64,000 nucleotides of DNA from Sphingomonas sanguinis (GTDB lineage Bacteria > Pseudomonadota > Alphaproteobacteria > Sphingomonadales > Sphingomonadaceae): positions 1,771,001-1,835,000 of the forward strand of contig NZ_CP079203.1 of the NCBI RefSeq assembly GCF_019297835.1, given 5' to 3'. The notes below the pieces were generated by a model. It saw nothing but the letters and a program-made list of their open reading frames with translations. It made no database searches and was not told the origin of the DNA. Numbering within the stretch: position 1 is the stretch's first letter; each line of letters begins with the position of its first letter. The position numbers and the translations under genes were made by a program. Positions 1 through 64,000 of the stretch are shown piece after piece.

Positions 1-195
1 TTCATCCATTCGACCTCGCTACGCTGGCAGGTAACCGACAAGTTCCAGTTTACGTTCGGCGTCCGCAATCTGTTCCAGCAGAAGCTGCCGCAAATCTCCT
101 CGGGCGCTTATAACCGCGTCGGTAACGTGCCGTTGTACAGCGCCTACGACTATGTCGGCCGCACCATCTTTGCGAACGTACGCGCCGGTTTCTAA
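1..195 (+). CDS. TonB-dependent receptor, C-terminal end (5' truncated by window edge)
   Basis: An open frame enters at base 1 and stops with TAA at 193-195, giving 64 residues. It reads as the last beta-strands of an outer-membrane TonB-dependent receptor: alternating hydrophobic/polar residues, 'FGVRNLFQQ' (typical of 'xNLFD/xNLTN' strands near the receptor end), and a terminal strand 'RTIFANVRAGF' finishing in the aromatic Phe that outer-membrane beta-barrels need for BAM recognition. Substrate cannot be told from this fragment. A hairpin terminator follows directly. Confidence 0.8.
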   Translation, partial: FIHSTSLRWQVTDKFQFTFGVRNLFQQKLPQISSGAYNRVGNVPLYSAYDYVGRTIFANVRAGF

Positions 196-215
196 GGTGT
201 ATTCCTGAACTATGC

Positions 216-247
216 GGGCCGCTTCGAAAGAGGCGGCCCCTTTTTTT
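216..247 (+). terminator. Rho-independent terminator after the TonB receptor
   Basis: Perfect 7-bp stem GGGCCGC (216-222) / GCGGCCC (233-239) with a 10-nt loop, followed by seven T (241-247). It overlaps the stop codon of the convergent alanine racemase gene. Confidence 0.85.
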
Positions 248-1274
248 ATGTCCGCGCGAAGCGCTGGGCGAGGCCGGTCAGCAACTCATATTGCGACACG
301 CCCGATGCGGCGGACGCCGCCGCCAGATCATAGTCCATGGTCAGCCAGTCACCCTCGACCAAGTCGGGGCGCGCGGTCACGTCGACCGCCAGCAGGTCCA
401 TCGACACGCGGCCGAGCACCGGCAGGCTCTCTCCGTCCGCCACCGCCGCCCCGACGCCAGACAACGCGCGGCGATAGCCGTCGGCATAGCCCAGGTTCAG
501 GATCGCGACCTCGGTGCCGGCGGTCGCGGTCCAGGTGGCATTGTAGCCGACCGTCTCGCCCGCCGGGACATGGCGGCGCTGGAGGATCTGTGCCTCGGGC
601 CAGGCGACCTGGCGGAGGTGCCCCGCCATGTTGGGGCGCGGCAGGCCGCCGTATAGCGCTAGGCCGGGCCGGGTCAGGTCGAAATGATAATCCGCGCCGA
701 GACCGATCCCCGCCGAATTGGCGAGGCTCATCCGCCGCGCGGCCGTACGGCCGGTCAGGCTGGCGAAGGCCGCACGCTGTCGCTCGTTCATCGCCACGTC
801 CTCGTCCGCGCAGGCGAGGTGGCTGATGAGCGTCTCGATCGTCAGGCCGTCGAGTAGGCCGTCGCGCACCGCCTGCACCGACACGCCCAGCCGGTTCATG
901 CCGGTATCGACCATCACGTCGCAGACCCCGCCGCCGCTGTCCCGCCAGCGGGCGATCTGTTCTGGCGTGCTGAGCACCGGGCGGGCGAAACCGGCCTTGG
1001 CGGCGGGCAGATCTTCGGCGCGCAGGCCGTGCAGGACCGACAGGGTGATGCCCAGCGGCGCCAACGCCTGCGCCTCGGCCCAGTTGGCGACGAAGAAGTC
1101 GCGGCATCCGACCTTGGCCAGCGTTTCGGCCACCAACCGCGCGCCCAGGCCATAACCGTTGGCCTTGACCGCCGCGCCGCACGCCGCCGCCCCGCTCAAC
1201 CGATCGAGCGCCTGCCAGTTGGACATAAGCGCATCGCGGTCGACACGCAGGCGGAGGGGAGCGGGTATTTCCAT
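246..1274 (-). CDS. alr: Alanine racemase
   Basis: PLP-dependent interconversion of L- and D-alanine, supplying D-Ala for peptidoglycan (some family members are catabolic). The protein is 342 aa, close to the usual size. The PLP lysine motif 'AVKANGYGLG' is near the N-terminus (Lys37), and the C-terminal beta domain carries 'VGYNATW', the region of the catalytic tyrosine, plus 'NLGYADGYRR' and 'GRVSMD'. I place the start at 1274, which has GGAGG just upstream (short spacing); an in-frame ATG at 1298 adds eight residues but has no Shine-Dalgarno. It follows the valine-degradation genes on the same strand after a 117-bp gap, so it may be separately expressed. Confidence 0.9.
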   Translation of the reverse strand: MEIPAPLRLRVDRDALMSNWQALDRLSGAAACGAAVKANGYGLGARLVAETLAKVGCRDFFVANWAEAQALAPLGITLSVLHGLRAEDLPAAKAGFARPVLSTPEQIARWRDSGGGVCDVMVDTGMNRLGVSVQAVRDGLLDGLTIETLISHLACADEDVAMNERQRAAFASLTGRTAARRMSLANSAGIGLGADYHFDLTRPGLALYGGLPRPNMAGHLRQVAWPEAQILQRRHVPAGETVGYNATWTATAGTEVAILNLGYADGYRRALSGVGAAVADGESLPVLGRVSMDLLAVDVTARPDLVEGDWLTMDYDLAAASAASGVSQYELLTGLAQRFART

Positions 1275-1358
1275 CACCCTCCGGGCTTTAGGCCGCATTG
1301 GTCAGGGGGAAAAGGCGGGTTCGGTTATTCACACCACTTCCCGCCCCTTACCCAAACC

Positions 1359-1380
1359 TCCGTTCAGCCTGAGCGAAGGG
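1359..1380 (+). repeat. Repeat family A, single half-copy
   Basis: Contains CGTTCAGCCTGAGCGAAG, the conserved part of an intergenic repeat found at least nine times in this window. This copy is alone and lacks the usual inverted partner. Confidence 0.7.
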
Positions 1381-1391
1381 GGGATTCGGGT

Positions 1392-2267
1392 TTAGCGGAG
1401 CGTGCGGATAATTCCCGAAAAGTCCACCGGCGGCTGCCCTTCTCCGACGAATGCCGCGTACAACTCCGCCGCACGCTCGCCCATCGGGGTCGTCGCGCCC
1501 GCATCCTCAGCCGCCTGCATCGCCAGCTTCAGGTCCTTCAGCATCAGCGCCGCCGCGAAGCCGCCCTGATAGTCGTGATCGGCGGGTGTCTCCGGGCCGA
1601 CGCCGGGGACCGGGCAGTATCTGGTCATCGACCAACTCTGTCCCGACGAGACCGAGGCGATGTCGTAAAAGGTCTGCGCCTCCAGCCCCAGCTTCTCGGC
1701 CAGCACGAACGCCTCGCAGGTCGCGATCATCGTCGCGCCGAGCAGCATGTTGTTGCAAATCTTGGCCGCCTGGCCTGCGCCGTTGCCGCCCGCATGGATC
1801 ACCGCCTGGCCCATGGCGGACAGGAACGGCTCTGCGCGGGCAAAGGCCTGTTCCGAACCACCGACCATGAAGGTCAGCGTCCCCGCCTTGGCGGCCGCAA
1901 TTCCGCCCGATACGGGCGCGTCGACCGCCATCATGCCCTTGCCCTGTGCCGCCTCCGCGACGCGGCGCGCGGTGGCGACGTCGATGGTCGAGCAATCGAT
2001 CAGGATCGCGGACGGAGGTGCGGCGGCGAACACGGCGTCGGCATAGACGCGCTCGACATGGGTTCCGGCGGGCAGCATGGTCACGACCGCCTCGACCCCG
2101 TCCATCGCCGCGACGGCGCTGTCGACGGGCAGGCACCCGGCCGCCTTCGCCGCCGCCAGCGCGTCCGCCGACAGGTCGAAGGCGCGGACGTCATGCCCCG
2201 CCTTTGCGAGGTTGGCGGCCATGCCGCCGCCCATATTGCCCAGGCCGATAAAGGCGATCCGCGCCAT
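1392..2267 (-). CDS. mmsB: 3-hydroxyisobutyrate dehydrogenase
   Basis: NAD-dependent oxidation of 3-hydroxyisobutyrate to methylmalonate semialdehyde in valine breakdown. The 291-aa length fits the family. An N-terminal Rossmann motif 'GLGNMG' (residues 8-13) is followed by 'DCSTID', the substrate loop 'DAPVSGG' (117-122) and the catalytic-lysine motif 'GAGQAAKICNN' (Lys169). It is the last gene of the minus-strand valine cluster, 149 bp after the enoyl-CoA hydratase with a family B repeat in the gap. Its product feeds mmsA at the head of the same cluster, which supports the assignment over other beta-hydroxyacid dehydrogenases. Confidence 0.92.
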   Translation of the reverse strand: MARIAFIGLGNMGGGMAANLAKAGHDVRAFDLSADALAAAKAAGCLPVDSAVAAMDGVEAVVTMLPAGTHVERVYADAVFAAAPPSAILIDCSTIDVATARRVAEAAQGKGMMAVDAPVSGGIAAAKAGTLTFMVGGSEQAFARAEPFLSAMGQAVIHAGGNGAGQAAKICNNMLLGATMIATCEAFVLAEKLGLEAQTFYDIASVSSGQSWSMTRYCPVPGVGPETPADHDYQGGFAAALMLKDLKLAMQAAEDAGATTPMGERAAELYAAFVGEGQPPVDFSGIIRTLR

Positions 2268-2301
2268 GATGCTCTCCTAACGTGTTCTTCTGTTTCTTCT
2301 G

Positions 2302-2407
2302 CCCCCCTCCCGCAGGCGGGAGGGGTTGGGGGAGGGAAAGGCCACAGGCTATGGTCTCGGTGAGACTCCTTGCCCTCCCCCATCCCCTCCCGTTTATGGG
2401 AGGGGCG
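2302..2407. repeat. Repeat family B, copy 1 (complete, palindromic)
   Basis: About 105 bp with G/C-rich outer arms, each itself a hairpin (CCCTCCCGC / GCGGGAGGG type). The core holds GTCTC (2354-2358) and GAGAC (2362-2366) separated by GGT. Two further complete copies occur at 5537-5645 and 20093-20202. All three sit in gaps between minus-strand genes. Confidence 0.85.
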
Positions 2408-2416
2408 TGAGACTCA

Positions 2417-3193
2417 TCAGCGATTGGTCCAGTTGGGGCTGCGCTTCTCGACGAACGCGGCCATGCCTTCCTTCTGGTCGGCCGATCCGAACAGGCCGTG
2501 GAACAGGCGGCGCTCGAACTGCACGCCCTGCGCCAGCCCCATGTCGAAGGCGGCGTTGACCATTTCCTTGTTGGCCTTGACCGCAATCGGGGCCATGCCC
2601 GCAATGGTCGCGGCGGTCTCCAGCGCCTCATCCACGAGGTCGGCGGCGGGGACGATGCGCGCGACGAGGCCCGAACGCTCGGCTTCCTCGGCGTCCATCA
2701 TCCGGCCGGTCAAGCACATCTCCATCGCCTTGGCCTTGCCGACCGCATGGGCCAGCCGCTGGGAGCCACCCATGCCCGGCGTCACGCCCAGCTTGATCTC
2801 GGGCTGGCCGAACTTGGCCGTGTCGGCGGCGAGGATGAAGTCGCACATCATCGCCAGCTCGCAGCCGCCGCCCAGCGCATAGCCCGCGACCGCTGCGATG
2901 ATGGGCTTGCGGGTACGGGTGAAGTCGTCCCAGCCGGTGAAATGGTTGCCGCCATACATAGCGGCAAAGCCCATCTCCTGCATTTCCTTAATGTCGGCGC
3001 CCGCCGCGAATGCCTTCGCGCTGCCGGTGATGACGGCGCAGCGCTGTTCAGGATCGGCGTCATAGGCGCGCATCACGTCGAGCAGTTCGGCCAGCAGCTC
3101 GGCATTGAGCGCGTTCAGCGCCTGCGGCCGGTTGAGCGTCACCAACGTCACCGCCTCGCGGCGCTCGACGATCAGGGTGTTGTAGTCGGTCAT
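2417..3193 (-). CDS. Enoyl-CoA hydratase (methacrylyl-CoA hydration likely)
   Basis: Crotonase-fold enzyme of 258 aa, the standard length. It shows the oxyanion-hole segment '[11 protein letters not shown]' (61-71) and both catalytic acids: Glu112 in '[11 protein letters not shown]' and Glu132 in '[14 protein letters not shown]'. The start at 3193 has GAGAAGGA seven bases upstream, 13 bp after the stop of the hydrolase gene, so it is co-transcribed with it. In this neighbourhood the inferred reaction is methacrylyl-CoA to 3-hydroxyisobutyryl-CoA; the family is promiscuous and sequence alone does not fix substrate. Confidence 0.9.
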
Positions 3194-3206
3194 GCGGGCG
3201 TCCTTC

Positions 3207-4256
3207 TCAGCGGTCGTCGGGTGTCCAGGCCTGCCCCTCGGGCATGCGCGCAAAGATATGGTCGATCATCGTGTCGGTCACGCCCTCCGGCATGGCGGGG
3301 TCCCAGCGCGGCGCATTGTCCTTGTCGACGATCAGCGCGCGGACGCCCTCGACGAAATCGGGGCGCTGCACCACGCGCGAGGCGATGCCGTACTCGCGGC
3401 GCATCTCGTCAGCGAAGTCGGTGGTCAGCCTCCCCTCGCGCAGCAGACGGAGCGACACCTTGCAGGATTGGGGCGATTTGGTGCGCAGCACGGCGAGCTG
3501 CTGCGCCGCCCATTCGCCGCCATCCGCTTCCAGCGTGGCGATGATCTCTTCCAGCGTATCGGCAGCGAAAAGCCGGTCGATTTCGGCGGCATGGGCCATG
3601 ATTCTCGCGTCGGGCGCGGGCGTGGAGAGCCGGTCGAGCGTCGCGGCGATCTCCTGCGGCGCGGCGATGATGGCAGCCTTGGCCTCGTCCAGCGTGGAAG
3701 ACGACAGATAATGGGTGGCCAGCCCCAAGGCGTACGCCTCCGCCCCGTCGAGCCGGTGGCCGGTCAGCGCCAGATACTCGCCCATCCGCCCCGGCAGGCG
3801 CGAGAGATACCAGCCGCCGCCGACATCGGGGAACAGGCCGATGCCCGTCTCCGGCATGGCGAACCGGGTATTCTCGGTCGCGACGCGGAAGCGGGCAGGC
3901 GCGGCAATGCCGACACCGCCGCCCATGGTGATGCCATCCATGAAGGCGACGATCGGCTTGGCATAAGTGAACAGCCGGTGGTTCATCCGGTATTCGCTGT
4001 GAAAGAAGCCCCGCGCCGCCTCGCCGTCGCCCGCACCGCTTTCTGCCAGCAGGCGAATGTCGCCGCCCGCGCAAAAGCCGCGCCCCTCGGCATGGTCGAT
4101 GATGACCGCCTCGACGCCCAGATCGCCGCGCCAGTCCTCCAGCGCGGCCAGCACGCCCTCACACATGTCATGGGTCAGCGCGTGGATCGCCTTGGGCCGG
4201 TTAAGCCGCAGTCGCCCGACCGGGCCTTCGCGGGTGACGATCAGGTCTTCACTCAT
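3207..4256 (-). CDS. 3-hydroxyisobutyryl-CoA hydrolase
   Basis: Crotonase-superfamily thioesterase that releases 3-hydroxyisobutyrate from its CoA ester, the step between the hydratase and mmsB in valine degradation. The protein is 349 aa, longer than a hydratase as usual for this subfamily. '[11 protein letters not shown]' (60-70) forms the CoA/oxyanion region, and '[14 protein letters not shown]' (134-147) contains the hydrolase pair Glu136 and Asp144 that distinguishes this family from hydratases. The start at 4256 has AAGGAAAG upstream; an upstream in-frame ATG at 4376 would run through a palindromic repeat and is not credible. Confidence 0.92.
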
Positions 4257-4275
4257 GTCTTTCCTTAACCCCTTC

Positions 4276-4371
4276 CCGTTCCCCGGCGAAGGCCGGAGCC
4301 CAGTTGCGGTAACGTATGAGGCGCGCCACCGGCTGCTTAGAAACTGGACCCCGGCCTTCGCCGGGGAACGG
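4276..4371. repeat. Repeat family E: inverted pair
   Basis: Two 30-bp arms (4276-4305 and 4342-4371) are inverted copies sharing the core CCCCGGCGAAGGCCGG, each a hairpin in itself, separated by 36 bp. It fills the gap between the acyl-CoA dehydrogenase stop codon and the hydrolase start. Confidence 0.85.
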
Positions 4372-4372
4372 C

Positions 4373-5515
4373 TCAATCCTTCAACAAATCGCGCCCGACG
4401 ATCATCCGCATCACCTGGTTCGTGCCCTCCAGGATCGAATGCACGCGCAGGTCGCGCCAGAAACGCTCGATCGGATAGTCCATCAGATAGCCATAGCCGC
4501 CATGCAGCTGGAGCGCGCGGTCGACCACCGACGATCCGGTGTCGGTCGCCAGCCGCTTGGCCATCGCCGCAAAGCGCGTCTTGTCCGGCGCATTGTCCGT
4601 CACCTTGGCGGCAGCGAGATAGAGCAGCGCGCGCGCAGCCTCCAGCTCGGTCGCCATGTCGGCCAGGGTGAACTGGGTATTCTGGAACTCGGCAATCGCC
4701 TTGCCGAACTGGCGGCGGTCCTTCACGTAAGCGACCGCCTCGTCCAGGCAGCGCTGCGCGCCCCCCAGCGAGCAGGCACCGATGTTGAGCCGCCCGCCGT
4801 CCAGCCCCATCATCGCGATGCGGAAGCCCTCGCCCTCCGCGCCCAGCCGGTTGGCGACCGGCACCCGAACATTGTCGAACATCACCTGCCGCGTCGGCTG
4901 CGAATGCCAGCCTAGCTTGCGCTCGTTCGCGCCGAAGGAGACGCCGGGCATGTCCTTATCGATCACCAGGCAGGAAATGCCCTTCGGCCCGTCTTCGCCG
5001 GTGCGGACCATGGTGACGTACACCTCGTTATCGCCACCGCCCGAGATGAACTGCTTGGAGCCCGAGACGACATAATGGTCGCCATCACGGACCGCACGGG
5101 TCTTGAGCGCGGCGGCGTCGGAGCCGGAACCCGGCTCGGTCAGGCAATAGCTCGCCATCCGCTCCATGGTGACGAGATCGGGCAGGTAGCGGCCCTTCAC
5201 GTCCGCATCGCCGAAGCGGTCAATCATCCACGACGCCATGTTATGGATCGAGATGAAGGCGGAGGTGGAGGGACAGCCATAGGCCATCGCCTCCATGATC
5301 AGCGCCGCCTCCAGCCGCCCCAGCGCGATGCCGCCGGACTCTTCGGACACGTAGATCGCGGCGAAGCCGAGTTCGGCGGCTTCCTTGATCGTGTCGCGGG
5401 GGAAGATGTGCTTCTCGTCCCACTCGCCTGCGAACGGCGTGATGCGGTCGGCGGTGAAACGGCGCGCCAGTTCCTGGATCTCGCGCTGCTCGTCGGTGAG
5501 GTCGAATTGAGTCAT
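4373..5515 (-). CDS. Acyl-CoA dehydrogenase, probably isobutyryl-CoA dehydrogenase
   Basis: FAD flavoprotein of 380 aa that would oxidise isobutyryl-CoA to methacrylyl-CoA. N-terminal helical domain (about 1-120), then the FAD/substrate motif 'YCLTEPGSGSDAA' (about 123-135) and 'GSKQFISGG', and a C-terminal domain with 'LHGGYGY' and the catalytic base Glu363 in 'ILEGTNQVMR'. The C-terminal position of the glutamate is that of short/branched-chain dehydrogenases. Neighbours mmsA, hydrolase, hydratase and mmsB complete the valine route, so isobutyryl-CoA is the inferred substrate. Confidence 0.92.
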   Translation of the reverse strand: MTQFDLTDEQREIQELARRFTADRITPFAGEWDEKHIFPRDTIKEAAELGFAAIYVSEESGGIALGRLEAALIMEAMAYGCPSTSAFISIHNMASWMIDRFGDADVKGRYLPDLVTMERMASYCLTEPGSGSDAAALKTRAVRDGDHYVVSGSKQFISGGGDNEVYVTMVRTGEDGPKGISCLVIDKDMPGVSFGANERKLGWHSQPTRQVMFDNVRVPVANRLGAEGEGFRIAMMGLDGGRLNIGACSLGGAQRCLDEAVAYVKDRRQFGKAIAEFQNTQFTLADMATELEAARALLYLAAAKVTDNAPDKTRFAAMAKRLATDTGSSVVDRALQLHGGYGYLMDYPIERFWRDLRVHSILEGTNQVMRMIVGRDLLKD

Positions 5516-5536
5516 CGGTCGGTCTCGTCCATCTAA

Positions 5537-5645
5537 AGCCCCTCCCCCGGAGGGGGGAGGGGTTTGGGGAGGGGGCTACGCCACGGGCGATGGTCTCTGT
5601 GAGACTCCCTGCCCTCCCCCATCCCCTCCCGCCTGCGGGAGGGGC
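5537..5645. repeat. Repeat family B, copy 2
   Basis: Same architecture as 2302-2407: G-rich hairpin arms around a core with GTCTC and GAGAC (5593-5605), here separated by TGT. It lies between mmsA and the acyl-CoA dehydrogenase and would be transcribed inside the operon mRNA. Confidence 0.85.
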
Positions 5646-5655
5646 GTGCCAAGGT

Positions 5656-7173
5656 TCAGGCCATTGTCGGGATAACGAAGGCGTTGCCGCCATCGGGCGA
5701 GCCATCCGGCCAACGCTGGGTTACCGTCTTCACCTTGGTCCAGAAGCGGACGCCCTCCATGCCGTGCTGATTGACGTCGCCGAACGCCGAGCGCTTCCAG
5801 CCGCCGAAGCTGTGATACGCCACCGGCACCGGGATCGGCACGTTGATGCCGACCATGCCCACCTCGACCCGCGCCGCGAACTCGCGCGCGGCATGGCCGT
5901 TGCGGGTGAAGATGGCGACGCCATTGCCGTATTGATGCTCGCTGGGCAGGCGGACCGCCGTCTCGAAATCGGGGGCACGGACGATCTGGAGGACGGGGCC
6001 GAAAATCTCTTCCTTGTAGCTCTGCATGGCGGGCGTCACCCGGTCGAACAGCGACGGGCCGATGAAGAAACCCTCCTCATAGCCCTGAAGCTGGAAGCCG
6101 CGTCCGTCGACGACCAGTTCGGCACCTTCATCGACGCCGGTCTGAATCCAGTCCTCGACCCGCTTCTTGTGCGCGGCGTTCACCACCGGGCCGTAATGCG
6201 CCTGTTCGTCAGTCGAGACACCGACCCGAAGCGCGTCGATCGCCGGGATCAGCTTTTCGCGTAAGCGGTCCGCCGTCTTGTCCCCGACCGGCACCACCAC
6301 GGGCAGCGCCATGCACCGCTCCCCCGCCGAGCCGAAGGCCGCGCCCGACAGGTCGGCGACCACCTGGTCCAGGTCGGCGTCGGGCATGACGATGCCGTGG
6401 TTCTTGGCGCCCCCCATCGCCTGGACGCGCTTACCCGCCTCGACGCCGCGCCGATAGACGTAATGCGCGATGTCGGACGAGCCGACGAAGCTGACCGCGC
6501 TGATCGCCGGATGGTCGAGGATCGCATCGACCATCGCCTTGTCGCCGTGCACGACCTGCAGGATGCCCTCGGGCGCACCCGCTTCGCGCATCAGTTCGGC
6601 CAGGCGGACGGGGACCGAGGGATCGCGCTCGGACGGCTTCAGGATGAAGGCGTTGCCGCAGGCGATGGCGACGCCGAACATCCACATCGGGATCATCGCG
6701 GGGAAGTTGAACGGCGTGATGCCTGCGCCGATGCCCAGCGGCATGCGCATCGAATAGACGTCGATGCCCGGCCCCGCGCCTTGCGTATATTCGCCCTTCA
6801 GCGCGTGGGGGATACCGCAGGCGAACTCGATCACCTCCAGCCCGCGCTGGATGTCGCCCTTCGCGTCGGCGATCACCTTGCCATGTTCGGAGGAGAGCAG
6901 ATGCGCCAGCGCATCCATATTCCGCTCGACCAGTTCCTTGAAGCGGAACATCACGCGCGCCCGGCGCTGGGGATTGGTCGCGGCCCAGGCCGGTTGCGCG
7001 GCTTGTGCGGCGGCGACAGCGCGTTCGAGCAGCGCGGCGTCGCCCAGCATCACGCGGGCCTGAACCTGGCCGCTATTGGGGTCGAAGACATCACCCAAGC
7101 GACCCTCGGGACGGGTTCCGGCGGCGTCGGTCGCGGTCTGTCCGCCGGCAACCAGGTGGTCGATCACGCGCAT
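5656..7173 (-). CDS. mmsA: Methylmalonate-semialdehyde dehydrogenase (CoA-acylating)
   Basis: Converts methylmalonate semialdehyde to propionyl-CoA with NAD and CoA, the last step of valine degradation. Aldehyde dehydrogenase fold, 505 aa. 'TPFNFPAMIPMWM' (153-165) and 'LKPSERDPS' are the NAD-binding region. The catalytic nucleophile is Cys287 in 'FGSAGERCMAL'. The general-base glutamate region reads 'AMGGAKNHG' (252-260), lacking the Glu of hydrolytic aldehyde dehydrogenases, the known hallmark of CoA-acylating MmsA. First gene of the cluster; AGGAGAG precedes the start and a TATAAT element lies about 45 bp upstream. Confidence 0.95.
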   Translation of the reverse strand: MRVIDHLVAGGQTATDAAGTRPEGRLGDVFDPNSGQVQARVMLGDAALLERAVAAAQAAQPAWAATNPQRRARVMFRFKELVERNMDALAHLLSSEHGKVIADAKGDIQRGLEVIEFACGIPHALKGEYTQGAGPGIDVYSMRMPLGIGAGITPFNFPAMIPMWMFGVAIACGNAFILKPSERDPSVPVRLAELMREAGAPEGILQVVHGDKAMVDAILDHPAISAVSFVGSSDIAHYVYRRGVEAGKRVQAMGGAKNHGIVMPDADLDQVVADLSGAAFGSAGERCMALPVVVPVGDKTADRLREKLIPAIDALRVGVSTDEQAHYGPVVNAAHKKRVEDWIQTGVDEGAELVVDGRGFQLQGYEEGFFIGPSLFDRVTPAMQSYKEEIFGPVLQIVRAPDFETAVRLPSEHQYGNGVAIFTRNGHAAREFAARVEVGMVGINVPIPVPVAYHSFGGWKRSAFGDVNQHGMEGVRFWTKVKTVTQRWPDGSPDGGNAFVIPTMA

Positions 7174-7217
7174 AAGCTCTCCTGTTTCGGGTCTGATGCC
7201 CGACTCTTTCGCTTGTA

Positions 7218-7244
7218 ATTATATTGCTTAAGCGTGAAATCCAA
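7218..7244 (-). promoter_or_regulatory. Candidate promoter of the valine catabolic operon
   Basis: On the minus strand a perfect TATAAT (7223-7218) lies 44 bp before the mmsA start in an otherwise GC-rich region. A TTGGAT (7244-7239) is a possible -35 with 15-bp spacing, shorter than ideal. No operator was recognised. Confidence 0.45.
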
Positions 7245-7286
7245 GTCGGGTCGACCAAAAAGGCGGCGAGCCCGTTTCGGCGTGCG

Positions 7287-7922
7287 TCAGACCGCCGGAC
7301 AGAGCCGCCACGCCGCCCCCGCCGCGATCAGCGCGCCCGCCACCGCCGCCGCCAGCGAGGCCAATCCCCAGAGCGGAAAGGCCAGCGCCCCCAGCCCGGC
7401 ACCGACCAGAAACCCGGACCAGAGCAGCAGATAGGGCAACCAGCCCCAACGCTCCCGCCCCGCGACGGTCTGCGCCAGATGCTGACCGATCTTGACCAAT
7501 GTGCCGGTCATATAGGTGACGCCAATGCTCACCTCGCCATCGCGCTCGAAGGTGGCATTGGTCGCGCCCATCGCCAGCACCATGGCGGGCGCGGTCCATC
7601 TGCCCAGTAGCGCGACGCCGCCCAGGAGCAGCGCGACGAGCAGCAGGACCGCCACCTGCCCGATGCGCGGCAGCGCCAGCCGGATCAGCGTGCCGACCAT
7701 CACGCCTGCGACGAAAAGCGCCAGCAGCATCGCCAATATCGCGACCGCACCCGACAAGGGTCCGTGCGGTGCGGCCAACCGGACCGCGAGCATCGTACCA
7801 TTGCCGCTCATGAAGGAAACGAAATAGCCGCCAAGCTGCTGAAATCCGATCGCATCGACATAGCCGGACAGCAGGGCCAGCCAGATGGCCAGCGGCCAGG
7901 AACGGCGATCGGATCGGATCAT
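7287..7922 (-). CDS. DUF1275 (YoaK-like) integral membrane protein
   Basis: A 211-aa polytopic protein with about six hydrophobic segments. The N-terminal signature 'LSGYVDAIGFQQLGGYFVSFMSGN' region (shown here in part: 'SGYVDAIGF', 'VSFMSGNG') matches the DUF1275/YoaK family, whose members start with a 'G..Da..f......f...mtGn' pattern; a second 'TYMTGTLVKIGQ' appears mid-protein. Function of the family is not established. I set the start at 7922 because residues upstream of this methionine look non-coding. No operon partner. Confidence 0.8.
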   Translation of the reverse strand: MIRSDRRSWPLAIWLALLSGYVDAIGFQQLGGYFVSFMSGNGTMLAVRLAAPHGPLSGAVAILAMLLALFVAGVMVGTLIRLALPRIGQVAVLLLVALLLGGVALLGRWTAPAMVLAMGATNATFERDGEVSIGVTYMTGTLVKIGQHLAQTVAGRERWGWLPYLLLWSGFLVGAGLGALAFPLWGLASLAAAVAGALIAAGAAWRLCPAV

Positions 7923-8033
7923 GGCGCGATCTATATCGCGGTCGGCACCGCACGACCAAAGGATAATGCCGGGCGCCGAGGGATCGGATCGCGGCGGTGC
8001 GCGTTGGCGCGTTTCGGAACAGGGGGAGACGGC

Positions 8034-8189
8034 ATGGCGGGCGCGCTGGTGGAAATCTGGTTGACCGTGTCGGCACTGTCCTCGCTCGTCATCATCATGA
8101 TCGCCATCGGTCATAGCGACATGCGGCGCGAAAAGCGTTTGCGCCCACGGGCCGTTCCACGTCGTCGCGTGCGTCGTTCCTTCCCCTGA
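8034..8189 (+). CDS. Hypothetical small membrane protein (51 aa)
   Basis: ATG at 8034 is preceded by AGGGGGAG at good spacing. The product has one hydrophobic segment (about residues 5-25, 'LVEIWLTVSALSSLVIIMIA') followed by a strongly basic tail rich in Arg, so a single-pass protein with the tail inside is expected. Convergent with the 51-aa ORF at 8209-8364. I do not recognise it. Confidence 0.5.
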   Translation: MAGALVEIWLTVSALSSLVIIMIAIGHSDMRREKRLRPRAVPRRRVRRSFP

Positions 8190-8208
8190 CGCACGCGACG
8201 CAAATCGA

Positions 8209-8364
8209 TCAGAACATGTGGAGCAACCGGTCGAGCAGGCCGGGCTTGCGGGTGCGCAGCGCCATATACCGAGCGCGATCCTCAGCCGCACGGCGATAGA
8301 GCGCGTCCAGACGCTGCTCGCGCGGCATGTCGGAAATCCGTGGCGGCGGCATGTGACTGGCCAT
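8209..8364 (-). CDS. Hypothetical small soluble protein (51 aa)
   Basis: Reads M-A-S-H-M-P-P-P-R-I then a charged amphipathic stretch ('REQRLDALYRRAAEDRARYM') and a 'KPGLLDRLLHMF' end. The start has GGGAGGG six bases upstream on the minus strand, which is the main support together with a clean stop. Highly basic and predicted helical. It ends 19 bp from the convergent ORF at 8034-8189. No family recognised. Confidence 0.5.
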   Translation of the reverse strand: MASHMPPPRISDMPREQRLDALYRRAAEDRARYMALRTRKPGLLDRLLHMF

Positions 8365-8623
8365 CTTATACCCTCCCTTATGTCGAGCCGTTCGTTTTTA
8401 ACGACGAACCGTGACTTTTGTTCCTGACAGGTGACAGGCCGGTCATGTCGCCTACCCTCCCCCCAAGACATTGGAATCGGGTCGTTCGGGCGATGGTAGC
8501 GGATTTTGGGCATTGCGACGACGCGCGATTATGAACGTCTCGTAAGGAACCCGTAAGGGGTCCGTCAGGGGTTTGACCCTATCGGCCGGGCTAATATCCG
8601 CCTTCTTGCGCCGAAAGAGCCCG

Positions 8624-9886
8624 ATGCACGTCAATCCCGCCGACGCAACGCTACCCGAGACCCGTCGCCTGTCCTCCGCGCAGCAATGGCGCTGGGTCGG
8701 CATCGCCGCCGCCGTCCTAATCGGGGCGCTGGTCCTGTTCACGGTCATCGGCAAACTGACGCACAAGGAGGAGACTCCCCCCGCCCCGCCGCCCCCGGGC
8801 ACGCTGCGCCTGTCGAAGGACCAGCTGGCCGCGATGCCGACGATGCGCGTCGGACTGGGCGCGTCGGGCGACCAGACGATGGCGACCGGCGCGATCACCG
8901 TCGATGCGACCCGCTCGACCCCGGTGCTGATGCCCTATGCCGGTCAGGTGGTGCGCGTGCTGGCCGATGCGGGTCAGGTGGTGCGCCAGGGCCAGCCGCT
9001 GTTGCTGATCAAGACCAGCGATTTCGTCGATGCCCGCTCGGGCCTGTTCTCGGCGCGCGCCGCCTACCAGAATGCGCAGGCGCAGCTGGTCGCGGCGCAG
9101 CGCAACGCCGACCGCCAGCAGCAGATCTATGAGACCGCCGGCGGCGCGCTGAAGGATTATCAGCAGGCCAAAGCCGATCTCGCCGCCGCGCAGGCGACGG
9201 CGCGCACCGCCGCCGCTTCGCTGGGCGCGGCGCGTGACAAGCTGGCGATCCTCGGCAAGTCGCAGGGTGAGATCAACCGGCTGGAGAATGCGGGCCAGGG
9301 CTCGGGCATTCACGACATCACCACGCTGGTCGCACCGATCAGCGGCGTCGTCGCCTCGCGCGATGTCGCACCGGGCCAGTACGTCTCGCAGGGCGGCGAC
9401 AAGCCGGTGATGACCATCACCGACCCCTCGCGCGTCTGGCTGGTCGCACAGGTGGCCGAGAGCGATGCCGAGAATGTCCGCGTCGGCGATCCGGTCGAAG
9501 TGACGACGCCCGCCGTGCCCGGCCGCGTCTTCCACGCCACCATCGACCTGGTCGGTGCCGCACTGGACCCGCAGACCCACCGCCTGCCCGTCCGCGCCTC
9601 CATCCCCAACCCGGACAAGGCACTGAAGCCGCAGATGTTCGCCAGCTTCGCCATCAAGCATCTGAACGCGGGCGAAGCGATCCGCGTGCCCGCCGCCGCC
9701 GTCATCCATGAAGGCGACAACGCCCGTGTCTGGATAATGCGGCCCGACGGCCTGCTGGTCGCGCGCGATGTGCAGACCGGCGACTCGGCGAACGGCCTGG
9801 TCACCATCACCTCCGGCCTGAAGCCGGGCGAGAAGATCGTCACCTCGGGCGCGCTGTTCGTCAACGAAGCGGGGATCGGCGAATAA
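8624..9886 (+). CDS. RND efflux periplasmic adaptor subunit (HlyD/CusB-like)
   Basis: Membrane fusion protein of 420 aa that bridges the inner-membrane RND pump and the outer-membrane channel. An N-terminal membrane anchor (about residues 18-40) is followed by a lipoyl-like half 'VRVLADAGQVVRQGQPLL', a long helical hairpin rich in Ala/Gln (about 140-215), the second lipoyl half 'TLVAPISGVVASRDVAPGQYV', and a beta-barrel/membrane-proximal region. I choose ATG 8624 over the TTG at 8573. It overlaps the pump gene by one base (TAATG), implying coupled translation. Confidence 0.9.
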   Translation: MHVNPADATLPETRRLSSAQQWRWVGIAAAVLIGALVLFTVIGKLTHKEETPPAPPPPGTLRLSKDQLAAMPTMRVGLGASGDQTMATGAITVDATRSTPVLMPYAGQVVRVLADAGQVVRQGQPLLLIKTSDFVDARSGLFSARAAYQNAQAQLVAAQRNADRQQQIYETAGGALKDYQQAKADLAAAQATARTAAASLGAARDKLAILGKSQGEINRLENAGQGSGIHDITTLVAPISGVVASRDVAPGQYVSQGGDKPVMTITDPSRVWLVAQVAESDAENVRVGDPVEVTTPAVPGRVFHATIDLVGAALDPQTHRLPVRASIPNPDKALKPQMFASFAIKHLNAGEAIRVPAAAVIHEGDNARVWIMRPDGLLVARDVQTGDSANGLVTITSGLKPGEKIVTSGALFVNEAGIGE

Positions 9887-12800
9887 TGAACCGCATCGTC
9901 GACTTTGCGCTGCGTCAGCGACTGCTGATCGTCGGCCTGTTCTTCGCGATGATCGTCGCTGGCGTCATCGGCTTCATCAACCTCAACATCGAAGCCTATC
10001 CCGACCCGGTTCCACCGATGGTCGAGGTCATCACCCAGACCCAAGGCCTATCCGCCGAGGAGATGGAGCGCAACGTCACCATCCCGATCGAGGTGCAGAT
10101 GGCGGGCATCCCGCATCTGACCGCGATCCGCGCGATCAGCCTGTTCGGCCTGTCGGACATCAAGATCCAGTTCACCTACGACTATACTAACGAACAGGCG
10201 CGCCAGCAGGTCATCAACCGCCTGTCGCAGCTGCCGCCGCTGGCCGGTGGCGCACAGCCGACGCTGTCGCCGACCTCGCCGGTGGGTGAAATCTATCGCT
10301 ACCGCATCGTCGCGCCCAAGGGCTATTCGGTGATGGACCTGAAGACGCTGCAGGACTGGGTGCTCCAGCGCCGGTTCAAGCGGATTCCGGGCGTCATCGA
10401 CGTGACCGGCTGGGGCGGCAAGCTGCGCGCCTATGACGTGGTGATCGACCAGAACCGGCTGAACGCGCATGGCGTGACGGTCGCACAGGTGCTGGCGGCG
10501 CTGTCCAAGAGCGACGGCAATGTCGGCGGCCAGACGATCAACTTCGGCGAGCAGGCCGCGATCGTGCGCGGCATCGGCCTGATCCAGTCGCCCGACGCGA
10601 TCCAGAACGTGCTGGTCGGCCAGGCGGGCGGCGCGCCGGTGCTCATCAAGGACGTGGCGACCGTCAAGGTCGGCAACGCGCCGCGCATGGGCATCGCCGG
10701 ATATAATAACGACGACGACATCGTGCAGGGCATCGTCCTGATGCAGCGCGGCGCCCAGTCGATGCCGACGATCAAGGCCGTCCAGGCCGAGGTCGCCAAT
10801 ATCAACGACAGCGGCGTGCTGCCCCCCGGCGTGCATCTGGAGCGGATCTACGACCGCTCCGACCTGATCAACCTGACCATCCACACCGTCATGGAAAACA
10901 TGGTGGTCGGCATCCTCCTGATCTTCGCGCTGCAATGGCTGTTCCTCGGCAATCTGCGCTCGGCGATCATCGTGGCGGCGACCATCCCCTTCGCGCTCGC
11001 CTTCGCGATCCTGATCCTGGTGTTGCAGGGGGAGAGTGCGAACCTGTTGTCGGTGGGTGCGCTCGACTTCGGCCTCGTCGTCGATGCCTGCGTCATCATG
11101 GTGGAGAATATCTTCCGCCACATGGTCGAACGCTCCGCCGCCGTCGAGAATGGCCAGGGCCGCTATACCCTGGCCAGCCGCTTCGGCGCGGTGCTGGGCG
11201 CTTCGTCCGAGGTCAGCCGCGGCATCTTCTTCGCCGCCGCGATCATCATCGCCAGCTTCCTGCCGCTGTTCACCCTGACCGGCGTGGAGGGCCACATCTT
11301 CGGCCCGATGGCCAAGACCTATGCCTATGCGATCAGCGGCGGCCTGCTCGCGACCTTCACCGTCGCGCCGGTGCTCTCGACGCTGCTGCTGCCGGACAAG
11401 CTGGCCGAGACCGAGACGTTCATCGTCGGCAAGCTTCGCGCCGTCTATGAACCCGCCGCCTCCTTCGCGCTGCGCAACAAGGTGGTGACGCTGGGCGGCG
11501 CGGCGCTGATGATGGTGCTGGCCGTGGTCGGCGTGCGCTCGCTGGGCATCGAGTTCCTGCCGCACCTTGAAGAAGGCAACATGTACATCCGCGCCACCCT
11601 TCCCTCCTCGATCAGCCTGGAGGCGGGCGAGAAGGTGACGAACGAAGTGCGCAAGATCATCGCCAGCTACCCGGAGACCACGGCGGTCCTGTCCGCCCAT
11701 GGTCGCCCGGACGACGGCACCGATGCGACCGGCTTCTTCAACGTCGAGTTCTTCGTGCCGCTCAAGCCCTTCGACACCTGGCCCAGCGGCATGACCAAGG
11801 AAAAGCTGATCGACGAGCTGTCGACCAAGCTGGCCAAGAAATATCCCGGCGTCGATTTCTCCTTCTCGCAGATCATCGAGGATAACGTCGAGGAAGCCGC
11901 CTCGGGCGTGAAGGGCGCGAACTCAATCAAGCTGTTCGGCCCCGATCTGGTCACGCTGGAAAAGCTGGCCAACCAGATCAAGGCGCAGATGGCCAAGGTG
12001 AAGGGCATCGAGGATCTCGGCGTATTCGAAATCCTGGGCCAGCCGACCGTGCGGATCGACGTCGATCGCGCCAAGGCCGCCCGTTATGGCCTGACCCCCG
12101 ACGACATCAACCAGACCGTCGCCGCCGCCATCGGTGGCCAGTCGCCCGCCGACCTCTACGAGCCGGGCACCGACCGCCACTTCCCCATCATCGTGCGGCT
12201 CCAGCCCAAGCAGCGCGACTCGCTGGAATCGGTGCGCAGCATCACGATCGGCGCGCCCAGCCCCGACGGCAACGGCACCATCCAGGTGCCGCTGTCCGAG
12301 GTCGCCAGCGTCAAGCTGACCACCGGCGCCTCGTTCATCTATCGCGAGCATCAGGAACGCTACATCCCGATCAAATTTTCGGTGCGCGGCCGCGATCTGG
12401 GCGGCGCGGTCGAGGAGGCCCGGTCGCGGATCAACCAGAATGTCCACCTGCCGCCGGGCTATCACCTGGAATGGGCGGGCGAACTGGACAACCTCAAGAA
12501 CGCGATCTCGCGTCTGGAGATCGTGGTCCCGATCAGCCTCGTGCTCATCCTGCTGCTGCTCTATGCGAACTTCGGCTCGATGCGCGACAGTCTGCTCGCC
12601 TTCTCCGCGATCCCGATGGCGATCGTGGGCGGCGTGCTGGCGCTGGCCCTGACCGGCACGGCATTCAGCATCTCCGCGGCGATCGGCTTCGTGGCCTTGT
12701 TCGGCATCGCGGTGATGGACGGGATTCTGGTCGTCACCACCTTCAACAACGCGATCGACGAAGGGGCCCCGCGCGAGAATGCGCTGGCCAACACCGTCAA

Positions 12801-13080
12801 GAACAGCCTGCGCCCCGTCGTCATGACCTGTCTGGTCGCCGCCATAGGTCTGCTGCCCGCCGCGCTGTCGCACGGCATCGGCAGCCAGGTGCAGAAGCCC
12901 CTCGCGCTGGTCGTGGTGGGCGGCATGACGCTGGCCCCGGTGCTGATCCTGCTGGTCCTGCCCGTGCTCATCAGCCGCTATTCGACCCGTCTGCCGCTGG
13001 CACAGCGCAAGAAGAAGCATGACCCGATGGTCGACGACCAGGGCGATACCACCACTCCTGAATCCGGGGTTCCGGCATGA
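9886..13080 (+). CDS. RND efflux transporter permease (CusA/CzcA-type)
   Basis: Proton-driven inner-membrane pump, 1064 aa, the standard RND size. First membrane helix at about 10-30, then a large periplasmic loop, a six-helix bundle from about 335, the repeat of this layout in the second half, and a final helix bundle ending near 1040. The fourth-helix motif 'DFGLVVDACVIMVEN' matches the heavy-metal efflux branch, where the two Asp and the Glu form the proton relay. Middle gene of an adaptor-pump-channel operon, overlapping both neighbours. Cation versus organic substrate cannot be settled from sequence reading. Confidence 0.93.
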   Translation: MNRIVDFALRQRLLIVGLFFAMIVAGVIGFINLNIEAYPDPVPPMVEVITQTQGLSAEEMERNVTIPIEVQMAGIPHLTAIRAISLFGLSDIKIQFTYDYTNEQARQQVINRLSQLPPLAGGAQPTLSPTSPVGEIYRYRIVAPKGYSVMDLKTLQDWVLQRRFKRIPGVIDVTGWGGKLRAYDVVIDQNRLNAHGVTVAQVLAALSKSDGNVGGQTINFGEQAAIVRGIGLIQSPDAIQNVLVGQAGGAPVLIKDVATVKVGNAPRMGIAGYNNDDDIVQGIVLMQRGAQSMPTIKAVQAEVANINDSGVLPPGVHLERIYDRSDLINLTIHTVMENMVVGILLIFALQWLFLGNLRSAIIVAATIPFALAFAILILVLQGESANLLSVGALDFGLVVDACVIMVENIFRHMVERSAAVENGQGRYTLASRFGAVLGASSEVSRGIFFAAAIIIASFLPLFTLTGVEGHIFGPMAKTYAYAISGGLLATFTVAPVLSTLLLPDKLAETETFIVGKLRAVYEPAASFALRNKVVTLGGAALMMVLAVVGVRSLGIEFLPHLEEGNMYIRATLPSSISLEAGEKVTNEVRKIIASYPETTAVLSAHGRPDDGTDATGFFNVEFFVPLKPFDTWPSGMTKEKLIDELSTKLAKKYPGVDFSFSQIIEDNVEEAASGVKGANSIKLFGPDLVTLEKLANQIKAQMAKVKGIEDLGVFEILGQPTVRIDVDRAKAARYGLTPDDINQTVAAAIGGQSPADLYEPGTDRHFPIIVRLQPKQRDSLESVRSITIGAPSPDGNGTIQVPLSEVASVKLTTGASFIYREHQERYIPIKFSVRGRDLGGAVEEARSRINQNVHLPPGYHLEWAGELDNLKNAISRLEIVVPISLVLILLLLYANFGSMRDSLLAFSAIPMAIVGGVLALALTGTAFSISAAIGFVALFGIAVMDGILVVTTFNNAIDEGAPRENALANTVKNSLRPVVMTCLVAAIGLLPAALSHGIGSQVQKPLALVVVGGMTLAPVLILLVLPVLISRYSTRLPLAQRKKKHDPMVDDQGDTTTPESGVPA

Positions 13081-14510
13081 AGCGTTTCCTGACCCTGCCG
13101 CTGCTGGCGTGCGTTGCCGCCAGCATCTCCGGGTGTGCGGTCGGCCCGCACGACCTGGACGCGCATGCCAGCCTGCCGCCGCTGACGCCTGCTCCGGTCA
13201 TCGCCCCCGCGACCGGCCCGGCGCAGACGGTGTCCGCTACCGTGGCGCCCGAGTGGTGGCACGCCTTCGGCAATGCCCAGCTCGACGCGCTGGTCGCCGA
13301 GGCATTGGCGCACAATAACGATGTCGCGGTGGCGGAAGCCTCGTTGCGCCAAGCGCAGGAACAGGCGCGGGCGACGCGCGGCACGCTGCTCTTCCCGCAG
13401 GGCGGGCTGAACTACAATGTGCAGCGGACCCGCGTATCCAACGCGCTGTCCCCGGCGGTCGCCGACCAGAACCAGCAGCTCTACACGCTGCATACCGCGC
13501 AGGTCAGCGTCTCCTATGACGTCGACGCGTTCGGCGGCAACCGGGCGCAGGTCCGCTCCGCCGTCGCGCGGGCCGAGGTTCAGCGGCATCAGCTGGATGC
13601 GGCGCGGATGACGGTGGCGGCCAACCTCGTCACCGCGCTGATCGAGCGGGCGAGCCTGGCCGAACAGGTCGCCGCCGCACAGACCGCCGTGAAGGTCAAT
13701 CGCGACATATTGGGCGCGCTGCAACAACGCCAACGGCTGGGCGCGGTGGGCGCGTCCGATGTGGCGACGCAACAGGCCGCGCTCGCCACCGCCGAGGGCG
13801 CCCTGCCCCCGCTGGTTCGCGCCGAAGCCGCTCAGCGCACCGTCATCGCGACGCTGGTCGGCCGCCCGGCGGGATCGGCCCTGCCGCCGCTGCCCGAGCT
13901 GTCGCAGTTGACCCTGCCGACCGAATTGCCCGCCATCGTGCCGTCCGAGCTGGTCCAGCGCCGCCCCGACGTGCTGGCGGCCGCCGCGCAGTTGCAGGGT
14001 GCGGGTGCCGATGTCGGCGCCGCCATCGCCGCACGCCTGCCCAGCATCCAGCTGTCGGCCAATGCCGGTGGCTCTGCGCAGAATTTCGGCGACATGTTCA
14101 AGAGCGGCAATCCCTTCTGGGCGCTGCTCGGTGGCATCACCCAGCCGCTGTTCCACGCTAATGCGCTGCGCCACCAGCAAAAGGCGGCGGAAGCGGCGCT
14201 GGAGGGGGCCAAGGCGCAGTATCGCGCAGCCGTGCTCCAGGCGTTCGGCAATGTCGCGGACTCGCTGACCGGCCTGTCGACCGACGCGCAGGCGCTCGAT
14301 GCGGCCCAGCGGGCGAGCAACGCGGCGGGCCAGGCGCTGACCTTCGCGCGGCGGCAGCTGGCGCTGGGCGATGTGGGGACGCTGCAACTGCTGAACGCCA
14401 CCGCCACGGACGCCCAGGCCCGGTCGCAACTGATCCAGGCCAAGGCGGCGCGGATGACCGACACGGTCGCCCTGTTCCAGGCCGCCGGGGGGCCAGTTAC
14501 GGGGTCGTGA
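13077..14510 (+). CDS. Outer-membrane efflux lipoprotein, NodT/TolC-like
   Basis: Outer-membrane channel of the tripartite pump, 477 aa. A lipoprotein signal peptide ends in lipobox 'SISGC' with the modified Cys20. Two OEP repeats follow: the long helical stretches 'LDALVAEALAHNNDVAVAE' (shown in part) and 'VPSELVQRRPDVLAAAAQL', the latter a NodT-family signature. The ATG overlaps the pump stop codon by four bases (ATGA), so all three proteins are translationally coupled. Confidence 0.92.
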   Translation: MKRFLTLPLLACVAASISGCAVGPHDLDAHASLPPLTPAPVIAPATGPAQTVSATVAPEWWHAFGNAQLDALVAEALAHNNDVAVAEASLRQAQEQARATRGTLLFPQGGLNYNVQRTRVSNALSPAVADQNQQLYTLHTAQVSVSYDVDAFGGNRAQVRSAVARAEVQRHQLDAARMTVAANLVTALIERASLAEQVAAAQTAVKVNRDILGALQQRQRLGAVGASDVATQQAALATAEGALPPLVRAEAAQRTVIATLVGRPAGSALPPLPELSQLTLPTELPAIVPSELVQRRPDVLAAAAQLQGAGADVGAAIAARLPSIQLSANAGGSAQNFGDMFKSGNPFWALLGGITQPLFHANALRHQQKAAEAALEGAKAQYRAAVLQAFGNVADSLTGLSTDAQALDAAQRASNAAGQALTFARRQLALGDVGTLQLLNATATDAQARSQLIQAKAARMTDTVALFQAAGGPVTGS

Positions 14511-14543
14511 TATGAAGGGGGTGGGGCAACTCATCCCCTACAA

Positions 14544-14772
14544 CCGTTCAGCCTGAGCGAAGTCGAAGGCCACGTCCTATTCCTCCCCTGCAAGGGGAGG
14601 GGGACCAGCGAAGCTGGTGGAGGGGTGTCACCGGTCGCGATGGCGGCGTGCGCCAAACCAAGCGGGACACCCCTCCGTCAGGCCTTCGGCCTGCCGCCTC
14701 CCCTTGCAGGGGAGGAATAGCATTCTCCGCTGGTTTCCCGTGGCCTTCGACTTCGCTCAGGCTGAACGGAGG
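14544..14772. repeat. Repeat family A: inverted pair enclosing a family C element
   Basis: Outer arms 14544-14572 (+) and 14741-14772 (inverted) share CCGTTCAGCCTGAGCGAAG followed by TCGAAGGCCA. The 308-bp gap 14511-14818 contains only these repeats and no gene; the segment lies between the efflux channel gene and the convergent phosphate transporter. Confidence 0.85.
14579..14719. repeat. Repeat family C, copy 1
   Basis: A 141-bp palindromic element with arms ATTCCTCCCCTGCAAGGGGA and its complement at the right end. Internal hairpins include CCAGCGAAGCTGG and CAGGCCTTCGGCCTG. A related copy is at 48850-48970. It is nested inside the family A pair. Confidence 0.85.
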
Positions 14773-14818
14773 GTGGTATGCCCAAAAGAAAAAGGGGAGG
14801 CCCTCGCCTCCCCCTTCA

Positions 14819-15832
14819 TCAGAACAATTTGGTCAGCAGGTAGAACCCCGCCCCCATCACGGCGGAGGCGGGGATGGTGATGATCCAGGCGATCACCACA
14901 TTGCCCGCCACGCCCCAGCGCACCGCCGAGGCGCGCCTTGCGACGCCCGCACCGATGATCGAGCCGGTGATGGTGTGCGTCGTCGACACCGGGATACCCA
15001 GGGCCGAAGCGCAGAAGATCACGATCGAGCCCGCCGTCGAGGCGCTGAACCCCTGATGCTGCGACAGCTTGGTGATGCGGCTGCCCATCGTCTCGATGAT
15101 CTTCCAGCCGCCGGTCATCGTGCCCAGCGCCATGGCGACATAGCAGGAGATGGCGACCCAGTGCGGCACCTCGAACGGGCCGGTCAGGCGGCCGGTCGAA
15201 TAAAGGAGGACGGTGATGATCCCCATCGTCTTCTGCGCGTCGTTCAGGCCGTGGCTGAGCGAATAGGCGGCCGAGGAGACGAGGTGCATTGCGCGGAAGC
15301 TACGCTCCGCCTGGCCCGCGGTCGAGCGACGCAGCGCCCAGCTGCTCAGCAGCATGACCAGCATCGCCAGCATCATGCCCAGCATCGGCGACAGGACGAT
15401 CGCGATCAGCGTCTTGTTCAGGCCCGCCCACTGGACGGCACCCATGCCCGCATGCGCGATGCCCGCGCCGACCAGCCCGCCGACCAGCGCATGGCTGCTC
15501 GACGAAGGAATACCGCGCAGCCAGGTGATGACGTTCCACGCCATCGCCCCGCCCAGCGCGCCGAAGATGACGGAGGGCGTCACCACGTCCTGCGCGATCA
15601 GGCCCTTGCCGACGGTCTCGGCGACCTTGTGCAGGCTGGGGAAGGCCACCGTCAGGAAATAGGCGGCGAAGTTGAAGAAGGCCGCGAAGCCGACCGCCGC
15701 GACCGGCGACAACAGCCGCGTCGCCACGACGGTCGCGATCGAATTGGCCGCGTCATGCAGGCCGTTGAGATAATCGAACGCCAGCGCGACCAGGATCAGG
15801 CCGGCCAGCAGCGGAAAGGCGAGTTCGTGCAT
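14819..15832 (-). CDS. pit: Inorganic phosphate transporter, PiT family
   Basis: Low-affinity phosphate/metal-phosphate symporter, 337 aa with about ten membrane segments. The PiT signature appears in both halves: 'GLHDAANSIATVVATRLLSP' near residue 24 and 'GLNDAQKTMGIITVLL' in the C-terminal half, reflecting the internal duplication. The start at 15832 lies 11 bp after the stop of the DUF47 gene; an upstream in-frame start would overlap that gene. The pair DUF47-pit is a common operon in which the DUF47 protein modulates transport. Confidence 0.92.
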   Translation of the reverse strand: MHELAFPLLAGLILVALAFDYLNGLHDAANSIATVVATRLLSPVAAVGFAAFFNFAAYFLTVAFPSLHKVAETVGKGLIAQDVVTPSVIFGALGGAMAWNVITWLRGIPSSSSHALVGGLVGAGIAHAGMGAVQWAGLNKTLIAIVLSPMLGMMLAMLVMLLSSWALRRSTAGQAERSFRAMHLVSSAAYSLSHGLNDAQKTMGIITVLLYSTGRLTGPFEVPHWVAISCYVAMALGTMTGGWKIIETMGSRITKLSQHQGFSASTAGSIVIFCASALGIPVSTTHTITGSIIGAGVARRASAVRWGVAGNVVIAWIITIPASAVMGAGFYLLTKLF

Positions 15833-15842
15833 TGCCGCCGCC

Positions 15843-16487
15843 TCAGGCGTGATCGATGACGATGCCGTCGATCTCGTCGGCGACATCCTCGAACGCGTCG
15901 AGGATGCGCTCCAGATGCTTGTACACTTCCTTCTCGATCACGAAGCGCAGCGTGTCGCGCTCGCCGCATTCGTCCAGCGTGCGCTTCAGGCCCGCCGCGT
16001 GCATCTCGTCGGCGCGGCCCTCCAGCCGGACCAGTTCCTCGGTCAGCGCGTGCAGCCGATCGCCGTTGCGCGCGACGTCGCGCATCAACGGCATCGCCTC
16101 GACGGTCAGCTTGGCCGCCTCGACCGCGACCGCCGCCATTTCGCGCATTTCCGGCGCGAACTTGGTCAGCCGGTACAGGCCGATCGCGGTCGCCGCCGCG
16201 TGCATCTCGTCGATGGTGTCGTCCATCGAGCCGATCAGCGAGGTGATCGCGGCGCGGTCGAACGGCGTCAGGAAGGTCGAGCGGACCGAGGTCAGCACCT
16301 GGCGCGTGATCTCGTCGGCGTCATGCTCGCGCGCGGCGACAACGGCGATCTCGTCGGCGGTGCTGCCGGGCGCGTCGAAAATGCGGACGGTGGCTTCGGC
16401 CCCCGCAAGGATGGTGGCGGCTTGCGCCTCGAACAGCTCGAAGAAATTTCCCGTCTTCGGCAGGAGGCGTTGGAACCAGGCGAACAT
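15843..16487 (-). CDS. DUF47 family (PhoU-like) Pit accessory protein
   Basis: All-helical protein of 214 aa of the DUF47 family (TIGR00153 type). It starts 'MFAWFQRLLPKTGNFFELFE', typical of the family, followed by charged helices 'HDADEITRQVLTSVRSTFLT' and 'DRAAITSLIGSMDDTIDEMH', the PhoU-like metal-coordinating 'ExxxD/DxxxD' pattern. It is upstream of and co-oriented with pit. Family members are thought to regulate PiT transport; no Pho box was found in front of it. Confidence 0.9.
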   Translation of the reverse strand: MFAWFQRLLPKTGNFFELFEAQAATILAGAEATVRIFDAPGSTADEIAVVAAREHDADEITRQVLTSVRSTFLTPFDRAAITSLIGSMDDTIDEMHAAATAIGLYRLTKFAPEMREMAAVAVEAAKLTVEAMPLMRDVARNGDRLHALTEELVRLEGRADEMHAAGLKRTLDECGERDTLRFVIEKEVYKHLERILDAFEDVADEIDGIVIDHA

Positions 16488-16868
16488 CAGTCGGTAAACC
16501 CCGATAGTGATCCGATAGCGTACACGTCTTCAAGCCATGGCCGATCGGGCCACGGCGAAACGCCGGACCGTGAAAGGGTCATGAACCTAGGATGGCACGA
16601 ATGTCGCCCCCCTGACCAGACGCAGGCATCACGTCAAGCAAAACTGGGTTACAGCAATGTGACACCCGCCGTCAGCCGGGACGGTCAAGCTGCCCCACAC
16701 GCCCCTGAACGTCACGCGGCGGATGCCATGGCGATTTCATCCCCCACTGTGGTTTTGGCGCATCACCTCTGTCACGCGAGCGCCATAATGCGCCTCTAAC
16801 CGCCCGCCCTACCGGGAAAATCTAATCAGTCGGGCGGCGTGAACCGCTCGCCGGAGCGTGGGGAATAT
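16488..16868. other. Divergent intergenic region between DUF47-pit and a TonB receptor
   Basis: This 381-bp gap must hold the promoters of both divergent units. Nothing is clearly coding. A perfect 7-bp stem CCGCCCG (16800-16806) / CGGGCGG (16831-16837) with a 24-nt loop sits 32 bp before the receptor start and would lie in its 5' leader. GGGGA just before 16869 is the likely ribosome-binding site. Confidence 0.5.
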
Positions 16869-19190
16869 ATGAAATCGGTTATCAAGACCGCGGCGCTGCT
16901 GGGCGCTGCGTGGGGAACGCTGGCAACCGTGCCGGCCATGGCGCAAGCTGCCGCCGATCAGGGCGCGGCCACCACCGCCGCAACGGATGAGCAGCAGGGG
17001 CTGGGCGACGTCGTCGTCACCGCCGAGCGCCGTTCGGAAAGCCTGAACCGCGTGCCGGTGTCGGTCGGCGTGGTCAGCGGGTCGAACCTGCGCACCTTCC
17101 AGCAGGGTGGCGAGGACATTCTAGCGCTGTCGGGTCGCGTGCCCGGCCTGTACGCTGAAACGACCACCGGCCGTATCTTCCCGCGCTTCTACATTCGCGG
17201 CCTAGGCAATATCGACTTCTATCTGGGCGCGTCGCAGCCCGTCTCGATCATCCAGGACGATGTGGTCCTGGAGCATGTCGTGCTGAAGTCGAACCCGATC
17301 TTCGACGTCGACCAAGTCGAAGTGCTGCGCGGCCCGCAGGGTTCGCTGTTCGGTCGCAACACGACTGCGGGCATCATCAAGTTCGATACGATCAAGCCGA
17401 CGCAAAGCTTCCAGAGCCGCGCCACCGCCTCGATCGGCAGCTACAACACGATCAGCATGGATGCCGGTGTCGGCGGCCCGCTGATCCGCGACGTGCTGGC
17501 CTTCCGTCTGTCGGCGCTGGTCCAGCACCGCGACAACTGGGTCGACAATGTCTATTCCGGCCCCAGCGCCGACGGCACGCTGACCCCGAAGAAGGACGCC
17601 ATGGGCGGCTTCACCGAGCGTGACGTGCGGCTCCAGCTGCTCCTGACGCCGACCGACACGCTGTCGTTCAACCTGTCGGGCCATGCTCGCTGGTATGACG
17701 GCACTTCGACGCTGTTCCATCGCGGTGCGCTGAAGAAGGGCTCGAACGACGTGTCGGCCGAGCCGCGCGACCGCGTCGCCTATGACGAAGGCCGCGACAA
17801 CCCGCAGTCCTATGACACGCAAGGCACTTCGCTGCGCGCCGCCTGGGACATGGGCGGGGCCGAACTGACCTCGATCACCGCTTATGAGACCACGGCTGGC
17901 TTCAGCCGGGGCGACACCGATGGCGGTGCCGCGACCAACTTCCCGGTCAACGGCGTGCCCAACGGCTATGGCCTCAGCCAGGGTCAGGTGCGCGGGCTGG
18001 ACCAGTGGACGCAGGAAGTCCGCCTCGCCTCCACCGGCGACAATGCCTTCAAGTGGCAGCTGGGCGGCATCTATTTCGACAGCCGCGACATCACCGACTT
18101 CTACCAGCGCGCTTTCCTGATCGGGACCAACCCGAACAACTGGGTGCGCCTGCACGACGTCAACACGTCTTGGGGGCTGTTCGGCCAGGTCAGCTACCGC
18201 GCGACCGACCGCCTGACCCTGACCGCCGGGGGCCGGATCAGCGAGGACACCAAGCGGACCCAGCTGCTGCGCACCGCCGACAGCGCCGCCGGTGTCTCCA
18301 CCTATCGCGGCCGCCGCGACGTGCGCCTGTCGGACACCCAGCCCAGCTGGGACCTGTCGGCGCTCTATGAGGTGAACCCGAACGTCAACGTTTATGTCCG
18401 CGCGGCGCAGGGCTTCCGCGGCCCGACCATCCAAGGTCGCTCGGCGGTGTTCAACTCGGACTTCTCGACCGCCGGTTCGGAAACGAACCTGTCGTTCGAG
18501 ACCGGCTTCAAGTCGAAGCTGTTCGACAACACGCTGCGCCTGAACGCGGCGGCCTTTGCGTATCGGGTGAAGAACATCCAGCTGAATGGCAATGATTCGG
18601 ACGGCAACGGCGTGCTGCTGAACGCCGACAAGGCGGTTGCCTATGGTCTGGAAGCCGATGCGCAGTGGCTGCCGGTGCGCAACCTGGCGCTGTCGGCGGG
18701 CGTCAGCCTCCTGCACTCGGAAATCCGCGATCGTAACGTCAGCGTCCAGACCTGCGGCCTAAACGGCGTGATGGTCTGCACCGTGCTGAACGGCCCGGTG
18801 ACGACCCGCCGCATCTTCGGGGCGAACGCGTTCTTCGTGCCGATCAACGGCAACCCGCTGCCCAACGCGCCGGAGTACAACGTCAACCTGGCGGCCAAGT
18901 ACGACATGCCGCTGGAAGGTGGCGGCAAGGCGTTCATCTCCACCGACTGGAACCTGCAAGGGTACACGAACTTCGTCCTGTACCGGACCAAGGAGTTCAC
19001 CTCGAACGGCAATTTCGAGGGCGGCCTGAGCATCGGCTATTCCGCGCCGAACGACGACTGGAGCCTGTCGGTCTTCGCCCGCAACATCACGAACGAGAAG
19101 AACCTCAAGGGCGTGATCGAGAACTATATGGCGGCCGTGTTCAACGAACCGCGCATCATCGGCGTATCGTTCAGCGGCAAGTATCGCTGA
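16869..19190 (+). CDS. TonB-dependent receptor
   Basis: Outer-membrane active transporter, 773 aa. Signal peptide 'MKSVIKTAALLGAAWG...AMAQA' ends at about residue 27. A TonB-box-like 'GDVVVTAERR' precedes the plug domain (about 50-160) with 'VPVSVGVVSG', 'IRGLGNIDFY' and the plug-end signature 'VEVLRGPQGSLFGRNTTAG'. The rest is a 22-strand barrel, ending 'GVSFSGKYR' without a terminal aromatic. Sphingomonad receptors of this type commonly take up siderophores or plant-derived compounds; I cannot name the ligand. A terminator follows. Confidence 0.92.
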   Translation: MKSVIKTAALLGAAWGTLATVPAMAQAAADQGAATTAATDEQQGLGDVVVTAERRSESLNRVPVSVGVVSGSNLRTFQQGGEDILALSGRVPGLYAETTTGRIFPRFYIRGLGNIDFYLGASQPVSIIQDDVVLEHVVLKSNPIFDVDQVEVLRGPQGSLFGRNTTAGIIKFDTIKPTQSFQSRATASIGSYNTISMDAGVGGPLIRDVLAFRLSALVQHRDNWVDNVYSGPSADGTLTPKKDAMGGFTERDVRLQLLLTPTDTLSFNLSGHARWYDGTSTLFHRGALKKGSNDVSAEPRDRVAYDEGRDNPQSYDTQGTSLRAAWDMGGAELTSITAYETTAGFSRGDTDGGAATNFPVNGVPNGYGLSQGQVRGLDQWTQEVRLASTGDNAFKWQLGGIYFDSRDITDFYQRAFLIGTNPNNWVRLHDVNTSWGLFGQVSYRATDRLTLTAGGRISEDTKRTQLLRTADSAAGVSTYRGRRDVRLSDTQPSWDLSALYEVNPNVNVYVRAAQGFRGPTIQGRSAVFNSDFSTAGSETNLSFETGFKSKLFDNTLRLNAAAFAYRVKNIQLNGNDSDGNGVLLNADKAVAYGLEADAQWLPVRNLALSAGVSLLHSEIRDRNVSVQTCGLNGVMVCTVLNGPVTTRRIFGANAFFVPINGNPLPNAPEYNVNLAAKYDMPLEGGGKAFISTDWNLQGYTNFVLYRTKEFTSNGNFEGGLSIGYSAPNDDWSLSVFARNITNEKNLKGVIENYMAAVFNEPRIIGVSFSGKYR

Positions 19191-19214
19191 TCGGGTTTAC
19201 CCTGTGACGGAAAG

Positions 19215-19246
19215 GCCTGTCCCTCTTCGTGGGGGGCGGGCTTTTT
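19215..19246 (+). terminator. Rho-independent terminator of the TonB receptor gene
   Basis: Stem 19215-19223 with 19233-19241 (nine pairs, two of them G-U), nine-base loop, then TTTTT at 19242-19246. It begins 25 bp after the receptor stop codon. Confidence 0.7.
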
Positions 19247-19258
19247 GTTGCCCCCCGG

Positions 19259-19355
19259 TCCGTTCAGCCTGAGCGAAGTCGAAGGCCAAGGGCCGACATT
19301 TGCCAAGCCACCCGGCCTTGGGCGTGCGCTTCGACTTCGCTCAGCGTGAACGGGA
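19259..19355. repeat. Repeat family A: inverted pair
   Basis: Arms 19259-19290 (CCGTTCAGCCTGAGCGAAG then TCGAAGGCCA) and 19327-19355 (inverted, one base different in CAGCGTGAACG). The spacer is about 37 bp. It lies between convergent genes. Confidence 0.85.
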
Positions 19356-19365
19356 GAGTGGCTCC

Positions 19366-20064
19366 TTAACCGCCCCTCAAAAAGCGCTTTGCCCGCACCG
19401 GCGCCACCCTCGCTCGCGCATGGCGTTCGGCATGGGCGAGCAGCATATCTAAATCTTCGCGCGCGATGTCGAAACTCTCGTGCATATCCTCCAGCGCGGC
19501 GTCGACATCCTCGGCCCGGATGCGCGAGGCGTCGCTCACCGGCGGGGCAAGCGCGGGTTCGTGCGGATAGCTGCGCCCCGTCGCCCGGTGGAAGAACATG
19601 CCCAGCGCCACCAGCGCGATCGAGTTGATCGCGACCGGCGCGAAGGCGAAGGAAAAGCCCGCTGCGTGAATCCCCTGGCTGCCGATGACGGCGGTCAGCG
19701 CCGCCGCCCCGCCCGGCGGATGCAGGCAGCGCGTCACCGACATGACCAGGATCGCGCCGCCCACCGAGCATCCGGCCGCGAGTGGCAGCGAGGGGATGGC
19801 CTGGAACATCGCCACCCCGACCAGCGTCGACAGGACATTGCCGCCGACCACCGACCAGGGCTGGGCGAGCGGACTGGCGGGCACCGCGAAGACCAGCACG
19901 GCCGAGGCCCCCAGCGGCGCGACGATGATCGGCAAGTCCGGTCCGAACATGGGCAGCCCGCCGCAGACGATGATGGTCAGCGCGATCCCGATGACCGCCC
20001 CGACACAGGCAAGCAGACGGCCGGACAAGGTGGCTCCGGCAAGCAGGGGTTGGAAGAAGCGCAT
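19366..20064 (-). CDS. HPP family integral membrane protein
   Basis: A 232-aa protein with four to five membrane segments in the first 165 residues and a soluble charged tail. The family signature 'CLHPPGGAAALTAVIG' is intact around residue 113, preceded by 'LGASAVLVFAVPASPLAQPW' near 52. HPP proteins have been linked to nitrite transport in some bacteria and plants; here there is no nitrogen-metabolism context and no CBS domains. Monocistronic, flanked by repeats on both sides. Confidence 0.85.
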   Translation of the reverse strand: MRFFQPLLAGATLSGRLLACVGAVIGIALTIIVCGGLPMFGPDLPIIVAPLGASAVLVFAVPASPLAQPWSVVGGNVLSTLVGVAMFQAIPSLPLAAGCSVGGAILVMSVTRCLHPPGGAAALTAVIGSQGIHAAGFSFAFAPVAINSIALVALGMFFHRATGRSYPHEPALAPPVSDASRIRAEDVDAALEDMHESFDIAREDLDMLLAHAERHARARVAPVRAKRFLRGG

Positions 20065-20092
20065 AGCCGCCTTCGAGGTCAGGAATTCAATA

Positions 20093-20202
20093 AGCCCCTC
20101 CTCCCGGCAGGGGGGAGGGATTGGGGTGGGGGCTTAGCCGCACGCGATGGTCTCGGTGAGACGCCTTCCCCTCCCCCATCCCCTCCCGCCTGCGGGAGGG
20201 GA
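20093..20202. repeat. Repeat family B, copy 3
   Basis: Same 110-bp layout as at 2302 and 5537, with core GTCTC-GGT-GAGAC (20150-20162) and G-rich hairpin arms. It lies between the lactonase and HPP genes, both on the minus strand. Confidence 0.85.
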
Positions 20203-20226
20203 GCGGCTAAAGGCGAGGCTTTCCGT

Positions 20227-21321
20227 CTAGACCTCGGCCAGGAACACCACGCCCGGAATGGCGATACTGCGCTCGGTCGGGGTAAGGCGACCATCCTTGC
20301 CAATACGGAAAGCGTTGACCGTACCCGAACGCTCGTTCGCTACCAACATCTCGCCCCGTTCCTCGCGCAGCAGGAAGAAGCGCGGCCAGTCGCCGCCGGT
20401 CGGGACATGCTGCACCACCCGAGGCTCGCCCCTGGCGTCGAGGGCGAAGACGGTGATGCTGTTCGCCCCGCGATTGGACACATAGAGCGTCCGCCCCGCC
20501 CGATCGATCGCGATATGCGCGGCATAGGACGGCCCCTTCGTGCCCTCGAGGAGCAGCGCGTGCTCGCCCGCGTCGCGAAAACGCCCATCGGGCAGCGCGT
20601 CGAGGACAAACAGCTTCGGCCTCAACTCGCAGGCGAGATAAGCACGCGGCAAGGTCGGGTGGCGGACCATATGGCGCGGCCCGACGCCCGCCGGAGCCTG
20701 CCACGCGATCCGCTGGTCGGTGAGCGTGCGCGCCACCGGATCGAAGCGATAGGCGAAGATCGCATCCGCCCCCAGATCGACCGAATGCAGCCAGCGCCGG
20801 TCGGGGCTGAACCCCACCCAATGCGCGTGCGGCCCGGCCTGACGCTCGGTATTGGGACCGGTCCCGCGATGCTGGAAGAGCTGTGGTTCGCCCGGCGCGC
20901 CCGTCTGCCGGTCCAGTCTGTAGAAGGCGACCGAGCCGCTGGAATAATTGGCCACCGCCAGACAGGCCGAAGCGCGGTCGATCGCGACATGGCACGGGTC
21001 CGCACCGCCCGTCGAGGCCCCGCCGCGTGACCTCCAGTCGGGACCATAGGCGGCCACCCGCCCATCGGCCTGTTCGCGGAGCAGATAGAAGGTGCCGTCA
21101 GGCCCGCCACCGACGCCATAGGAGGCGTTGACGATCCCCGTCACCGGCGCGCCAACGCGCCCGTCGACGATCGGATACAGGCCCTTGCCGCCCTCATTGG
21201 CATAGGTGCCCGCGATCAGCCGATCGCGACCCGGCCGCCGCGCTAACAGCGGCTCGCCCGCCACGCCCAGCCCCGTGGCCGCGATCGCGCCCGCCATCAC
21301 TTCACGCCGTGTCGTCGTCAT
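20227..21321 (-). CDS. Beta-propeller lactonase family protein (6-phosphogluconolactonase-like), exported
   Basis: A 364-aa protein with seven-bladed beta-propeller character: repeated 'GTYAN..GKGLYPI', 'DPCHVAIDRASACLAVANYS', 'GTGPNTERQAGPHAHWVGFS' type blades, matching the lactonase_7-bladed family. The N-terminus 'MTTTRREVMAGAIAATGLG' is a twin-arginine-like signal, so it acts in the periplasm rather than in the cytoplasmic pentose-phosphate pathway. The start at 21321 has GGAGGGG just upstream. True substrate is unknown. Confidence 0.85.
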   Translation of the reverse strand: MTTTRREVMAGAIAATGLGVAGEPLLARRPGRDRLIAGTYANEGGKGLYPIVDGRVGAPVTGIVNASYGVGGGPDGTFYLLREQADGRVAAYGPDWRSRGGASTGGADPCHVAIDRASACLAVANYSSGSVAFYRLDRQTGAPGEPQLFQHRGTGPNTERQAGPHAHWVGFSPDRRWLHSVDLGADAIFAYRFDPVARTLTDQRIAWQAPAGVGPRHMVRHPTLPRAYLACELRPKLFVLDALPDGRFRDAGEHALLLEGTKGPSYAAHIAIDRAGRTLYVSNRGANSITVFALDARGEPRVVQHVPTGGDWPRFFLLREERGEMLVANERSGTVNAFRIGKDGRLTPTERSIAIPGVVFLAEV

Positions 21322-21413
21322 GCCGCCCCTCCGTTCGGCGGTCTTCAAACGCCAAAGGGGGCGGGAAGGCAATCACCTTCCCGCCCCCCGGCGCTTGCGA
21401 TGCGACCAGTGGA

Positions 21414-23894
21414 TCAGATCGCGACCACGCCGCCGTCATTCTTGGTGATGACGATCGTGGCCGAGCGCGGGCGCACCGTGGCCGCCGCGCTGCCCGACTG
21501 GCTGTCGGGCCAGTTGCTGGTCGGGGCCGACGGGCTGCTGGCGCCCTCGCCCGGATGCTGGATGTTGACGAAGACCGAGGTGCCGTCCGGCGTCGAGTGG
21601 ATGCCGGTGATCTCGCACTGTTTCGGGCCGACCAGGAAGCGCTTCAGCGTGACGCCGGGCGCCTTGCCGATGCGGGTGGTGACGGTCGCCGAGGCGCCGC
21701 CCGCACTGCTCGTCACCGAACGCGTGCCGCCGTCGCCGACCCGGCCGGGGATCGCGGCCAGCATCATGCAGTTGGTGACGTCGGTGAAGGCGCCGTCGTC
21801 GGTCTGGATCCACATCACCGGCGTCGCTTGCCCCGCGACATTGCTCGGCAGGCTGAACCACAAGCCGTCGGGCGAGGAGAAGTCGTTCGTCGCATCCAGA
21901 CCCGACAGGTTGATGTTGGTCGGGTCGAGGTCGGCACCCGCACCGAAGGCATAGACGTCCCAGGTGAAGCTGGTCGCCTCGGTCGTGTCGCCTGTCTCGC
22001 GGATGCGGATGATATGGCCGTTGCGATTGCCGACCGAGGTCGAGGGCGCATCGACATAGGCGCGCGGGTTGGCGGCATCGACGGCGGTGTTGCTGCCCGA
22101 CGCAACCGGCTTGCGCGAGCTGTTGTTGGTCAGCGTGCAATACATCTCGCCGGTCGCCGGATTGACCGCAGTCCACTCCGGCCGGTCCATCTTGGTCGCG
22201 CCGAGCACATCGCCCGCCAGACGGGTGTTGATGAGCACATCGGCCTGGTCGGCAAAGGGATAGACGCTGTTCGACGCGGTCAGCCCGTTCTGGCCGAACA
22301 CCAGAGGCATCCACATGCCGGTGCCGTCCGCGTTGAACTTCGCGACATAGAGCGTGCCGGTGTCGAGATATTTGTCGCCCACCGCCAGACGGTCGGAGGC
22401 CGTGGCGTCCGAGGCGCTCCACGGGGTCGCCGATACGAATTTGTAGATATATTCGTTCTGCGCGTCGTCGCCCATATAGAAGGCCGGGCGGACCCCGGCG
22501 ATCATCCGGCCGCTCTGGCAACCTTCATGGTTCATCCGGCCCAGCGCGGTGCGCTTGCGCGGGGTGGAGGCGGGGTTGAACGGATCGATCTCGACCACCC
22601 AGCCGAACTGGAACGGCTCGTTGCGGAAATCCGCCGTACCGTCAGCGGCCAGCGCGGCGGTGGCGGTCGCGTTCCAGCGGCGGAAGACGGTGCTCGACGC
22701 GTCGGACGGCGTCACCGTGGTCCAGTTGTAATTGCCGCCACGCCCCTCGCCGATGCCATAGCGGGCCAGCGAGACGTTCTGCTTCGGCGTCGTCGCGGTC
22801 CGCACCGCCGCGTCACCGCTGCTGCGGCGGAAATAGCCCGCCCAATTCTCTTCGTTGGTCAGATAGGTGTTCCACGCCATCGTGCCGTTGGCGCAATTGT
22901 TGATCGTGCCGCGACCGCCCGTGCCATCGGTCGAATAGGCCGTCTTCAGCCAGGCGCTGCCCTTCACAGGGCCGCTGAACGCCATCGGCGTATTCGGCGT
23001 GATGCGACGGTTCAGCGCCGAGCCCTGGACATAGCGCCACGCGCCGTTGCTCCGCGTCACCTCGATCACCGAGACGCCGTGGCACTCGATCTCCTTGATC
23101 GCCTCGCTCTCGGGGCGCGGGGCGGGCGTCTGGCCGTTCACATGGAGATATTGCTCGCTGATATTCTCGTGGTTGAGGACCAGCAGGCCGCGCGTGCTGT
23201 TGTTCGGGTCCGGGTTGCTGCCCGACGATGCCAGCCCGAAATAGCTCATGCCGTCATGATGGTCGCCCGCGCGCTGCGCAAAGTTGGTGTCGGTGCCGTT
23301 ATTGGCATAGGCGGGTACGCCCGCCGCGATCGGATCGCCCAGGCGATAGAGTACGCTGACGCTATAGCCCGCAGGCACCGTCACCACGTCCGCCAGGCTG
23401 TGCGGTACGGCGGTGAAGTCGAGCGTGATCGGCGTCACGGTGACGGTCACGCTGTTGTTGGTGACCAGGCCGTCGCGGCTGGTGATCTCGAGGTTGAAGG
23501 CCAGCTGCGTCGCGGTCGTCACGGCGGGCGCGCGGAACGAGGCGACCAGCTGATTGGCATTGGTCAGCGTGACCGACGGACCCGCCGTCTGGCTCCAGTT
23601 GACATTGGCGACCTGGCCGCTGCCCACCGTACCGGTCAGCGTGACCGGGCGGCCAGCCGCGACGCTGGCGGTGCTGCCCGCCGCCGTGGCGGTGACGGCC
23701 TGCGGATTCTCGTCGTCGCAACCGGCCAGCAGCGCGCCACCGAACAAAGCGGTCGTCATCGCCGATACCCCGTGGCGCAGCGTCTGGCGACGCGACAAGC
23801 GGGTGGCGATCAAATCGCTCATATGCGCGTTGGCGGAGCGGTTGGTGTCGATGTCGCCATCGTCATAGGCGACCATGTTGTTGATATCCGACAT
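21414..23894 (-). CDS. phoX: PhoX family alkaline phosphatase, Tat-exported lipoprotein
   Basis: Secreted phosphatase releasing phosphate from organic esters, 826 aa. The leader has a twin-arginine motif 'SRRQTL' (34-39) and a lipobox 'LLAGC' with Cys59, so export is folded and the product lipid-anchored. An Ig/PKD-like domain follows (about 70-155: 'GRPVTLTGTV', 'VNWSQTAGPSVTLTN'). The PhoX catalytic part begins near 160, with 'GDHHDGMSYF', 'LVLNHENISE', 'NCANGTMAWNTYLTNEENW' and 'GRMNHEG', which resemble the conserved metal-binding and 'CANG.TPW.T.L..EE' segments. A Pho box lies 97 bp upstream. Confidence 0.93.
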   Translation of the reverse strand: MSDINNMVAYDDGDIDTNRSANAHMSDLIATRLSRRQTLRHGVSAMTTALFGGALLAGCDDENPQAVTATAAGSTASVAAGRPVTLTGTVGSGQVANVNWSQTAGPSVTLTNANQLVASFRAPAVTTATQLAFNLEITSRDGLVTNNSVTVTVTPITLDFTAVPHSLADVVTVPAGYSVSVLYRLGDPIAAGVPAYANNGTDTNFAQRAGDHHDGMSYFGLASSGSNPDPNNSTRGLLVLNHENISEQYLHVNGQTPAPRPESEAIKEIECHGVSVIEVTRSNGAWRYVQGSALNRRITPNTPMAFSGPVKGSAWLKTAYSTDGTGGRGTINNCANGTMAWNTYLTNEENWAGYFRRSSGDAAVRTATTPKQNVSLARYGIGEGRGGNYNWTTVTPSDASSTVFRRWNATATAALAADGTADFRNEPFQFGWVVEIDPFNPASTPRKRTALGRMNHEGCQSGRMIAGVRPAFYMGDDAQNEYIYKFVSATPWSASDATASDRLAVGDKYLDTGTLYVAKFNADGTGMWMPLVFGQNGLTASNSVYPFADQADVLINTRLAGDVLGATKMDRPEWTAVNPATGEMYCTLTNNSSRKPVASGSNTAVDAANPRAYVDAPSTSVGNRNGHIIRIRETGDTTEATSFTWDVYAFGAGADLDPTNINLSGLDATNDFSSPDGLWFSLPSNVAGQATPVMWIQTDDGAFTDVTNCMMLAAIPGRVGDGGTRSVTSSAGGASATVTTRIGKAPGVTLKRFLVGPKQCEITGIHSTPDGTSVFVNIQHPGEGASSPSAPTSNWPDSQSGSAAATVRPRSATIVITKNDGGVVAI

Positions 23895-23990
23895 GGAATT
23901 TCCCCCGATACCGCGCGGGAAGCGCTGCGGTAAGCAGGGGCGCTTTGCCGCCGAACCAAGTCATGCACGCTTCATTTCGGCGTCATGTCG

Positions 23991-24019
23991 GTGACCAATG
24001 CATGACTGAAACATGACAC
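23991..24019 (-). promoter_or_regulatory. Pho box (PhoB-binding site) upstream of phoX
   Basis: On the minus strand three 7-bp units repeat every 11 bp: GTGTCAT, CAGTCAT and TGGTCAC, with 4-bp spacers GTTT and GCAT. The consensus is CTGTCAT-N4-CTGTCAT; the first two units differ from it by one base each. The site ends 97 bp before the phoX start. With the PiT cluster nearby this points to phosphate-starvation control of phoX. Confidence 0.8.
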
Positions 24020-24231
24020 ACGCGTCATGCGACGAGATTGCTTGACTCGCGCCTTCGATCCTCGTATGGGCAGCCTCGCATCCGGATGGGCTTGCCCGTT
24101 CGGATTCCGTCCAAGACAGCAGGTGCCGGGGAATATGCCCTGACTTAATCTCCTGCCGAGACGGGGAAAAGGATTTTGCCGGTCGTGCCACTCGCTGGTC
24201 CCGCCCGGTCTGCCCCGCGTTTCTCACGCGT

Positions 24232-24295
24232 CGGTTGCCCATTCCCCATCGCTGGACACCCCGAGGGGTGGTTTCACCCCCCGGTCAAGCAACCG
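24232..24295 (+). ncRNA. Candidate ribosomal protein L10 leader
   Basis: Structured stretch just before rplJ. A closing stem CGGTTGC (24232-24238) / GCAACCG (24289-24295) encloses a perfect hairpin GGGGTG-GTTT-CACCCC (24265-24280) that competes with CACC (24257-24260) / GGTG (24267-24270). Bacterial rplJ leaders bind the L10(L12)4 complex for autogenous repression; the position and the enclosed hairpin layout fit, but I did not verify the kink-turn consensus. The rest of the 440-bp gap 23895-24334 holds the Pho box and no other recognisable feature. Confidence 0.55.
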
Positions 24296-24334
24296 GGATG
24301 GCCGTTCGCGGTCGTTCCAACCATGGAGAATGGC

Positions 24335-24856
24335 ATGGATCGCGATCAAAAGAGCCAGGCCGTCGCCGAACTGAACCGCAACTTCAACGAGGTTGGCGTG
24401 GTGGTCATCACCCGCAACCACGGCATGACCGTCGCCCAGTCGACGGCCTTGCGCACGAAGATGCGGGAAGCCGGCGCGACCTACAAGGTCTCGAAGAACC
24501 GGCTTGCCAAGATCGCAGCCCAGGGCACCGACTATGCCGGTGTCGCTGACATGCTGACGGGTCCCGTCGGCATTGCCAGCTCGATCGATCCCGTGGCCGC
24601 CGCCAAGGTGGCCGTGGACTTCGCCAAGACGACCGACAAGTTCGAGATCGTCGGCGGATCGATGGGTGCGAACGTCCTTGATGTCGCAGGCGTGCAGGCG
24701 CTGGCGACTCTGCCCTCGCTGGACGAGCTCCGGGCGAAGCTGGTTGGTCTTATCGTCGCTCCGGCGACCAAGCTGGCCACCATCACCCAGGCTCCCGCAG
24801 CGCAGATCGCCCGCGTCCTAGCGGCTTATGCCGACAAGGACAAGGAAGCCGCCTGA
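24335..24856 (+). CDS. rplJ: 50S ribosomal protein L10
   Basis: Base of the ribosomal stalk, binding 23S rRNA and the L7/L12 dimers. 173 aa, normal length: '[20 protein letters not shown]', then '[16 protein letters not shown]', 'LTGPVGIA' and a C-terminal helix '[19 protein letters not shown]' that carries L7/L12. I start at 24335, which has GGAGAA upstream; an ATG at 24323 lacks a Shine-Dalgarno. It pairs with rplL after 69 bp. The usual upstream rplK-rplA are absent; phoX is divergent here. Confidence 0.96.
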
Positions 24857-24925
24857 TCTTCGGGCGAACACGATTGAACTGACACACTCGGGCCACTTCA
24901 TCCGGCCCGTATTGGAGATAAGAAC

Positions 24926-25300
24926 ATGGCAGACCTGAACGCGCTGGTTGACCAGCTGAGCGAGCTGACCGTCCTCGAGGCCGCTGAGCTCTCGAAGATG
25001 CTCGAAGAGAAGTGGGGCGTCTCGGCCGCCGCTGCTGTTGCAGCTGCGCCTGCCGCTGGCGGCGCTGCCGCTCCGGCCGCTGAAGAGAAGACCGAATTCG
25101 ACGTGATCCTCACCGGCGACGGTGGCAAGAAGATCAACGTCATCAAGGAAGTCCGCGCGATCACCGGCCTGGGCCTGACCGAAGCCAAGGCGCTGGTCGA
25201 AGGCGCTCCGAAGCCCGTCAAGGAAGGCATTGCCAAGGACGAGGCCGAGAAGATCAAGAAGCAGCTCGAAGAAGCCGGCGCGACCGTCGAGCTCAAGTAA
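24926..25300 (+). CDS. rplL: 50S ribosomal protein L7/L12
   Basis: Stalk protein recruiting translational GTPases, 124 aa. N-terminal dimerisation helix (1-35), Ala-rich hinge (about 36-52), and the conserved C-terminal domain '[39 protein letters not shown]' (shown only as a location: residues 55-93), ending '[11 protein letters not shown]'. GGAGATAAG precedes the start. A strong terminator 55 bp downstream ends the transcript, so rpoB is not co-transcribed as it is in most bacteria. Confidence 0.97.
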
Positions 25301-25355
25301 TCGGACTGCGGCAGGGCAACCTGTCGCACCCGTTCGCTTGGCGAGCTAAAGTCAA

Positions 25356-25388
25356 GGGCGGCCCCTTCGGGGGTCGCCCTTTTCTTTT
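25356..25388 (+). terminator. Rho-independent terminator after rplL
   Basis: Ten-pair stem GGGCGGCCCC (25356-25365) / GGGGTCGCCC (25370-25379) with a TTCG loop, followed by TTTTCTTTT. Very strong. Confidence 0.92.
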
Positions 25389-25433
25389 GACGATTACATA
25401 CCTTGCAAACGAGCCCAAGTCGGAGATGCCAGA

Positions 25434-25622
25434 ATGATTGACGGCGTTTGCTGTTTCTGCGGCGAGCCTGTCACCGAGGTCGGGTTAGACCCATGCACCC
25501 TCGCCATTCTTACCAAAGGTGAGGGCAATCAGTCGTGGCCCTGTCATGCGGCGTGTTATTGCGAGCGGCTCGGTGTCCACTTGCCTTATGGACAAGAGCT
25601 ATTTGAGAGCGGCGATCACTGA
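25434..25622 (+). CDS. Hypothetical small Cys-rich protein (62 aa)
   Basis: Starts 'MIDGVCCFCGEPV', with later 'CTLAIL' and 'WPCHAACYCERLG'. The CxxC pair near the N-terminus and the C-H-x-x-C cluster suggest a small zinc ribbon or treble-clef-like fold; function unknown. GGAG lies nine bases before ATG 25434. Codon and base use is less GC-rich than neighbours (for example TTTGCTGTTTCTGC), which may indicate acquisition. It sits just after the rplL terminator. Confidence 0.6.
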   Translation: MIDGVCCFCGEPVTEVGLDPCTLAILTKGEGNQSWPCHAACYCERLGVHLPYGQELFESGDH

Positions 25623-25714
25623 CGCGTTACGCCTGTTTGCAAACTACATAATCGCCTTTCTTTTGGGGCGGGCGGCGGGGGGATGATAAGATCATCGTCG
25701 TCGAAAAGGCTCTG

Positions 25715-26467
25715 TCAGGCGATACGCCATGTTGCAGGCGCTTCTCGCCGATCGCCGTCGAACAGCCAGCCGCCATGCGGTGCCAGTTCCGCTTCCGCCA
25801 GCGCGATCACGGGGCCCACATCGCCTTTGGCGAACAGCACATTAAAGGCGGTATTGAACCTGTCCGACACGCCTTCATCCATTTTCGCCAGAAGACGGGG
25901 CGCCCATTTGCCGGTGCCGTTCCAATGCCCCCTGCCCCGCAAGGCCAGTTCGACCAGCTTGGGATGGAGCATCACCCCGATTGCCATGACTTCGCTGGCA
26001 CTCCGCTTTCCGCGAAGATCATCCACGGCATCGGTGATCTCATAGCGCAAGGCGTTCAGAGCCGTCGCCGACAATGGCAGCGGGCCATCCGCGAGACGCG
26101 CCGACACGGCCGCGCGCAACGGCTCGGCACGATCCTGATCCCGGCCTATGACGACGCCCTCCGCGATCATATTCAGGATGCTGGGGCGGCCGCGTGCCAC
26201 GTCGTCTTCGACGAACCAGGCCAGCGTCGCGGGGTCGTGGACAAAAGCCTCGACGGGTATCCCCTCGACGACGAAGGATTCGCGGCGTGCAGCCTCCAGG
26301 CGGTCGAAGACGACGACAAGGTCTATGTCCGAAAGATACGTGCCTTGGCCGCGCATGATGGAGCCCGCCACATAAGCGAAGGCTGCGCCGCCATAGCGGG
26401 ACTCCACTATGGCTTTGGCGATCGTCAGCGCCTCGGCTGGCGTCGGGTCGGTAGGTCCCACCGTCAC
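25715..26467 (-). CDS. Nucleotidyltransferase domain protein
   Basis: A 250-aa protein with the polymerase-beta nucleotidyltransferase motif 'GSIMRGQGTYLSDIDLVVVF': G-S, then D-x-D (DID) about ten residues on, with a third acid likely in 'IPVEAFVHD'. This is the kanamycin-nucleotidyltransferase/MNT type fold; the helical C-terminal half (from about 130) resembles a HEPN-like or substrate-binding bundle, unproven. Start is GTG at 26467, immediately after the stop of the next gene upstream (TAG 26471-26469), so the two are probably co-transcribed. Substrate unknown. Confidence 0.75.
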   Translation of the reverse strand: MTVGPTDPTPAEALTIAKAIVESRYGGAAFAYVAGSIMRGQGTYLSDIDLVVVFDRLEAARRESFVVEGIPVEAFVHDPATLAWFVEDDVARGRPSILNMIAEGVVIGRDQDRAEPLRAAVSARLADGPLPLSATALNALRYEITDAVDDLRGKRSASEVMAIGVMLHPKLVELALRGRGHWNGTGKWAPRLLAKMDEGVSDRFNTAFNVLFAKGDVGPVIALAEAELAPHGGWLFDGDRREAPATWRIA

Positions 26468-26468
26468 G

Positions 26469-28298
26469 CTATCTGCTCGCCCCCGCCACCAGCGCTAGGG
26501 CCCGCGGCCGCTCCGGGCTGTCATACGCCCCCTTCGCCACCGGCATGGCGATGCGGCGGGCGACGGTCGTGCCGCCCTTGGCCGCCAGCGCTTCGGCCAG
26601 GTCGACACGGGTCGACGGGGCGTTGGGCACCGCGGTCAGCGCGGCCTGCAGGCCGTCTATGGCATTGTCCGGCGCCGCCTGCCCGACCCCGGCATAGCTG
26701 CGATAATAGCTGAGCAACGGCGCGACCGCGCGGGGGTCGAGATGGTTGGCCGCCGCGATCGCCTTGCGGGCCTCGGCCAGCGTTGCGGTGCGGGTCGGTT
26801 CGCTCTGGGCGGACGCCTGCATCACCCGCGCCATGCCGACCCAGGCACGCGCATCGGCGTCCTGCGGGGCCAGCGTGACGGCATGGCTCGCCGCCTCCAG
26901 GCATTCGTCGGCATGGCCGCTGCGACACTCGGCCTCGGCCAGCAGCAGCTGTGCGCCATATTCGCCGGGCCATTTCGCCGCATCGCGCCGCAACCGAATC
27001 AGCCAGCTATCGCGCGCCTTGATCGCCTCACCCTGCGCCTTTGCGATCGCGCGGGCGGCCTCGGGCGGCGCATCGGCGGGCATGGTCGGGATCTCGACCC
27101 GCGATCCCAGCTCCAGCTGTCCTTGCACGAACGCCGCCTCGCCTTCGGTCAGTCGGTGGACGATGGGCTGCTCGATCAGCGATGGGGCATAGGTCACCGT
27201 CTCGAACGCTTTGCGCGCACCGAAATAGCGGCGGAGTTCCTGCGCCAGCGCCTGCTGGTCGCCGAACGCCTTGGCCGCCGTCGCCGCATCCGCACCCCCG
27301 GCCCGCAAGGCCAGATACTGCCGAAGCTGCGGCCGCCGGGTGTCGGAGAACAACAGGAAATGGGTCAGCATCCAGGCATGGATCGGCGTCCAGCCGGTCT
27401 TGCGGGGGCTCTGCTCCAGATAGCGGTCGTCGAGCACATCGCGGATCGGATAGCTGCCGAAAGCCCGCAACACCGCCGAAGTGCCCTTGGGACTGCGGCC
27501 ATATTCCAGCACATGGTCGCCCTTGACCTCCAGCGTCGAGAAAACCTGCGCGAAGCCGTCCAGATACCAGCGCGGATAGGCCGCCGGGAAATAGGTCTGG
27601 AGATAATGCTGCGCATAGCCGGCATAGAGCAGGCTGTCCGCCGTCACCGGGATCGCATTCTCGCCGAAGCTGGTGGTCAGGCCGTTCGCGCCGGACATGC
27701 CCGACATGGCGAAGTCGCCGATCGCCGCGCTCGACAGGGCCGCCTGCGAGGCGGGGTCCGCCCCGCCCAGTTGCGCGCGCAGCGACGGGTCGGACAGCAT
27801 CGTCTGGACGGAGCGCGCGTCCAGCATCTGCCGCTCGATCACGGTCCGCTGGTCGACCCGCGTCGTCGCCATCACCGCCCCCGTCTCGCGCGGGTCGTAA
27901 TAGCGCAGCGGCGAGAAGAGATCGGCGAACGGCCCCTGTTGCCAGCGGCGGTTGCGCAGGTCCATCGCCTGGAACATCGGCACGTCGCCGATCAGCGTGA
28001 CGCGCAGCTTGATCGTCGGATCGGCCCCGGCGTTACGGCCAAGCAGCCCCGACAACAGGAAGTGCAGCCGCTCCAGATTGCGGGTGACGCGGACGAGGTC
28101 GGCTTCGGAGCCGTCGCTCAGCACGACGACATGGCTCGTCTCCGCCTCGCGCCAGTTGCTCAGGCGGGTTCGGACGCCCTGGACGACGACATCGGGGCCG
28201 GACGCGGCGGCTTTCGCTCGCTCGGGGACGGTCTGGCCTGCGACGGGCGCGGCTCCCGTCAGTACGACACATGCTAAAACCAGCAGGCTTCGGCGCAT
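26469..28298 (-). CDS. Exported TPR-like protein with degenerate peptidase-MA-like domain
   Basis: 609 aa with a signal peptide 'MRRSLLVLACVVLTGAAPVAG'. The N-terminal half (about 35-330) resembles gluzincin peptidase-MA-like/DUF1570 proteins: 'ETSHVVVLSDGSEADLVRV' at the start and, near residues 205-235, 'YAGYAQHYLQTYF' followed by 'PRWYLDGFAQVFST'. In active members this region is HExxH ... W(L)xEGxA; here only the second His remains and the Glu is replaced by Asp, so it is probably not a protease. The C-terminal part (about 440-600) is Ala-rich helical TPR-like. The start has GGGGAGA upstream. Confidence 0.65.
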   Translation of the reverse strand: MRRSLLVLACVVLTGAAPVAGQTVPERAKAAASGPDVVVQGVRTRLSNWREAETSHVVVLSDGSEADLVRVTRNLERLHFLLSGLLGRNAGADPTIKLRVTLIGDVPMFQAMDLRNRRWQQGPFADLFSPLRYYDPRETGAVMATTRVDQRTVIERQMLDARSVQTMLSDPSLRAQLGGADPASQAALSSAAIGDFAMSGMSGANGLTTSFGENAIPVTADSLLYAGYAQHYLQTYFPAAYPRWYLDGFAQVFSTLEVKGDHVLEYGRSPKGTSAVLRAFGSYPIRDVLDDRYLEQSPRKTGWTPIHAWMLTHFLLFSDTRRPQLRQYLALRAGGADAATAAKAFGDQQALAQELRRYFGARKAFETVTYAPSLIEQPIVHRLTEGEAAFVQGQLELGSRVEIPTMPADAPPEAARAIAKAQGEAIKARDSWLIRLRRDAAKWPGEYGAQLLLAEAECRSGHADECLEAASHAVTLAPQDADARAWVGMARVMQASAQSEPTRTATLAEARKAIAAANHLDPRAVAPLLSYYRSYAGVGQAAPDNAIDGLQAALTAVPNAPSTRVDLAEALAAKGGTTVARRIAMPVAKGAYDSPERPRALALVAGASR

Positions 28299-28347
28299 TC
28301 CTGTCTCCCCGACCGGCCTTTTGCGGGCGGCGGTCGGGATTGATCTA

Positions 28348-30090
28348 TCACAAGCCGAACGTGCTCCCAAGTCGCGCCCAGGGCTGCGCCCGCCGCATGT
28401 CGAGGCCGCAGACATGGCGCAGCCCATGCCGTCGCGCATAGGCCGCCACCCGTGCGTCATAGTCCGCCGCCAGCGGATCGCCGAACCGCCAGTCGGGCGG
28501 GTTGAAGGTCGAAAAGCCGTTGATCGTCGGCACCCGCCACAGCTCGGCCAGGAACATGCCGTCGACATTGTGCGGATAGAGCTTGTGCAGTTCCTCGCCG
28601 ATATAGAGCGGCTCGCTCACGCGCGACGCGGTGACGTAGAAGACGCTGCACTCGCGCGGCGGCCGGGGAATGGCGAACAGCGCGGCGCGGTGCTCGGCAC
28701 GGCTGAGTTGGGCGGGCGTCTCGGCGCTGAGATTTTCGGCGACCAACAGCGCGACGATCGCCGCTGCCCAGGCCGGGCGCTTGTCCCGCAGCCGCGCCGC
28801 TTGCGCCCGCCAGCCTGCGACGATGATGAGCAGGAACGGCAGGGTCAGCCACAGCTGATAGCGCGAGACGGTGCGCAGCCCCTTGGCCCCGGGCACCAGT
28901 TCGAACACCAGCACCCAGGGCGAGGCGTACCAGCATTGCAGCGTCAGGACCCAGGCGATCATCATCGCCAGCGTAAAGGCGCGCAGCGTCACTGGCGCCA
29001 TGGCCTCTCCCACCCGGCGCCGCACGACGATCCGCCACGCCGCGACCAGCAACAGCGCGACCATCAGCAGCGGAAACCCCGCCTCATGCTCGCCGCCCAA
29101 CACACGGCGCGGCAAATCGGGATCATCCGGCAGCAGGTGGCGGACCAGCGCATGGAGCGGCACGAACAGCCAGCCCCAGATGTAATTGCCGGGGCCCACA
29201 TTCACCATGTCGATGACCGGCGTGACGAGATAGCCGAGCATATCCTCGAACCCCTCGCCCCCCGTCTCGCGCATCTTGGGCAGATAGACGATCAGGAAGG
29301 GCAGGATCAGCACGGCGAAGGCGGCAAAGCCGACCGCGATCGTCCCGGCATGACGGCGGACCAGCGCGAAGGCGGCGGCGGGCCGCGCCTGCCCGGCCAT
29401 CACGCCCCAGCAGAGCAGGAACAGGCAGGCCGAAAAGATCGTGAACCAAGCCATGTAGTAGGACGTCATCAGCCACGCCGCCATCAGTGCGGCCAGCCCG
29501 ACTGCCCGGACCCGCGCCGCGCCGCGCCGCCCTTCCCCCACGGCCCGGACGCAACCGATCGCCAGCATCATCCCGACGGGGAGCAGCGCGACGCTCTGCA
29601 ACTGGGCGTGGACGGCTTGCAGATGGATGTTGCTGGCGATCGTCCAGAGCAACGCGACGAGCAACGCCGGCCCCCGTCCCCAGCACAGGCTCCGCGCCAC
29701 CAGCGAATAGGCCGCGACGAAGCCGATCGTCTTGAAGGTCAGGATGTTGAGCGTGTCGGCGTGAAACGGATCGGCGACCAGCCGCCACAGGCTGTACACG
29801 ATGCCATAAAGGAAATAGCCGTCATTATAGCCCAGCGTCCCGCCATAGGGATGGAAGTAGAAGCCGCTGTTCCACGACGACACCCCCGACCAGACATTGC
29901 GCCAATGTTCGAGGATGGTCATCTCGATCAGCGCATCGCCGCGCTCCCCGAAGCCCAGATCGAATCCACTCGTGATCGGCACGCGAAAGAAGATCACCAT
30001 CGCCAGCGCATAGGTGATCGCGAACAGCGCCATACTGGCGGTGCGCCCTTCCCATGAGGACGGCGCAAGCGGCGGGAGAGGTCGATCCAT
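28348..30090 (-). CDS. Polytopic membrane protein, GT-C glycosyltransferase-like
   Basis: 580 aa with about eleven membrane segments in the first 450 residues and a soluble C-terminal domain. The first periplasmic loop carries 'FGERGDALIEMTILEHW' with acidic residues after the first helix, the arrangement of GT-C lipid-linked-sugar transferases, and 'WNSGFYFHPYGGTLGYND'. I infer a role in cell-envelope glycan or lipid glycosylation. It ends 50 bp before the start of the TPR-like gene on the same strand. No specific family name is certain. Confidence 0.6.
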   Translation of the reverse strand: MDRPLPPLAPSSWEGRTASMALFAITYALAMVIFFRVPITSGFDLGFGERGDALIEMTILEHWRNVWSGVSSWNSGFYFHPYGGTLGYNDGYFLYGIVYSLWRLVADPFHADTLNILTFKTIGFVAAYSLVARSLCWGRGPALLVALLWTIASNIHLQAVHAQLQSVALLPVGMMLAIGCVRAVGEGRRGAARVRAVGLAALMAAWLMTSYYMAWFTIFSACLFLLCWGVMAGQARPAAAFALVRRHAGTIAVGFAAFAVLILPFLIVYLPKMRETGGEGFEDMLGYLVTPVIDMVNVGPGNYIWGWLFVPLHALVRHLLPDDPDLPRRVLGGEHEAGFPLLMVALLLVAAWRIVVRRRVGEAMAPVTLRAFTLAMMIAWVLTLQCWYASPWVLVFELVPGAKGLRTVSRYQLWLTLPFLLIIVAGWRAQAARLRDKRPAWAAAIVALLVAENLSAETPAQLSRAEHRAALFAIPRPPRECSVFYVTASRVSEPLYIGEELHKLYPHNVDGMFLAELWRVPTINGFSTFNPPDWRFGDPLAADYDARVAAYARRHGLRHVCGLDMRRAQPWARLGSTFGL

Positions 30091-30231
30091 CGCCGTCGCC
30101 TATGGTCCCGAAGCGGCCCTGTCGAGAGGCGGTCGGGCATGCATAGCTTCGCACCGAAAAGCCTTGCCCGCGAGCGATGCGTGGCCGAACATGCCGGGAG
30201 CCATCCCGTTCGCGGATCACGTCCTGTGCCG

Positions 30232-31281
30232 ATGCCCCATCCCGCCCGCGTCCTGTCGACCCTTCCGCTGCGCTGGCTGGCGATCTTCGGCGCACCCTGG
30301 CTGATCGCCGCGTCCACACCGCGCTACGACTGGTCGAGCGCCGACATCTCCTATCTCAAGGACTCGCCCTATTTCGCCGAAGCCGCACCGTCACGCGCGC
30401 TGTGCCGCCGCTTGATCGACCGCGAACCCGCACCGTCCGAACGACCGGACAGGGCACAGACGGCGGCGTTGAAGGGCTGCGACAGCGAAGCGCTGTTCTA
30501 TGGCATCGGTCGTCCTGCCGATCCGGTGGCGGCGCGGCGTTGCGCCATTCTGGAACGCGACGACGAGGTGGACACGCCCAACGCCTATTTCTCCGGCTCG
30601 GGCATTCTTGCGGTCGCCTATGCCAATGGCTGGGGCGGCGCGCGCGATATCGACCGGGCGATCCACATGGCTTGCGGAATCGACGACGCCGCCAGCGCCA
30701 CCGAGGACCGGATCGAGCATTTGCAAGCCATGGCTGGGAAGCCTGTCGCCAAGCCCTTCGCGATCTGCGACGACATTTCGAGCGGGGGGAGTGGCGGGGT
30801 ATGCGCGGCCCATCACGCGAAGCTGCGCGAACAGGATCGCCAGCGGCTCATGGCCGGCTGGCAACGCAATTGGCCTGCGCCCCGCAGGGCGGCGTTCGCC
30901 CGTACCTATGCCAGCATGACCGCCTATGCCGAGACGGCACATGACCTCGACTGTTATGGCGGAACGGCGGCGGCACAGTGCGCCATCGATGGTACGCAAG
31001 CCGATCTCGACCGCTTCGTCGCCAAGATCGGTGCCTTGCTCGGCCGCAATCCGCCTCCGCCGGTGCCGCGGGTCGAGCAGCGTATAAACGCGGCCACCAC
31101 CACCGATCGATGGCAGCAGCAGCTGGCGGAAATGGATGACCGGACGCGGCCTGCGTTCATCGAAAACGGCCGTAGAACGATCGCGGCCCGCGCTCGTTTC
31201 GAACGCGATCTATTGGCCTTTGCGGCGACCATTCCGGGCGTTACGTCCCATCAGGCGCGTCGATCGTTCGCGGATCTGTGA
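30232..31281 (+). CDS. Exported protein of unknown function, possibly LprI-like
   Basis: 349 aa from ATG 30232, which begins 'MPHPARVLSTLPLRWLAIFG', a plausible signal peptide; no Shine-Dalgarno is visible there. An in-frame ATG at 30139 has GAGAGG upstream but would add 31 residues of non-coding-like sequence, so the start is uncertain. The mature part has scattered Cys and charged helices; the middle 'SGSGILAVAYANGWGGARD' resembles a Sel1-type repeat, and the Cys/Arg-rich C-terminal half resembles lysozyme-inhibitor LprI (DUF1311) proteins. Divergent from the GT-C-like gene. Confidence 0.55.
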   Translation: MPHPARVLSTLPLRWLAIFGAPWLIAASTPRYDWSSADISYLKDSPYFAEAAPSRALCRRLIDREPAPSERPDRAQTAALKGCDSEALFYGIGRPADPVAARRCAILERDDEVDTPNAYFSGSGILAVAYANGWGGARDIDRAIHMACGIDDAASATEDRIEHLQAMAGKPVAKPFAICDDISSGGSGGVCAAHHAKLREQDRQRLMAGWQRNWPAPRRAAFARTYASMTAYAETAHDLDCYGGTAAAQCAIDGTQADLDRFVAKIGALLGRNPPPPVPRVEQRINAATTTDRWQQQLAEMDDRTRPAFIENGRRTIAARARFERDLLAFAATIPGVTSHQARRSFADL

Positions 31282-31288
31282 GGGGGAA

Positions 31289-31322
31289 GCAACCGGGCGT
31301 CGAAGCCGACATGCCCGGTTGC
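31289..31322. repeat. Inverted repeat between convergent genes
   Basis: Perfect ten-base arms GCAACCGGGC (31289-31298) and GCCCGGTTGC (31313-31322). It is followed by A5 on the + strand, so it is not a canonical terminator for either gene; it may still stop or stabilise transcripts. Confidence 0.6.
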
Positions 31323-31344
31323 AAAAACCATATCTTTGAACAGC

Positions 31345-31527
31345 TTATTCCGCCGCCACCTCGGCGGTCAACGCGCTTTCCGGCTGGCTGTAAACACGGT
31401 CGAGATAGTGGTTGGCGATGATATAATGCGCTCGAACCGCGGCAGGGTGGGTCGCCTTCTGGGCCAGTTCGAGTTCGGTTTCGGCACGCTGGTAGAAATA
31501 GTCTTCGTCAATCTCAGGCGACGTCAT
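31345..31527 (-). CDS. Conserved-type hypothetical small protein (60 aa)
   Basis: Acidic, helical 60-aa product beginning 'MTSPEIDEDYFYQRAETELE' with 'AVRAHYIIANHYLDRVYS'. GGAG lies seven bases upstream of the start. The 'E...AQ.A....AV.AHY.lA..Y' pattern resembles small alphaproteobacterial proteins of unknown role. It lies downstream of the rpoC terminator on the same strand. Confidence 0.6.
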   Translation of the reverse strand: MTSPEIDEDYFYQRAETELELAQKATHPAAVRAHYIIANHYLDRVYSQPESALTAEVAAE

Positions 31528-31737
31528 TTCAGGTCTCCAGGGTCCCGACGATGCGCCAATAACCCGCGCGTCACCGGGATCTTCTCCAATATCTGTATAT
31601 GGTTGGGAGGGCGTTTCGGTTCCTGCATCCGGACTTGCGCGCCCTCCATTCGGCGCAAATCCGTCACTTTTTCTGTTACAAATTATGACCGGGAACCACG
31701 GTCTTGCTTGCCGTCATATGGGCGCACGGCTGGCGGT

Positions 31738-31770
31738 AAAAAGCCGCCGCCCGGTTGCCCGGACGGCGGC
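31738..31770 (-). terminator. Rho-independent terminator of rpoBC
   Basis: On the minus strand stem GCCGCCG / CGGCGGC (31770-31764 with 31749-31743) is followed by TTTTT (31742-31738), 27 bases after the rpoC stop. The inner bases can extend the stem (CCGGGCAACCGGG). Confidence 0.9.
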
Positions 31771-31796
31771 CCTTTCATTCCAATCCGTTAGTCGGA

Positions 31797-36083
<4,287 letters not shown>

Positions 36084-36169
36084 TTTGCTTTCCTCACAGG
36101 GAGGGAAAATTCATCGGGCGGGGTAGGCAAGGTGCCGGTGGAGCATGTGCCCCACCGGCGTCACCTGTC

Positions 36170-40348
<4,179 letters not shown>

Positions 40349-40747
40349 GGGTCTGTCTGCCTCGTCAGCCGTAAATCACTGCCCGGATGCCTCCGGGCCA
40401 GACGCAACGACAGACGCCGAAAGGCCGCGCGCAAGTGTCTGCGGCGGCATCCGGCGTCCGTTGAACCAGCGACCTTCCATTCGACCGACACGCTGCGCGA
40501 AGGCGCGTCATTTCCCGAAGATCGTGGTGAGTGAGCGCGATATAGGCGCGGCGCCCCCCGCTGTCAAACCGGGGCACGCGCAGCCGGGGGCAAAGTTCCC
40601 GCCCGCGCGAGGCTTGCCACATATTGGCCGCATATGACGTTACACTATGGGGTTGCATCATCCGGGCCTACCGGGCACGGCTGATGCGGCCGGGTCTGGA
40701 ACCCGGACGGCGGTTGAAGATTGTAGTTACCACGAGGAATGCATTTC
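40349..40747. other. Divergent leader region of rpoB
   Basis: Non-coding gap of 399 bp between rpoB (-) and a proline-rich membrane-protein gene (+). It must contain the rpoBC promoter, since the next gene upstream is divergent. A perfect hairpin GCCCGGA-TGCC-TCCGGGC (40381-40398) lies about 33 bases before the rpoB start in the leader RNA. No clear -10/-35 pair was found by eye. GAGGAA (40734-40739) serves the + strand gene. Confidence 0.55.
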
Positions 40748-41971
40748 ATGACATCGTCCGGGCCGCGCCGCGCCGCGCGCCTTCTTGCCCTGACGCTGGT
40801 GCCGGTGCTTGCCCCGCTGCCCGCCGCTGCCGTCCCGTTCCAGACCACGTCGCAGGACAATGACGCCGCGCGCGCAGGCACCGGCGGGCTGGACGGGTTC
40901 AGCCTGACCCCGCGCCTTTCGACTCCGCAGACCAATCCGACCACGGTGCCGACCCCGCCGCCGCCGCGCATTGTCCTGCCCAACCAATCTGCGGCCCAGG
41001 CCGCTCCGGCCGCGACCCCGACGCCGCGCGCCACCCCGACGCCCCGGCCGACCCCGCGTCCCACGCCGACACCGACGCCGAGCCCGACCCCGGTCGAGAC
41101 GCCCGCACCAGCGCCCTCGCCCGAGCCGCCCGCCACCCGCCTGCCCGACCGCGCGGCGGAACCCGCCGGCAGCACCACGCCCGGCGTCGACGGCGTGACC
41201 ATCGCCAACGACCAGGCCCCTGCCATCGCCGCACCGGGTACCGCCGCCCCCGAGCAGGGTGAGACGGATCGCGGCCTGCCCTTCTGGCCGATGCTGATCG
41301 GCACCGGCCTTGCCGCGCTTGCCATCGGTATCTGGCTGGGTCGGCGCAGCCGCAAGATTCCGGCCCTCCCGGCCCCCGCCCCGCGCGCCGCCGCCGATCC
41401 GGTTGAACTGCCGCCCCCGCCGATGCCCGACGCGGCGCCGCGCGCACCGGCCACGCCGCCGCAAGCCCCCGCCCCGGCCATGCCGCCCGAGCCGAGCTTC
41501 CTGGCGGTCGAGGCGCGGCCGGTGCGCGTCGGCCTCAACATGCTGACTGCGACGATCGAGGCCGAGGTAACGGTGCATAATAGCGGTGCCACGCCGATCG
41601 GCCGGGTCGCGGTCGACCTGCGGCTGCTCAGCGCCCATGCCGGGCTGGACGCCCAGCTGATCGAGCTGGCGCATCAGCCGCAGGGTCGCCCGATCGTCCC
41701 GGCCTTTGCGTTGGCGCCCGGCGAAAGCCGCACCGTGCGCGGCGTCACCGCCCTTCCGCGCGAGGCGATCCATGTGATTGACGCGGCGGGCCGCCCGATG
41801 TTCGTGCCGATCCTGGCCGCCGCCGCCCATACCGACTGGGGCGTCGCCCGCTGCGCCTATGCGGTCGGGCTGGAGCGCACGGATTCGAGCAAGCTGTCGC
41901 CGATCTGGCTCGACCAGCCGGGGCGGATGTACGACCAAGTCGCCGCTCGGCCGCATGTGATGCGGGGGTGA
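40748..41971 (+). CDS. Single-pass membrane protein with proline-rich periplasmic linker
   Basis: 407 aa from ATG 40748 (GAGGAA eight bases upstream). A signal peptide 'RAARLLALTLVPVLAPLPAA' is followed by a low-complexity Pro/Thr/Ala segment (about 55-130, repeats of 'PTPRP' and 'PTPTP'), then a transmembrane helix 'WPMLIGTGLAALAIGIWLG' with basic 'RRSRK' after it, a second proline-rich spacer, and a C-terminal beta-rich domain (about 255-400) containing 'TIEAEVTVHNSGATPIGRVA', an Ig-like pattern. The positive-inside rule puts this domain in the cytoplasm. Function unknown. Confidence 0.65.
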   Translation: MTSSGPRRAARLLALTLVPVLAPLPAAAVPFQTTSQDNDAARAGTGGLDGFSLTPRLSTPQTNPTTVPTPPPPRIVLPNQSAAQAAPAATPTPRATPTPRPTPRPTPTPTPSPTPVETPAPAPSPEPPATRLPDRAAEPAGSTTPGVDGVTIANDQAPAIAAPGTAAPEQGETDRGLPFWPMLIGTGLAALAIGIWLGRRSRKIPALPAPAPRAAADPVELPPPPMPDAAPRAPATPPQAPAPAMPPEPSFLAVEARPVRVGLNMLTATIEAEVTVHNSGATPIGRVAVDLRLLSAHAGLDAQLIELAHQPQGRPIVPAFALAPGESRTVRGVTALPREAIHVIDAAGRPMFVPILAAAAHTDWGVARCAYAVGLERTDSSKLSPIWLDQPGRMYDQVAARPHVMRG

Positions 41972-41997
41972 TCGCTTCGGGCGAGGTCGGGGGGTGG

Positions 41998-42080
41998 GCT
42001 TCGACTTCGCTCAGCCTGAACGGCTGTTTGTATAAGAACGATTCCCAACCTCCGTTCAGGCTGAGCGTAGTCGAAGCCCA
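41998..42080. repeat. Repeat family A: inverted pair
   Basis: Arms 41998-42025 and 42051-42080 are inverted copies sharing TTCGACTTCGCTCAGCCTGA / its complement (the right arm has GCGTAG in place of GCGAAG). The 25-bp AT-richer spacer would be the loop of a long hairpin between convergent genes. Confidence 0.85.
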
Positions 42081-42084
42081 CGCC

Positions 42085-42858
42085 CTAACCCGCCCGCATG
42101 TCCTCGGTAATCACATGCGGTGCGGTTTCGCCGAAGCTGCGGACCAGCGTCTCGAAGCCCAGCCCCTCGACACGCAGCTCGTTGAACGCGGGCGGCGTCT
42201 TGCGGGTGCGCTTGGACAGGGTGCCCGCGCCGATCATGCGGATGATCCGGCCATCGCGGTCGATCGGCACGTCAAACGGATCGTGGACATGGCCCGACAG
42301 CACCGCATGCGCCCCCGCCGCCGCCAGCTGGGTCAGCGCCGCATCGCCGTTGCGGGTCTTGGCGGTGCCCTTGGTCGGCCCCTCGATCAGCGGATGGTGC
42401 GCGGCGACCAGGATCAGATGATCTTTGGGCGCCTCCTCGATCAGCGCCAGCGCGCGGCGGAGCGAACCGCTGCTCACCCGCCCCTTGGACCAGTTCCATC
42501 GCCACTGGGCGCGCGCGGTGGTCTTGAGCGGCACCACGGTCACGCCGGGGAGGTCGAGCGGCTTCTCGATCATCCGCTCGATCGCGGCATAGCGCTGATA
42601 GGGGGCGAACAGCCGCCGGAACGGGTCCCAATAATAGGGGATGTCGTGATTGCCGACCTCGACCGTCACCGGCACGCCCAGCGATTGCAACCACGCGCTG
42701 CCCGCCTGGAATTCGCGCTTGGTCGCGCGCATGGTCAGGTCGCCGGTCATGATAACCGCATGCGGCTTTTCCGCCGCGACCCGCTCGGCGAACCAGGCGA
42801 GCGCGGCAGGGTCCTCGGCACCGAAATGCACGTCGCTGACATGAAATAGGCGGATCAT
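42085..42858 (-). CDS. Metallophosphoesterase
   Basis: Calcineurin-like phosphoesterase of 257 aa. The metal-binding motifs appear in order: 'DVHFG' (Asp9, His11), 'GDLT' (Asp40), 'GNHD' (Asn70, His71), 'HHPL' and 'GHVHDPF'. The layout resembles class III cyclic-nucleotide-type phosphodiesterases, but substrate cannot be assigned. I start at 42858, where the conserved fold begins; the longer frame would overlap the catalase-like gene. Two bp after repeat family A. Confidence 0.9.
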   Translation of the reverse strand: MIRLFHVSDVHFGAEDPAALAWFAERVAAEKPHAVIMTGDLTMRATKREFQAGSAWLQSLGVPVTVEVGNHDIPYYWDPFRRLFAPYQRYAAIERMIEKPLDLPGVTVVPLKTTARAQWRWNWSKGRVSSGSLRRALALIEEAPKDHLILVAAHHPLIEGPTKGTAKTRNGDAALTQLAAAGAHAVLSGHVHDPFDVPIDRDGRIIRMIGAGTLSKRTRKTPPAFNELRVEGLGFETLVRSFGETAPHVITEDMRAG

Positions 42859-42886
42859 GCCGCCTGTCCTAGCCCGTCCGCCGCCG

Positions 42887-43975
42887 TCACGGCAACTCGG
42901 CCATGGCACGCGGCTCATGCATGGGGCAGCCATTCACCCGGCCGCGATAGTCGGCCGAGAAACGATAGGTGTCCTTGCGCGCCCGGTTGATATTGCCCAG
43001 CGGCCGGTGCGCGGCCAGCCCGTGCCAGATGCTGTAGGACAGCGCATCGTCGATCGCGTTGGTCTGGCCGTCCTGCCAGCTGATCTGCGGCTCGGCGGTG
43101 AAGGTCGCGACGGTGATGTACGGGCTGTCCTCCTCGCTCCATTCGGCAGTCGCATCCTCGATCGGCATGGCATCGAGGTCGCGGTTGAGCTGGACGCGCA
43201 ATTCCCATTCGCCGCCCTGCTCGATCATTACCTCGCGCACCACTTCGCGAAGGGCATCGGGGCGATCGTGCGTATTCACCGTATCGCCGGTCAACTGGGT
43301 CAGCGCGGGGCTGACAGGGAACAGGCCGAACTTGGCGATATGGTCGCCGTAGCGGAACGGCGTCTGGCTGTAATAGGTCTCGCCCAGCGGGTGCACCTGC
43401 TTGGCCCCGCCCAGCGTCTGGAGCGTCGCGCTCTCCATGCCGACCGTCTCCAGCGTCGCCTCGATCCCGCGCAATATGCCCGACAGAAGCTTCTTGCCGC
43501 CCTCGAATTTGTCGGTGGTGGAGGCCAGCATCTTCAAATTCTTGGCGAAGGCATCCGCCGTCGGCGCGGTGAACACCGGCGCATTGGCCATGACGAAGTC
43601 CTGCGTCGCATCGCCCTCCGAACCCGGCAGCCGCTCGCCCTCGACACCGATCACCTTCAGCGCGAGCCCGCGCGGCAGGCCGATGGCGTCATCCAAGATG
43701 TCGCCCGGATTGGTCGAGATGCGCGCCACCGCGTCATACTCGCCCGGTTTGGCGAACAGCCCCTGCGCCAGCTCGGGCGGGAGGTTGTCGTGAACCTTCA
43801 GCTTGCCCCGGATGATGCCATGCGCCTTGGCATGGACGGCGCGGACGCCGTGACCATAGTCCTTCGACGTGGTGTCGAGGATGTGCTCGAACGACTGCTT
43901 CATCTGGTCGACGGTTTCGCCTTCTTCAGGCTTCACGTCTTCGACCTGGGGGGTGAATGCGACGGGGGTCTTCAT
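42887..43975 (-). CDS. Catalase-like family protein (haem-binding, peroxidase-like)
   Basis: 362 aa with the catalase-like fold of small 'catalase family' proteins: N-terminal 'DYGHGVRAVHAKAHGIIRG' (His candidate for the distal side), 'PGEYDAVARISTNPGD', 'PRGLALKVIGVEG', 'DATQDFVMANAPVF', and a C-terminal 'HRPLGNINRARKDTY'. Much shorter than a monofunctional catalase (about 480 aa), and the classic proximal 'RxxxY' helix is not evident, so activity may be peroxidase- or oxide-synthase-like. GGGAGAG precedes the start. It is 28 bp upstream of the metallophosphoesterase, likely an operon. Confidence 0.75.
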   Translation of the reverse strand: MKTPVAFTPQVEDVKPEEGETVDQMKQSFEHILDTTSKDYGHGVRAVHAKAHGIIRGKLKVHDNLPPELAQGLFAKPGEYDAVARISTNPGDILDDAIGLPRGLALKVIGVEGERLPGSEGDATQDFVMANAPVFTAPTADAFAKNLKMLASTTDKFEGGKKLLSGILRGIEATLETVGMESATLQTLGGAKQVHPLGETYYSQTPFRYGDHIAKFGLFPVSPALTQLTGDTVNTHDRPDALREVVREVMIEQGGEWELRVQLNRDLDAMPIEDATAEWSEEDSPYITVATFTAEPQISWQDGQTNAIDDALSYSIWHGLAAHRPLGNINRARKDTYRFSADYRGRVNGCPMHEPRAMAELP

Positions 43976-44072
43976 CGGGGCTCTCCCTGTAGGTCCCCAC
44001 CAACCCATGTTGGGTAATAGCGTTCCTTGTGATGACTGACGCGGCGATGGCGCATGCGCTTCGATCTTGCCG

Positions 44073-44140
44073 CTCCCCTCCCGCCTGCGGGAGGGGAGCA
44101 AGAAGGAGAAGGCGTAACAACCGCCTTCTTCCCCCTCCCC
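44073..44140. repeat. Half of a family B-like G-rich palindrome
   Basis: A perfect hairpin CTCCCCTCCCGC-CTGC-GGGAGGGGAG type arm (44073-44098) as in family B, followed by a second hairpin GAAGGCG-TAACAAC-CGCCTTC (44108-44128). The GTCTC/GAGAC core is missing. Lies in the gap before pyrD. Confidence 0.6.
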
Positions 44141-44164
44141 CCGCAATCCGCTAACCGGGCCGAC

Positions 44165-45193
44165 ATGGCCTTTTATCACCCGCTCCTCTTCGCGCTCGAT
44201 GCCGAACGCGCCCATGGTCTGACGGTGGCGATGCTGTCGCGTTGGGGCGCACTGGGCGCGCCGATGGGGGCCGATCCGGCGCGCTATCCGCGCCTGGCGA
44301 CCAAGGTGGCGGGGATCGACTTCGCCAATCCGCTGGGGCTGGCGGCCGGCGTCGACAAGAATGGCGAGGCGATCGACGGCTTTTTCGGCCTGGGCTTCGG
44401 CATGGTCGAGATCGGCACGCTGACCCCGAAACCCCAGCCCGGCAATCCCAAGCCCCGCCTGTTCCGGCTGGTCGAGGACCAGGGCGTGGTCAACCGCTAT
44501 GGCTTCAACAATGGCGGGCTGGACGCGGGACTGGCACGGGCGAAGGCCGCCAAGCGCAAGGGCGTGCTGGGCATCAATGTCGGCGCGAACAAGGACGCCG
44601 CCGACCGTATCGCCGATTATCGCCACGGCGTGACGCAGGCCGCGCCGATCGCCGATTACGTCACGATCAACATCTCCAGCCCCAACACGCCTGGCCTGCG
44701 TGACCTGCAGCACGGGGCCGCGCTGGCCGAACTGCTGGCGGCCTCGCGTGAAGCGGCGGGCGCGGTGCCGCTGTTCCTGAAGGTCGCCCCCGATCTCGAC
44801 CCCGCCCAGATCGACGAGATCGCGCGCGCCGCGATCGACAACCGGCTGGATGCGATCATCATCGGCAACACCACCATCACCCGGCCGGACGTGAAGAGCC
44901 CCGATGCCGCCGAGACCGGCGGGCTGTCGGGCCGTCCGCTCGCCCCGCTCGCCCGCGCGCGGCTCGCCGATTTCCGCAAGGCTACCGGGGCGGCGATGAC
45001 CCTGATCGCGGCGGGCGGGATCGACTCCGGCGCGGAGGCCTATGCCCGCATCCGGGCCGGGGCCAGCCTGGTCCAGCTGTATTCGGCACTGGTCTATAAG
45101 GGCCCCGGCCTCGCCGCGCGCATCCTGACCGATCTCGATGCGCTGCTGGCCCGCGACGGGTTCGCCAGCGTAAGCGAGGCCGTCGGCGCCTGA
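44165..45193 (+). CDS. pyrD: Dihydroorotate dehydrogenase (quinone), class 2
   Basis: Fourth step of pyrimidine synthesis: dihydroorotate to orotate with electrons to ubiquinone at the inner membrane. 342 aa. FMN-binding 'AAGVDKNGEAIDGFFGLGFG' (60-79), 'GTLTPKPQPGNPKPRLFRL', 'GFNNGG', the class 2 catalytic serine in 'INISSPNTPGLR' (Ser172), and C-terminal 'GGIDSG' and phosphate-binding 'GASLVQLYSALVY'. The N-terminal helix 'FYHPLLFALDAERAHGL' mediates membrane association. The start at 44165 matches the family; the frame is open upstream through a repeat but not real gene there. Confidence 0.95.
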   Translation: MAFYHPLLFALDAERAHGLTVAMLSRWGALGAPMGADPARYPRLATKVAGIDFANPLGLAAGVDKNGEAIDGFFGLGFGMVEIGTLTPKPQPGNPKPRLFRLVEDQGVVNRYGFNNGGLDAGLARAKAAKRKGVLGINVGANKDAADRIADYRHGVTQAAPIADYVTINISSPNTPGLRDLQHGAALAELLAASREAAGAVPLFLKVAPDLDPAQIDEIARAAIDNRLDAIIIGNTTITRPDVKSPDAAETGGLSGRPLAPLARARLADFRKATGAAMTLIAAGGIDSGAEAYARIRAGASLVQLYSALVYKGPGLAARILTDLDALLARDGFASVSEAVGA

Positions 45194-45239
45194 CGTTACG
45201 GCTTGGCGTAGGGAGAGCCTTGCCGCTAGGGTTGGCCGC

Positions 45240-46994
45240 ATGAAGCACTGGCTCCTCTCCATGGCGGCGCTGACGCTGCCGTTCGCCGCGCCCGCCGAAG
45301 CACGCCAGCCCGCCAAGGCCCCCGCTAAGGCCCCCGCCGAAGGGATGGTCAGCGCTGCCGACCCCCGCGCCGCCGCCGCCGGGGTCGAGATATTGCGGGC
45401 GGGCGGCAGCGCGACCGACGCCGCCATCGCGACGATGCTGGCGTTGAATGTGGTCGAGCCGCAAAGCTCCGGCATCGGCGGCGGCAGCTATTGGGTGCGC
45501 CATGACGCGCGCGGCACCAACACCATCGACGCGCGGGAAACCGCGCCGATGGCCGCGACGCCCGACTGGTTCTACGGCCCCGATGGCCGCCCGCTCAGTC
45601 ATGCCGATGCCGTCCCCGGCGGACGCAGCGTCGGCGTGCCCGGCGCATTGCGCGGCATGGCGCTGGCCCATGCCCAGGGCGGCAAGCTGCCCTGGGCGCG
45701 GCTGTTCCAGCCCGCCATCCGGCTGGCGCGAGACGGTTTCCAGCTGACCCCACGCCTCCAGACCGCGCTGACCCGCTATGGCGGCCATGTCGATGCCGCC
45801 ACCCGCGCGCGGTTGACCGGCGCGGACGGACAGGTCCTCCCGCTGGGCAGCGTCATCCGCAACCCCGAACAGGCCGCACTGCTGGAACGCATCGCCAAGC
45901 TCGGCCCCGACTTTTTCTATATCGGGCCACAGGCGCAGAAGCTGGTCACGACCGTCAATACCGCGCAGCGCAATCCGTCGAAAATGACGACCGGCGACCT
46001 GGCCTCCTACGCCGCCAAGCCGCGACCGCCGCTCTGCGCGACCTATCGCGGTTATCGGATTTGCAGCATGGGGCCGTCCTCGGGCGGCGGTTCGACGATG
46101 CTGTCGATCCTGAAGCTGCTCGAACGCTTCGACATGGGCAGACTGGGCAAGGATTCTCCGCAAGCCTGGCATCTGTTCGCCGAAGCCTCACGCCTGGCCT
46201 ATGCCGACCGCGACATGTATCTGGGCGATCCCGATTATGTCCGCGTACCGCTGAAAGGGTTGTTCGACCCGGCCTATATCGCCAGCCGCTCCGCGCTGAT
46301 CGCGCCCGACCGCACCATGGCGTCGGTGTCGCCCGGTACGCCGCCCGGTGCCCCGCCTCGTGTCCGCGCGCCGATCAGCGAGGTGCCCGGCACCACCGAT
46401 CTCGTCACCGTCGACGCCGCCGGTAACGTCGCCGAGGTGACCACCACCGTCGAGGGTTCGTTCGGCTCGGGCCTGTCGGTCGACGGCACGATGCTGAACA
46501 ACGAGCTGACCGATTTCGACATCGTGCCGGTCAAGGGCGGTGATCTGGTCGCCAACCGGGTCGAGGGCGGCAAACGCCCGCGCAGTTCCATGTCGCCGAC
46601 CATCGTCTATGGCCCCGACGGCAAGGTCCGCCTGGCGGTCGGCGCGGCGGGCGGATCGACCATCATCGCCCAGGTCGCCAAGGCGATCATCGGCGTCATC
46701 GACTGGAAGCTGAGCGCGCAGGATGCGATCGCGCAAGGACTGCTCTTCGCGCCGTACAAGGTCGCGACGGTCGAACAGGGCACTTCGCTCGAAGCGCTCG
46801 TCCCCGGCCTGCAAGCCTTGGGCGAGACGGTGGTCGTCGCGCCGATGGGGCTGAAGGCCAATGCCATCGAGCGGGCCGGTGGCCGCTGGGTCGGTGCCGC
46901 CGATCCGCGCAGCGAGGGCGCGGCGATCGACGTGACCGGCCGGACGACCGCGATCCGACGCGTCGGCGATAAGCCGGGTCGTCCGGCGGAATAA
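45240..46994 (+). CDS. ggt: Gamma-glutamyltranspeptidase / glutathione hydrolase
   Basis: Periplasmic Ntn hydrolase, 584 aa, that self-cleaves and removes the gamma-glutamyl group of glutathione. Signal peptide 'MKHWLLSMAALTLPFAAPAEA'. Family motifs: 'GGSATDAAIATMLALNVVEP', 'GIGGGSYWV', 'GPSSGGGSTML', the autoprocessing Thr in 'GTTDLVTVD' (about residue 383; the usual His after TT is Asp here), 'NNELTDF', 'RPRSSMSPTIV' and the glycine-rich 'GAAGGSTII'. 46 bp after pyrD, same strand, but pathways are unrelated. Confidence 0.93.
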   Translation: MKHWLLSMAALTLPFAAPAEARQPAKAPAKAPAEGMVSAADPRAAAAGVEILRAGGSATDAAIATMLALNVVEPQSSGIGGGSYWVRHDARGTNTIDARETAPMAATPDWFYGPDGRPLSHADAVPGGRSVGVPGALRGMALAHAQGGKLPWARLFQPAIRLARDGFQLTPRLQTALTRYGGHVDAATRARLTGADGQVLPLGSVIRNPEQAALLERIAKLGPDFFYIGPQAQKLVTTVNTAQRNPSKMTTGDLASYAAKPRPPLCATYRGYRICSMGPSSGGGSTMLSILKLLERFDMGRLGKDSPQAWHLFAEASRLAYADRDMYLGDPDYVRVPLKGLFDPAYIASRSALIAPDRTMASVSPGTPPGAPPRVRAPISEVPGTTDLVTVDAAGNVAEVTTTVEGSFGSGLSVDGTMLNNELTDFDIVPVKGGDLVANRVEGGKRPRSSMSPTIVYGPDGKVRLAVGAAGGSTIIAQVAKAIIGVIDWKLSAQDAIAQGLLFAPYKVATVEQGTSLEALVPGLQALGETVVVAPMGLKANAIERAGGRWVGAADPRSEGAAIDVTGRTTAIRRVGDKPGRPAE

Positions 46995-47055
46995 GATAAA
47001 CCAAGAGCCCGGTCGCGCGTTACCCCGTGCGATACGGGCCGGTGGGAGAGGCACC

Positions 47056-48843
47056 ATGCGTACGCTCGAATATTTTCCCAATCTCGTGACCATGTTCTTC
47101 ACGCGCGCCGCCGAGAAGGGGGATGCGCCCTTTCTCTGGCGCAAGGAAGGCGGCGCCTGGCGCTCGATCAGCTGGGCCGAAACCGCGCGTCAGGTCGCCA
47201 GCCTGTCGGCGGGGTTGAAGGCCACCGGGCTGCAACGCGGCGACCGGGTGATGCTGGTGTCGGAGAACCGCCCCGAATGGTGCATCGCCGACCTTGCCAT
47301 CATGGCGGCGGGCGGCGTCACCGTGCCGACCTACACCACCAATACCGAGCGCGACCATGCGCATATCATCGAGAATTCGGGCGCGCGCGCGATCATCGTC
47401 TCGACCCAGAAGCTGGCGACGACGCTGATGCCCGCCGCGCTGCGCTCCAACCATGTCCAGACGGTGATCGGGATCGAGCCGCTGAAGCTGGGGCCGAGCC
47501 AGATCGAGTGCCGCCAGTACAATGCGATGATCGCCGAGCATCCCGCCGATCCCGTCGTGGTTGCGGCCCAGGCCGATTTCACCCGCGAGGACCTGGCCTG
47601 CATCATCTATACTTCGGGCACCGGCGGCGCGCCACGCGGCGTGATGCAGCATCACGGCGCTATCCTGCACAATTGCGCCGGATGCAGCGCGGTGATCGCC
47701 GAGGATTTCGGCTGGGACGACGAGGTGTTCCTGTCTTTCCTCCCCCTCTCCCACGCCTATGAACATACCGGGGGGCAGCATTTCCCCATCTCGCTGGGCG
47801 GACAGATCTATTATGCGGAAGGGCTCGACAAGCTCGCCGCCAATATCGAGGAGGTGCGCCCGACGATCATGTTCGTCGTGCCCCGCCTGTTCGAGGTGCT
47901 GCACACCCGCATCGCCAAGGCGATCGAGAAGAAGGGCGGGCTGGGCGCACGGCTGCTCGACCAAGCGCTGGTGCTGGGGGCCAAGAGCTATGACGGCCGC
48001 TTGCGGCTGATTGATCGCCCTGCGCAACTGGCGGTCAACACGCTGTTCAAGCCCAAGATCGCCAGGAAGTTCGGCGGCCGGTTGAAGGCGATGGTGTCGG
48101 GCGGCGCGCCGCTGAACCCCGAGATCGGGCTGTTCTTCCACTCGATCGGCCTCACCTTGCTGCAAGGCTATGGCCAGACCGAGGCCGCGCCGGTCATCGC
48201 CTGCAACCGGCCCAAGGCCGGCGTGCGGATGGACACGGTCGGCCCGCCGCTCGACAATACCGAGGTGCGGATCGCCGAGGATGGCGAGATCCTGGTGCGC
48301 GGCGAACTGGTCATGCACGGTTACTGGCGCAACCCGACCGAGACCGAACGGGTGCTGAAGGACGGCTGGCTGCACACGGGCGACATCGGCGAGATCGACG
48401 CGGCGGGTCGCCTGCGCATCACCGACCGCAAGAAGGACCTGATCATCAACGACAAGGGCGAGAATGTCGCCCCCCAGAAGGTCGAGGGTATGCTGACCCT
48501 GCAACCCGAGATCGGCCAGGCGATGATCGCGGGCGACCGGCGGCCCTATATGGTCGCGCTGATCGTGCCCGACGCGGAATGGACCGCCGAATGGTGCGCC
48601 AGGTCGGGCACGGGGTGCAACCGCGCCGCGCTGGACGACGATCTCGATTTCCGCGGCGCCATCTCGGCCGCGATCGACCGGGTGAACCGCGATCTGTCGG
48701 TGACCGAGCGTATCCGCCGCTTCATCATCGCCGACGAACCCTTCGCGATCGAGAACCAGCAGCTGACGCCGTCCCTCAAGATCCGCCGCCACGTCCTGCG
48801 CGAAGTTTACGGCGAGCGACTGGACTCGCTTTACAAGAATTGA
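47056..48843 (+). CDS. AMP-dependent long-chain acyl-CoA synthetase
   Basis: ANL-superfamily ligase activating fatty acids to acyl-CoA via acyl-adenylate, 595 aa. Visible motifs: P-loop 'IIYTSGTGGAPRGVMQHH' (about 190-207), 'FLPLSHAYEHTGGQ', adenine-binding 'YGQTEAAPVIAC', and the A8 hinge 'DGWLHTGDIGEID' with 'ITDRKKDLIIND'. The family's TSGTTG motif is TSGTGG here. It is close to long-chain rather than acetyl-CoA ligases by length and the 'ENVAPQKVEG' loop. 61 bp after ggt. Confidence 0.92.
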   Translation: MRTLEYFPNLVTMFFTRAAEKGDAPFLWRKEGGAWRSISWAETARQVASLSAGLKATGLQRGDRVMLVSENRPEWCIADLAIMAAGGVTVPTYTTNTERDHAHIIENSGARAIIVSTQKLATTLMPAALRSNHVQTVIGIEPLKLGPSQIECRQYNAMIAEHPADPVVVAAQADFTREDLACIIYTSGTGGAPRGVMQHHGAILHNCAGCSAVIAEDFGWDDEVFLSFLPLSHAYEHTGGQHFPISLGGQIYYAEGLDKLAANIEEVRPTIMFVVPRLFEVLHTRIAKAIEKKGGLGARLLDQALVLGAKSYDGRLRLIDRPAQLAVNTLFKPKIARKFGGRLKAMVSGGAPLNPEIGLFFHSIGLTLLQGYGQTEAAPVIACNRPKAGVRMDTVGPPLDNTEVRIAEDGEILVRGELVMHGYWRNPTETERVLKDGWLHTGDIGEIDAAGRLRITDRKKDLIINDKGENVAPQKVEGMLTLQPEIGQAMIAGDRRPYMVALIVPDAEWTAEWCARSGTGCNRAALDDDLDFRGAISAAIDRVNRDLSVTERIRRFIIADEPFAIENQQLTPSLKIRRHVLREVYGERLDSLYKN

Positions 48844-48849
48844 TCCCCT

Positions 48850-48970
48850 TTCCTCTCCTGCGAGGGGAGGTGGCAGGCCGAAAGCCTGACGGAGAGTTGT
48901 CCCTCCTCTCGATAGCGGGACACCCCTCCACCATGCTGCGCATGGTCCCCCTCCCCTTGCAGGGGAGGAA
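48850..48970. repeat. Repeat family C, copy 2
   Basis: About 120 bp resembling 14579-14719, with arms TCCTCTCCTGCGAGGGGAGG and CTCCCCTTGCAGGGGAGGA and internal hairpins CAGGCCGAAAGCCTG and ACCATGCTGCGCATGGT. It separates the acyl-CoA synthetase from the XRE operon. Confidence 0.85.
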
Positions 48971-49008
48971 TGACCTGCTACGCGCTATTCGCTCCTTCAA
49001 AACGAATC

Positions 49009-49047
49009 GTTGTGTAAACACAACAAGGCATATAGCCTACCTATATG
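49009..49047 (+). promoter_or_regulatory. Twin-palindrome operator/promoter of the XRE operon
   Basis: Two perfect inverted repeats: GTTGTGT-AA-ACACAAC (49009-49024) and CATATAG-CCTAC-CTATATG (49029-49047), the second including the ATG of the regulator. TTGTGT (49010-49015) and TATAGC (49031-49036) could be -35 and -10 with 15-bp spacing. With no Shine-Dalgarno before the ATG, transcription starting near 49043-49045 would give a leaderless mRNA. The layout suggests autoregulation by the adjacent XRE protein. Confidence 0.65.
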
Positions 49048-49281
49048 CACAACCGCATCGCCCTGTTCCGGAACGACCGCAACGTATCGCGGCGTGAGCT
49101 GGCGGAAGCGGTCGGGGTCAATCCGCAGACCATCGGCTATCTCGAACGCGGCGACTATAAGCCCAGCCTCGAACTCGGCCTGAAGATCGCCGCCTATTTC
49201 GACGCGCCGGTCGAGCTGGTCTTCTCCCTCACCCCCTTCCCATCGCTCACCGACGCGCTGCGCAGAGATGGAGACGCCTGA
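49045..49281 (+). CDS. XRE-family helix-turn-helix regulator (78 aa)
   Basis: Short Cro/CI-type DNA-binding protein. The HTH spans about residues 8-60: 'RNDRNVSRRELAEAVGVNPQ' then 'TIGYLERGDYKPSLELGLKI', closely matching small regulators of the YozG type that sit before membrane-protein genes. The tail 'PVELVFSLTPF' is the usual end after the HTH. No effector domain. First gene of a five-gene operon; its stop overlaps the next start (TGATG). Likely represses its own promoter through the palindromes at 49009-49047 (inference). Confidence 0.88.
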   Translation: MHNRIALFRNDRNVSRRELAEAVGVNPQTIGYLERGDYKPSLELGLKIAAYFDAPVELVFSLTPFPSLTDALRRDGDA

Positions 49282-49790
49282 TGGGCCATGACAGCCGCCG
49301 CTGGACCGGCCGCTACGCGCCGGGGGAAAGGCCGCCGGAGTTTGCTGGGGACCGCCCTTACCGCAGCCGCCATTTGCGATGGTGGCTGCTGGTCGCGGTC
49401 ATCGGCAGCGTCGCCCTGGGCATCGCGCAACTTTGGCTGCCGGTTGGCCATGGCGGCCTGCCTATCAGTTGGTTCGTCGCGACCGCCACGATGAGTCTTC
49501 CCTCAGGGCGTTCCCCGTTCGCCAAGGGAAGCTGGTCGCTCGGGGATTATGACGAGTTCGAACGCGCCGCTCTGATGCGTGCGACGCTGCGTGCCTATTG
49601 GGTCGTCACCCTGCTCGGCGCAGGCGCATTGGGATGGTGCGCGATCGCCAGCGCCAATGGCTTACCAATGCCGCATCGCTGGGGCAACTGGGCGGTCTGG
49701 GCGCTCGCACTCGCCGCCATCGCAAGCAACTTGCCCGCCTTGTTCGCCGAATTCGCCATCCCCTTCCCCGACAAGGAGGACCTTGCATGA
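49281..49790 (+). CDS. Membrane protein, paralogue 1 of the XRE operon
   Basis: 169 aa with four hydrophobic segments (about 33-52, 64-78, 102-122 and 134-155). After the second segment comes the family block 'SPFAKGSWSLGDYDEFERAA' followed by 'LMRATLRAY', and the C-terminus ends 'LPALFAEFAIPFPDKED'. The same block and ending recur in the next two genes, so all derive from duplication. The start overlaps the regulator stop by one base. Function unknown; not a transporter family I recognise. Confidence 0.8.
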   Translation: MGHDSRRWTGRYAPGERPPEFAGDRPYRSRHLRWWLLVAVIGSVALGIAQLWLPVGHGGLPISWFVATATMSLPSGRSPFAKGSWSLGDYDEFERAALMRATLRAYWVVTLLGAGALGWCAIASANGLPMPHRWGNWAVWALALAAIASNLPALFAEFAIPFPDKEDLA

Positions 49791-49823
49791 GCCGCGACCG
49801 ACATATCCGCAGGGAGAGCCCCC

Positions 49824-50309
49824 ATGCGCTATGATGCCCGCTTCGAAGTCGTGGAGCCGCCCGCCCCCGTAATCCGGCGGCGCAAATGGGTCCGCTGGGC
49901 GCTCGCTTTCGGGATGATCTGGCCGGTCGCCGTCGCACTTGCCGTTACCGTGGCGGGGAAGGAACCCGACGGGCTGTTGTTGGCGCTGACGTCCCTCAAC
50001 ATCACCAACGCCTTCGGCCTGTCGCCATTCGCCCGCACGCCGCTGTTCCTTCCGGGACGCGGCCGATATGACGAGTTCGAGGCGGCGGCTTTGGGCATTG
50101 CCACCGCACGCGCCCATGCGGCGATCGCGGCATTTTTGATCGCGCTCACCCTGGCCGCCGCCTGGGCGAGCCAAGCGGGTGCGCCGGTCGTGCTCGGCGC
50201 GCGATCCTGGCTGCTCTGGGCCATGGTGCTGGCGTCGCTGTTCACGACGCTGCCCGCGCTGCTGGCCGAAATCGCCATTCCCTTTCCTGAACAGGAGTGC
50301 AACGCATGA
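49824..50309 (+). CDS. Membrane protein, paralogue 2 of the XRE operon
   Basis: 161 aa, four membrane segments. The shared block reads 'LSPFARTPLFLPGRGRYDEF' then 'EAAALGIATARAHA', and the end is 'LPALLAEIAIPFPEQE', both clearly related to the preceding gene. GGGAGAG precedes ATG 49824; a 33-bp gap to paralogue 1 is the only spacing in the operon that is not an overlap. Highly hydrophobic with basic N-terminus 'IRRRKWVRW', consistent with N-in topology. Confidence 0.8.
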   Translation: MRYDARFEVVEPPAPVIRRRKWVRWALAFGMIWPVAVALAVTVAGKEPDGLLLALTSLNITNAFGLSPFARTPLFLPGRGRYDEFEAAALGIATARAHAAIAAFLIALTLAAAWASQAGAPVVLGARSWLLWAMVLASLFTTLPALLAEIAIPFPEQECNA

Positions 50310-50794
50310 GCGGCTATCGCGATGGCTATGATATCCACAAGTGGGGCGCCAACGAGATGGAGCGGCGGCGCCGCCGCTACTGGGTGCGGTGGGCGATGGC
50401 GGGATCGACGGTGGTCGCGCTATCCATGGCCGCCTTCCACGGGACAAACGATCATCCATCGCCGTTTCTCGCCTTCCTGCCGGGCCTTTTCATGTCGATG
50501 TCCCCGTTTGCACGGGATAGCTGGGCCACCGACCGGGGCCAGGGTGTTTACGACGAATTCGAACAGGCCGCACTGCTGCGGGCCACTGCGCGGGCCTTTG
50601 CGGCCTATATCGGTCTGGTCGCCGTGTTGATCAGTTGGATGATCACCGCGCCCGGCCTTGGATACCCGGTGCCAACCCGGCCGATGCAATGGACCAGCTG
50701 GCTCGTCACTCTGCTGGTCGTCGGTGTCAGCCTGCCCGCCACCTTCGCCGAATTCATGGTCCCCATGCCCGATGCGGAGGACGAGACGCTGTGA
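50306..50794 (+). CDS. Membrane protein, paralogue 3 of the XRE operon
   Basis: 162 aa, four membrane segments. Shared block 'MSPFARDSWATDRGQGVYDE' then 'FEQAALLRATARAF', and end 'LPATFAEFMVPMPDAEDE'. The start ATG overlaps the previous stop (ATGA) with AGGAG eight bases upstream. N-terminal 'MERRRRRYWVRW' is strongly basic. Same orientation and fold as its neighbours. Confidence 0.82.
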   Translation: MSGYRDGYDIHKWGANEMERRRRRYWVRWAMAGSTVVALSMAAFHGTNDHPSPFLAFLPGLFMSMSPFARDSWATDRGQGVYDEFEQAALLRATARAFAAYIGLVAVLISWMITAPGLGYPVPTRPMQWTSWLVTLLVVGVSLPATFAEFMVPMPDAEDETL

Positions 50795-51300
50795 CGAACC
50801 AACGGCTTTTCGAACGGCTCGATGCGATGGTTCGCTGGACCGGCGTGCCCGCGCTGACCGAGCAGCCGCCGCGCCGCCGTCCGCTGCGCTGGCCAGCGAC
50901 GCTTGCGCTGGTGCTGGCCTTTGGCGGTTACGGCTTTTCGGTCGCCAATGGCATGCGCTTTCCGGCCGCATCGCTGGGCTATGGCACCGAGATGATCGGC
51001 TTTGCGATCGGCTGTTTCGTGCAGATTTGGGGGCCGCTCAAGCCCTTTGGCGGCATGGAAAAGGCCGACGAATGGGACCGGGTGATTCGGTCGCGGGCCT
51101 ATTTGGTGACGTTCGCTGTCTTCGCGGTGACGACTATGACCGCTCTGGTATTGCTGATGGGCGCGACCGCGTTCGACTATCCCCGGGGGGCGCTGATGCA
51201 AGTCGGTACCCAGACGCTGTTTCTGCTCTTCGCGATCCTCAACGCGGGGCCGACCGCCCATGCCAGCTGGGCGGTGCGGTGGCAGAAGGAGGAGGAGTAA
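50791..51300 (+). CDS. Membrane protein, divergent paralogue 4 of the XRE operon
   Basis: 169 aa beginning at GTG 50791, which overlaps the stop of paralogue 3 (GTGA) and has GGAGG ten bases upstream; no ATG start fits. It keeps a degenerate form of the family block ('LKPFGGMEKADEWDRVIRSR' then 'AYLVTF') after the second membrane segment, but the 'FAEF..P.P' ending has become 'HASWAVRWQKEEE'. Four hydrophobic segments. Last gene of the operon; a family A repeat pair follows. Confidence 0.75.
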   Translation: MTNQRLFERLDAMVRWTGVPALTEQPPRRRPLRWPATLALVLAFGGYGFSVANGMRFPAASLGYGTEMIGFAIGCFVQIWGPLKPFGGMEKADEWDRVIRSRAYLVTFAVFAVTTMTALVLLMGATAFDYPRGALMQVGTQTLFLLFAILNAGPTAHASWAVRWQKEEE

Positions 51301-51313
51301 GCCTCTCCCTGCC

Positions 51314-51428
51314 CACGTTCAGCCTCAGTGAAAGCCAAGCGATGACATCGCGATACCATGACCTTGCCTGAGCGGCTCCGAAACCTCGGGTTTCCCTTGG
51401 CCTTCGACTTCGCTCAGGCTGAACGGAA
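51314..51428. repeat. Repeat family A: inverted pair (left arm degenerate)
   Basis: Right arm 51399-51428 is a full inverted copy (GCCTTCGACTTCGCTCAGGC then TGAACGG). The left arm 51314-51336 keeps CGTTCAGCCTCAGTGAAAGC with several changes. It sits between the XRE operon and the convergent fumarase gene. Confidence 0.75.
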
Positions 51429-51463
51429 GGGGGGTACATAGTCCCCCCTCCGTTCGCGCCGGA

Positions 51464-52987
51464 TCACGCCGGGGTCAGCAGACCTTCCTTCGCGATCTTA
51501 TCCCGCCACACCAGCGGGGCCAGGGTGTGGACGTTCTGGCCCTCGGAATCGACCGCGACGGTGACGGGGAAATTCTCCACGTCGAACTCGTAGATCGCCT
51601 CCATGCCCAGATCCTCGAAACCGACGACCTTCGATCCCTTGATCGCACGGGCGACCAGATAGGCCGCACCGCCGACCGCCATCAGATAGGCGGACTGGTA
51701 TTCGCGGATCGCGTCGGTGGCGGCGGGACCACGCTCGGCCTTGCCGACCATCGCCAGCAGGCCCTGGTCGAGCATCATGCGGGTGAACTTGTCCATGCGG
51801 GTCGCGGTGGTGGGACCGGCGGGGCCGACCACTTCCTCGCCGACCGGATCGACCGGGCCGACATAATAGATCACCCGGCCCTTGAACTCGACCGGCAGTT
51901 CCTCGCCGCGATCGAGCATGTCCTTGATCCGCTTGTGCGCGGCGTCGCGGCCGGTCAGCATCTTGCCGTTCAGGAGCAGCCGGTCGCCATGCTTCCAGCT
52001 CTTCACCTCGTCCGCCGTCAGCGCGTCGAGGTCGACACGCTTTGCCGTCTGCAGGTCCGGTTTCCAGTCGACCTTGGGCCATTCCTCCAGCTTGGGCGCT
52101 TCCAGATAGACCGGGCCGGAGCCGTCCAGCGTGAAGTGCGCGTGGCGGGTCGCGGCGCAGTTGGGGATCATGGCGACGGGCTTGGACGCGGCATGGGTCG
52201 GCCAGTCGAGGATCTTGACGTCGAGGATGGTGGACAGGCCGCCCAGCCCCTGCGCGCCAATGCCCAGCGCATTGACCTTGTCGAACAGCTCGATGCGCAG
52301 CGCCTCGATATCGTTGCGCGGACCGCGCTCCTTCAGCTGGCCCATATCGATCGCGCCCATCAGCGATTCCTTGGCGAGCAGGACCGCCTTTTCCGCCGTG
52401 CCGCCGATGCCGATGCCCAGCATGCCGGGCGGGCACCAGCCCGCCCCCATTTGCGGCACCATTTCCAACACCCAGTCGACGATCGAGTCGGACGGGTTCA
52501 TCATCTTGAACTTCGACTTGTTCTCCGAGCCGCCACCCTTGGCCGCGACGTCGACCGTCACCGTGTTGCCCGGCACCATCTCGACATGCAGGACCGAGGG
52601 GGTGTTGTCCTTGGTGTTGCGGCGGGTGAAGGCCGGGTCGGCGAGGATCGAGGCGCGCAGCTTGTTCTCGGGGTGGAGATAGGCGCGGCGCACGCCCTCA
52701 TCGACGACCTCCTGGAGCGAGCGGTCGCCCGACAGGCGGCAATCCTGGCCCCATTTCACAAAGACCGTGACGATGCCGGTGTCCTGGCAGATCGGGCGAT
52801 GCCCCTCCGCGCACATCCGGCTGTTGGTCAGGATCTGCGCGATGGCATCCTTGGCCGCCGGGCTCTTCTCGGCCTCATAGGCCTTACCCAGGGCGCGGAT
52901 ATAATCCATCGGGTGATAATAGCTGATGAACTGGAGCGCGTCGGCCACGCTCTCGATCAGGTCGGTGTCGCGGATGAGGGTCGTCAT
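51464..52987 (-). CDS. Fumarate hydratase, class I (iron-sulfur)
   Basis: Reversible hydration of fumarate to malate in the TCA cycle by an oxygen-sensitive [4Fe-4S] enzyme, 507 aa with both alpha and beta domains fused. Cluster cysteines: Cys59 in 'SRMCAEGHRPIC', 'GAGWCPPGMLGIGIGG' and 'IPNCAATRHAHF'; the beta domain has 'VGPAGPTTATRMDKFT'. I begin at 52987 (AAGGAC upstream) because residues before it are not family-like. Divergent from the GGDEF-EAL gene. Confidence 0.94.
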   Translation of the reverse strand: MTTLIRDTDLIESVADALQFISYYHPMDYIRALGKAYEAEKSPAAKDAIAQILTNSRMCAEGHRPICQDTGIVTVFVKWGQDCRLSGDRSLQEVVDEGVRRAYLHPENKLRASILADPAFTRRNTKDNTPSVLHVEMVPGNTVTVDVAAKGGGSENKSKFKMMNPSDSIVDWVLEMVPQMGAGWCPPGMLGIGIGGTAEKAVLLAKESLMGAIDMGQLKERGPRNDIEALRIELFDKVNALGIGAQGLGGLSTILDVKILDWPTHAASKPVAMIPNCAATRHAHFTLDGSGPVYLEAPKLEEWPKVDWKPDLQTAKRVDLDALTADEVKSWKHGDRLLLNGKMLTGRDAAHKRIKDMLDRGEELPVEFKGRVIYYVGPVDPVGEEVVGPAGPTTATRMDKFTRMMLDQGLLAMVGKAERGPAATDAIREYQSAYLMAVGGAAYLVARAIKGSKVVGFEDLGMEAIYEFDVENFPVTVAVDSEGQNVHTLAPLVWRDKIAKEGLLTPA

Positions 52988-53102
52988 GCACCCGTCCTTA
53001 GCGAAAGCGGCAGGGCTGGCGCAATGGATGCGGCCGACTTCAAGCAATCTTAACCTCAGTTACCCTAGGGTTGATCCGACCAACTGGAAACCCCCGCACC
53101 GC

Positions 53103-55760
53103 ATGTCGCCCGCCCCCTCCACGAACCTGTCCTTCCTGGCCCTGATGGGGCTGGTCGAGGATAATGACGAGCTGCTGGTCTCGCTGCACCTGGGGCGGTT
53201 GAAGACGCTGTGCCGCACCTGGCCGCTGGCGATCCTGCAGAATATCGTCGCCGTAGCAACGATCCTGGCGATCGACGCCTTGGCCGAGCCATCCCGTCAT
53301 TTCTTCGACAAGGCAGTGGCGGGCGGCCTGATGGTAGCGGCCACGCTGGCGTTCGGATTCGTGCTGTGGCGCGGCGTATCGCACCAATGGCCCTTCTATC
53401 GACTGAAACAGTGGCTGAGCGGCATGGGCCTGGTCGTCGCGCTCGCCACCGGGCCGATGCTGCTGATCGTGGCGAACGCGCATCACGGCGCCGGCGGATG
53501 GGCGGCGGCGCTGACGCTGGCCTGTACGATGTGGGCGACGGCCTCGATGCTGAACGCGGTGCGCGGCGCGCTGCTGGGCTATTCCTTCGGCTTCGCGTTT
53601 CTGGCCCCGGTCACCGCGCTCGCCTGGGGCGTGTCGATCCTGCCGGTGCTGGCAGCGGTCGTCCCGCCGCTGCTCTTCTTGGTACTGAAGGCGCGGACGG
53701 TCGGGCGGATCGATTATGACGGCGCCCGCGACCGCGCGCATGCCTTCGGCCAGGGGCAGCAGGCGGTGAAGATGATCGCCGAGTTCGAGGAGCATGGCAC
53801 CGGCTGGTTCTGGGAAACCGATCGGCACGGGCGGCTGACCTATCTGTCGGACAAGGTGTCACGCGACCTGGCGGCCTCCGGCATCGACAGCCGGGGACAG
53901 TTGCTGACCGAGCTGTTCCAGATGGACCCCTCCGCGCCCGGTACCGAGCGGACCCTGTCCTTCCACATGGCGTCGCGCACCAGCTTTTCCGACTATACGG
54001 TCTGCGCGGTGGTGGCGGACGGCACCGTGTCCGAGCGCTGGTGGTCGATCTCCGGCCGCCCGATCCTGGACAGCATCGGCCGGTTTCGCGGCTTTATCGG
54101 TTCCGGCTCGGACCTGACCGAGAAGCGCCGGTCGGAGGCCGAGATCACCCGCTTGGCGCTGTTCGACAGCCTGACCGGGCTGGCCAATCGCCAGCGCATG
54201 ACGCTGTCGCTCGACAAGACGTTGCAACAGTCGGTCAACCCCTGGCGCCCCACCGCGCTGTTCCTGATGGACCTGGACCGGTTCAAGGCGGTCAATGACA
54301 CGCTGGGCCATCAGGCGGGCGACCTGCTGCTGCAACAAGTCGCACGGCGGCTGGAGCGGGTGGTCGGCGATGTCGGGCTGGTCGGGCGGTTGGGCGGCGA
54401 CGAGTTCCAGATCCTGCTACCCGGCATCGACGCGCGCAACCGGCTGGCCGCGCTGGCCGACGGGATCATCGCGGCGCTCTCGCGCCCCTATGACATCCAG
54501 GGCAACGAGGTGACGATCGGCTGTTCGATCGGCATCGCCATCGCACCGCATGACGGCGAGGATTCGCAGACGCTGATCCGCAATGCCGATCTGGGCCTGT
54601 ACGCCGCCAAGGGCGACGGACGCGGCGTCCACCGTTTCTATGCCGAAGCAATGCTGGAAGGCGCGCGCAACCGCAAGCGGATGGAGGAGGACCTGCGCCT
54701 CGCCCTGACACAGGGTCAGCTGCGCCTCGTCTATCAGCCGATCGTGTCGACCCGCGACGCGATGATCGTCGGCTATGAGGCGTTGCTGCGCTGGCACCAT
54801 CCGGAACAGGGCAACATCCCGCCGTCGCAGTTCATTCCGGTCGCCGAGGATTGCGGCCTGATCGAACAGATCGGCGAATGGGTGATGCGTACCGCCTGCG
54901 TAGAGGCGGCGGGCTGGCCCCAGGCGGCGCGCGTCGCGGTCAACGTCTCGTCGATCCAGTTCGCCAAGCCGCATCTGACCGCGCTGGTCGCGCAAGCGCT
55001 GGCCGATTCGGGGCTCCCGGCGTCACGATTGGAGCTGGAGATCACCGAGAGCGTCTTCCTGAACGACAATCAGGAATCGCATCGCCAGTTCGCGGCGTTG
55101 AAGGCACTGGGCATCCGGCTGGCGCTCGACGATTTCGGCACCGGTTATTCCTCACTCGGCTATCTGCGTCACGCGCCGTTCGACAAGATCAAGATCGACC
55201 AGTCCTTCGTGCGCGGCGCGGGTCACACGGGCAGTCGCAATGCCGCGATCATCCGCGCGATCGTAACTATGGCCGACACGCTGGGCATGGAGACGACCGC
55301 CGAGGGGGTGGAGATCCAGGACGAGATCGAGATGATCCGCAGCCTGGGATGCAGCCATATCCAGGGCTTCGTCTATGGCAAGCCGATGGAGGCCGTCGAC
55401 GTGCCCCAGTCGATGCTCGAACATGACGGCCATGCCGAGCCGGTCGGCCTGAAATCGCTACGCCCTCCGCGCGTGAAGACCTTGCGCGCGGCCCAGATCC
55501 TGTCGCACGATGCGACGATCGACGTGCGTATCCGCGACATCTCGACGGCGGGCGTCATGATCGAGGGCCTGCCCCCCGCCTATGTCGTCGGCGGGGCGGC
55601 GGTCGGCATCCGGATCGGCGGTGATGCACCGATCCGCTGCTATATCCGCTGGGAGCGTGAGGGGCGGGTCGGCCTGGCCTTCGCCACGCCGCTGCCCGCA
55701 GATCATCCGTGGCTGGACCATGGCCACGACGATGAGCCATCGCAGCGCCGATCGGCCTGA
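53103..55760 (+). CDS. Membrane PAS-GGDEF-EAL-PilZ protein (cyclic-di-GMP turnover)
   Basis: 885-aa inner-membrane signalling protein. Residues 35-195 hold about five membrane helices (MASE-like sensor). A PAS-like region spans 220-345 ('TGWFWETDRHGRLTYLSDK'). The GGDEF domain (350-505) has intact 'GGDEF' at 431-435 but no RxxD inhibitory site. The EAL domain (525-770) keeps 'YEALLRW' (EAL at 559-561), 'VNVSSIQF' and 'DDFGTGYSS' (676-684). A PilZ-like tail (about 785-885) has 'DISTAGVMIEG' but the preceding RxxxR reads 'RAAQI'. Both catalytic sites look usable; PDE dominance is a guess. Confidence 0.9.
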   Translation: MSPAPSTNLSFLALMGLVEDNDELLVSLHLGRLKTLCRTWPLAILQNIVAVATILAIDALAEPSRHFFDKAVAGGLMVAATLAFGFVLWRGVSHQWPFYRLKQWLSGMGLVVALATGPMLLIVANAHHGAGGWAAALTLACTMWATASMLNAVRGALLGYSFGFAFLAPVTALAWGVSILPVLAAVVPPLLFLVLKARTVGRIDYDGARDRAHAFGQGQQAVKMIAEFEEHGTGWFWETDRHGRLTYLSDKVSRDLAASGIDSRGQLLTELFQMDPSAPGTERTLSFHMASRTSFSDYTVCAVVADGTVSERWWSISGRPILDSIGRFRGFIGSGSDLTEKRRSEAEITRLALFDSLTGLANRQRMTLSLDKTLQQSVNPWRPTALFLMDLDRFKAVNDTLGHQAGDLLLQQVARRLERVVGDVGLVGRLGGDEFQILLPGIDARNRLAALADGIIAALSRPYDIQGNEVTIGCSIGIAIAPHDGEDSQTLIRNADLGLYAAKGDGRGVHRFYAEAMLEGARNRKRMEEDLRLALTQGQLRLVYQPIVSTRDAMIVGYEALLRWHHPEQGNIPPSQFIPVAEDCGLIEQIGEWVMRTACVEAAGWPQAARVAVNVSSIQFAKPHLTALVAQALADSGLPASRLELEITESVFLNDNQESHRQFAALKALGIRLALDDFGTGYSSLGYLRHAPFDKIKIDQSFVRGAGHTGSRNAAIIRAIVTMADTLGMETTAEGVEIQDEIEMIRSLGCSHIQGFVYGKPMEAVDVPQSMLEHDGHAEPVGLKSLRPPRVKTLRAAQILSHDATIDVRIRDISTAGVMIEGLPPAYVVGGAAVGIRIGGDAPIRCYIRWEREGRVGLAFATPLPADHPWLDHGHDDEPSQRRSA

Positions 55761-55817
55761 TCTAGCCCGGCGGGCGGTTCGGGGGATAGGAACGCCTCAC
55801 CGCACGTTCGCGCCGTC

Positions 55818-56300
55818 ATGACCTTCCCCCACCCGACCCCGGCCCCCAGCCCCGCCCCGACGCCGGAAGGGGCCTCGCCCCGAATCCCCGCGCTCAGCCT
55901 GGTCTTCGGCTATGGGCCGGTTCTGGTCCTGCCGCTCGCCGCGCTGGCCGCCTGGGCCGGCACGCCGCTGGCCCTGCTGATCGGGCAGATATGGGGCGCG
56001 GCGATCCTGATCTTCCTGGCCGGCGTCGCGCGGGGCCTGAGCTTCTTCACGCCCGGCGGCACCCATATTTCGCAGATGGCGACGATGATCCTGCGATTCT
56101 CGCTGGGATTGCTGGCGCTGATCGCGGGGCCGTCGACCGGCTTCGGGTTGCTTATCCTGGGCTATGCCTCGATCGCGCTGACCGATCCTTGGCTGGCGAG
56201 CTGGGGCGGCGCGCCGGGCCATTTCGCACGGCTGCGTCCGCCCCAGATGGCGGTCGCGATCATCGGCCTGATCGCGCTGTTCCTGCTCGCCCCGCGCTGA
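55818..56300 (+). CDS. Small integral membrane protein (DUF3429-like)
   Basis: 160 aa: a proline-rich N-terminus (1-25) and then four to five membrane segments. 'GQIWGAAILIFLAGVARGLS' with a tryptophan before the glycine-rich helix, followed by 'SQMATMILRFSLGLLALIAG', resembles DUF3429 proteins, which have 'ILSFLGGVxWG'. No catalytic motif. Located 57 bp after the cyclic-di-GMP gene; function unknown. Confidence 0.6.
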   Translation: MTFPHPTPAPSPAPTPEGASPRIPALSLVFGYGPVLVLPLAALAAWAGTPLALLIGQIWGAAILIFLAGVARGLSFFTPGGTHISQMATMILRFSLGLLALIAGPSTGFGLLILGYASIALTDPWLASWGGAPGHFARLRPPQMAVAIIGLIALFLLAPR

Positions 56301-56456
56301 CCTGCCGCCGCAAAAAATATTTTTAGGGACTTGCGCTTCCCGAACCCCGCAGACATCCATGCGTCGCGGCTTTTGGGCGGCCCAGGCGTGCCCGCCATTC
56401 GTCGCAACCAACCCCCTCCCCATGCTTTAACCTCTTGCGGTGCCGCTCGGGATTTT

Positions 56457-56472
56457 CCACTAAGGATTGTGG
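56457..56472 (+). promoter_or_regulatory. Candidate NrdR box upstream of nrdA
   Basis: Imperfect palindrome CCACTAAGGATTGTGG has the outer CAC-w ... w-GTG of the NrdR consensus (about ACACwATATaTwGTGT), the repressor of bacterial ribonucleotide reductase genes. A weaker half-site CTTGCGG lies about 32 bp upstream (56434-56440), roughly the spacing of paired NrdR boxes. The rest of the 361-bp gap 56301-56661 holds an A/T palindrome (56311-56324) and several hairpins described under findings. Confidence 0.5.
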
Positions 56473-56661
56473 AAGAGGCCGGGAGCGGCCCCAAGCACTG
56501 GTAGGAAGGGGGTCATGCCGCAACGCATGACCGGATGCGGAGGAAGCCCGGAAACCGGGGATTCCGTACCTCCCTCGTCCTGATCGCGACGCGCTTGGCG
56601 CGCGGTGCTAAGGGCTGGACGCCGACTCGAACGGAACAAGAACAAAGGAGCGGCATCGGTG

Positions 56662-58584
56662 ATGGATTTCAGGGATAGCCGGGATAGCGACATGACGACT
56701 GATATGCTCGAAAAGATGGCGGCGGACACGGCCCAGAACGCGGCCCCCGCGCCGACCCCGGCGGACACCAAGTCGGTGCGCCCGCAACCCTATCCGGTCG
56801 AGGTCGACCATGCCCGCGACGCGCGGCTGACCGACTTCGGCAAGGAAACGCTGAACGACCGCTATCTCCTGCCCGGCGAAAGCTATCAGGACCTGTTCGT
56901 GCGCGTGGCCTCGGCCTATGCCGACAATGCCGAACATGCCCAGCGGCTCTACGACTATATCTCGAAGCTGTGGTTCATGCCCGCGACGCCCGTCCTGTCG
57001 AACGGCGGCACCGGTCGCGGCCTGCCGATCAGCTGCTATCTGAACTCCGTGCCCGACAGCCTGGACGGCATCGTCACCACCTGGAACGAGAATGTCTGGC
57101 TCGCCTCGCGCGGCGGCGGCATCGGCACCTATTGGGGCCAGGTGCGCGGCATCGGCGAGCCGGTCGGCCTGAACGGCAAGACCAGCGGCATCATCCCCTT
57201 CGTCCGCGTGATGGACTCGCTGACGCTGGCGATCAGCCAGGGCTCGCTGCGTCGCGGTTCGGCCGCCTGCTATCTCGACATCTCACACCCCGAGATCGAG
57301 GAGTTCTTGGAAATCCGCAAGCCCAGCGGCGACTTCAACCGCAAGGCGCTGAACCTCCATCACGGCGTCCTGATCCCCGACGCCTTCATGGAAGCGGTCC
57401 GCGACGGCGCCGAATGGCAGCTGAAGAGCCCGAAGACCGGCGAGGTCCGCGCGACCGTCGACGCGCGTGCGCTGTTCCAGAAGCTGGTCGAAACCCGTCT
57501 GGCGACCGGTGAGCCGTACATCGTCTTCGCCGACCATGTGAACAAGAACATGCCCAAGCATCACCGCGAGCTGGGGCTGAAGGTGTCGACCTCGAACCTG
57601 TGTTCGGAAATCACCCTGCCGACGGGTATCGATCACAAGGGCAAGGACCGCACCGCCGTCTGCTGCCTGTCCTCGCTCAACCTGGAAACCTGGGACGAGT
57701 GGAAGGACGACAAGCAGTTCATCGAGGACGTGATGCGCTTCCTCGACAATGTCCTGCAGGACTATATCGAGCGGCACGAGCCGGGCATGGAGCGTGCCGC
57801 CTATTCGGCTGGTCGCGAGCGCTCGGTCGGCCTGGGCGTGATGGGCTTCCACAGCTTCCTGCAGGCGCGCAACATCCCCTTCGAGGGCGCGATGGCCAAG
57901 TCGTGGAACCTGCGGATGTTCAAGCACATCAATGCGCAGGTGAACCAGGCGTCGATGACCCTGGCGGTCGAGCGCGGGCCGTGCCCCGATGCGGCCGATG
58001 TCGGCGTGATGGAGCGTTTCAGCTGCAAGATGGCGATCGCGCCGACCGCGTCGATCAGCATCATCTGCGGCGGCACCAGCGCCTGCATCGAGCCGATCCC
58101 GGCGAACATCTATACCCACAAGACGCTGTCGGGGTCGTTCTCGGTCAAGAACCCCTATCTCGAAAAGATCCTGATCGCGAAGTCGAAGAATTCGGATGCG
58201 GTCTGGAACTCGATCCTCGAACATGGCGGCTCGGTCCAGCATCTCGACTTCCTGAGCCAAGAAGAGAAGGACACGTTCAAGACCTCGTTCGAGATCGACC
58301 AACGCTGGCTGCTCGAACTGGCGGGCGACCGTACGCCCTATATCGATCAGGCGCAGTCGCTGAACCTGTTCATCCCGGCGGACGTGGAAAAGTGGGACCT
58401 GCTGATGCTCCACTTCCGCGCCTGGGAGCTGGGCATCAAGTCGCTCTATTACCTCCGCTCCAAGTCGGTGCAGCGCGCCGGTTTCGCTGGGAGCGGCGGC
58501 GTCGAGGCCGACAACACGATCAGCGCACCGAAGTTCGAAATCGGGGAAACGACCGATTACGACGAGTGCTTGGCGTGTCAGTGA
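56662..58584 (+). CDS. nrdA: Ribonucleoside-diphosphate reductase, alpha subunit (class I)
   Basis: Catalytic subunit making deoxyribonucleotides, 640 aa from ATG 56662 (AAAGGAG upstream with long spacing; other in-frame starts at 56659 GTG and 56692 ATG are possible). Motifs: 'NGGTGRGLPISCYL' (first redox Cys), 'SNLCSEITLP' (active-site N-x-C-x-E), 'RTAVCCLSSLNLE' (second redox Cys), 'SLYYLRSKS' (radical-transfer Tyr pair) and C-terminal 'CLACQ' redox pair (Cys636, Cys639). The N-terminal ATP-cone is not evident. nrdB lies 1.1 kb downstream, interrupted by three small genes. Confidence 0.95.
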   Translation: MDFRDSRDSDMTTDMLEKMAADTAQNAAPAPTPADTKSVRPQPYPVEVDHARDARLTDFGKETLNDRYLLPGESYQDLFVRVASAYADNAEHAQRLYDYISKLWFMPATPVLSNGGTGRGLPISCYLNSVPDSLDGIVTTWNENVWLASRGGGIGTYWGQVRGIGEPVGLNGKTSGIIPFVRVMDSLTLAISQGSLRRGSAACYLDISHPEIEEFLEIRKPSGDFNRKALNLHHGVLIPDAFMEAVRDGAEWQLKSPKTGEVRATVDARALFQKLVETRLATGEPYIVFADHVNKNMPKHHRELGLKVSTSNLCSEITLPTGIDHKGKDRTAVCCLSSLNLETWDEWKDDKQFIEDVMRFLDNVLQDYIERHEPGMERAAYSAGRERSVGLGVMGFHSFLQARNIPFEGAMAKSWNLRMFKHINAQVNQASMTLAVERGPCPDAADVGVMERFSCKMAIAPTASISIICGGTSACIEPIPANIYTHKTLSGSFSVKNPYLEKILIAKSKNSDAVWNSILEHGGSVQHLDFLSQEEKDTFKTSFEIDQRWLLELAGDRTPYIDQAQSLNLFIPADVEKWDLLMLHFRAWELGIKSLYYLRSKSVQRAGFAGSGGVEADNTISAPKFEIGETTDYDECLACQ

Positions 58585-58603
58585 GCGAATTGTGACAGCC
58601 TAA

Positions 58604-58658
58604 TCCCTCTCCCTTTGGGAGAGGGAGGGAGCCGCGAAGGCGGCGGAAGGGTGAGGGT
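58604..58658 (+). repeat. Repeat family D, left copy (flanks DUF559 gene)
   Basis: 55 bp: hairpin CCCTCTCCC-TTT-GGGAGAGGG, then GCCGCGAAGGCGGC hairpin, then GGAAGGGTGAGGG. Its inverted counterpart at 59098-59153 is nearly identical. The DUF559 start codon (GTG 58659) follows immediately. Confidence 0.9.
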
Positions 58659-59087
58659 GTGCGTCACTACGACAATCATCGCTCCGGCACGGTGCAACGC
58701 GCCCGCCAACTCCGCCGCGACGCGTCCGAACCCGAACGTCGCCTGCTCCGCGCACTACGTGAAACCTATCCGCATCTGAAATGGCGTCATCAGGCGCCGC
58801 TGGGACCTTTCTTCGCCGACATGCTGTGCTTTGCCGAAAAGCTGGTCATCGAGGTCGACGGCGATACGCACGCCGCCGCAGAAGGCTATGACGCGTCACG
58901 CGAAGATTTCATGGAGCGCGAGGGGTATCGGACGGTTCGCGTCAGCAATGCAGACGCGATGCAAAATCTCGAAGGCGTGTTGACCCAAATCTCCTTCTCC
59001 CTTGGGGAGAAGGAAGGGGTCCGCGCGGCAAAGCCGCGTGGAAAGGATGAGGGCGGGTTGTCCGCGAAAAAGGGCAGGCCGGCATGA
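58659..59087 (+). CDS. DUF559 (Vsr/PD-(D/E)XK-like) endonuclease-type protein
   Basis: 142 aa from GTG 58659. Residues 12-110 match DUF559: 'SEPERRLLRALRE' (Glu24, Glu26), 'WRHQAPLGPFFADMLCF' (Asp54), 'LVIEVDGDTH' (Glu65, Asp67, His71) and 'FMEREGYRTVRVSNADA'. The order E ... D ... ExD ... H fits the very-short-patch-repair/PD-(D/E)XK fold, so metal-dependent DNA cleavage is inferred. From residue 111 onward the protein is translated repeat DNA. The gene starts at the last base of one family D copy and ends within a terminator hairpin serving the opposite strand. It splits nrdA from nrdB. Confidence 0.88.
   Translation: MRHYDNHRSGTVQRARQLRRDASEPERRLLRALRETYPHLKWRHQAPLGPFFADMLCFAEKLVIEVDGDTHAAAEGYDASREDFMEREGYRTVRVSNADAMQNLEGVLTQISFSLGEKEGVRAAKPRGKDEGGLSAKKGRPA
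58991..59053 (+). repeat. Repeat family D, internal divergent copy
   Basis: Direct-orientation relative of the left copy inside the DUF559 3' end: hairpin CTTCTCCCTTGGGGAGAAG, then CCGCGCGGCAAAGCCGCGTGG, then AAAGGATGAGGG. It encodes the C-terminal tail of the protein. Confidence 0.8.
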
Positions 59088-59101
59088 ACCGGACCTGCCC
59101 T
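59067..59101 (-). terminator. Rho-independent terminator of the DUF2171 gene
   Basis: On the minus strand AGGGCAGGTCCGG / CCGGCCTGCCCT (one bulged base) with loop TTCATG is followed by TTTTT (59071-59067). It ends the minus-strand transcript of 59159-59410 and overlaps the DUF559 stop codon on the other strand. Confidence 0.85.
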
Positions 59102-59153
59102 CACCCTTCCGCCGCTACGCGGCTCCCTCCCTCTCCCAAGGGGAGAGGGAGTA
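59098..59153 (-). repeat. Repeat family D, right copy (inverted)
   Basis: Reverse complement of the left copy with about four differences over 55 bp. Lies between the DUF559 end and the DUF2171 stop. Confidence 0.9.
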
Positions 59154-59158
59154 ATGGC

Positions 59159-59410
59159 TCACTCGGCCTCTTCGAACTCGTCGACGGCGTTCTGGGCGGT
59201 CGCGGACAGTCGGACCGTGTCGCCCTCGACTTCGGCGACCAGGCCGAGCGGCAGGTAATGATGCTTGGCGCCCTGCCCGTCCTGGGTCTGGGGGCTGTCG
59301 TTCTTGGTCAGCTTGATGCGATCGCCATCGACGTGATCGACCGTGCCGACATGGACGCCGTCCGCGCCGACGACTTCGGCATGTTCCTTGATCTGGCTGA
59401 CATCGACCAT
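59159..59410 (-). CDS. DUF2171 family protein
   Basis: 83 aa. The pattern 'IKEHAEVVGADGVHVGTVDH' then 'GDRIKLTKNDS' and 'HHYLPLGLVAEVEGDTVRLS' matches DUF2171, a small PRC-barrel-like fold of unknown role often adjacent to stress genes in sphingomonads and rhizobia. Acidic C-terminus 'VDEFEEAE'. Divergent from the 65-aa membrane protein at 59467. Confidence 0.85.
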   Translation of the reverse strand: MVDVSQIKEHAEVVGADGVHVGTVDHVDGDRIKLTKNDSPQTQDGQGAKHHYLPLGLVAEVEGDTVRLSATAQNAVDEFEEAE

Positions 59411-59466
59411 CTTACGTCTCCTGTGTTGGGTTCGGGTTCGGAACGCGCAACGCTGGAAATGGTCGC

Positions 59467-59664
59467 ATGACGGGGGCGGCGATCATGTACGGCGTTGCCG
59501 CCCTGTTAACCGGGATCGGCGCAACGCTGTTGCTGCAACTCCGCACCCCCCGGTCGGAGCAGGGCCGCTACGCCCGACTGATCGCGGGCACCATGTTCGC
59601 CATGGGCGGGATCATTCTCGTCGGTTTCGCCACCGCTCTGCGCTCCTGGGCGAGCAGCGGCTGA
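59467..59664 (+). CDS. Hypothetical two-pass small membrane protein (65 aa)
   Basis: Two hydrophobic segments ('MYGVAALLTGIGATLLLQL' and 'LIAGTMFAMGGIILVGFATA') separated by a charged loop 'RTPRSEQGRYAR'. Clean open frame with GGAAA upstream. Lies 50 bp before nrdB on the same strand, so it may be co-transcribed with it. Confidence 0.6.
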   Translation: MTGAAIMYGVAALLTGIGATLLLQLRTPRSEQGRYARLIAGTMFAMGGIILVGFATALRSWASSG

Positions 59665-59714
59665 ACCGGCCTTCACCTCTTCACCTTATTTGATTCGTAT
59701 CCGGAGTAACCCTC

Positions 59715-60770
59715 ATGTCCCTCCTTCAAGCCTCCAAGCAGTATAAGCCCTTCGAATATCCTTGGGCCTTCGAGTTCTGGAAGCGCCAGCAACAGCTCCA
59801 CTGGCTGCCCGAAGAGGTGCCGCTGGGCGAGGATTGCCGCGATTGGGCGCAGAAGCTGACCGATCACGAGCGCAACCTGCTGACCCAGATCTTCCGCTTC
59901 TTCACCCAGGCGGACGTCGAGGTGCAGGACTGCTATCACGAGAAATACGGCCGGGTGTTCAAGCCGACCGAGATCAAGATGATGCTGACCGCCTTCTCCA
60001 ACATGGAGACGGTGCATATCGCCGCGTACAGCCATCTGCTCGACACGATCGGCATGCCCGAGAGCGAGTACGGCGCCTTCCTCGAATATGCCGAGATGAA
60101 GGACAAGCATGACTACATGCAGAATTTCGGCGTCGACAGCGACGAGGACATCGCCCGCACGCTGGCCATGTTCGGCGGCTTCACCGAAGGCGTGCAGCTG
60201 TTCGCGTCCTTCGCGATGCTGATGAACTTCCCGCGCTTCAACAAGATGAAGGGCATGGGCCAGATCGTCAGCTGGTCGGTGCGCGACGAGAGCCTGCATT
60301 GCGAGGGCATCATCCGCATGTTCCACGCCTTCTGCCAGGAGCGCCAGTGCCTGACCAAGGCGGTCAAGGACGACATCGCCGACGTGTGCCAGACGACGAT
60401 CCGCCTGGAGGACAATTTCATCGACCTCGCCTTCGAAATGGGCCCGGTCGAGGGGATGAAGCCCAAGGAGATCAAGAAGTATATCCGCTACATCGCCGAC
60501 TGGCGCCTCAGCCAGCTGGGCCTGAAGCCGATCTACATGATCGACGAGCATCCCCTGCCCTGGCTGACCCCGCTGCTGAACGGCGTGGAGCATGCGAACT
60601 TCTTCGAAACGCGCGCGACCGAATATTCCAAGGCGGCGACGCGCGGCCAGTGGAACGACGTGTGGGACGCGTTCGATACCCGCCAGAAGGCGAAGGCCAG
60701 CAAGGCCGCCAATGAAGAGCCGGGCGAAACCGGCGACATGTTCTCGGCCGCAGGCGTCGCGGCGGAGTGA
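59715..60770 (+). CDS. nrdB: Ribonucleoside-diphosphate reductase, beta subunit (class I)
   Basis: Di-iron radical-generating subunit, 351 aa. Iron ligands by spacing: Asp67 ('QADVEVQD'), Glu98 and His101 ('METVHIAAY'), then Glu and His in 'VRDESLHCEG'. The radical tyrosine is Tyr105, at the correct +4 from His101. GGAG precedes the start. Unlike most genomes it is separated from nrdA by 1.1 kb with a nuclease ORF and a minus-strand gene, so it likely has its own promoter or relies on read-through of the minus-strand region. Confidence 0.96.
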   Translation: MSLLQASKQYKPFEYPWAFEFWKRQQQLHWLPEEVPLGEDCRDWAQKLTDHERNLLTQIFRFFTQADVEVQDCYHEKYGRVFKPTEIKMMLTAFSNMETVHIAAYSHLLDTIGMPESEYGAFLEYAEMKDKHDYMQNFGVDSDEDIARTLAMFGGFTEGVQLFASFAMLMNFPRFNKMKGMGQIVSWSVRDESLHCEGIIRMFHAFCQERQCLTKAVKDDIADVCQTTIRLEDNFIDLAFEMGPVEGMKPKEIKKYIRYIADWRLSQLGLKPIYMIDEHPLPWLTPLLNGVEHANFFETRATEYSKAATRGQWNDVWDAFDTRQKAKASKAANEEPGETGDMFSAAGVAAE

Positions 60771-60774
60771 TCCG

Positions 60775-60804
60775 AAAGGGCGGGCTTCGGTCCGCCCTTT
60801 TTTT
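60775..60804 (+). terminator. Rho-independent terminator after nrdB
   Basis: Nine-pair stem AAAGGGCGG (60775-60783) / CCGCCCTTT (60792-60800) with loop GCTTCGGT and T-run to 60804. Confidence 0.92.
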
Positions 60805-60845
60805 AGCCGCGCGGGCGGCGAAGATGCCTCCCGGCCGGATCGCGG

Positions 60846-61712
60846 TCAAAGGTCCAGAAACGCCGGGTCGACCGTCAGGTCGAACTTGCGCCCGAACCAG
60901 GCGTCGGCCGGGCGCGATTCCAGATCGCTGCGGGTCAGCGTCAGCGGGCTCCACTGTCCGGGGGCGAAGCGGACCATGCGGCGTGACGGCACCAGCCGGT
61001 CGGCATAGCCCGCCGCCAGCAGGGCGGTCGGCGCGACATGCTCGTCGCTGGTCTGGGTATAGCGCAGCCGCCCGCTCGCCATCAGCCGGTCCGTGGCATC
61101 GCGCACCTGCGTCGCGGCGTCCATCGGCAGCGACCACCATTCCCAACTGGTCGCCCACGGCCCCAGCGGCTCGCTCCGGGTGCCGCGCCAGCGCTTCATC
61201 TGGCGATTAGCCCAGGCCGACATCCGGCTGCGGAGCACGGCGATCCGCCAGGACAGTGGCGTCGGATCGGGGCGGGATCGCAAATGGCGATCGATGAAGC
61301 ACCAGTCGTTCATCCGCCACGCCAGATCGTCATCGCGAATGTCCATGAAGCACGCCCCCGCCGGGGCCGCCGCGATCGCCGCCACCATCTCTTCACGCGA
61401 GCAGAGCGGCCAGTCACGGCCGCTAATGACATGGACGAGGTCGAAAGGTTCGGCGAGTGCCGCGCCCAGAAGACGGGCGATGGCGGCGGTCTGCGACCAG
61501 TGTGCCCAATAGACCGCGACGGCGGGACGAACCATCGTCACCCGCGTACGGACCGCGTCGGACAGCCCGGCCAGAAAACCGGCCGGTGGCGTCACCTTGG
61601 CATCGATGTGAAGGCAAACCCGATCTTCGGGCGCGTCCGCCAGCAGGCGGTGGATCAGCCGTTCGAGCTGATCGAAAGCATCATGCGCCAGTATTGCATA
61701 GACCAACCGCAT
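60846..61712 (-). CDS. Beta-1,6-N-acetylglucosaminyltransferase-like enzyme (GT14 / core-2/I-branching family)
   Basis: 288 aa, N-terminal domain beginning 'MRLVYAILAHDAFDQLERLI', with 'CLHIDAKV', 'VYWAHWSQTAAIARLL' and 'HVISGRDWPLCS', then 'WSWEWWS'-type 'TSWEWWSLPMDA' and 'TQTSDEHVAP'. These match bacterial members of the core-2/I-branching enzyme family, which use metal-independent GT-A catalysis. No signal peptide; probably cytosolic face of the envelope-polysaccharide pathway. Acceptor unknown. Confidence 0.82.
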   Translation of the reverse strand: MRLVYAILAHDAFDQLERLIHRLLADAPEDRVCLHIDAKVTPPAGFLAGLSDAVRTRVTMVRPAVAVYWAHWSQTAAIARLLGAALAEPFDLVHVISGRDWPLCSREEMVAAIAAAPAGACFMDIRDDDLAWRMNDWCFIDRHLRSRPDPTPLSWRIAVLRSRMSAWANRQMKRWRGTRSEPLGPWATSWEWWSLPMDAATQVRDATDRLMASGRLRYTQTSDEHVAPTALLAAGYADRLVPSRRMVRFAPGQWSPLTLTRSDLESRPADAWFGRKFDLTVDPAFLDL

Positions 61713-61765
61713 GATGCCCCCATCATTATGTCATCGGCCCCATGGCCGGATCGATCGGTATCGGC

Positions 61766-62017
61766 TTAGCCCGCATGCTCCGCGAGCACGGTCAGGCCCT
61801 TCGGCCCCACCTCGGCAAAACCACCACGGATCTGGATCGCTTCCGGCTCGCCCTTGTCGGTGCGGTACACCTGGATCGCGCCGTCGCGGATCGTCGACAT
61901 GAAGGGCGCATGGCCCTCCAGCACGCCGAAATCGCCCTCGGTGCCGGGGACGACCACCATATGCACTTCCTCCGAACGAAGGAGCTTTTCGGGGGTCACG
62001 AGTTCGAAGTGCAGCAT
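61766..62017 (-). CDS. atpC: ATP synthase F1 epsilon subunit
   Basis: 83 aa, N-terminal beta-sandwich only: '[18 protein letters not shown]', '[20 protein letters not shown]' and '[19 protein letters not shown]'. The C-terminal helical hairpin is absent, as in several alphaproteobacteria, so its inhibitory function is reduced (family knowledge). The start at 62017 follows the previous stop by one base. Confidence 0.93.
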
Positions 62018-62018
62018 G

Positions 62019-62200
62019 TCAGGGTCTCGTTTCAATCGCGCGGTCGAACGCGGCAATGGCCGCGTCGAACTTGTCCCGGCAACCAGGATTGCAGAAGCCG
62101 ACCACCGCGCCGCGATAGACCGTCAACCCGTCGTCGCTGATCGGCTTACCCGACCAAGGACAGACGTCGTTGACCGCGTCCTCGCGGCGCGGCGCGGACA

Positions 62201-62201
<1 letters not shown>
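62019..62201 (-). CDS. Small TRASH/YHS-like metal-binding protein between atpD and atpC
   Basis: 60 aa with '[20 protein letters not shown]' then '[16 protein letters not shown]': the C-x2-SG...F-C-x3-C-x2-F pattern of TRASH/YHS zinc- or metal-binding modules. Its ATG overlaps the atpD stop by one base (TGATG) and its stop precedes atpC by one base, so it is a true operon member. Role in the ATP synthase operon is unknown. Confidence 0.75.

Positions 62202-64000
<1,799 letters not shown>

Follow-up and report, generated by a model that had tools for sequence, protein, structure and literature searches.

The window analysed here, a stretch of 64,000 nucleotides from Sphingomonas sanguinis, carries a DUF559 nuclease gene and three copies of a palindromic repeat between nrdA and nrdB (Table 1). 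The product of the open reading frame matched Pfam family DUF559 (PF04480) at 86.8 bits, above the curated cut-off of 20.6 bits, and so belongs to that family; its match to REase_MTES_1575 (24.4 bits) fell below the cut-off of 38.2 bits for that family. No defence-system model matched the protein, and no Rfam family was found at 58400-59500. The earlier note had described a 55-bp element ending at the GTG start codon (position 58659) of the gene, and an inverted copy downstream; both are present in the sequence. Its claim that a third, divergent direct copy is translated as the 3′ end of the gene was confirmed, as the frame reads through copy 2, which encodes residues 111 onward and whose tail points away from the gene. 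The unit had also been said to separate nrdA from nrdB. It does lie between them, but a DUF2171 gene and a 65-residue open reading frame also occur there, before nrdB. These two frames were retained in several relatives.

Table 1. Features of the DUF559 locus and solo hairpin pairs in the window
Feature	Position	Strand	Remarks
Solo hairpin pair	2304..2405	.	arm type as around DUF559 gene L001; tails inward
Second solo hairpin pair	5539..5644	.	L001 arm type; tails inward
Solo hairpin pair	14582..14715	.	CCTCCCC arms like those around DUF559 gene L002; tails inward
nrdA, left neighbour	56605..58584	+	ORF; name from the earlier note
Repeat copy 1	58604..58658	+	55-bp palindrome; first hairpin 58604-58626, second 58631-58644; mirror (triplex) tail GGAAGGGTGAGGG 58645-58657, facing gene
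DUF559 (PF04480) nuclease gene	58659..59087	+	142 aa, GTG start
Repeat copy 2, diverged, direct	58991..59053	+	within 3′ end of DUF559 gene; hairpin 58992-59014
Repeat copy 3, inverted	59098..59153	-	arms of 39 nt (92% complementary) and 18 nt (100%); tail faces gene
DUF2171 gene	59159-59410		between DUF559 and nrdB
65-aa ORF	59467-59664		no Pfam match; between DUF559 and nrdB
nrdB, right neighbour	59715..60770	+	ORF; name from the earlier note

A 63-bp repeat query gave 26 BLAST matches on roughly 16 sites in the 4.37-Mb genome, yet three copies occur within 550 bp at the window locus; the clustering around one gene is therefore beyond chance. A pattern with a single loop length recovered no site of this repeat family (family D), and five sites of another palindrome. 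Four DUF559 matches were found in the S. sanguinis genome, and three of these were bracketed by palindromes within ~150 bp of the domain. Each bracketed gene has a different family: CCCCTCCCGC..GCGGGAGGGG around gene L001, CCTCCCCG..CGGGGAGG around gene L002 and TCCCTCTCCC..GGGAGAGGGA in the window. The fourth match (L004) is weak (<60 bits), lies inside a large open frame and has no hairpin. A short stretch of the defence model Hhe matched gene L001 at 18.8 bits.

DUF559 was found in 102 of 119 Sphingomonadaceae genomes. The sample comprised 33 loci together with 60 further stretches, the latter chosen among the matches listed so as to favour multi-copy genomes; genes were accepted at 60 bits or more, and hairpins with a stem of at least 8 and a loop of 2-8 were sought within 250 bp. 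A hairpin was present at 93 of the 95 genes (both sides 79, one side 14, none 2), one gene being counted twice because L026 is also contained in L065. When only hairpins with C/T arms were considered, the same 95 genes divided into 64 with hairpins on both sides, 20 on one side and 11 with none. In the 100 bp nearest the domain, hairpin density was 9-11 per kb, versus 0.15-0.75 per kb at 300-3200 bp, with eight antisense rows included. DUF559 profile matches on antisense frames were rejected as artefacts and removed from the final 95-gene counts. Such frames of the DUF559 genes in L001-L093 reached ~74 bits, a mirror-coding oddity of these GC-rich genes.

Among 63 genes with hairpins both upstream and downstream, the two were closer as inverted copies in 49, closer as direct copies in 12 and tied in 2. 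The open frame extended through the downstream C/T hairpin before its stop in 71 of the 84 genes having one, which generalises the repeat-encoded 3′ end observed in the window. The earlier note had proposed a test of whether family D repeats flank the DUF559 genes of relatives. These genes are indeed flanked by palindromes, which bears the idea out in a refined form, each gene having its own family rather than family D.

Beyond the Sphingomonadaceae, a hairpin lay within 300 bp at 28 of 29 loci from other Alphaproteobacteria (31 rows, the two extra ones scoring below 2 bits) and at all 24 loci newly fetched for the phylum, the loci in both samples being best-scoring matches, not a random draw. 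Named loci were scanned using a profile from a six-protein alignment led by YcjD, with a looser hairpin definition (stem of at least 7, against 8 in the other counts). Among the best 80 of at least 577 relatives, 65 had a C/T-armed hairpin within 250 bp, 46 of them on both sides, and the density was 3.64 per kb near the gene versus 0.07 farther out. By record title, the positive loci came from Elusimicrobia, Chloroflexi SAR202, Nitrospiria, Gastranaerophilales, deltaproteobacterial records and many Proteobacteria; no C/T-armed hairpin was found at 15 of the 80, including a Dadabacteria locus. Of eight plasmid loci, five carried such hairpins, among them one from Deinococcus (one side), and none was found at L159 (Azospirillum), L162 (Novosphingobium) and L164 (Picosynechococcus).

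Repeat abundance was determined in the 119 Sphingomonadaceae genomes with the pattern CCTCYCCC(1-7)GGGRGAGG, so that the arms of other families were not counted. Genomes without DUF559 (n = 17) contained a mean of 0.88 palindromes (maximum 4), genomes with only weaker DUF559 matches (n = 21) a mean of 0.43 (maximum 5), and genomes whose best match reached E ≤ 1e-22 (n = 81) a mean of 24.8. All 38 palindrome-rich genomes (10 or more) were among these 81, of which 16 had zero palindromes of the one pattern counted. A reversed-pattern control gave 0-2 per genome. DUF559 copy number and palindrome number were correlated (Spearman 0.63), with the genomes being related, so that P values overstate the association.

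The same tie was observed at the nrdA-nrdB gap in 30 Sphingomonas-group loci, the S. sanguinis locus included. C/T palindromes were present at 13 of 13 loci with DUF559 in the gap and at 2 of the 17 where DUF559 had no match, 8 of these 17 falling short of nrdB. A family D query gave 2-26 matches in nine genomes with DUF559 in the gap and 1-2 in seven without, in counts that include flank matches and in which at most the best 26 candidates were scored per genome. In one sister species, the NrdA C-terminus (200 residues) was 98.5% identical, and the DUF559 protein in the gap only 55%. The gap appears to be a replacement hot spot, as sister species (L099, L100) whose NrdA C-termini are nearly identical carry DUF559 proteins only 50-55% identical, each with its own palindromes. 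At L006, L025, L046, L053 and L057, stretches of ~1.25 kb adjoining DUF559 genes of different clades are alike, perhaps reflecting a second hot spot.

Pairing between nuclease and repeat was examined by a within-genome cognate test on 83 genes from 34 genomes, that is, the 95 genes minus 11 without a C/T-armed hairpin and one duplicate (L026/L065). The nearest DUF559 in another genome shared an identical hairpin arm in 45 of the 83 cases, at a median protein identity of 62%. When hairpins were shuffled among the paralogues of each genome, the expectation was 11.5 (sd 3.4, maximum 24 in 2000 shuffles). Within genomes, 4 of 111 paralogue pairs shared an arm. The flanking repeat thus tracks the lineage of the nuclease.

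On the gene side of most hairpins there is a G-rich tail that mirrors the purine arm, for example CCCCTCCC..GGGAGGGG-CT-GGGGGAGGG, CCCTCCCCC..GGGGGAGGG-TT-GGGTGGGGG and CCCCTTCCC..GGGAAGGGG-TT-GGGGATGGG. Where the arms are asymmetric, the tail on the gene side was nearer to the mirror in 98 cases, nearer to a direct copy in 11 and tied in 66, and the outer side gave 40, 27 and 108, respectively. Since duplication does not make mirrors, we infer that the two hairpin arms and the tail have been selected together as three strands.

The tails were next compared with the purine-motif rule, in which the third strand runs antiparallel to the purine arm and places G on G and either A or T on A. A perfect third strand was found on the gene side at 123 of 161 Sphingomonadaceae sites and on the outer side at 11; a letter-shuffled control gave a mean of 2.7 (maximum 8). 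The mean triplex score for 116 asymmetric sites was 7.36 with their own tail and 5.57 with a direct copy, and swapping tails within genomes gave 6.06 (maximum 6.43 in 500). When the third strand was placed by G positions alone (127 sites), the base opposite A was T in 88 instances, A in 113, C in 3 and G in 3. In other Alphaproteobacteria, 20 of 30 sites were perfect on the gene side versus 5 outside, the within-genome swap being uninformative there because each genome has one gene. At the named loci, 95 of 111 sites fitted the rule versus 15 outside, with one mismatch allowed.

In the window, with the triplex score expressed as matches minus mismatches over 9 positions, copy 1 scored 9 on its gene side and 3 on its outer side, and copy 3 scored 7/9 (one mismatch) on its gene side and 1/9 outside. 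Copy 2 scored 3/9 in the 34 bases considered; beyond these it ends in GGATGAGGG, by eye a fitting third strand for the purine arm of this copy. On sequence grounds, the mirror tail, a feature absent from the earlier note, makes these repeats triplex-type elements and not ordinary REPs.

The residues R19, E26, L29, L33, Q45, D54, E65, D67, G68, H71, D78, R81, G89 and R94 were invariant in 37 aligned DUF559 proteins, and E65, D67, H71 and D78 we take to be the PD-(D/E)XK / EDxHD motif residues. For a 35-protein profile, the nearest solved chains were 3hrl, an endonuclease-like protein, at E 2.5e-37 and 3r3p, the mobile intron protein I-Bth0305I, at E 5.2e-5; PvuRts1I was matched at E 0.07. Sequence comparison also matched 3hrl (E 1e-10). 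The DUF559 protein is accordingly related to Vsr-like and EDxHD nucleases, and nuclease activity is predicted. With EDxHD homing endonucleases and Vsr it shares the profile match to 3r3p and the invariant E, D, H and D. Unlike them, it is a free-standing single domain bracketed by repeats, and no intron or intein was seen at the window locus. One review counts EDxHD as a homing endonuclease family whose targets are very long (PMC3943268), and one genome paper places a DUF559 gene in the EDxHD family (PMC9403480).

The repeats resemble an intrastrand triplex motif of E. coli, known as BoxC, PIT or TM and written CCCTCNCCC(3-6)GGGNGAGGG(3)GGGNGAGGG (PMC4666352). That paper gives 23 copies in K-12, 29 in strain 55989, one in IHE3034, none in Salmonella and 3610 across 262 proteobacterial genomes. 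It reports that the motif folds into a triplex that is stable in vitro, and found no support for stability of the triplex in vivo (Holder et al. 2015, PMC4666352). It also describes high variability around the sites, which mark unstable regions of the E. coli genome, and states that mobility-providing activities were never found nearby. Its main text contains none of the words endonuclease, DUF, Vsr and ycjD. Both kinds of repeat consist of a C-rich arm, loop, G-rich arm, linker and G-rich mirror. Many of the DUF559 loci studied here contain the core CCCTCNCCC..GGGNGAGGG..GGGNGAGGG, and the DUF559 repeats follow the same third-strand rule. They differ in that BoxC/PIT/TM was published as intergenic with no mobility gene near, whereas the present repeats are tied to a nuclease gene and include many families with other arms. 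The published 3-nt linker does not hold for family D, whose linker contains a second hairpin; many other families have a linker of 2-3 nt.

E. coli ycjD is itself a DUF559 gene. By eye, one BoxC copy, with its tail directed away from ycjD, lies ~165-200 bp past the 3′ end of the gene; a second, degenerate copy overlaps that end. BoxC thus occurs only on the 3′ side. Neither the strict hairpin finder nor the plain arm pattern detected anything at this locus. The first of the two copies is a dispersed repeat, as its 43-44 bases alone also match elsewhere in strains that lack ycjD. A near match to ycjD was present in 3365 of 5426 E. coli genomes, and none was found in the rest. In a spread sample, BoxC places numbered 14-30 (median 22, the ycjD place included) in 37 ycjD-positive records and 2-22 (median 7.5; 11 rows with 2-5 and 11 with 10-22) in 22 ycjD-negative records, one of the 60 rows, a 785-kb record, being left out. 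This contrast was drawn regardless of phylogroup and is taken as supporting evidence only. Treating ycjD-negative E. coli as a simple empty site was rejected: in five strains (L209-L213) the place after fabI, where ycjD and sapF stand in K-12, is taken by a TetR gene and by an operon for RND efflux.

The usual unit is hairpin-tail-gene-tail-hairpin. To describe copies lying apart from it, hairpins >400 bp from DUF559 domains were counted in the window and 60 Sphingomonadaceae loci. Exactly one tail was found on 14 of 16 single hairpins; among 21 close pairs, both tails pointed inward in 16, and 20 measured 57-135 bp. The gene unit shares this layout with the gene in between, and the pairs therefore look like internally deleted units. 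More generally, the dispersed copies, whether a single hairpin-tail or a hairpin-tail..tail-hairpin of mostly 57-135 bp, look like non-autonomous derivatives of the gene unit. Such short dispersed pairs recall MITEs, which likewise resemble an internally deleted gene-bearing unit; unlike MITEs, they come with no transposase, and no target duplication was seen. Solo family D copies are longer, 12 of 14 having a hairpin in the middle and a tail at each end. Among 16 family D copies, none has a GTAG-type head, 15 end in GGGTGAGGG and one ends in GCGTGAGGG.

Gain or loss was visible at a few sites. A repeat-DUF559-repeat unit between two Sinorhizobium genes was absent in Shinella, where the flanks are ~80% identical; among plasmids this was the sole empty site found. 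The solo family D copy at L205 was absent in two sister species, the closer of which matches the flanks at 96 and 90% identity, and ~11-13 bp beyond the element were also missing on each side. No target duplication and no clean insertion junction were visible at L205. Site L193 was filled in one sister species and empty in the other.

Taken together, the bracketing, the lineage-specific pairing, the abundance tie, the covariation of arm and tail, and the kinship to Vsr and EDxHD nucleases make a DUF559-repeat partnership well supported, as far as sequence comparison can establish it. We consider it probable, at roughly 0.65, that DUF559 genes of this type are dedicated partners of triplex-type repeats, with derivative dispersed copies and a cut-and-repair step. 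The nuclease would recognise its cognate hairpin and third strand on an exposed single strand, such as would be available in a cruciform or during lagging-strand synthesis, and would cut at the folded hairpin-plus-third-strand. Host repair would then copy the element to a new site or restore the old one, as in homing. Recognition of the repeat is suggested by the cognate covariation, and cutting by the kinship to nucleases. A PD-(D/E)XK nuclease cuts but does not join, and the repair step is assumed because this class has no joining activity. We propose that DUF559 drives the spread or upkeep of its cognate repeat, as a prediction. Counting against this reading are the imprecise junction at L205, the 16 genomes that have a good DUF559 match but no counted palindrome, the loci without a hairpin, the one-sided BoxC at ycjD, the ycjD-negative records with 10-22 places, and the missing support for a stable triplex in vivo (PMC4666352). 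The earlier note had put forward a Vsr-like nuclease as a non-transposase mobiliser or maintainer; the bracketing, lineage pairing and abundance tie fit that suggestion, but for mobilisation a clean junction was not found.

The main rival would confine the nuclease to upkeep. DUF559 would then serve in repair, nicking or resolving obstacles formed by triplexes or hairpins, and would sit beside its own substrate, with the repeats arising otherwise, as its kinship to Vsr-like nucleases and the reported instability of triplex sites in E. coli (PMC4666352) might suggest. Such a role does not easily account for an arm specific to each lineage, or for inverted copies that mostly bracket the gene with their tails facing it, and we regard it as unlikely. 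It is highly improbable that the gene hitch-hikes as a passenger caught between repeats moved by something else, an alternative already raised in the earlier note. Recombination between repeats is possible in principle, and the nrdA-nrdB gap does host two different DUF559 types. A passenger, however, should carry the repeats of its genome and not those of its lineage, and the within-genome cognate test disfavours this explanation, since the flanking family tracks the DUF559 lineage rather than the genome. DNA 500-3200 bp away also contains just 0-0.25 C/T-armed hairpins per kb.

Movement of the repeats by RAYT-type Y1 transposases, with DUF559 an incidental neighbour, was also considered. The DUF559 units are like REP/RAYT systems in that inverted palindromes bracket the gene, each gene lineage has its own family, and abundance follows the gene, as argued for REP/RAYT in PMC2817692. 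Genomes with a Y1 match were richer in palindromes (mean 44.0 vs 11.4). Against this, no match to PF01797 (Y1), the transposase expected of a RAYT-REP system, was found in the S. sanguinis genome or in 24 of the 38 palindrome-rich genomes, the other 14 having one. The three genomes with Y1 but without a good DUF559 match had 0, 0 and 1 palindromes, and four Y1 loci fetched, from 21 genomes with a match, had no C/T-armed hairpins. The Y1 distribution and these hairpin-free loci leave RAYT a negligible probability as mobiliser. The enzymes differ as well, being Vsr/PD-(D/E)XK-like here and HUH/Y1 there, and the DUF559 repeats have no GTAG head but bear a triplex third strand. A further alternative concerns the DNA fold only and is compatible with the partnership: the tail would mark a G-quadruplex, the purine arm and tail supplying four G-runs. 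By eye, many arm-plus-tail strings do contain four runs of three G. A quadruplex would not require arm and tail to be asymmetric mirrors of each other (98 vs 11), or A or T to stand opposite A, and we find it distinctly unlikely.

If DUF559 is the dedicated partner of the triplex-type repeats, a wider view can be put forward tentatively, at somewhat less than even odds. The elements would belong to a new and ancient class of mobile DNA with triplex-folding ends, spread by a cognate Vsr-like nuclease through cut-and-repair; BoxC/PIT would be a non-autonomous form, and YcjD its triplex-dedicated nuclease. The partnership would bring together a common family of nucleases whose function is unknown and the triplex repeats described since the 1990s, both of them orphans, and it predicts a protein that reads three-stranded DNA. 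The natural covariation of arm and tail offers evidence that the triplex fold matters in cells. E. coli K-12 offers a simple system in which the partnership could be tested. Neither a DUF559/Vsr-repeat partnership nor a link between ycjD and triplexes was found in the open-licence literature, and a report elsewhere is possible. The text available of a tagged-REP survey (PMC3733652) contains no mention of Vsr, DUF, Sphingo or Caulobacter. Among the literature matches listed for the string CCCTCTCCC, all look unrelated by title.

Copies of a flanking repeat were also observed on plasmids. Sinorhizobium meliloti pSymB plasmids without a DUF559-gene match carry ~48 bp at 98.9% identity to the DUF559-flanking repeat of Sinorhizobium sp. 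C101 (L167). These copies may overlap the known RIME or ABC palindromes. Among the rows listed, the C101-type repeat occurs at 2-5 places per plasmid.
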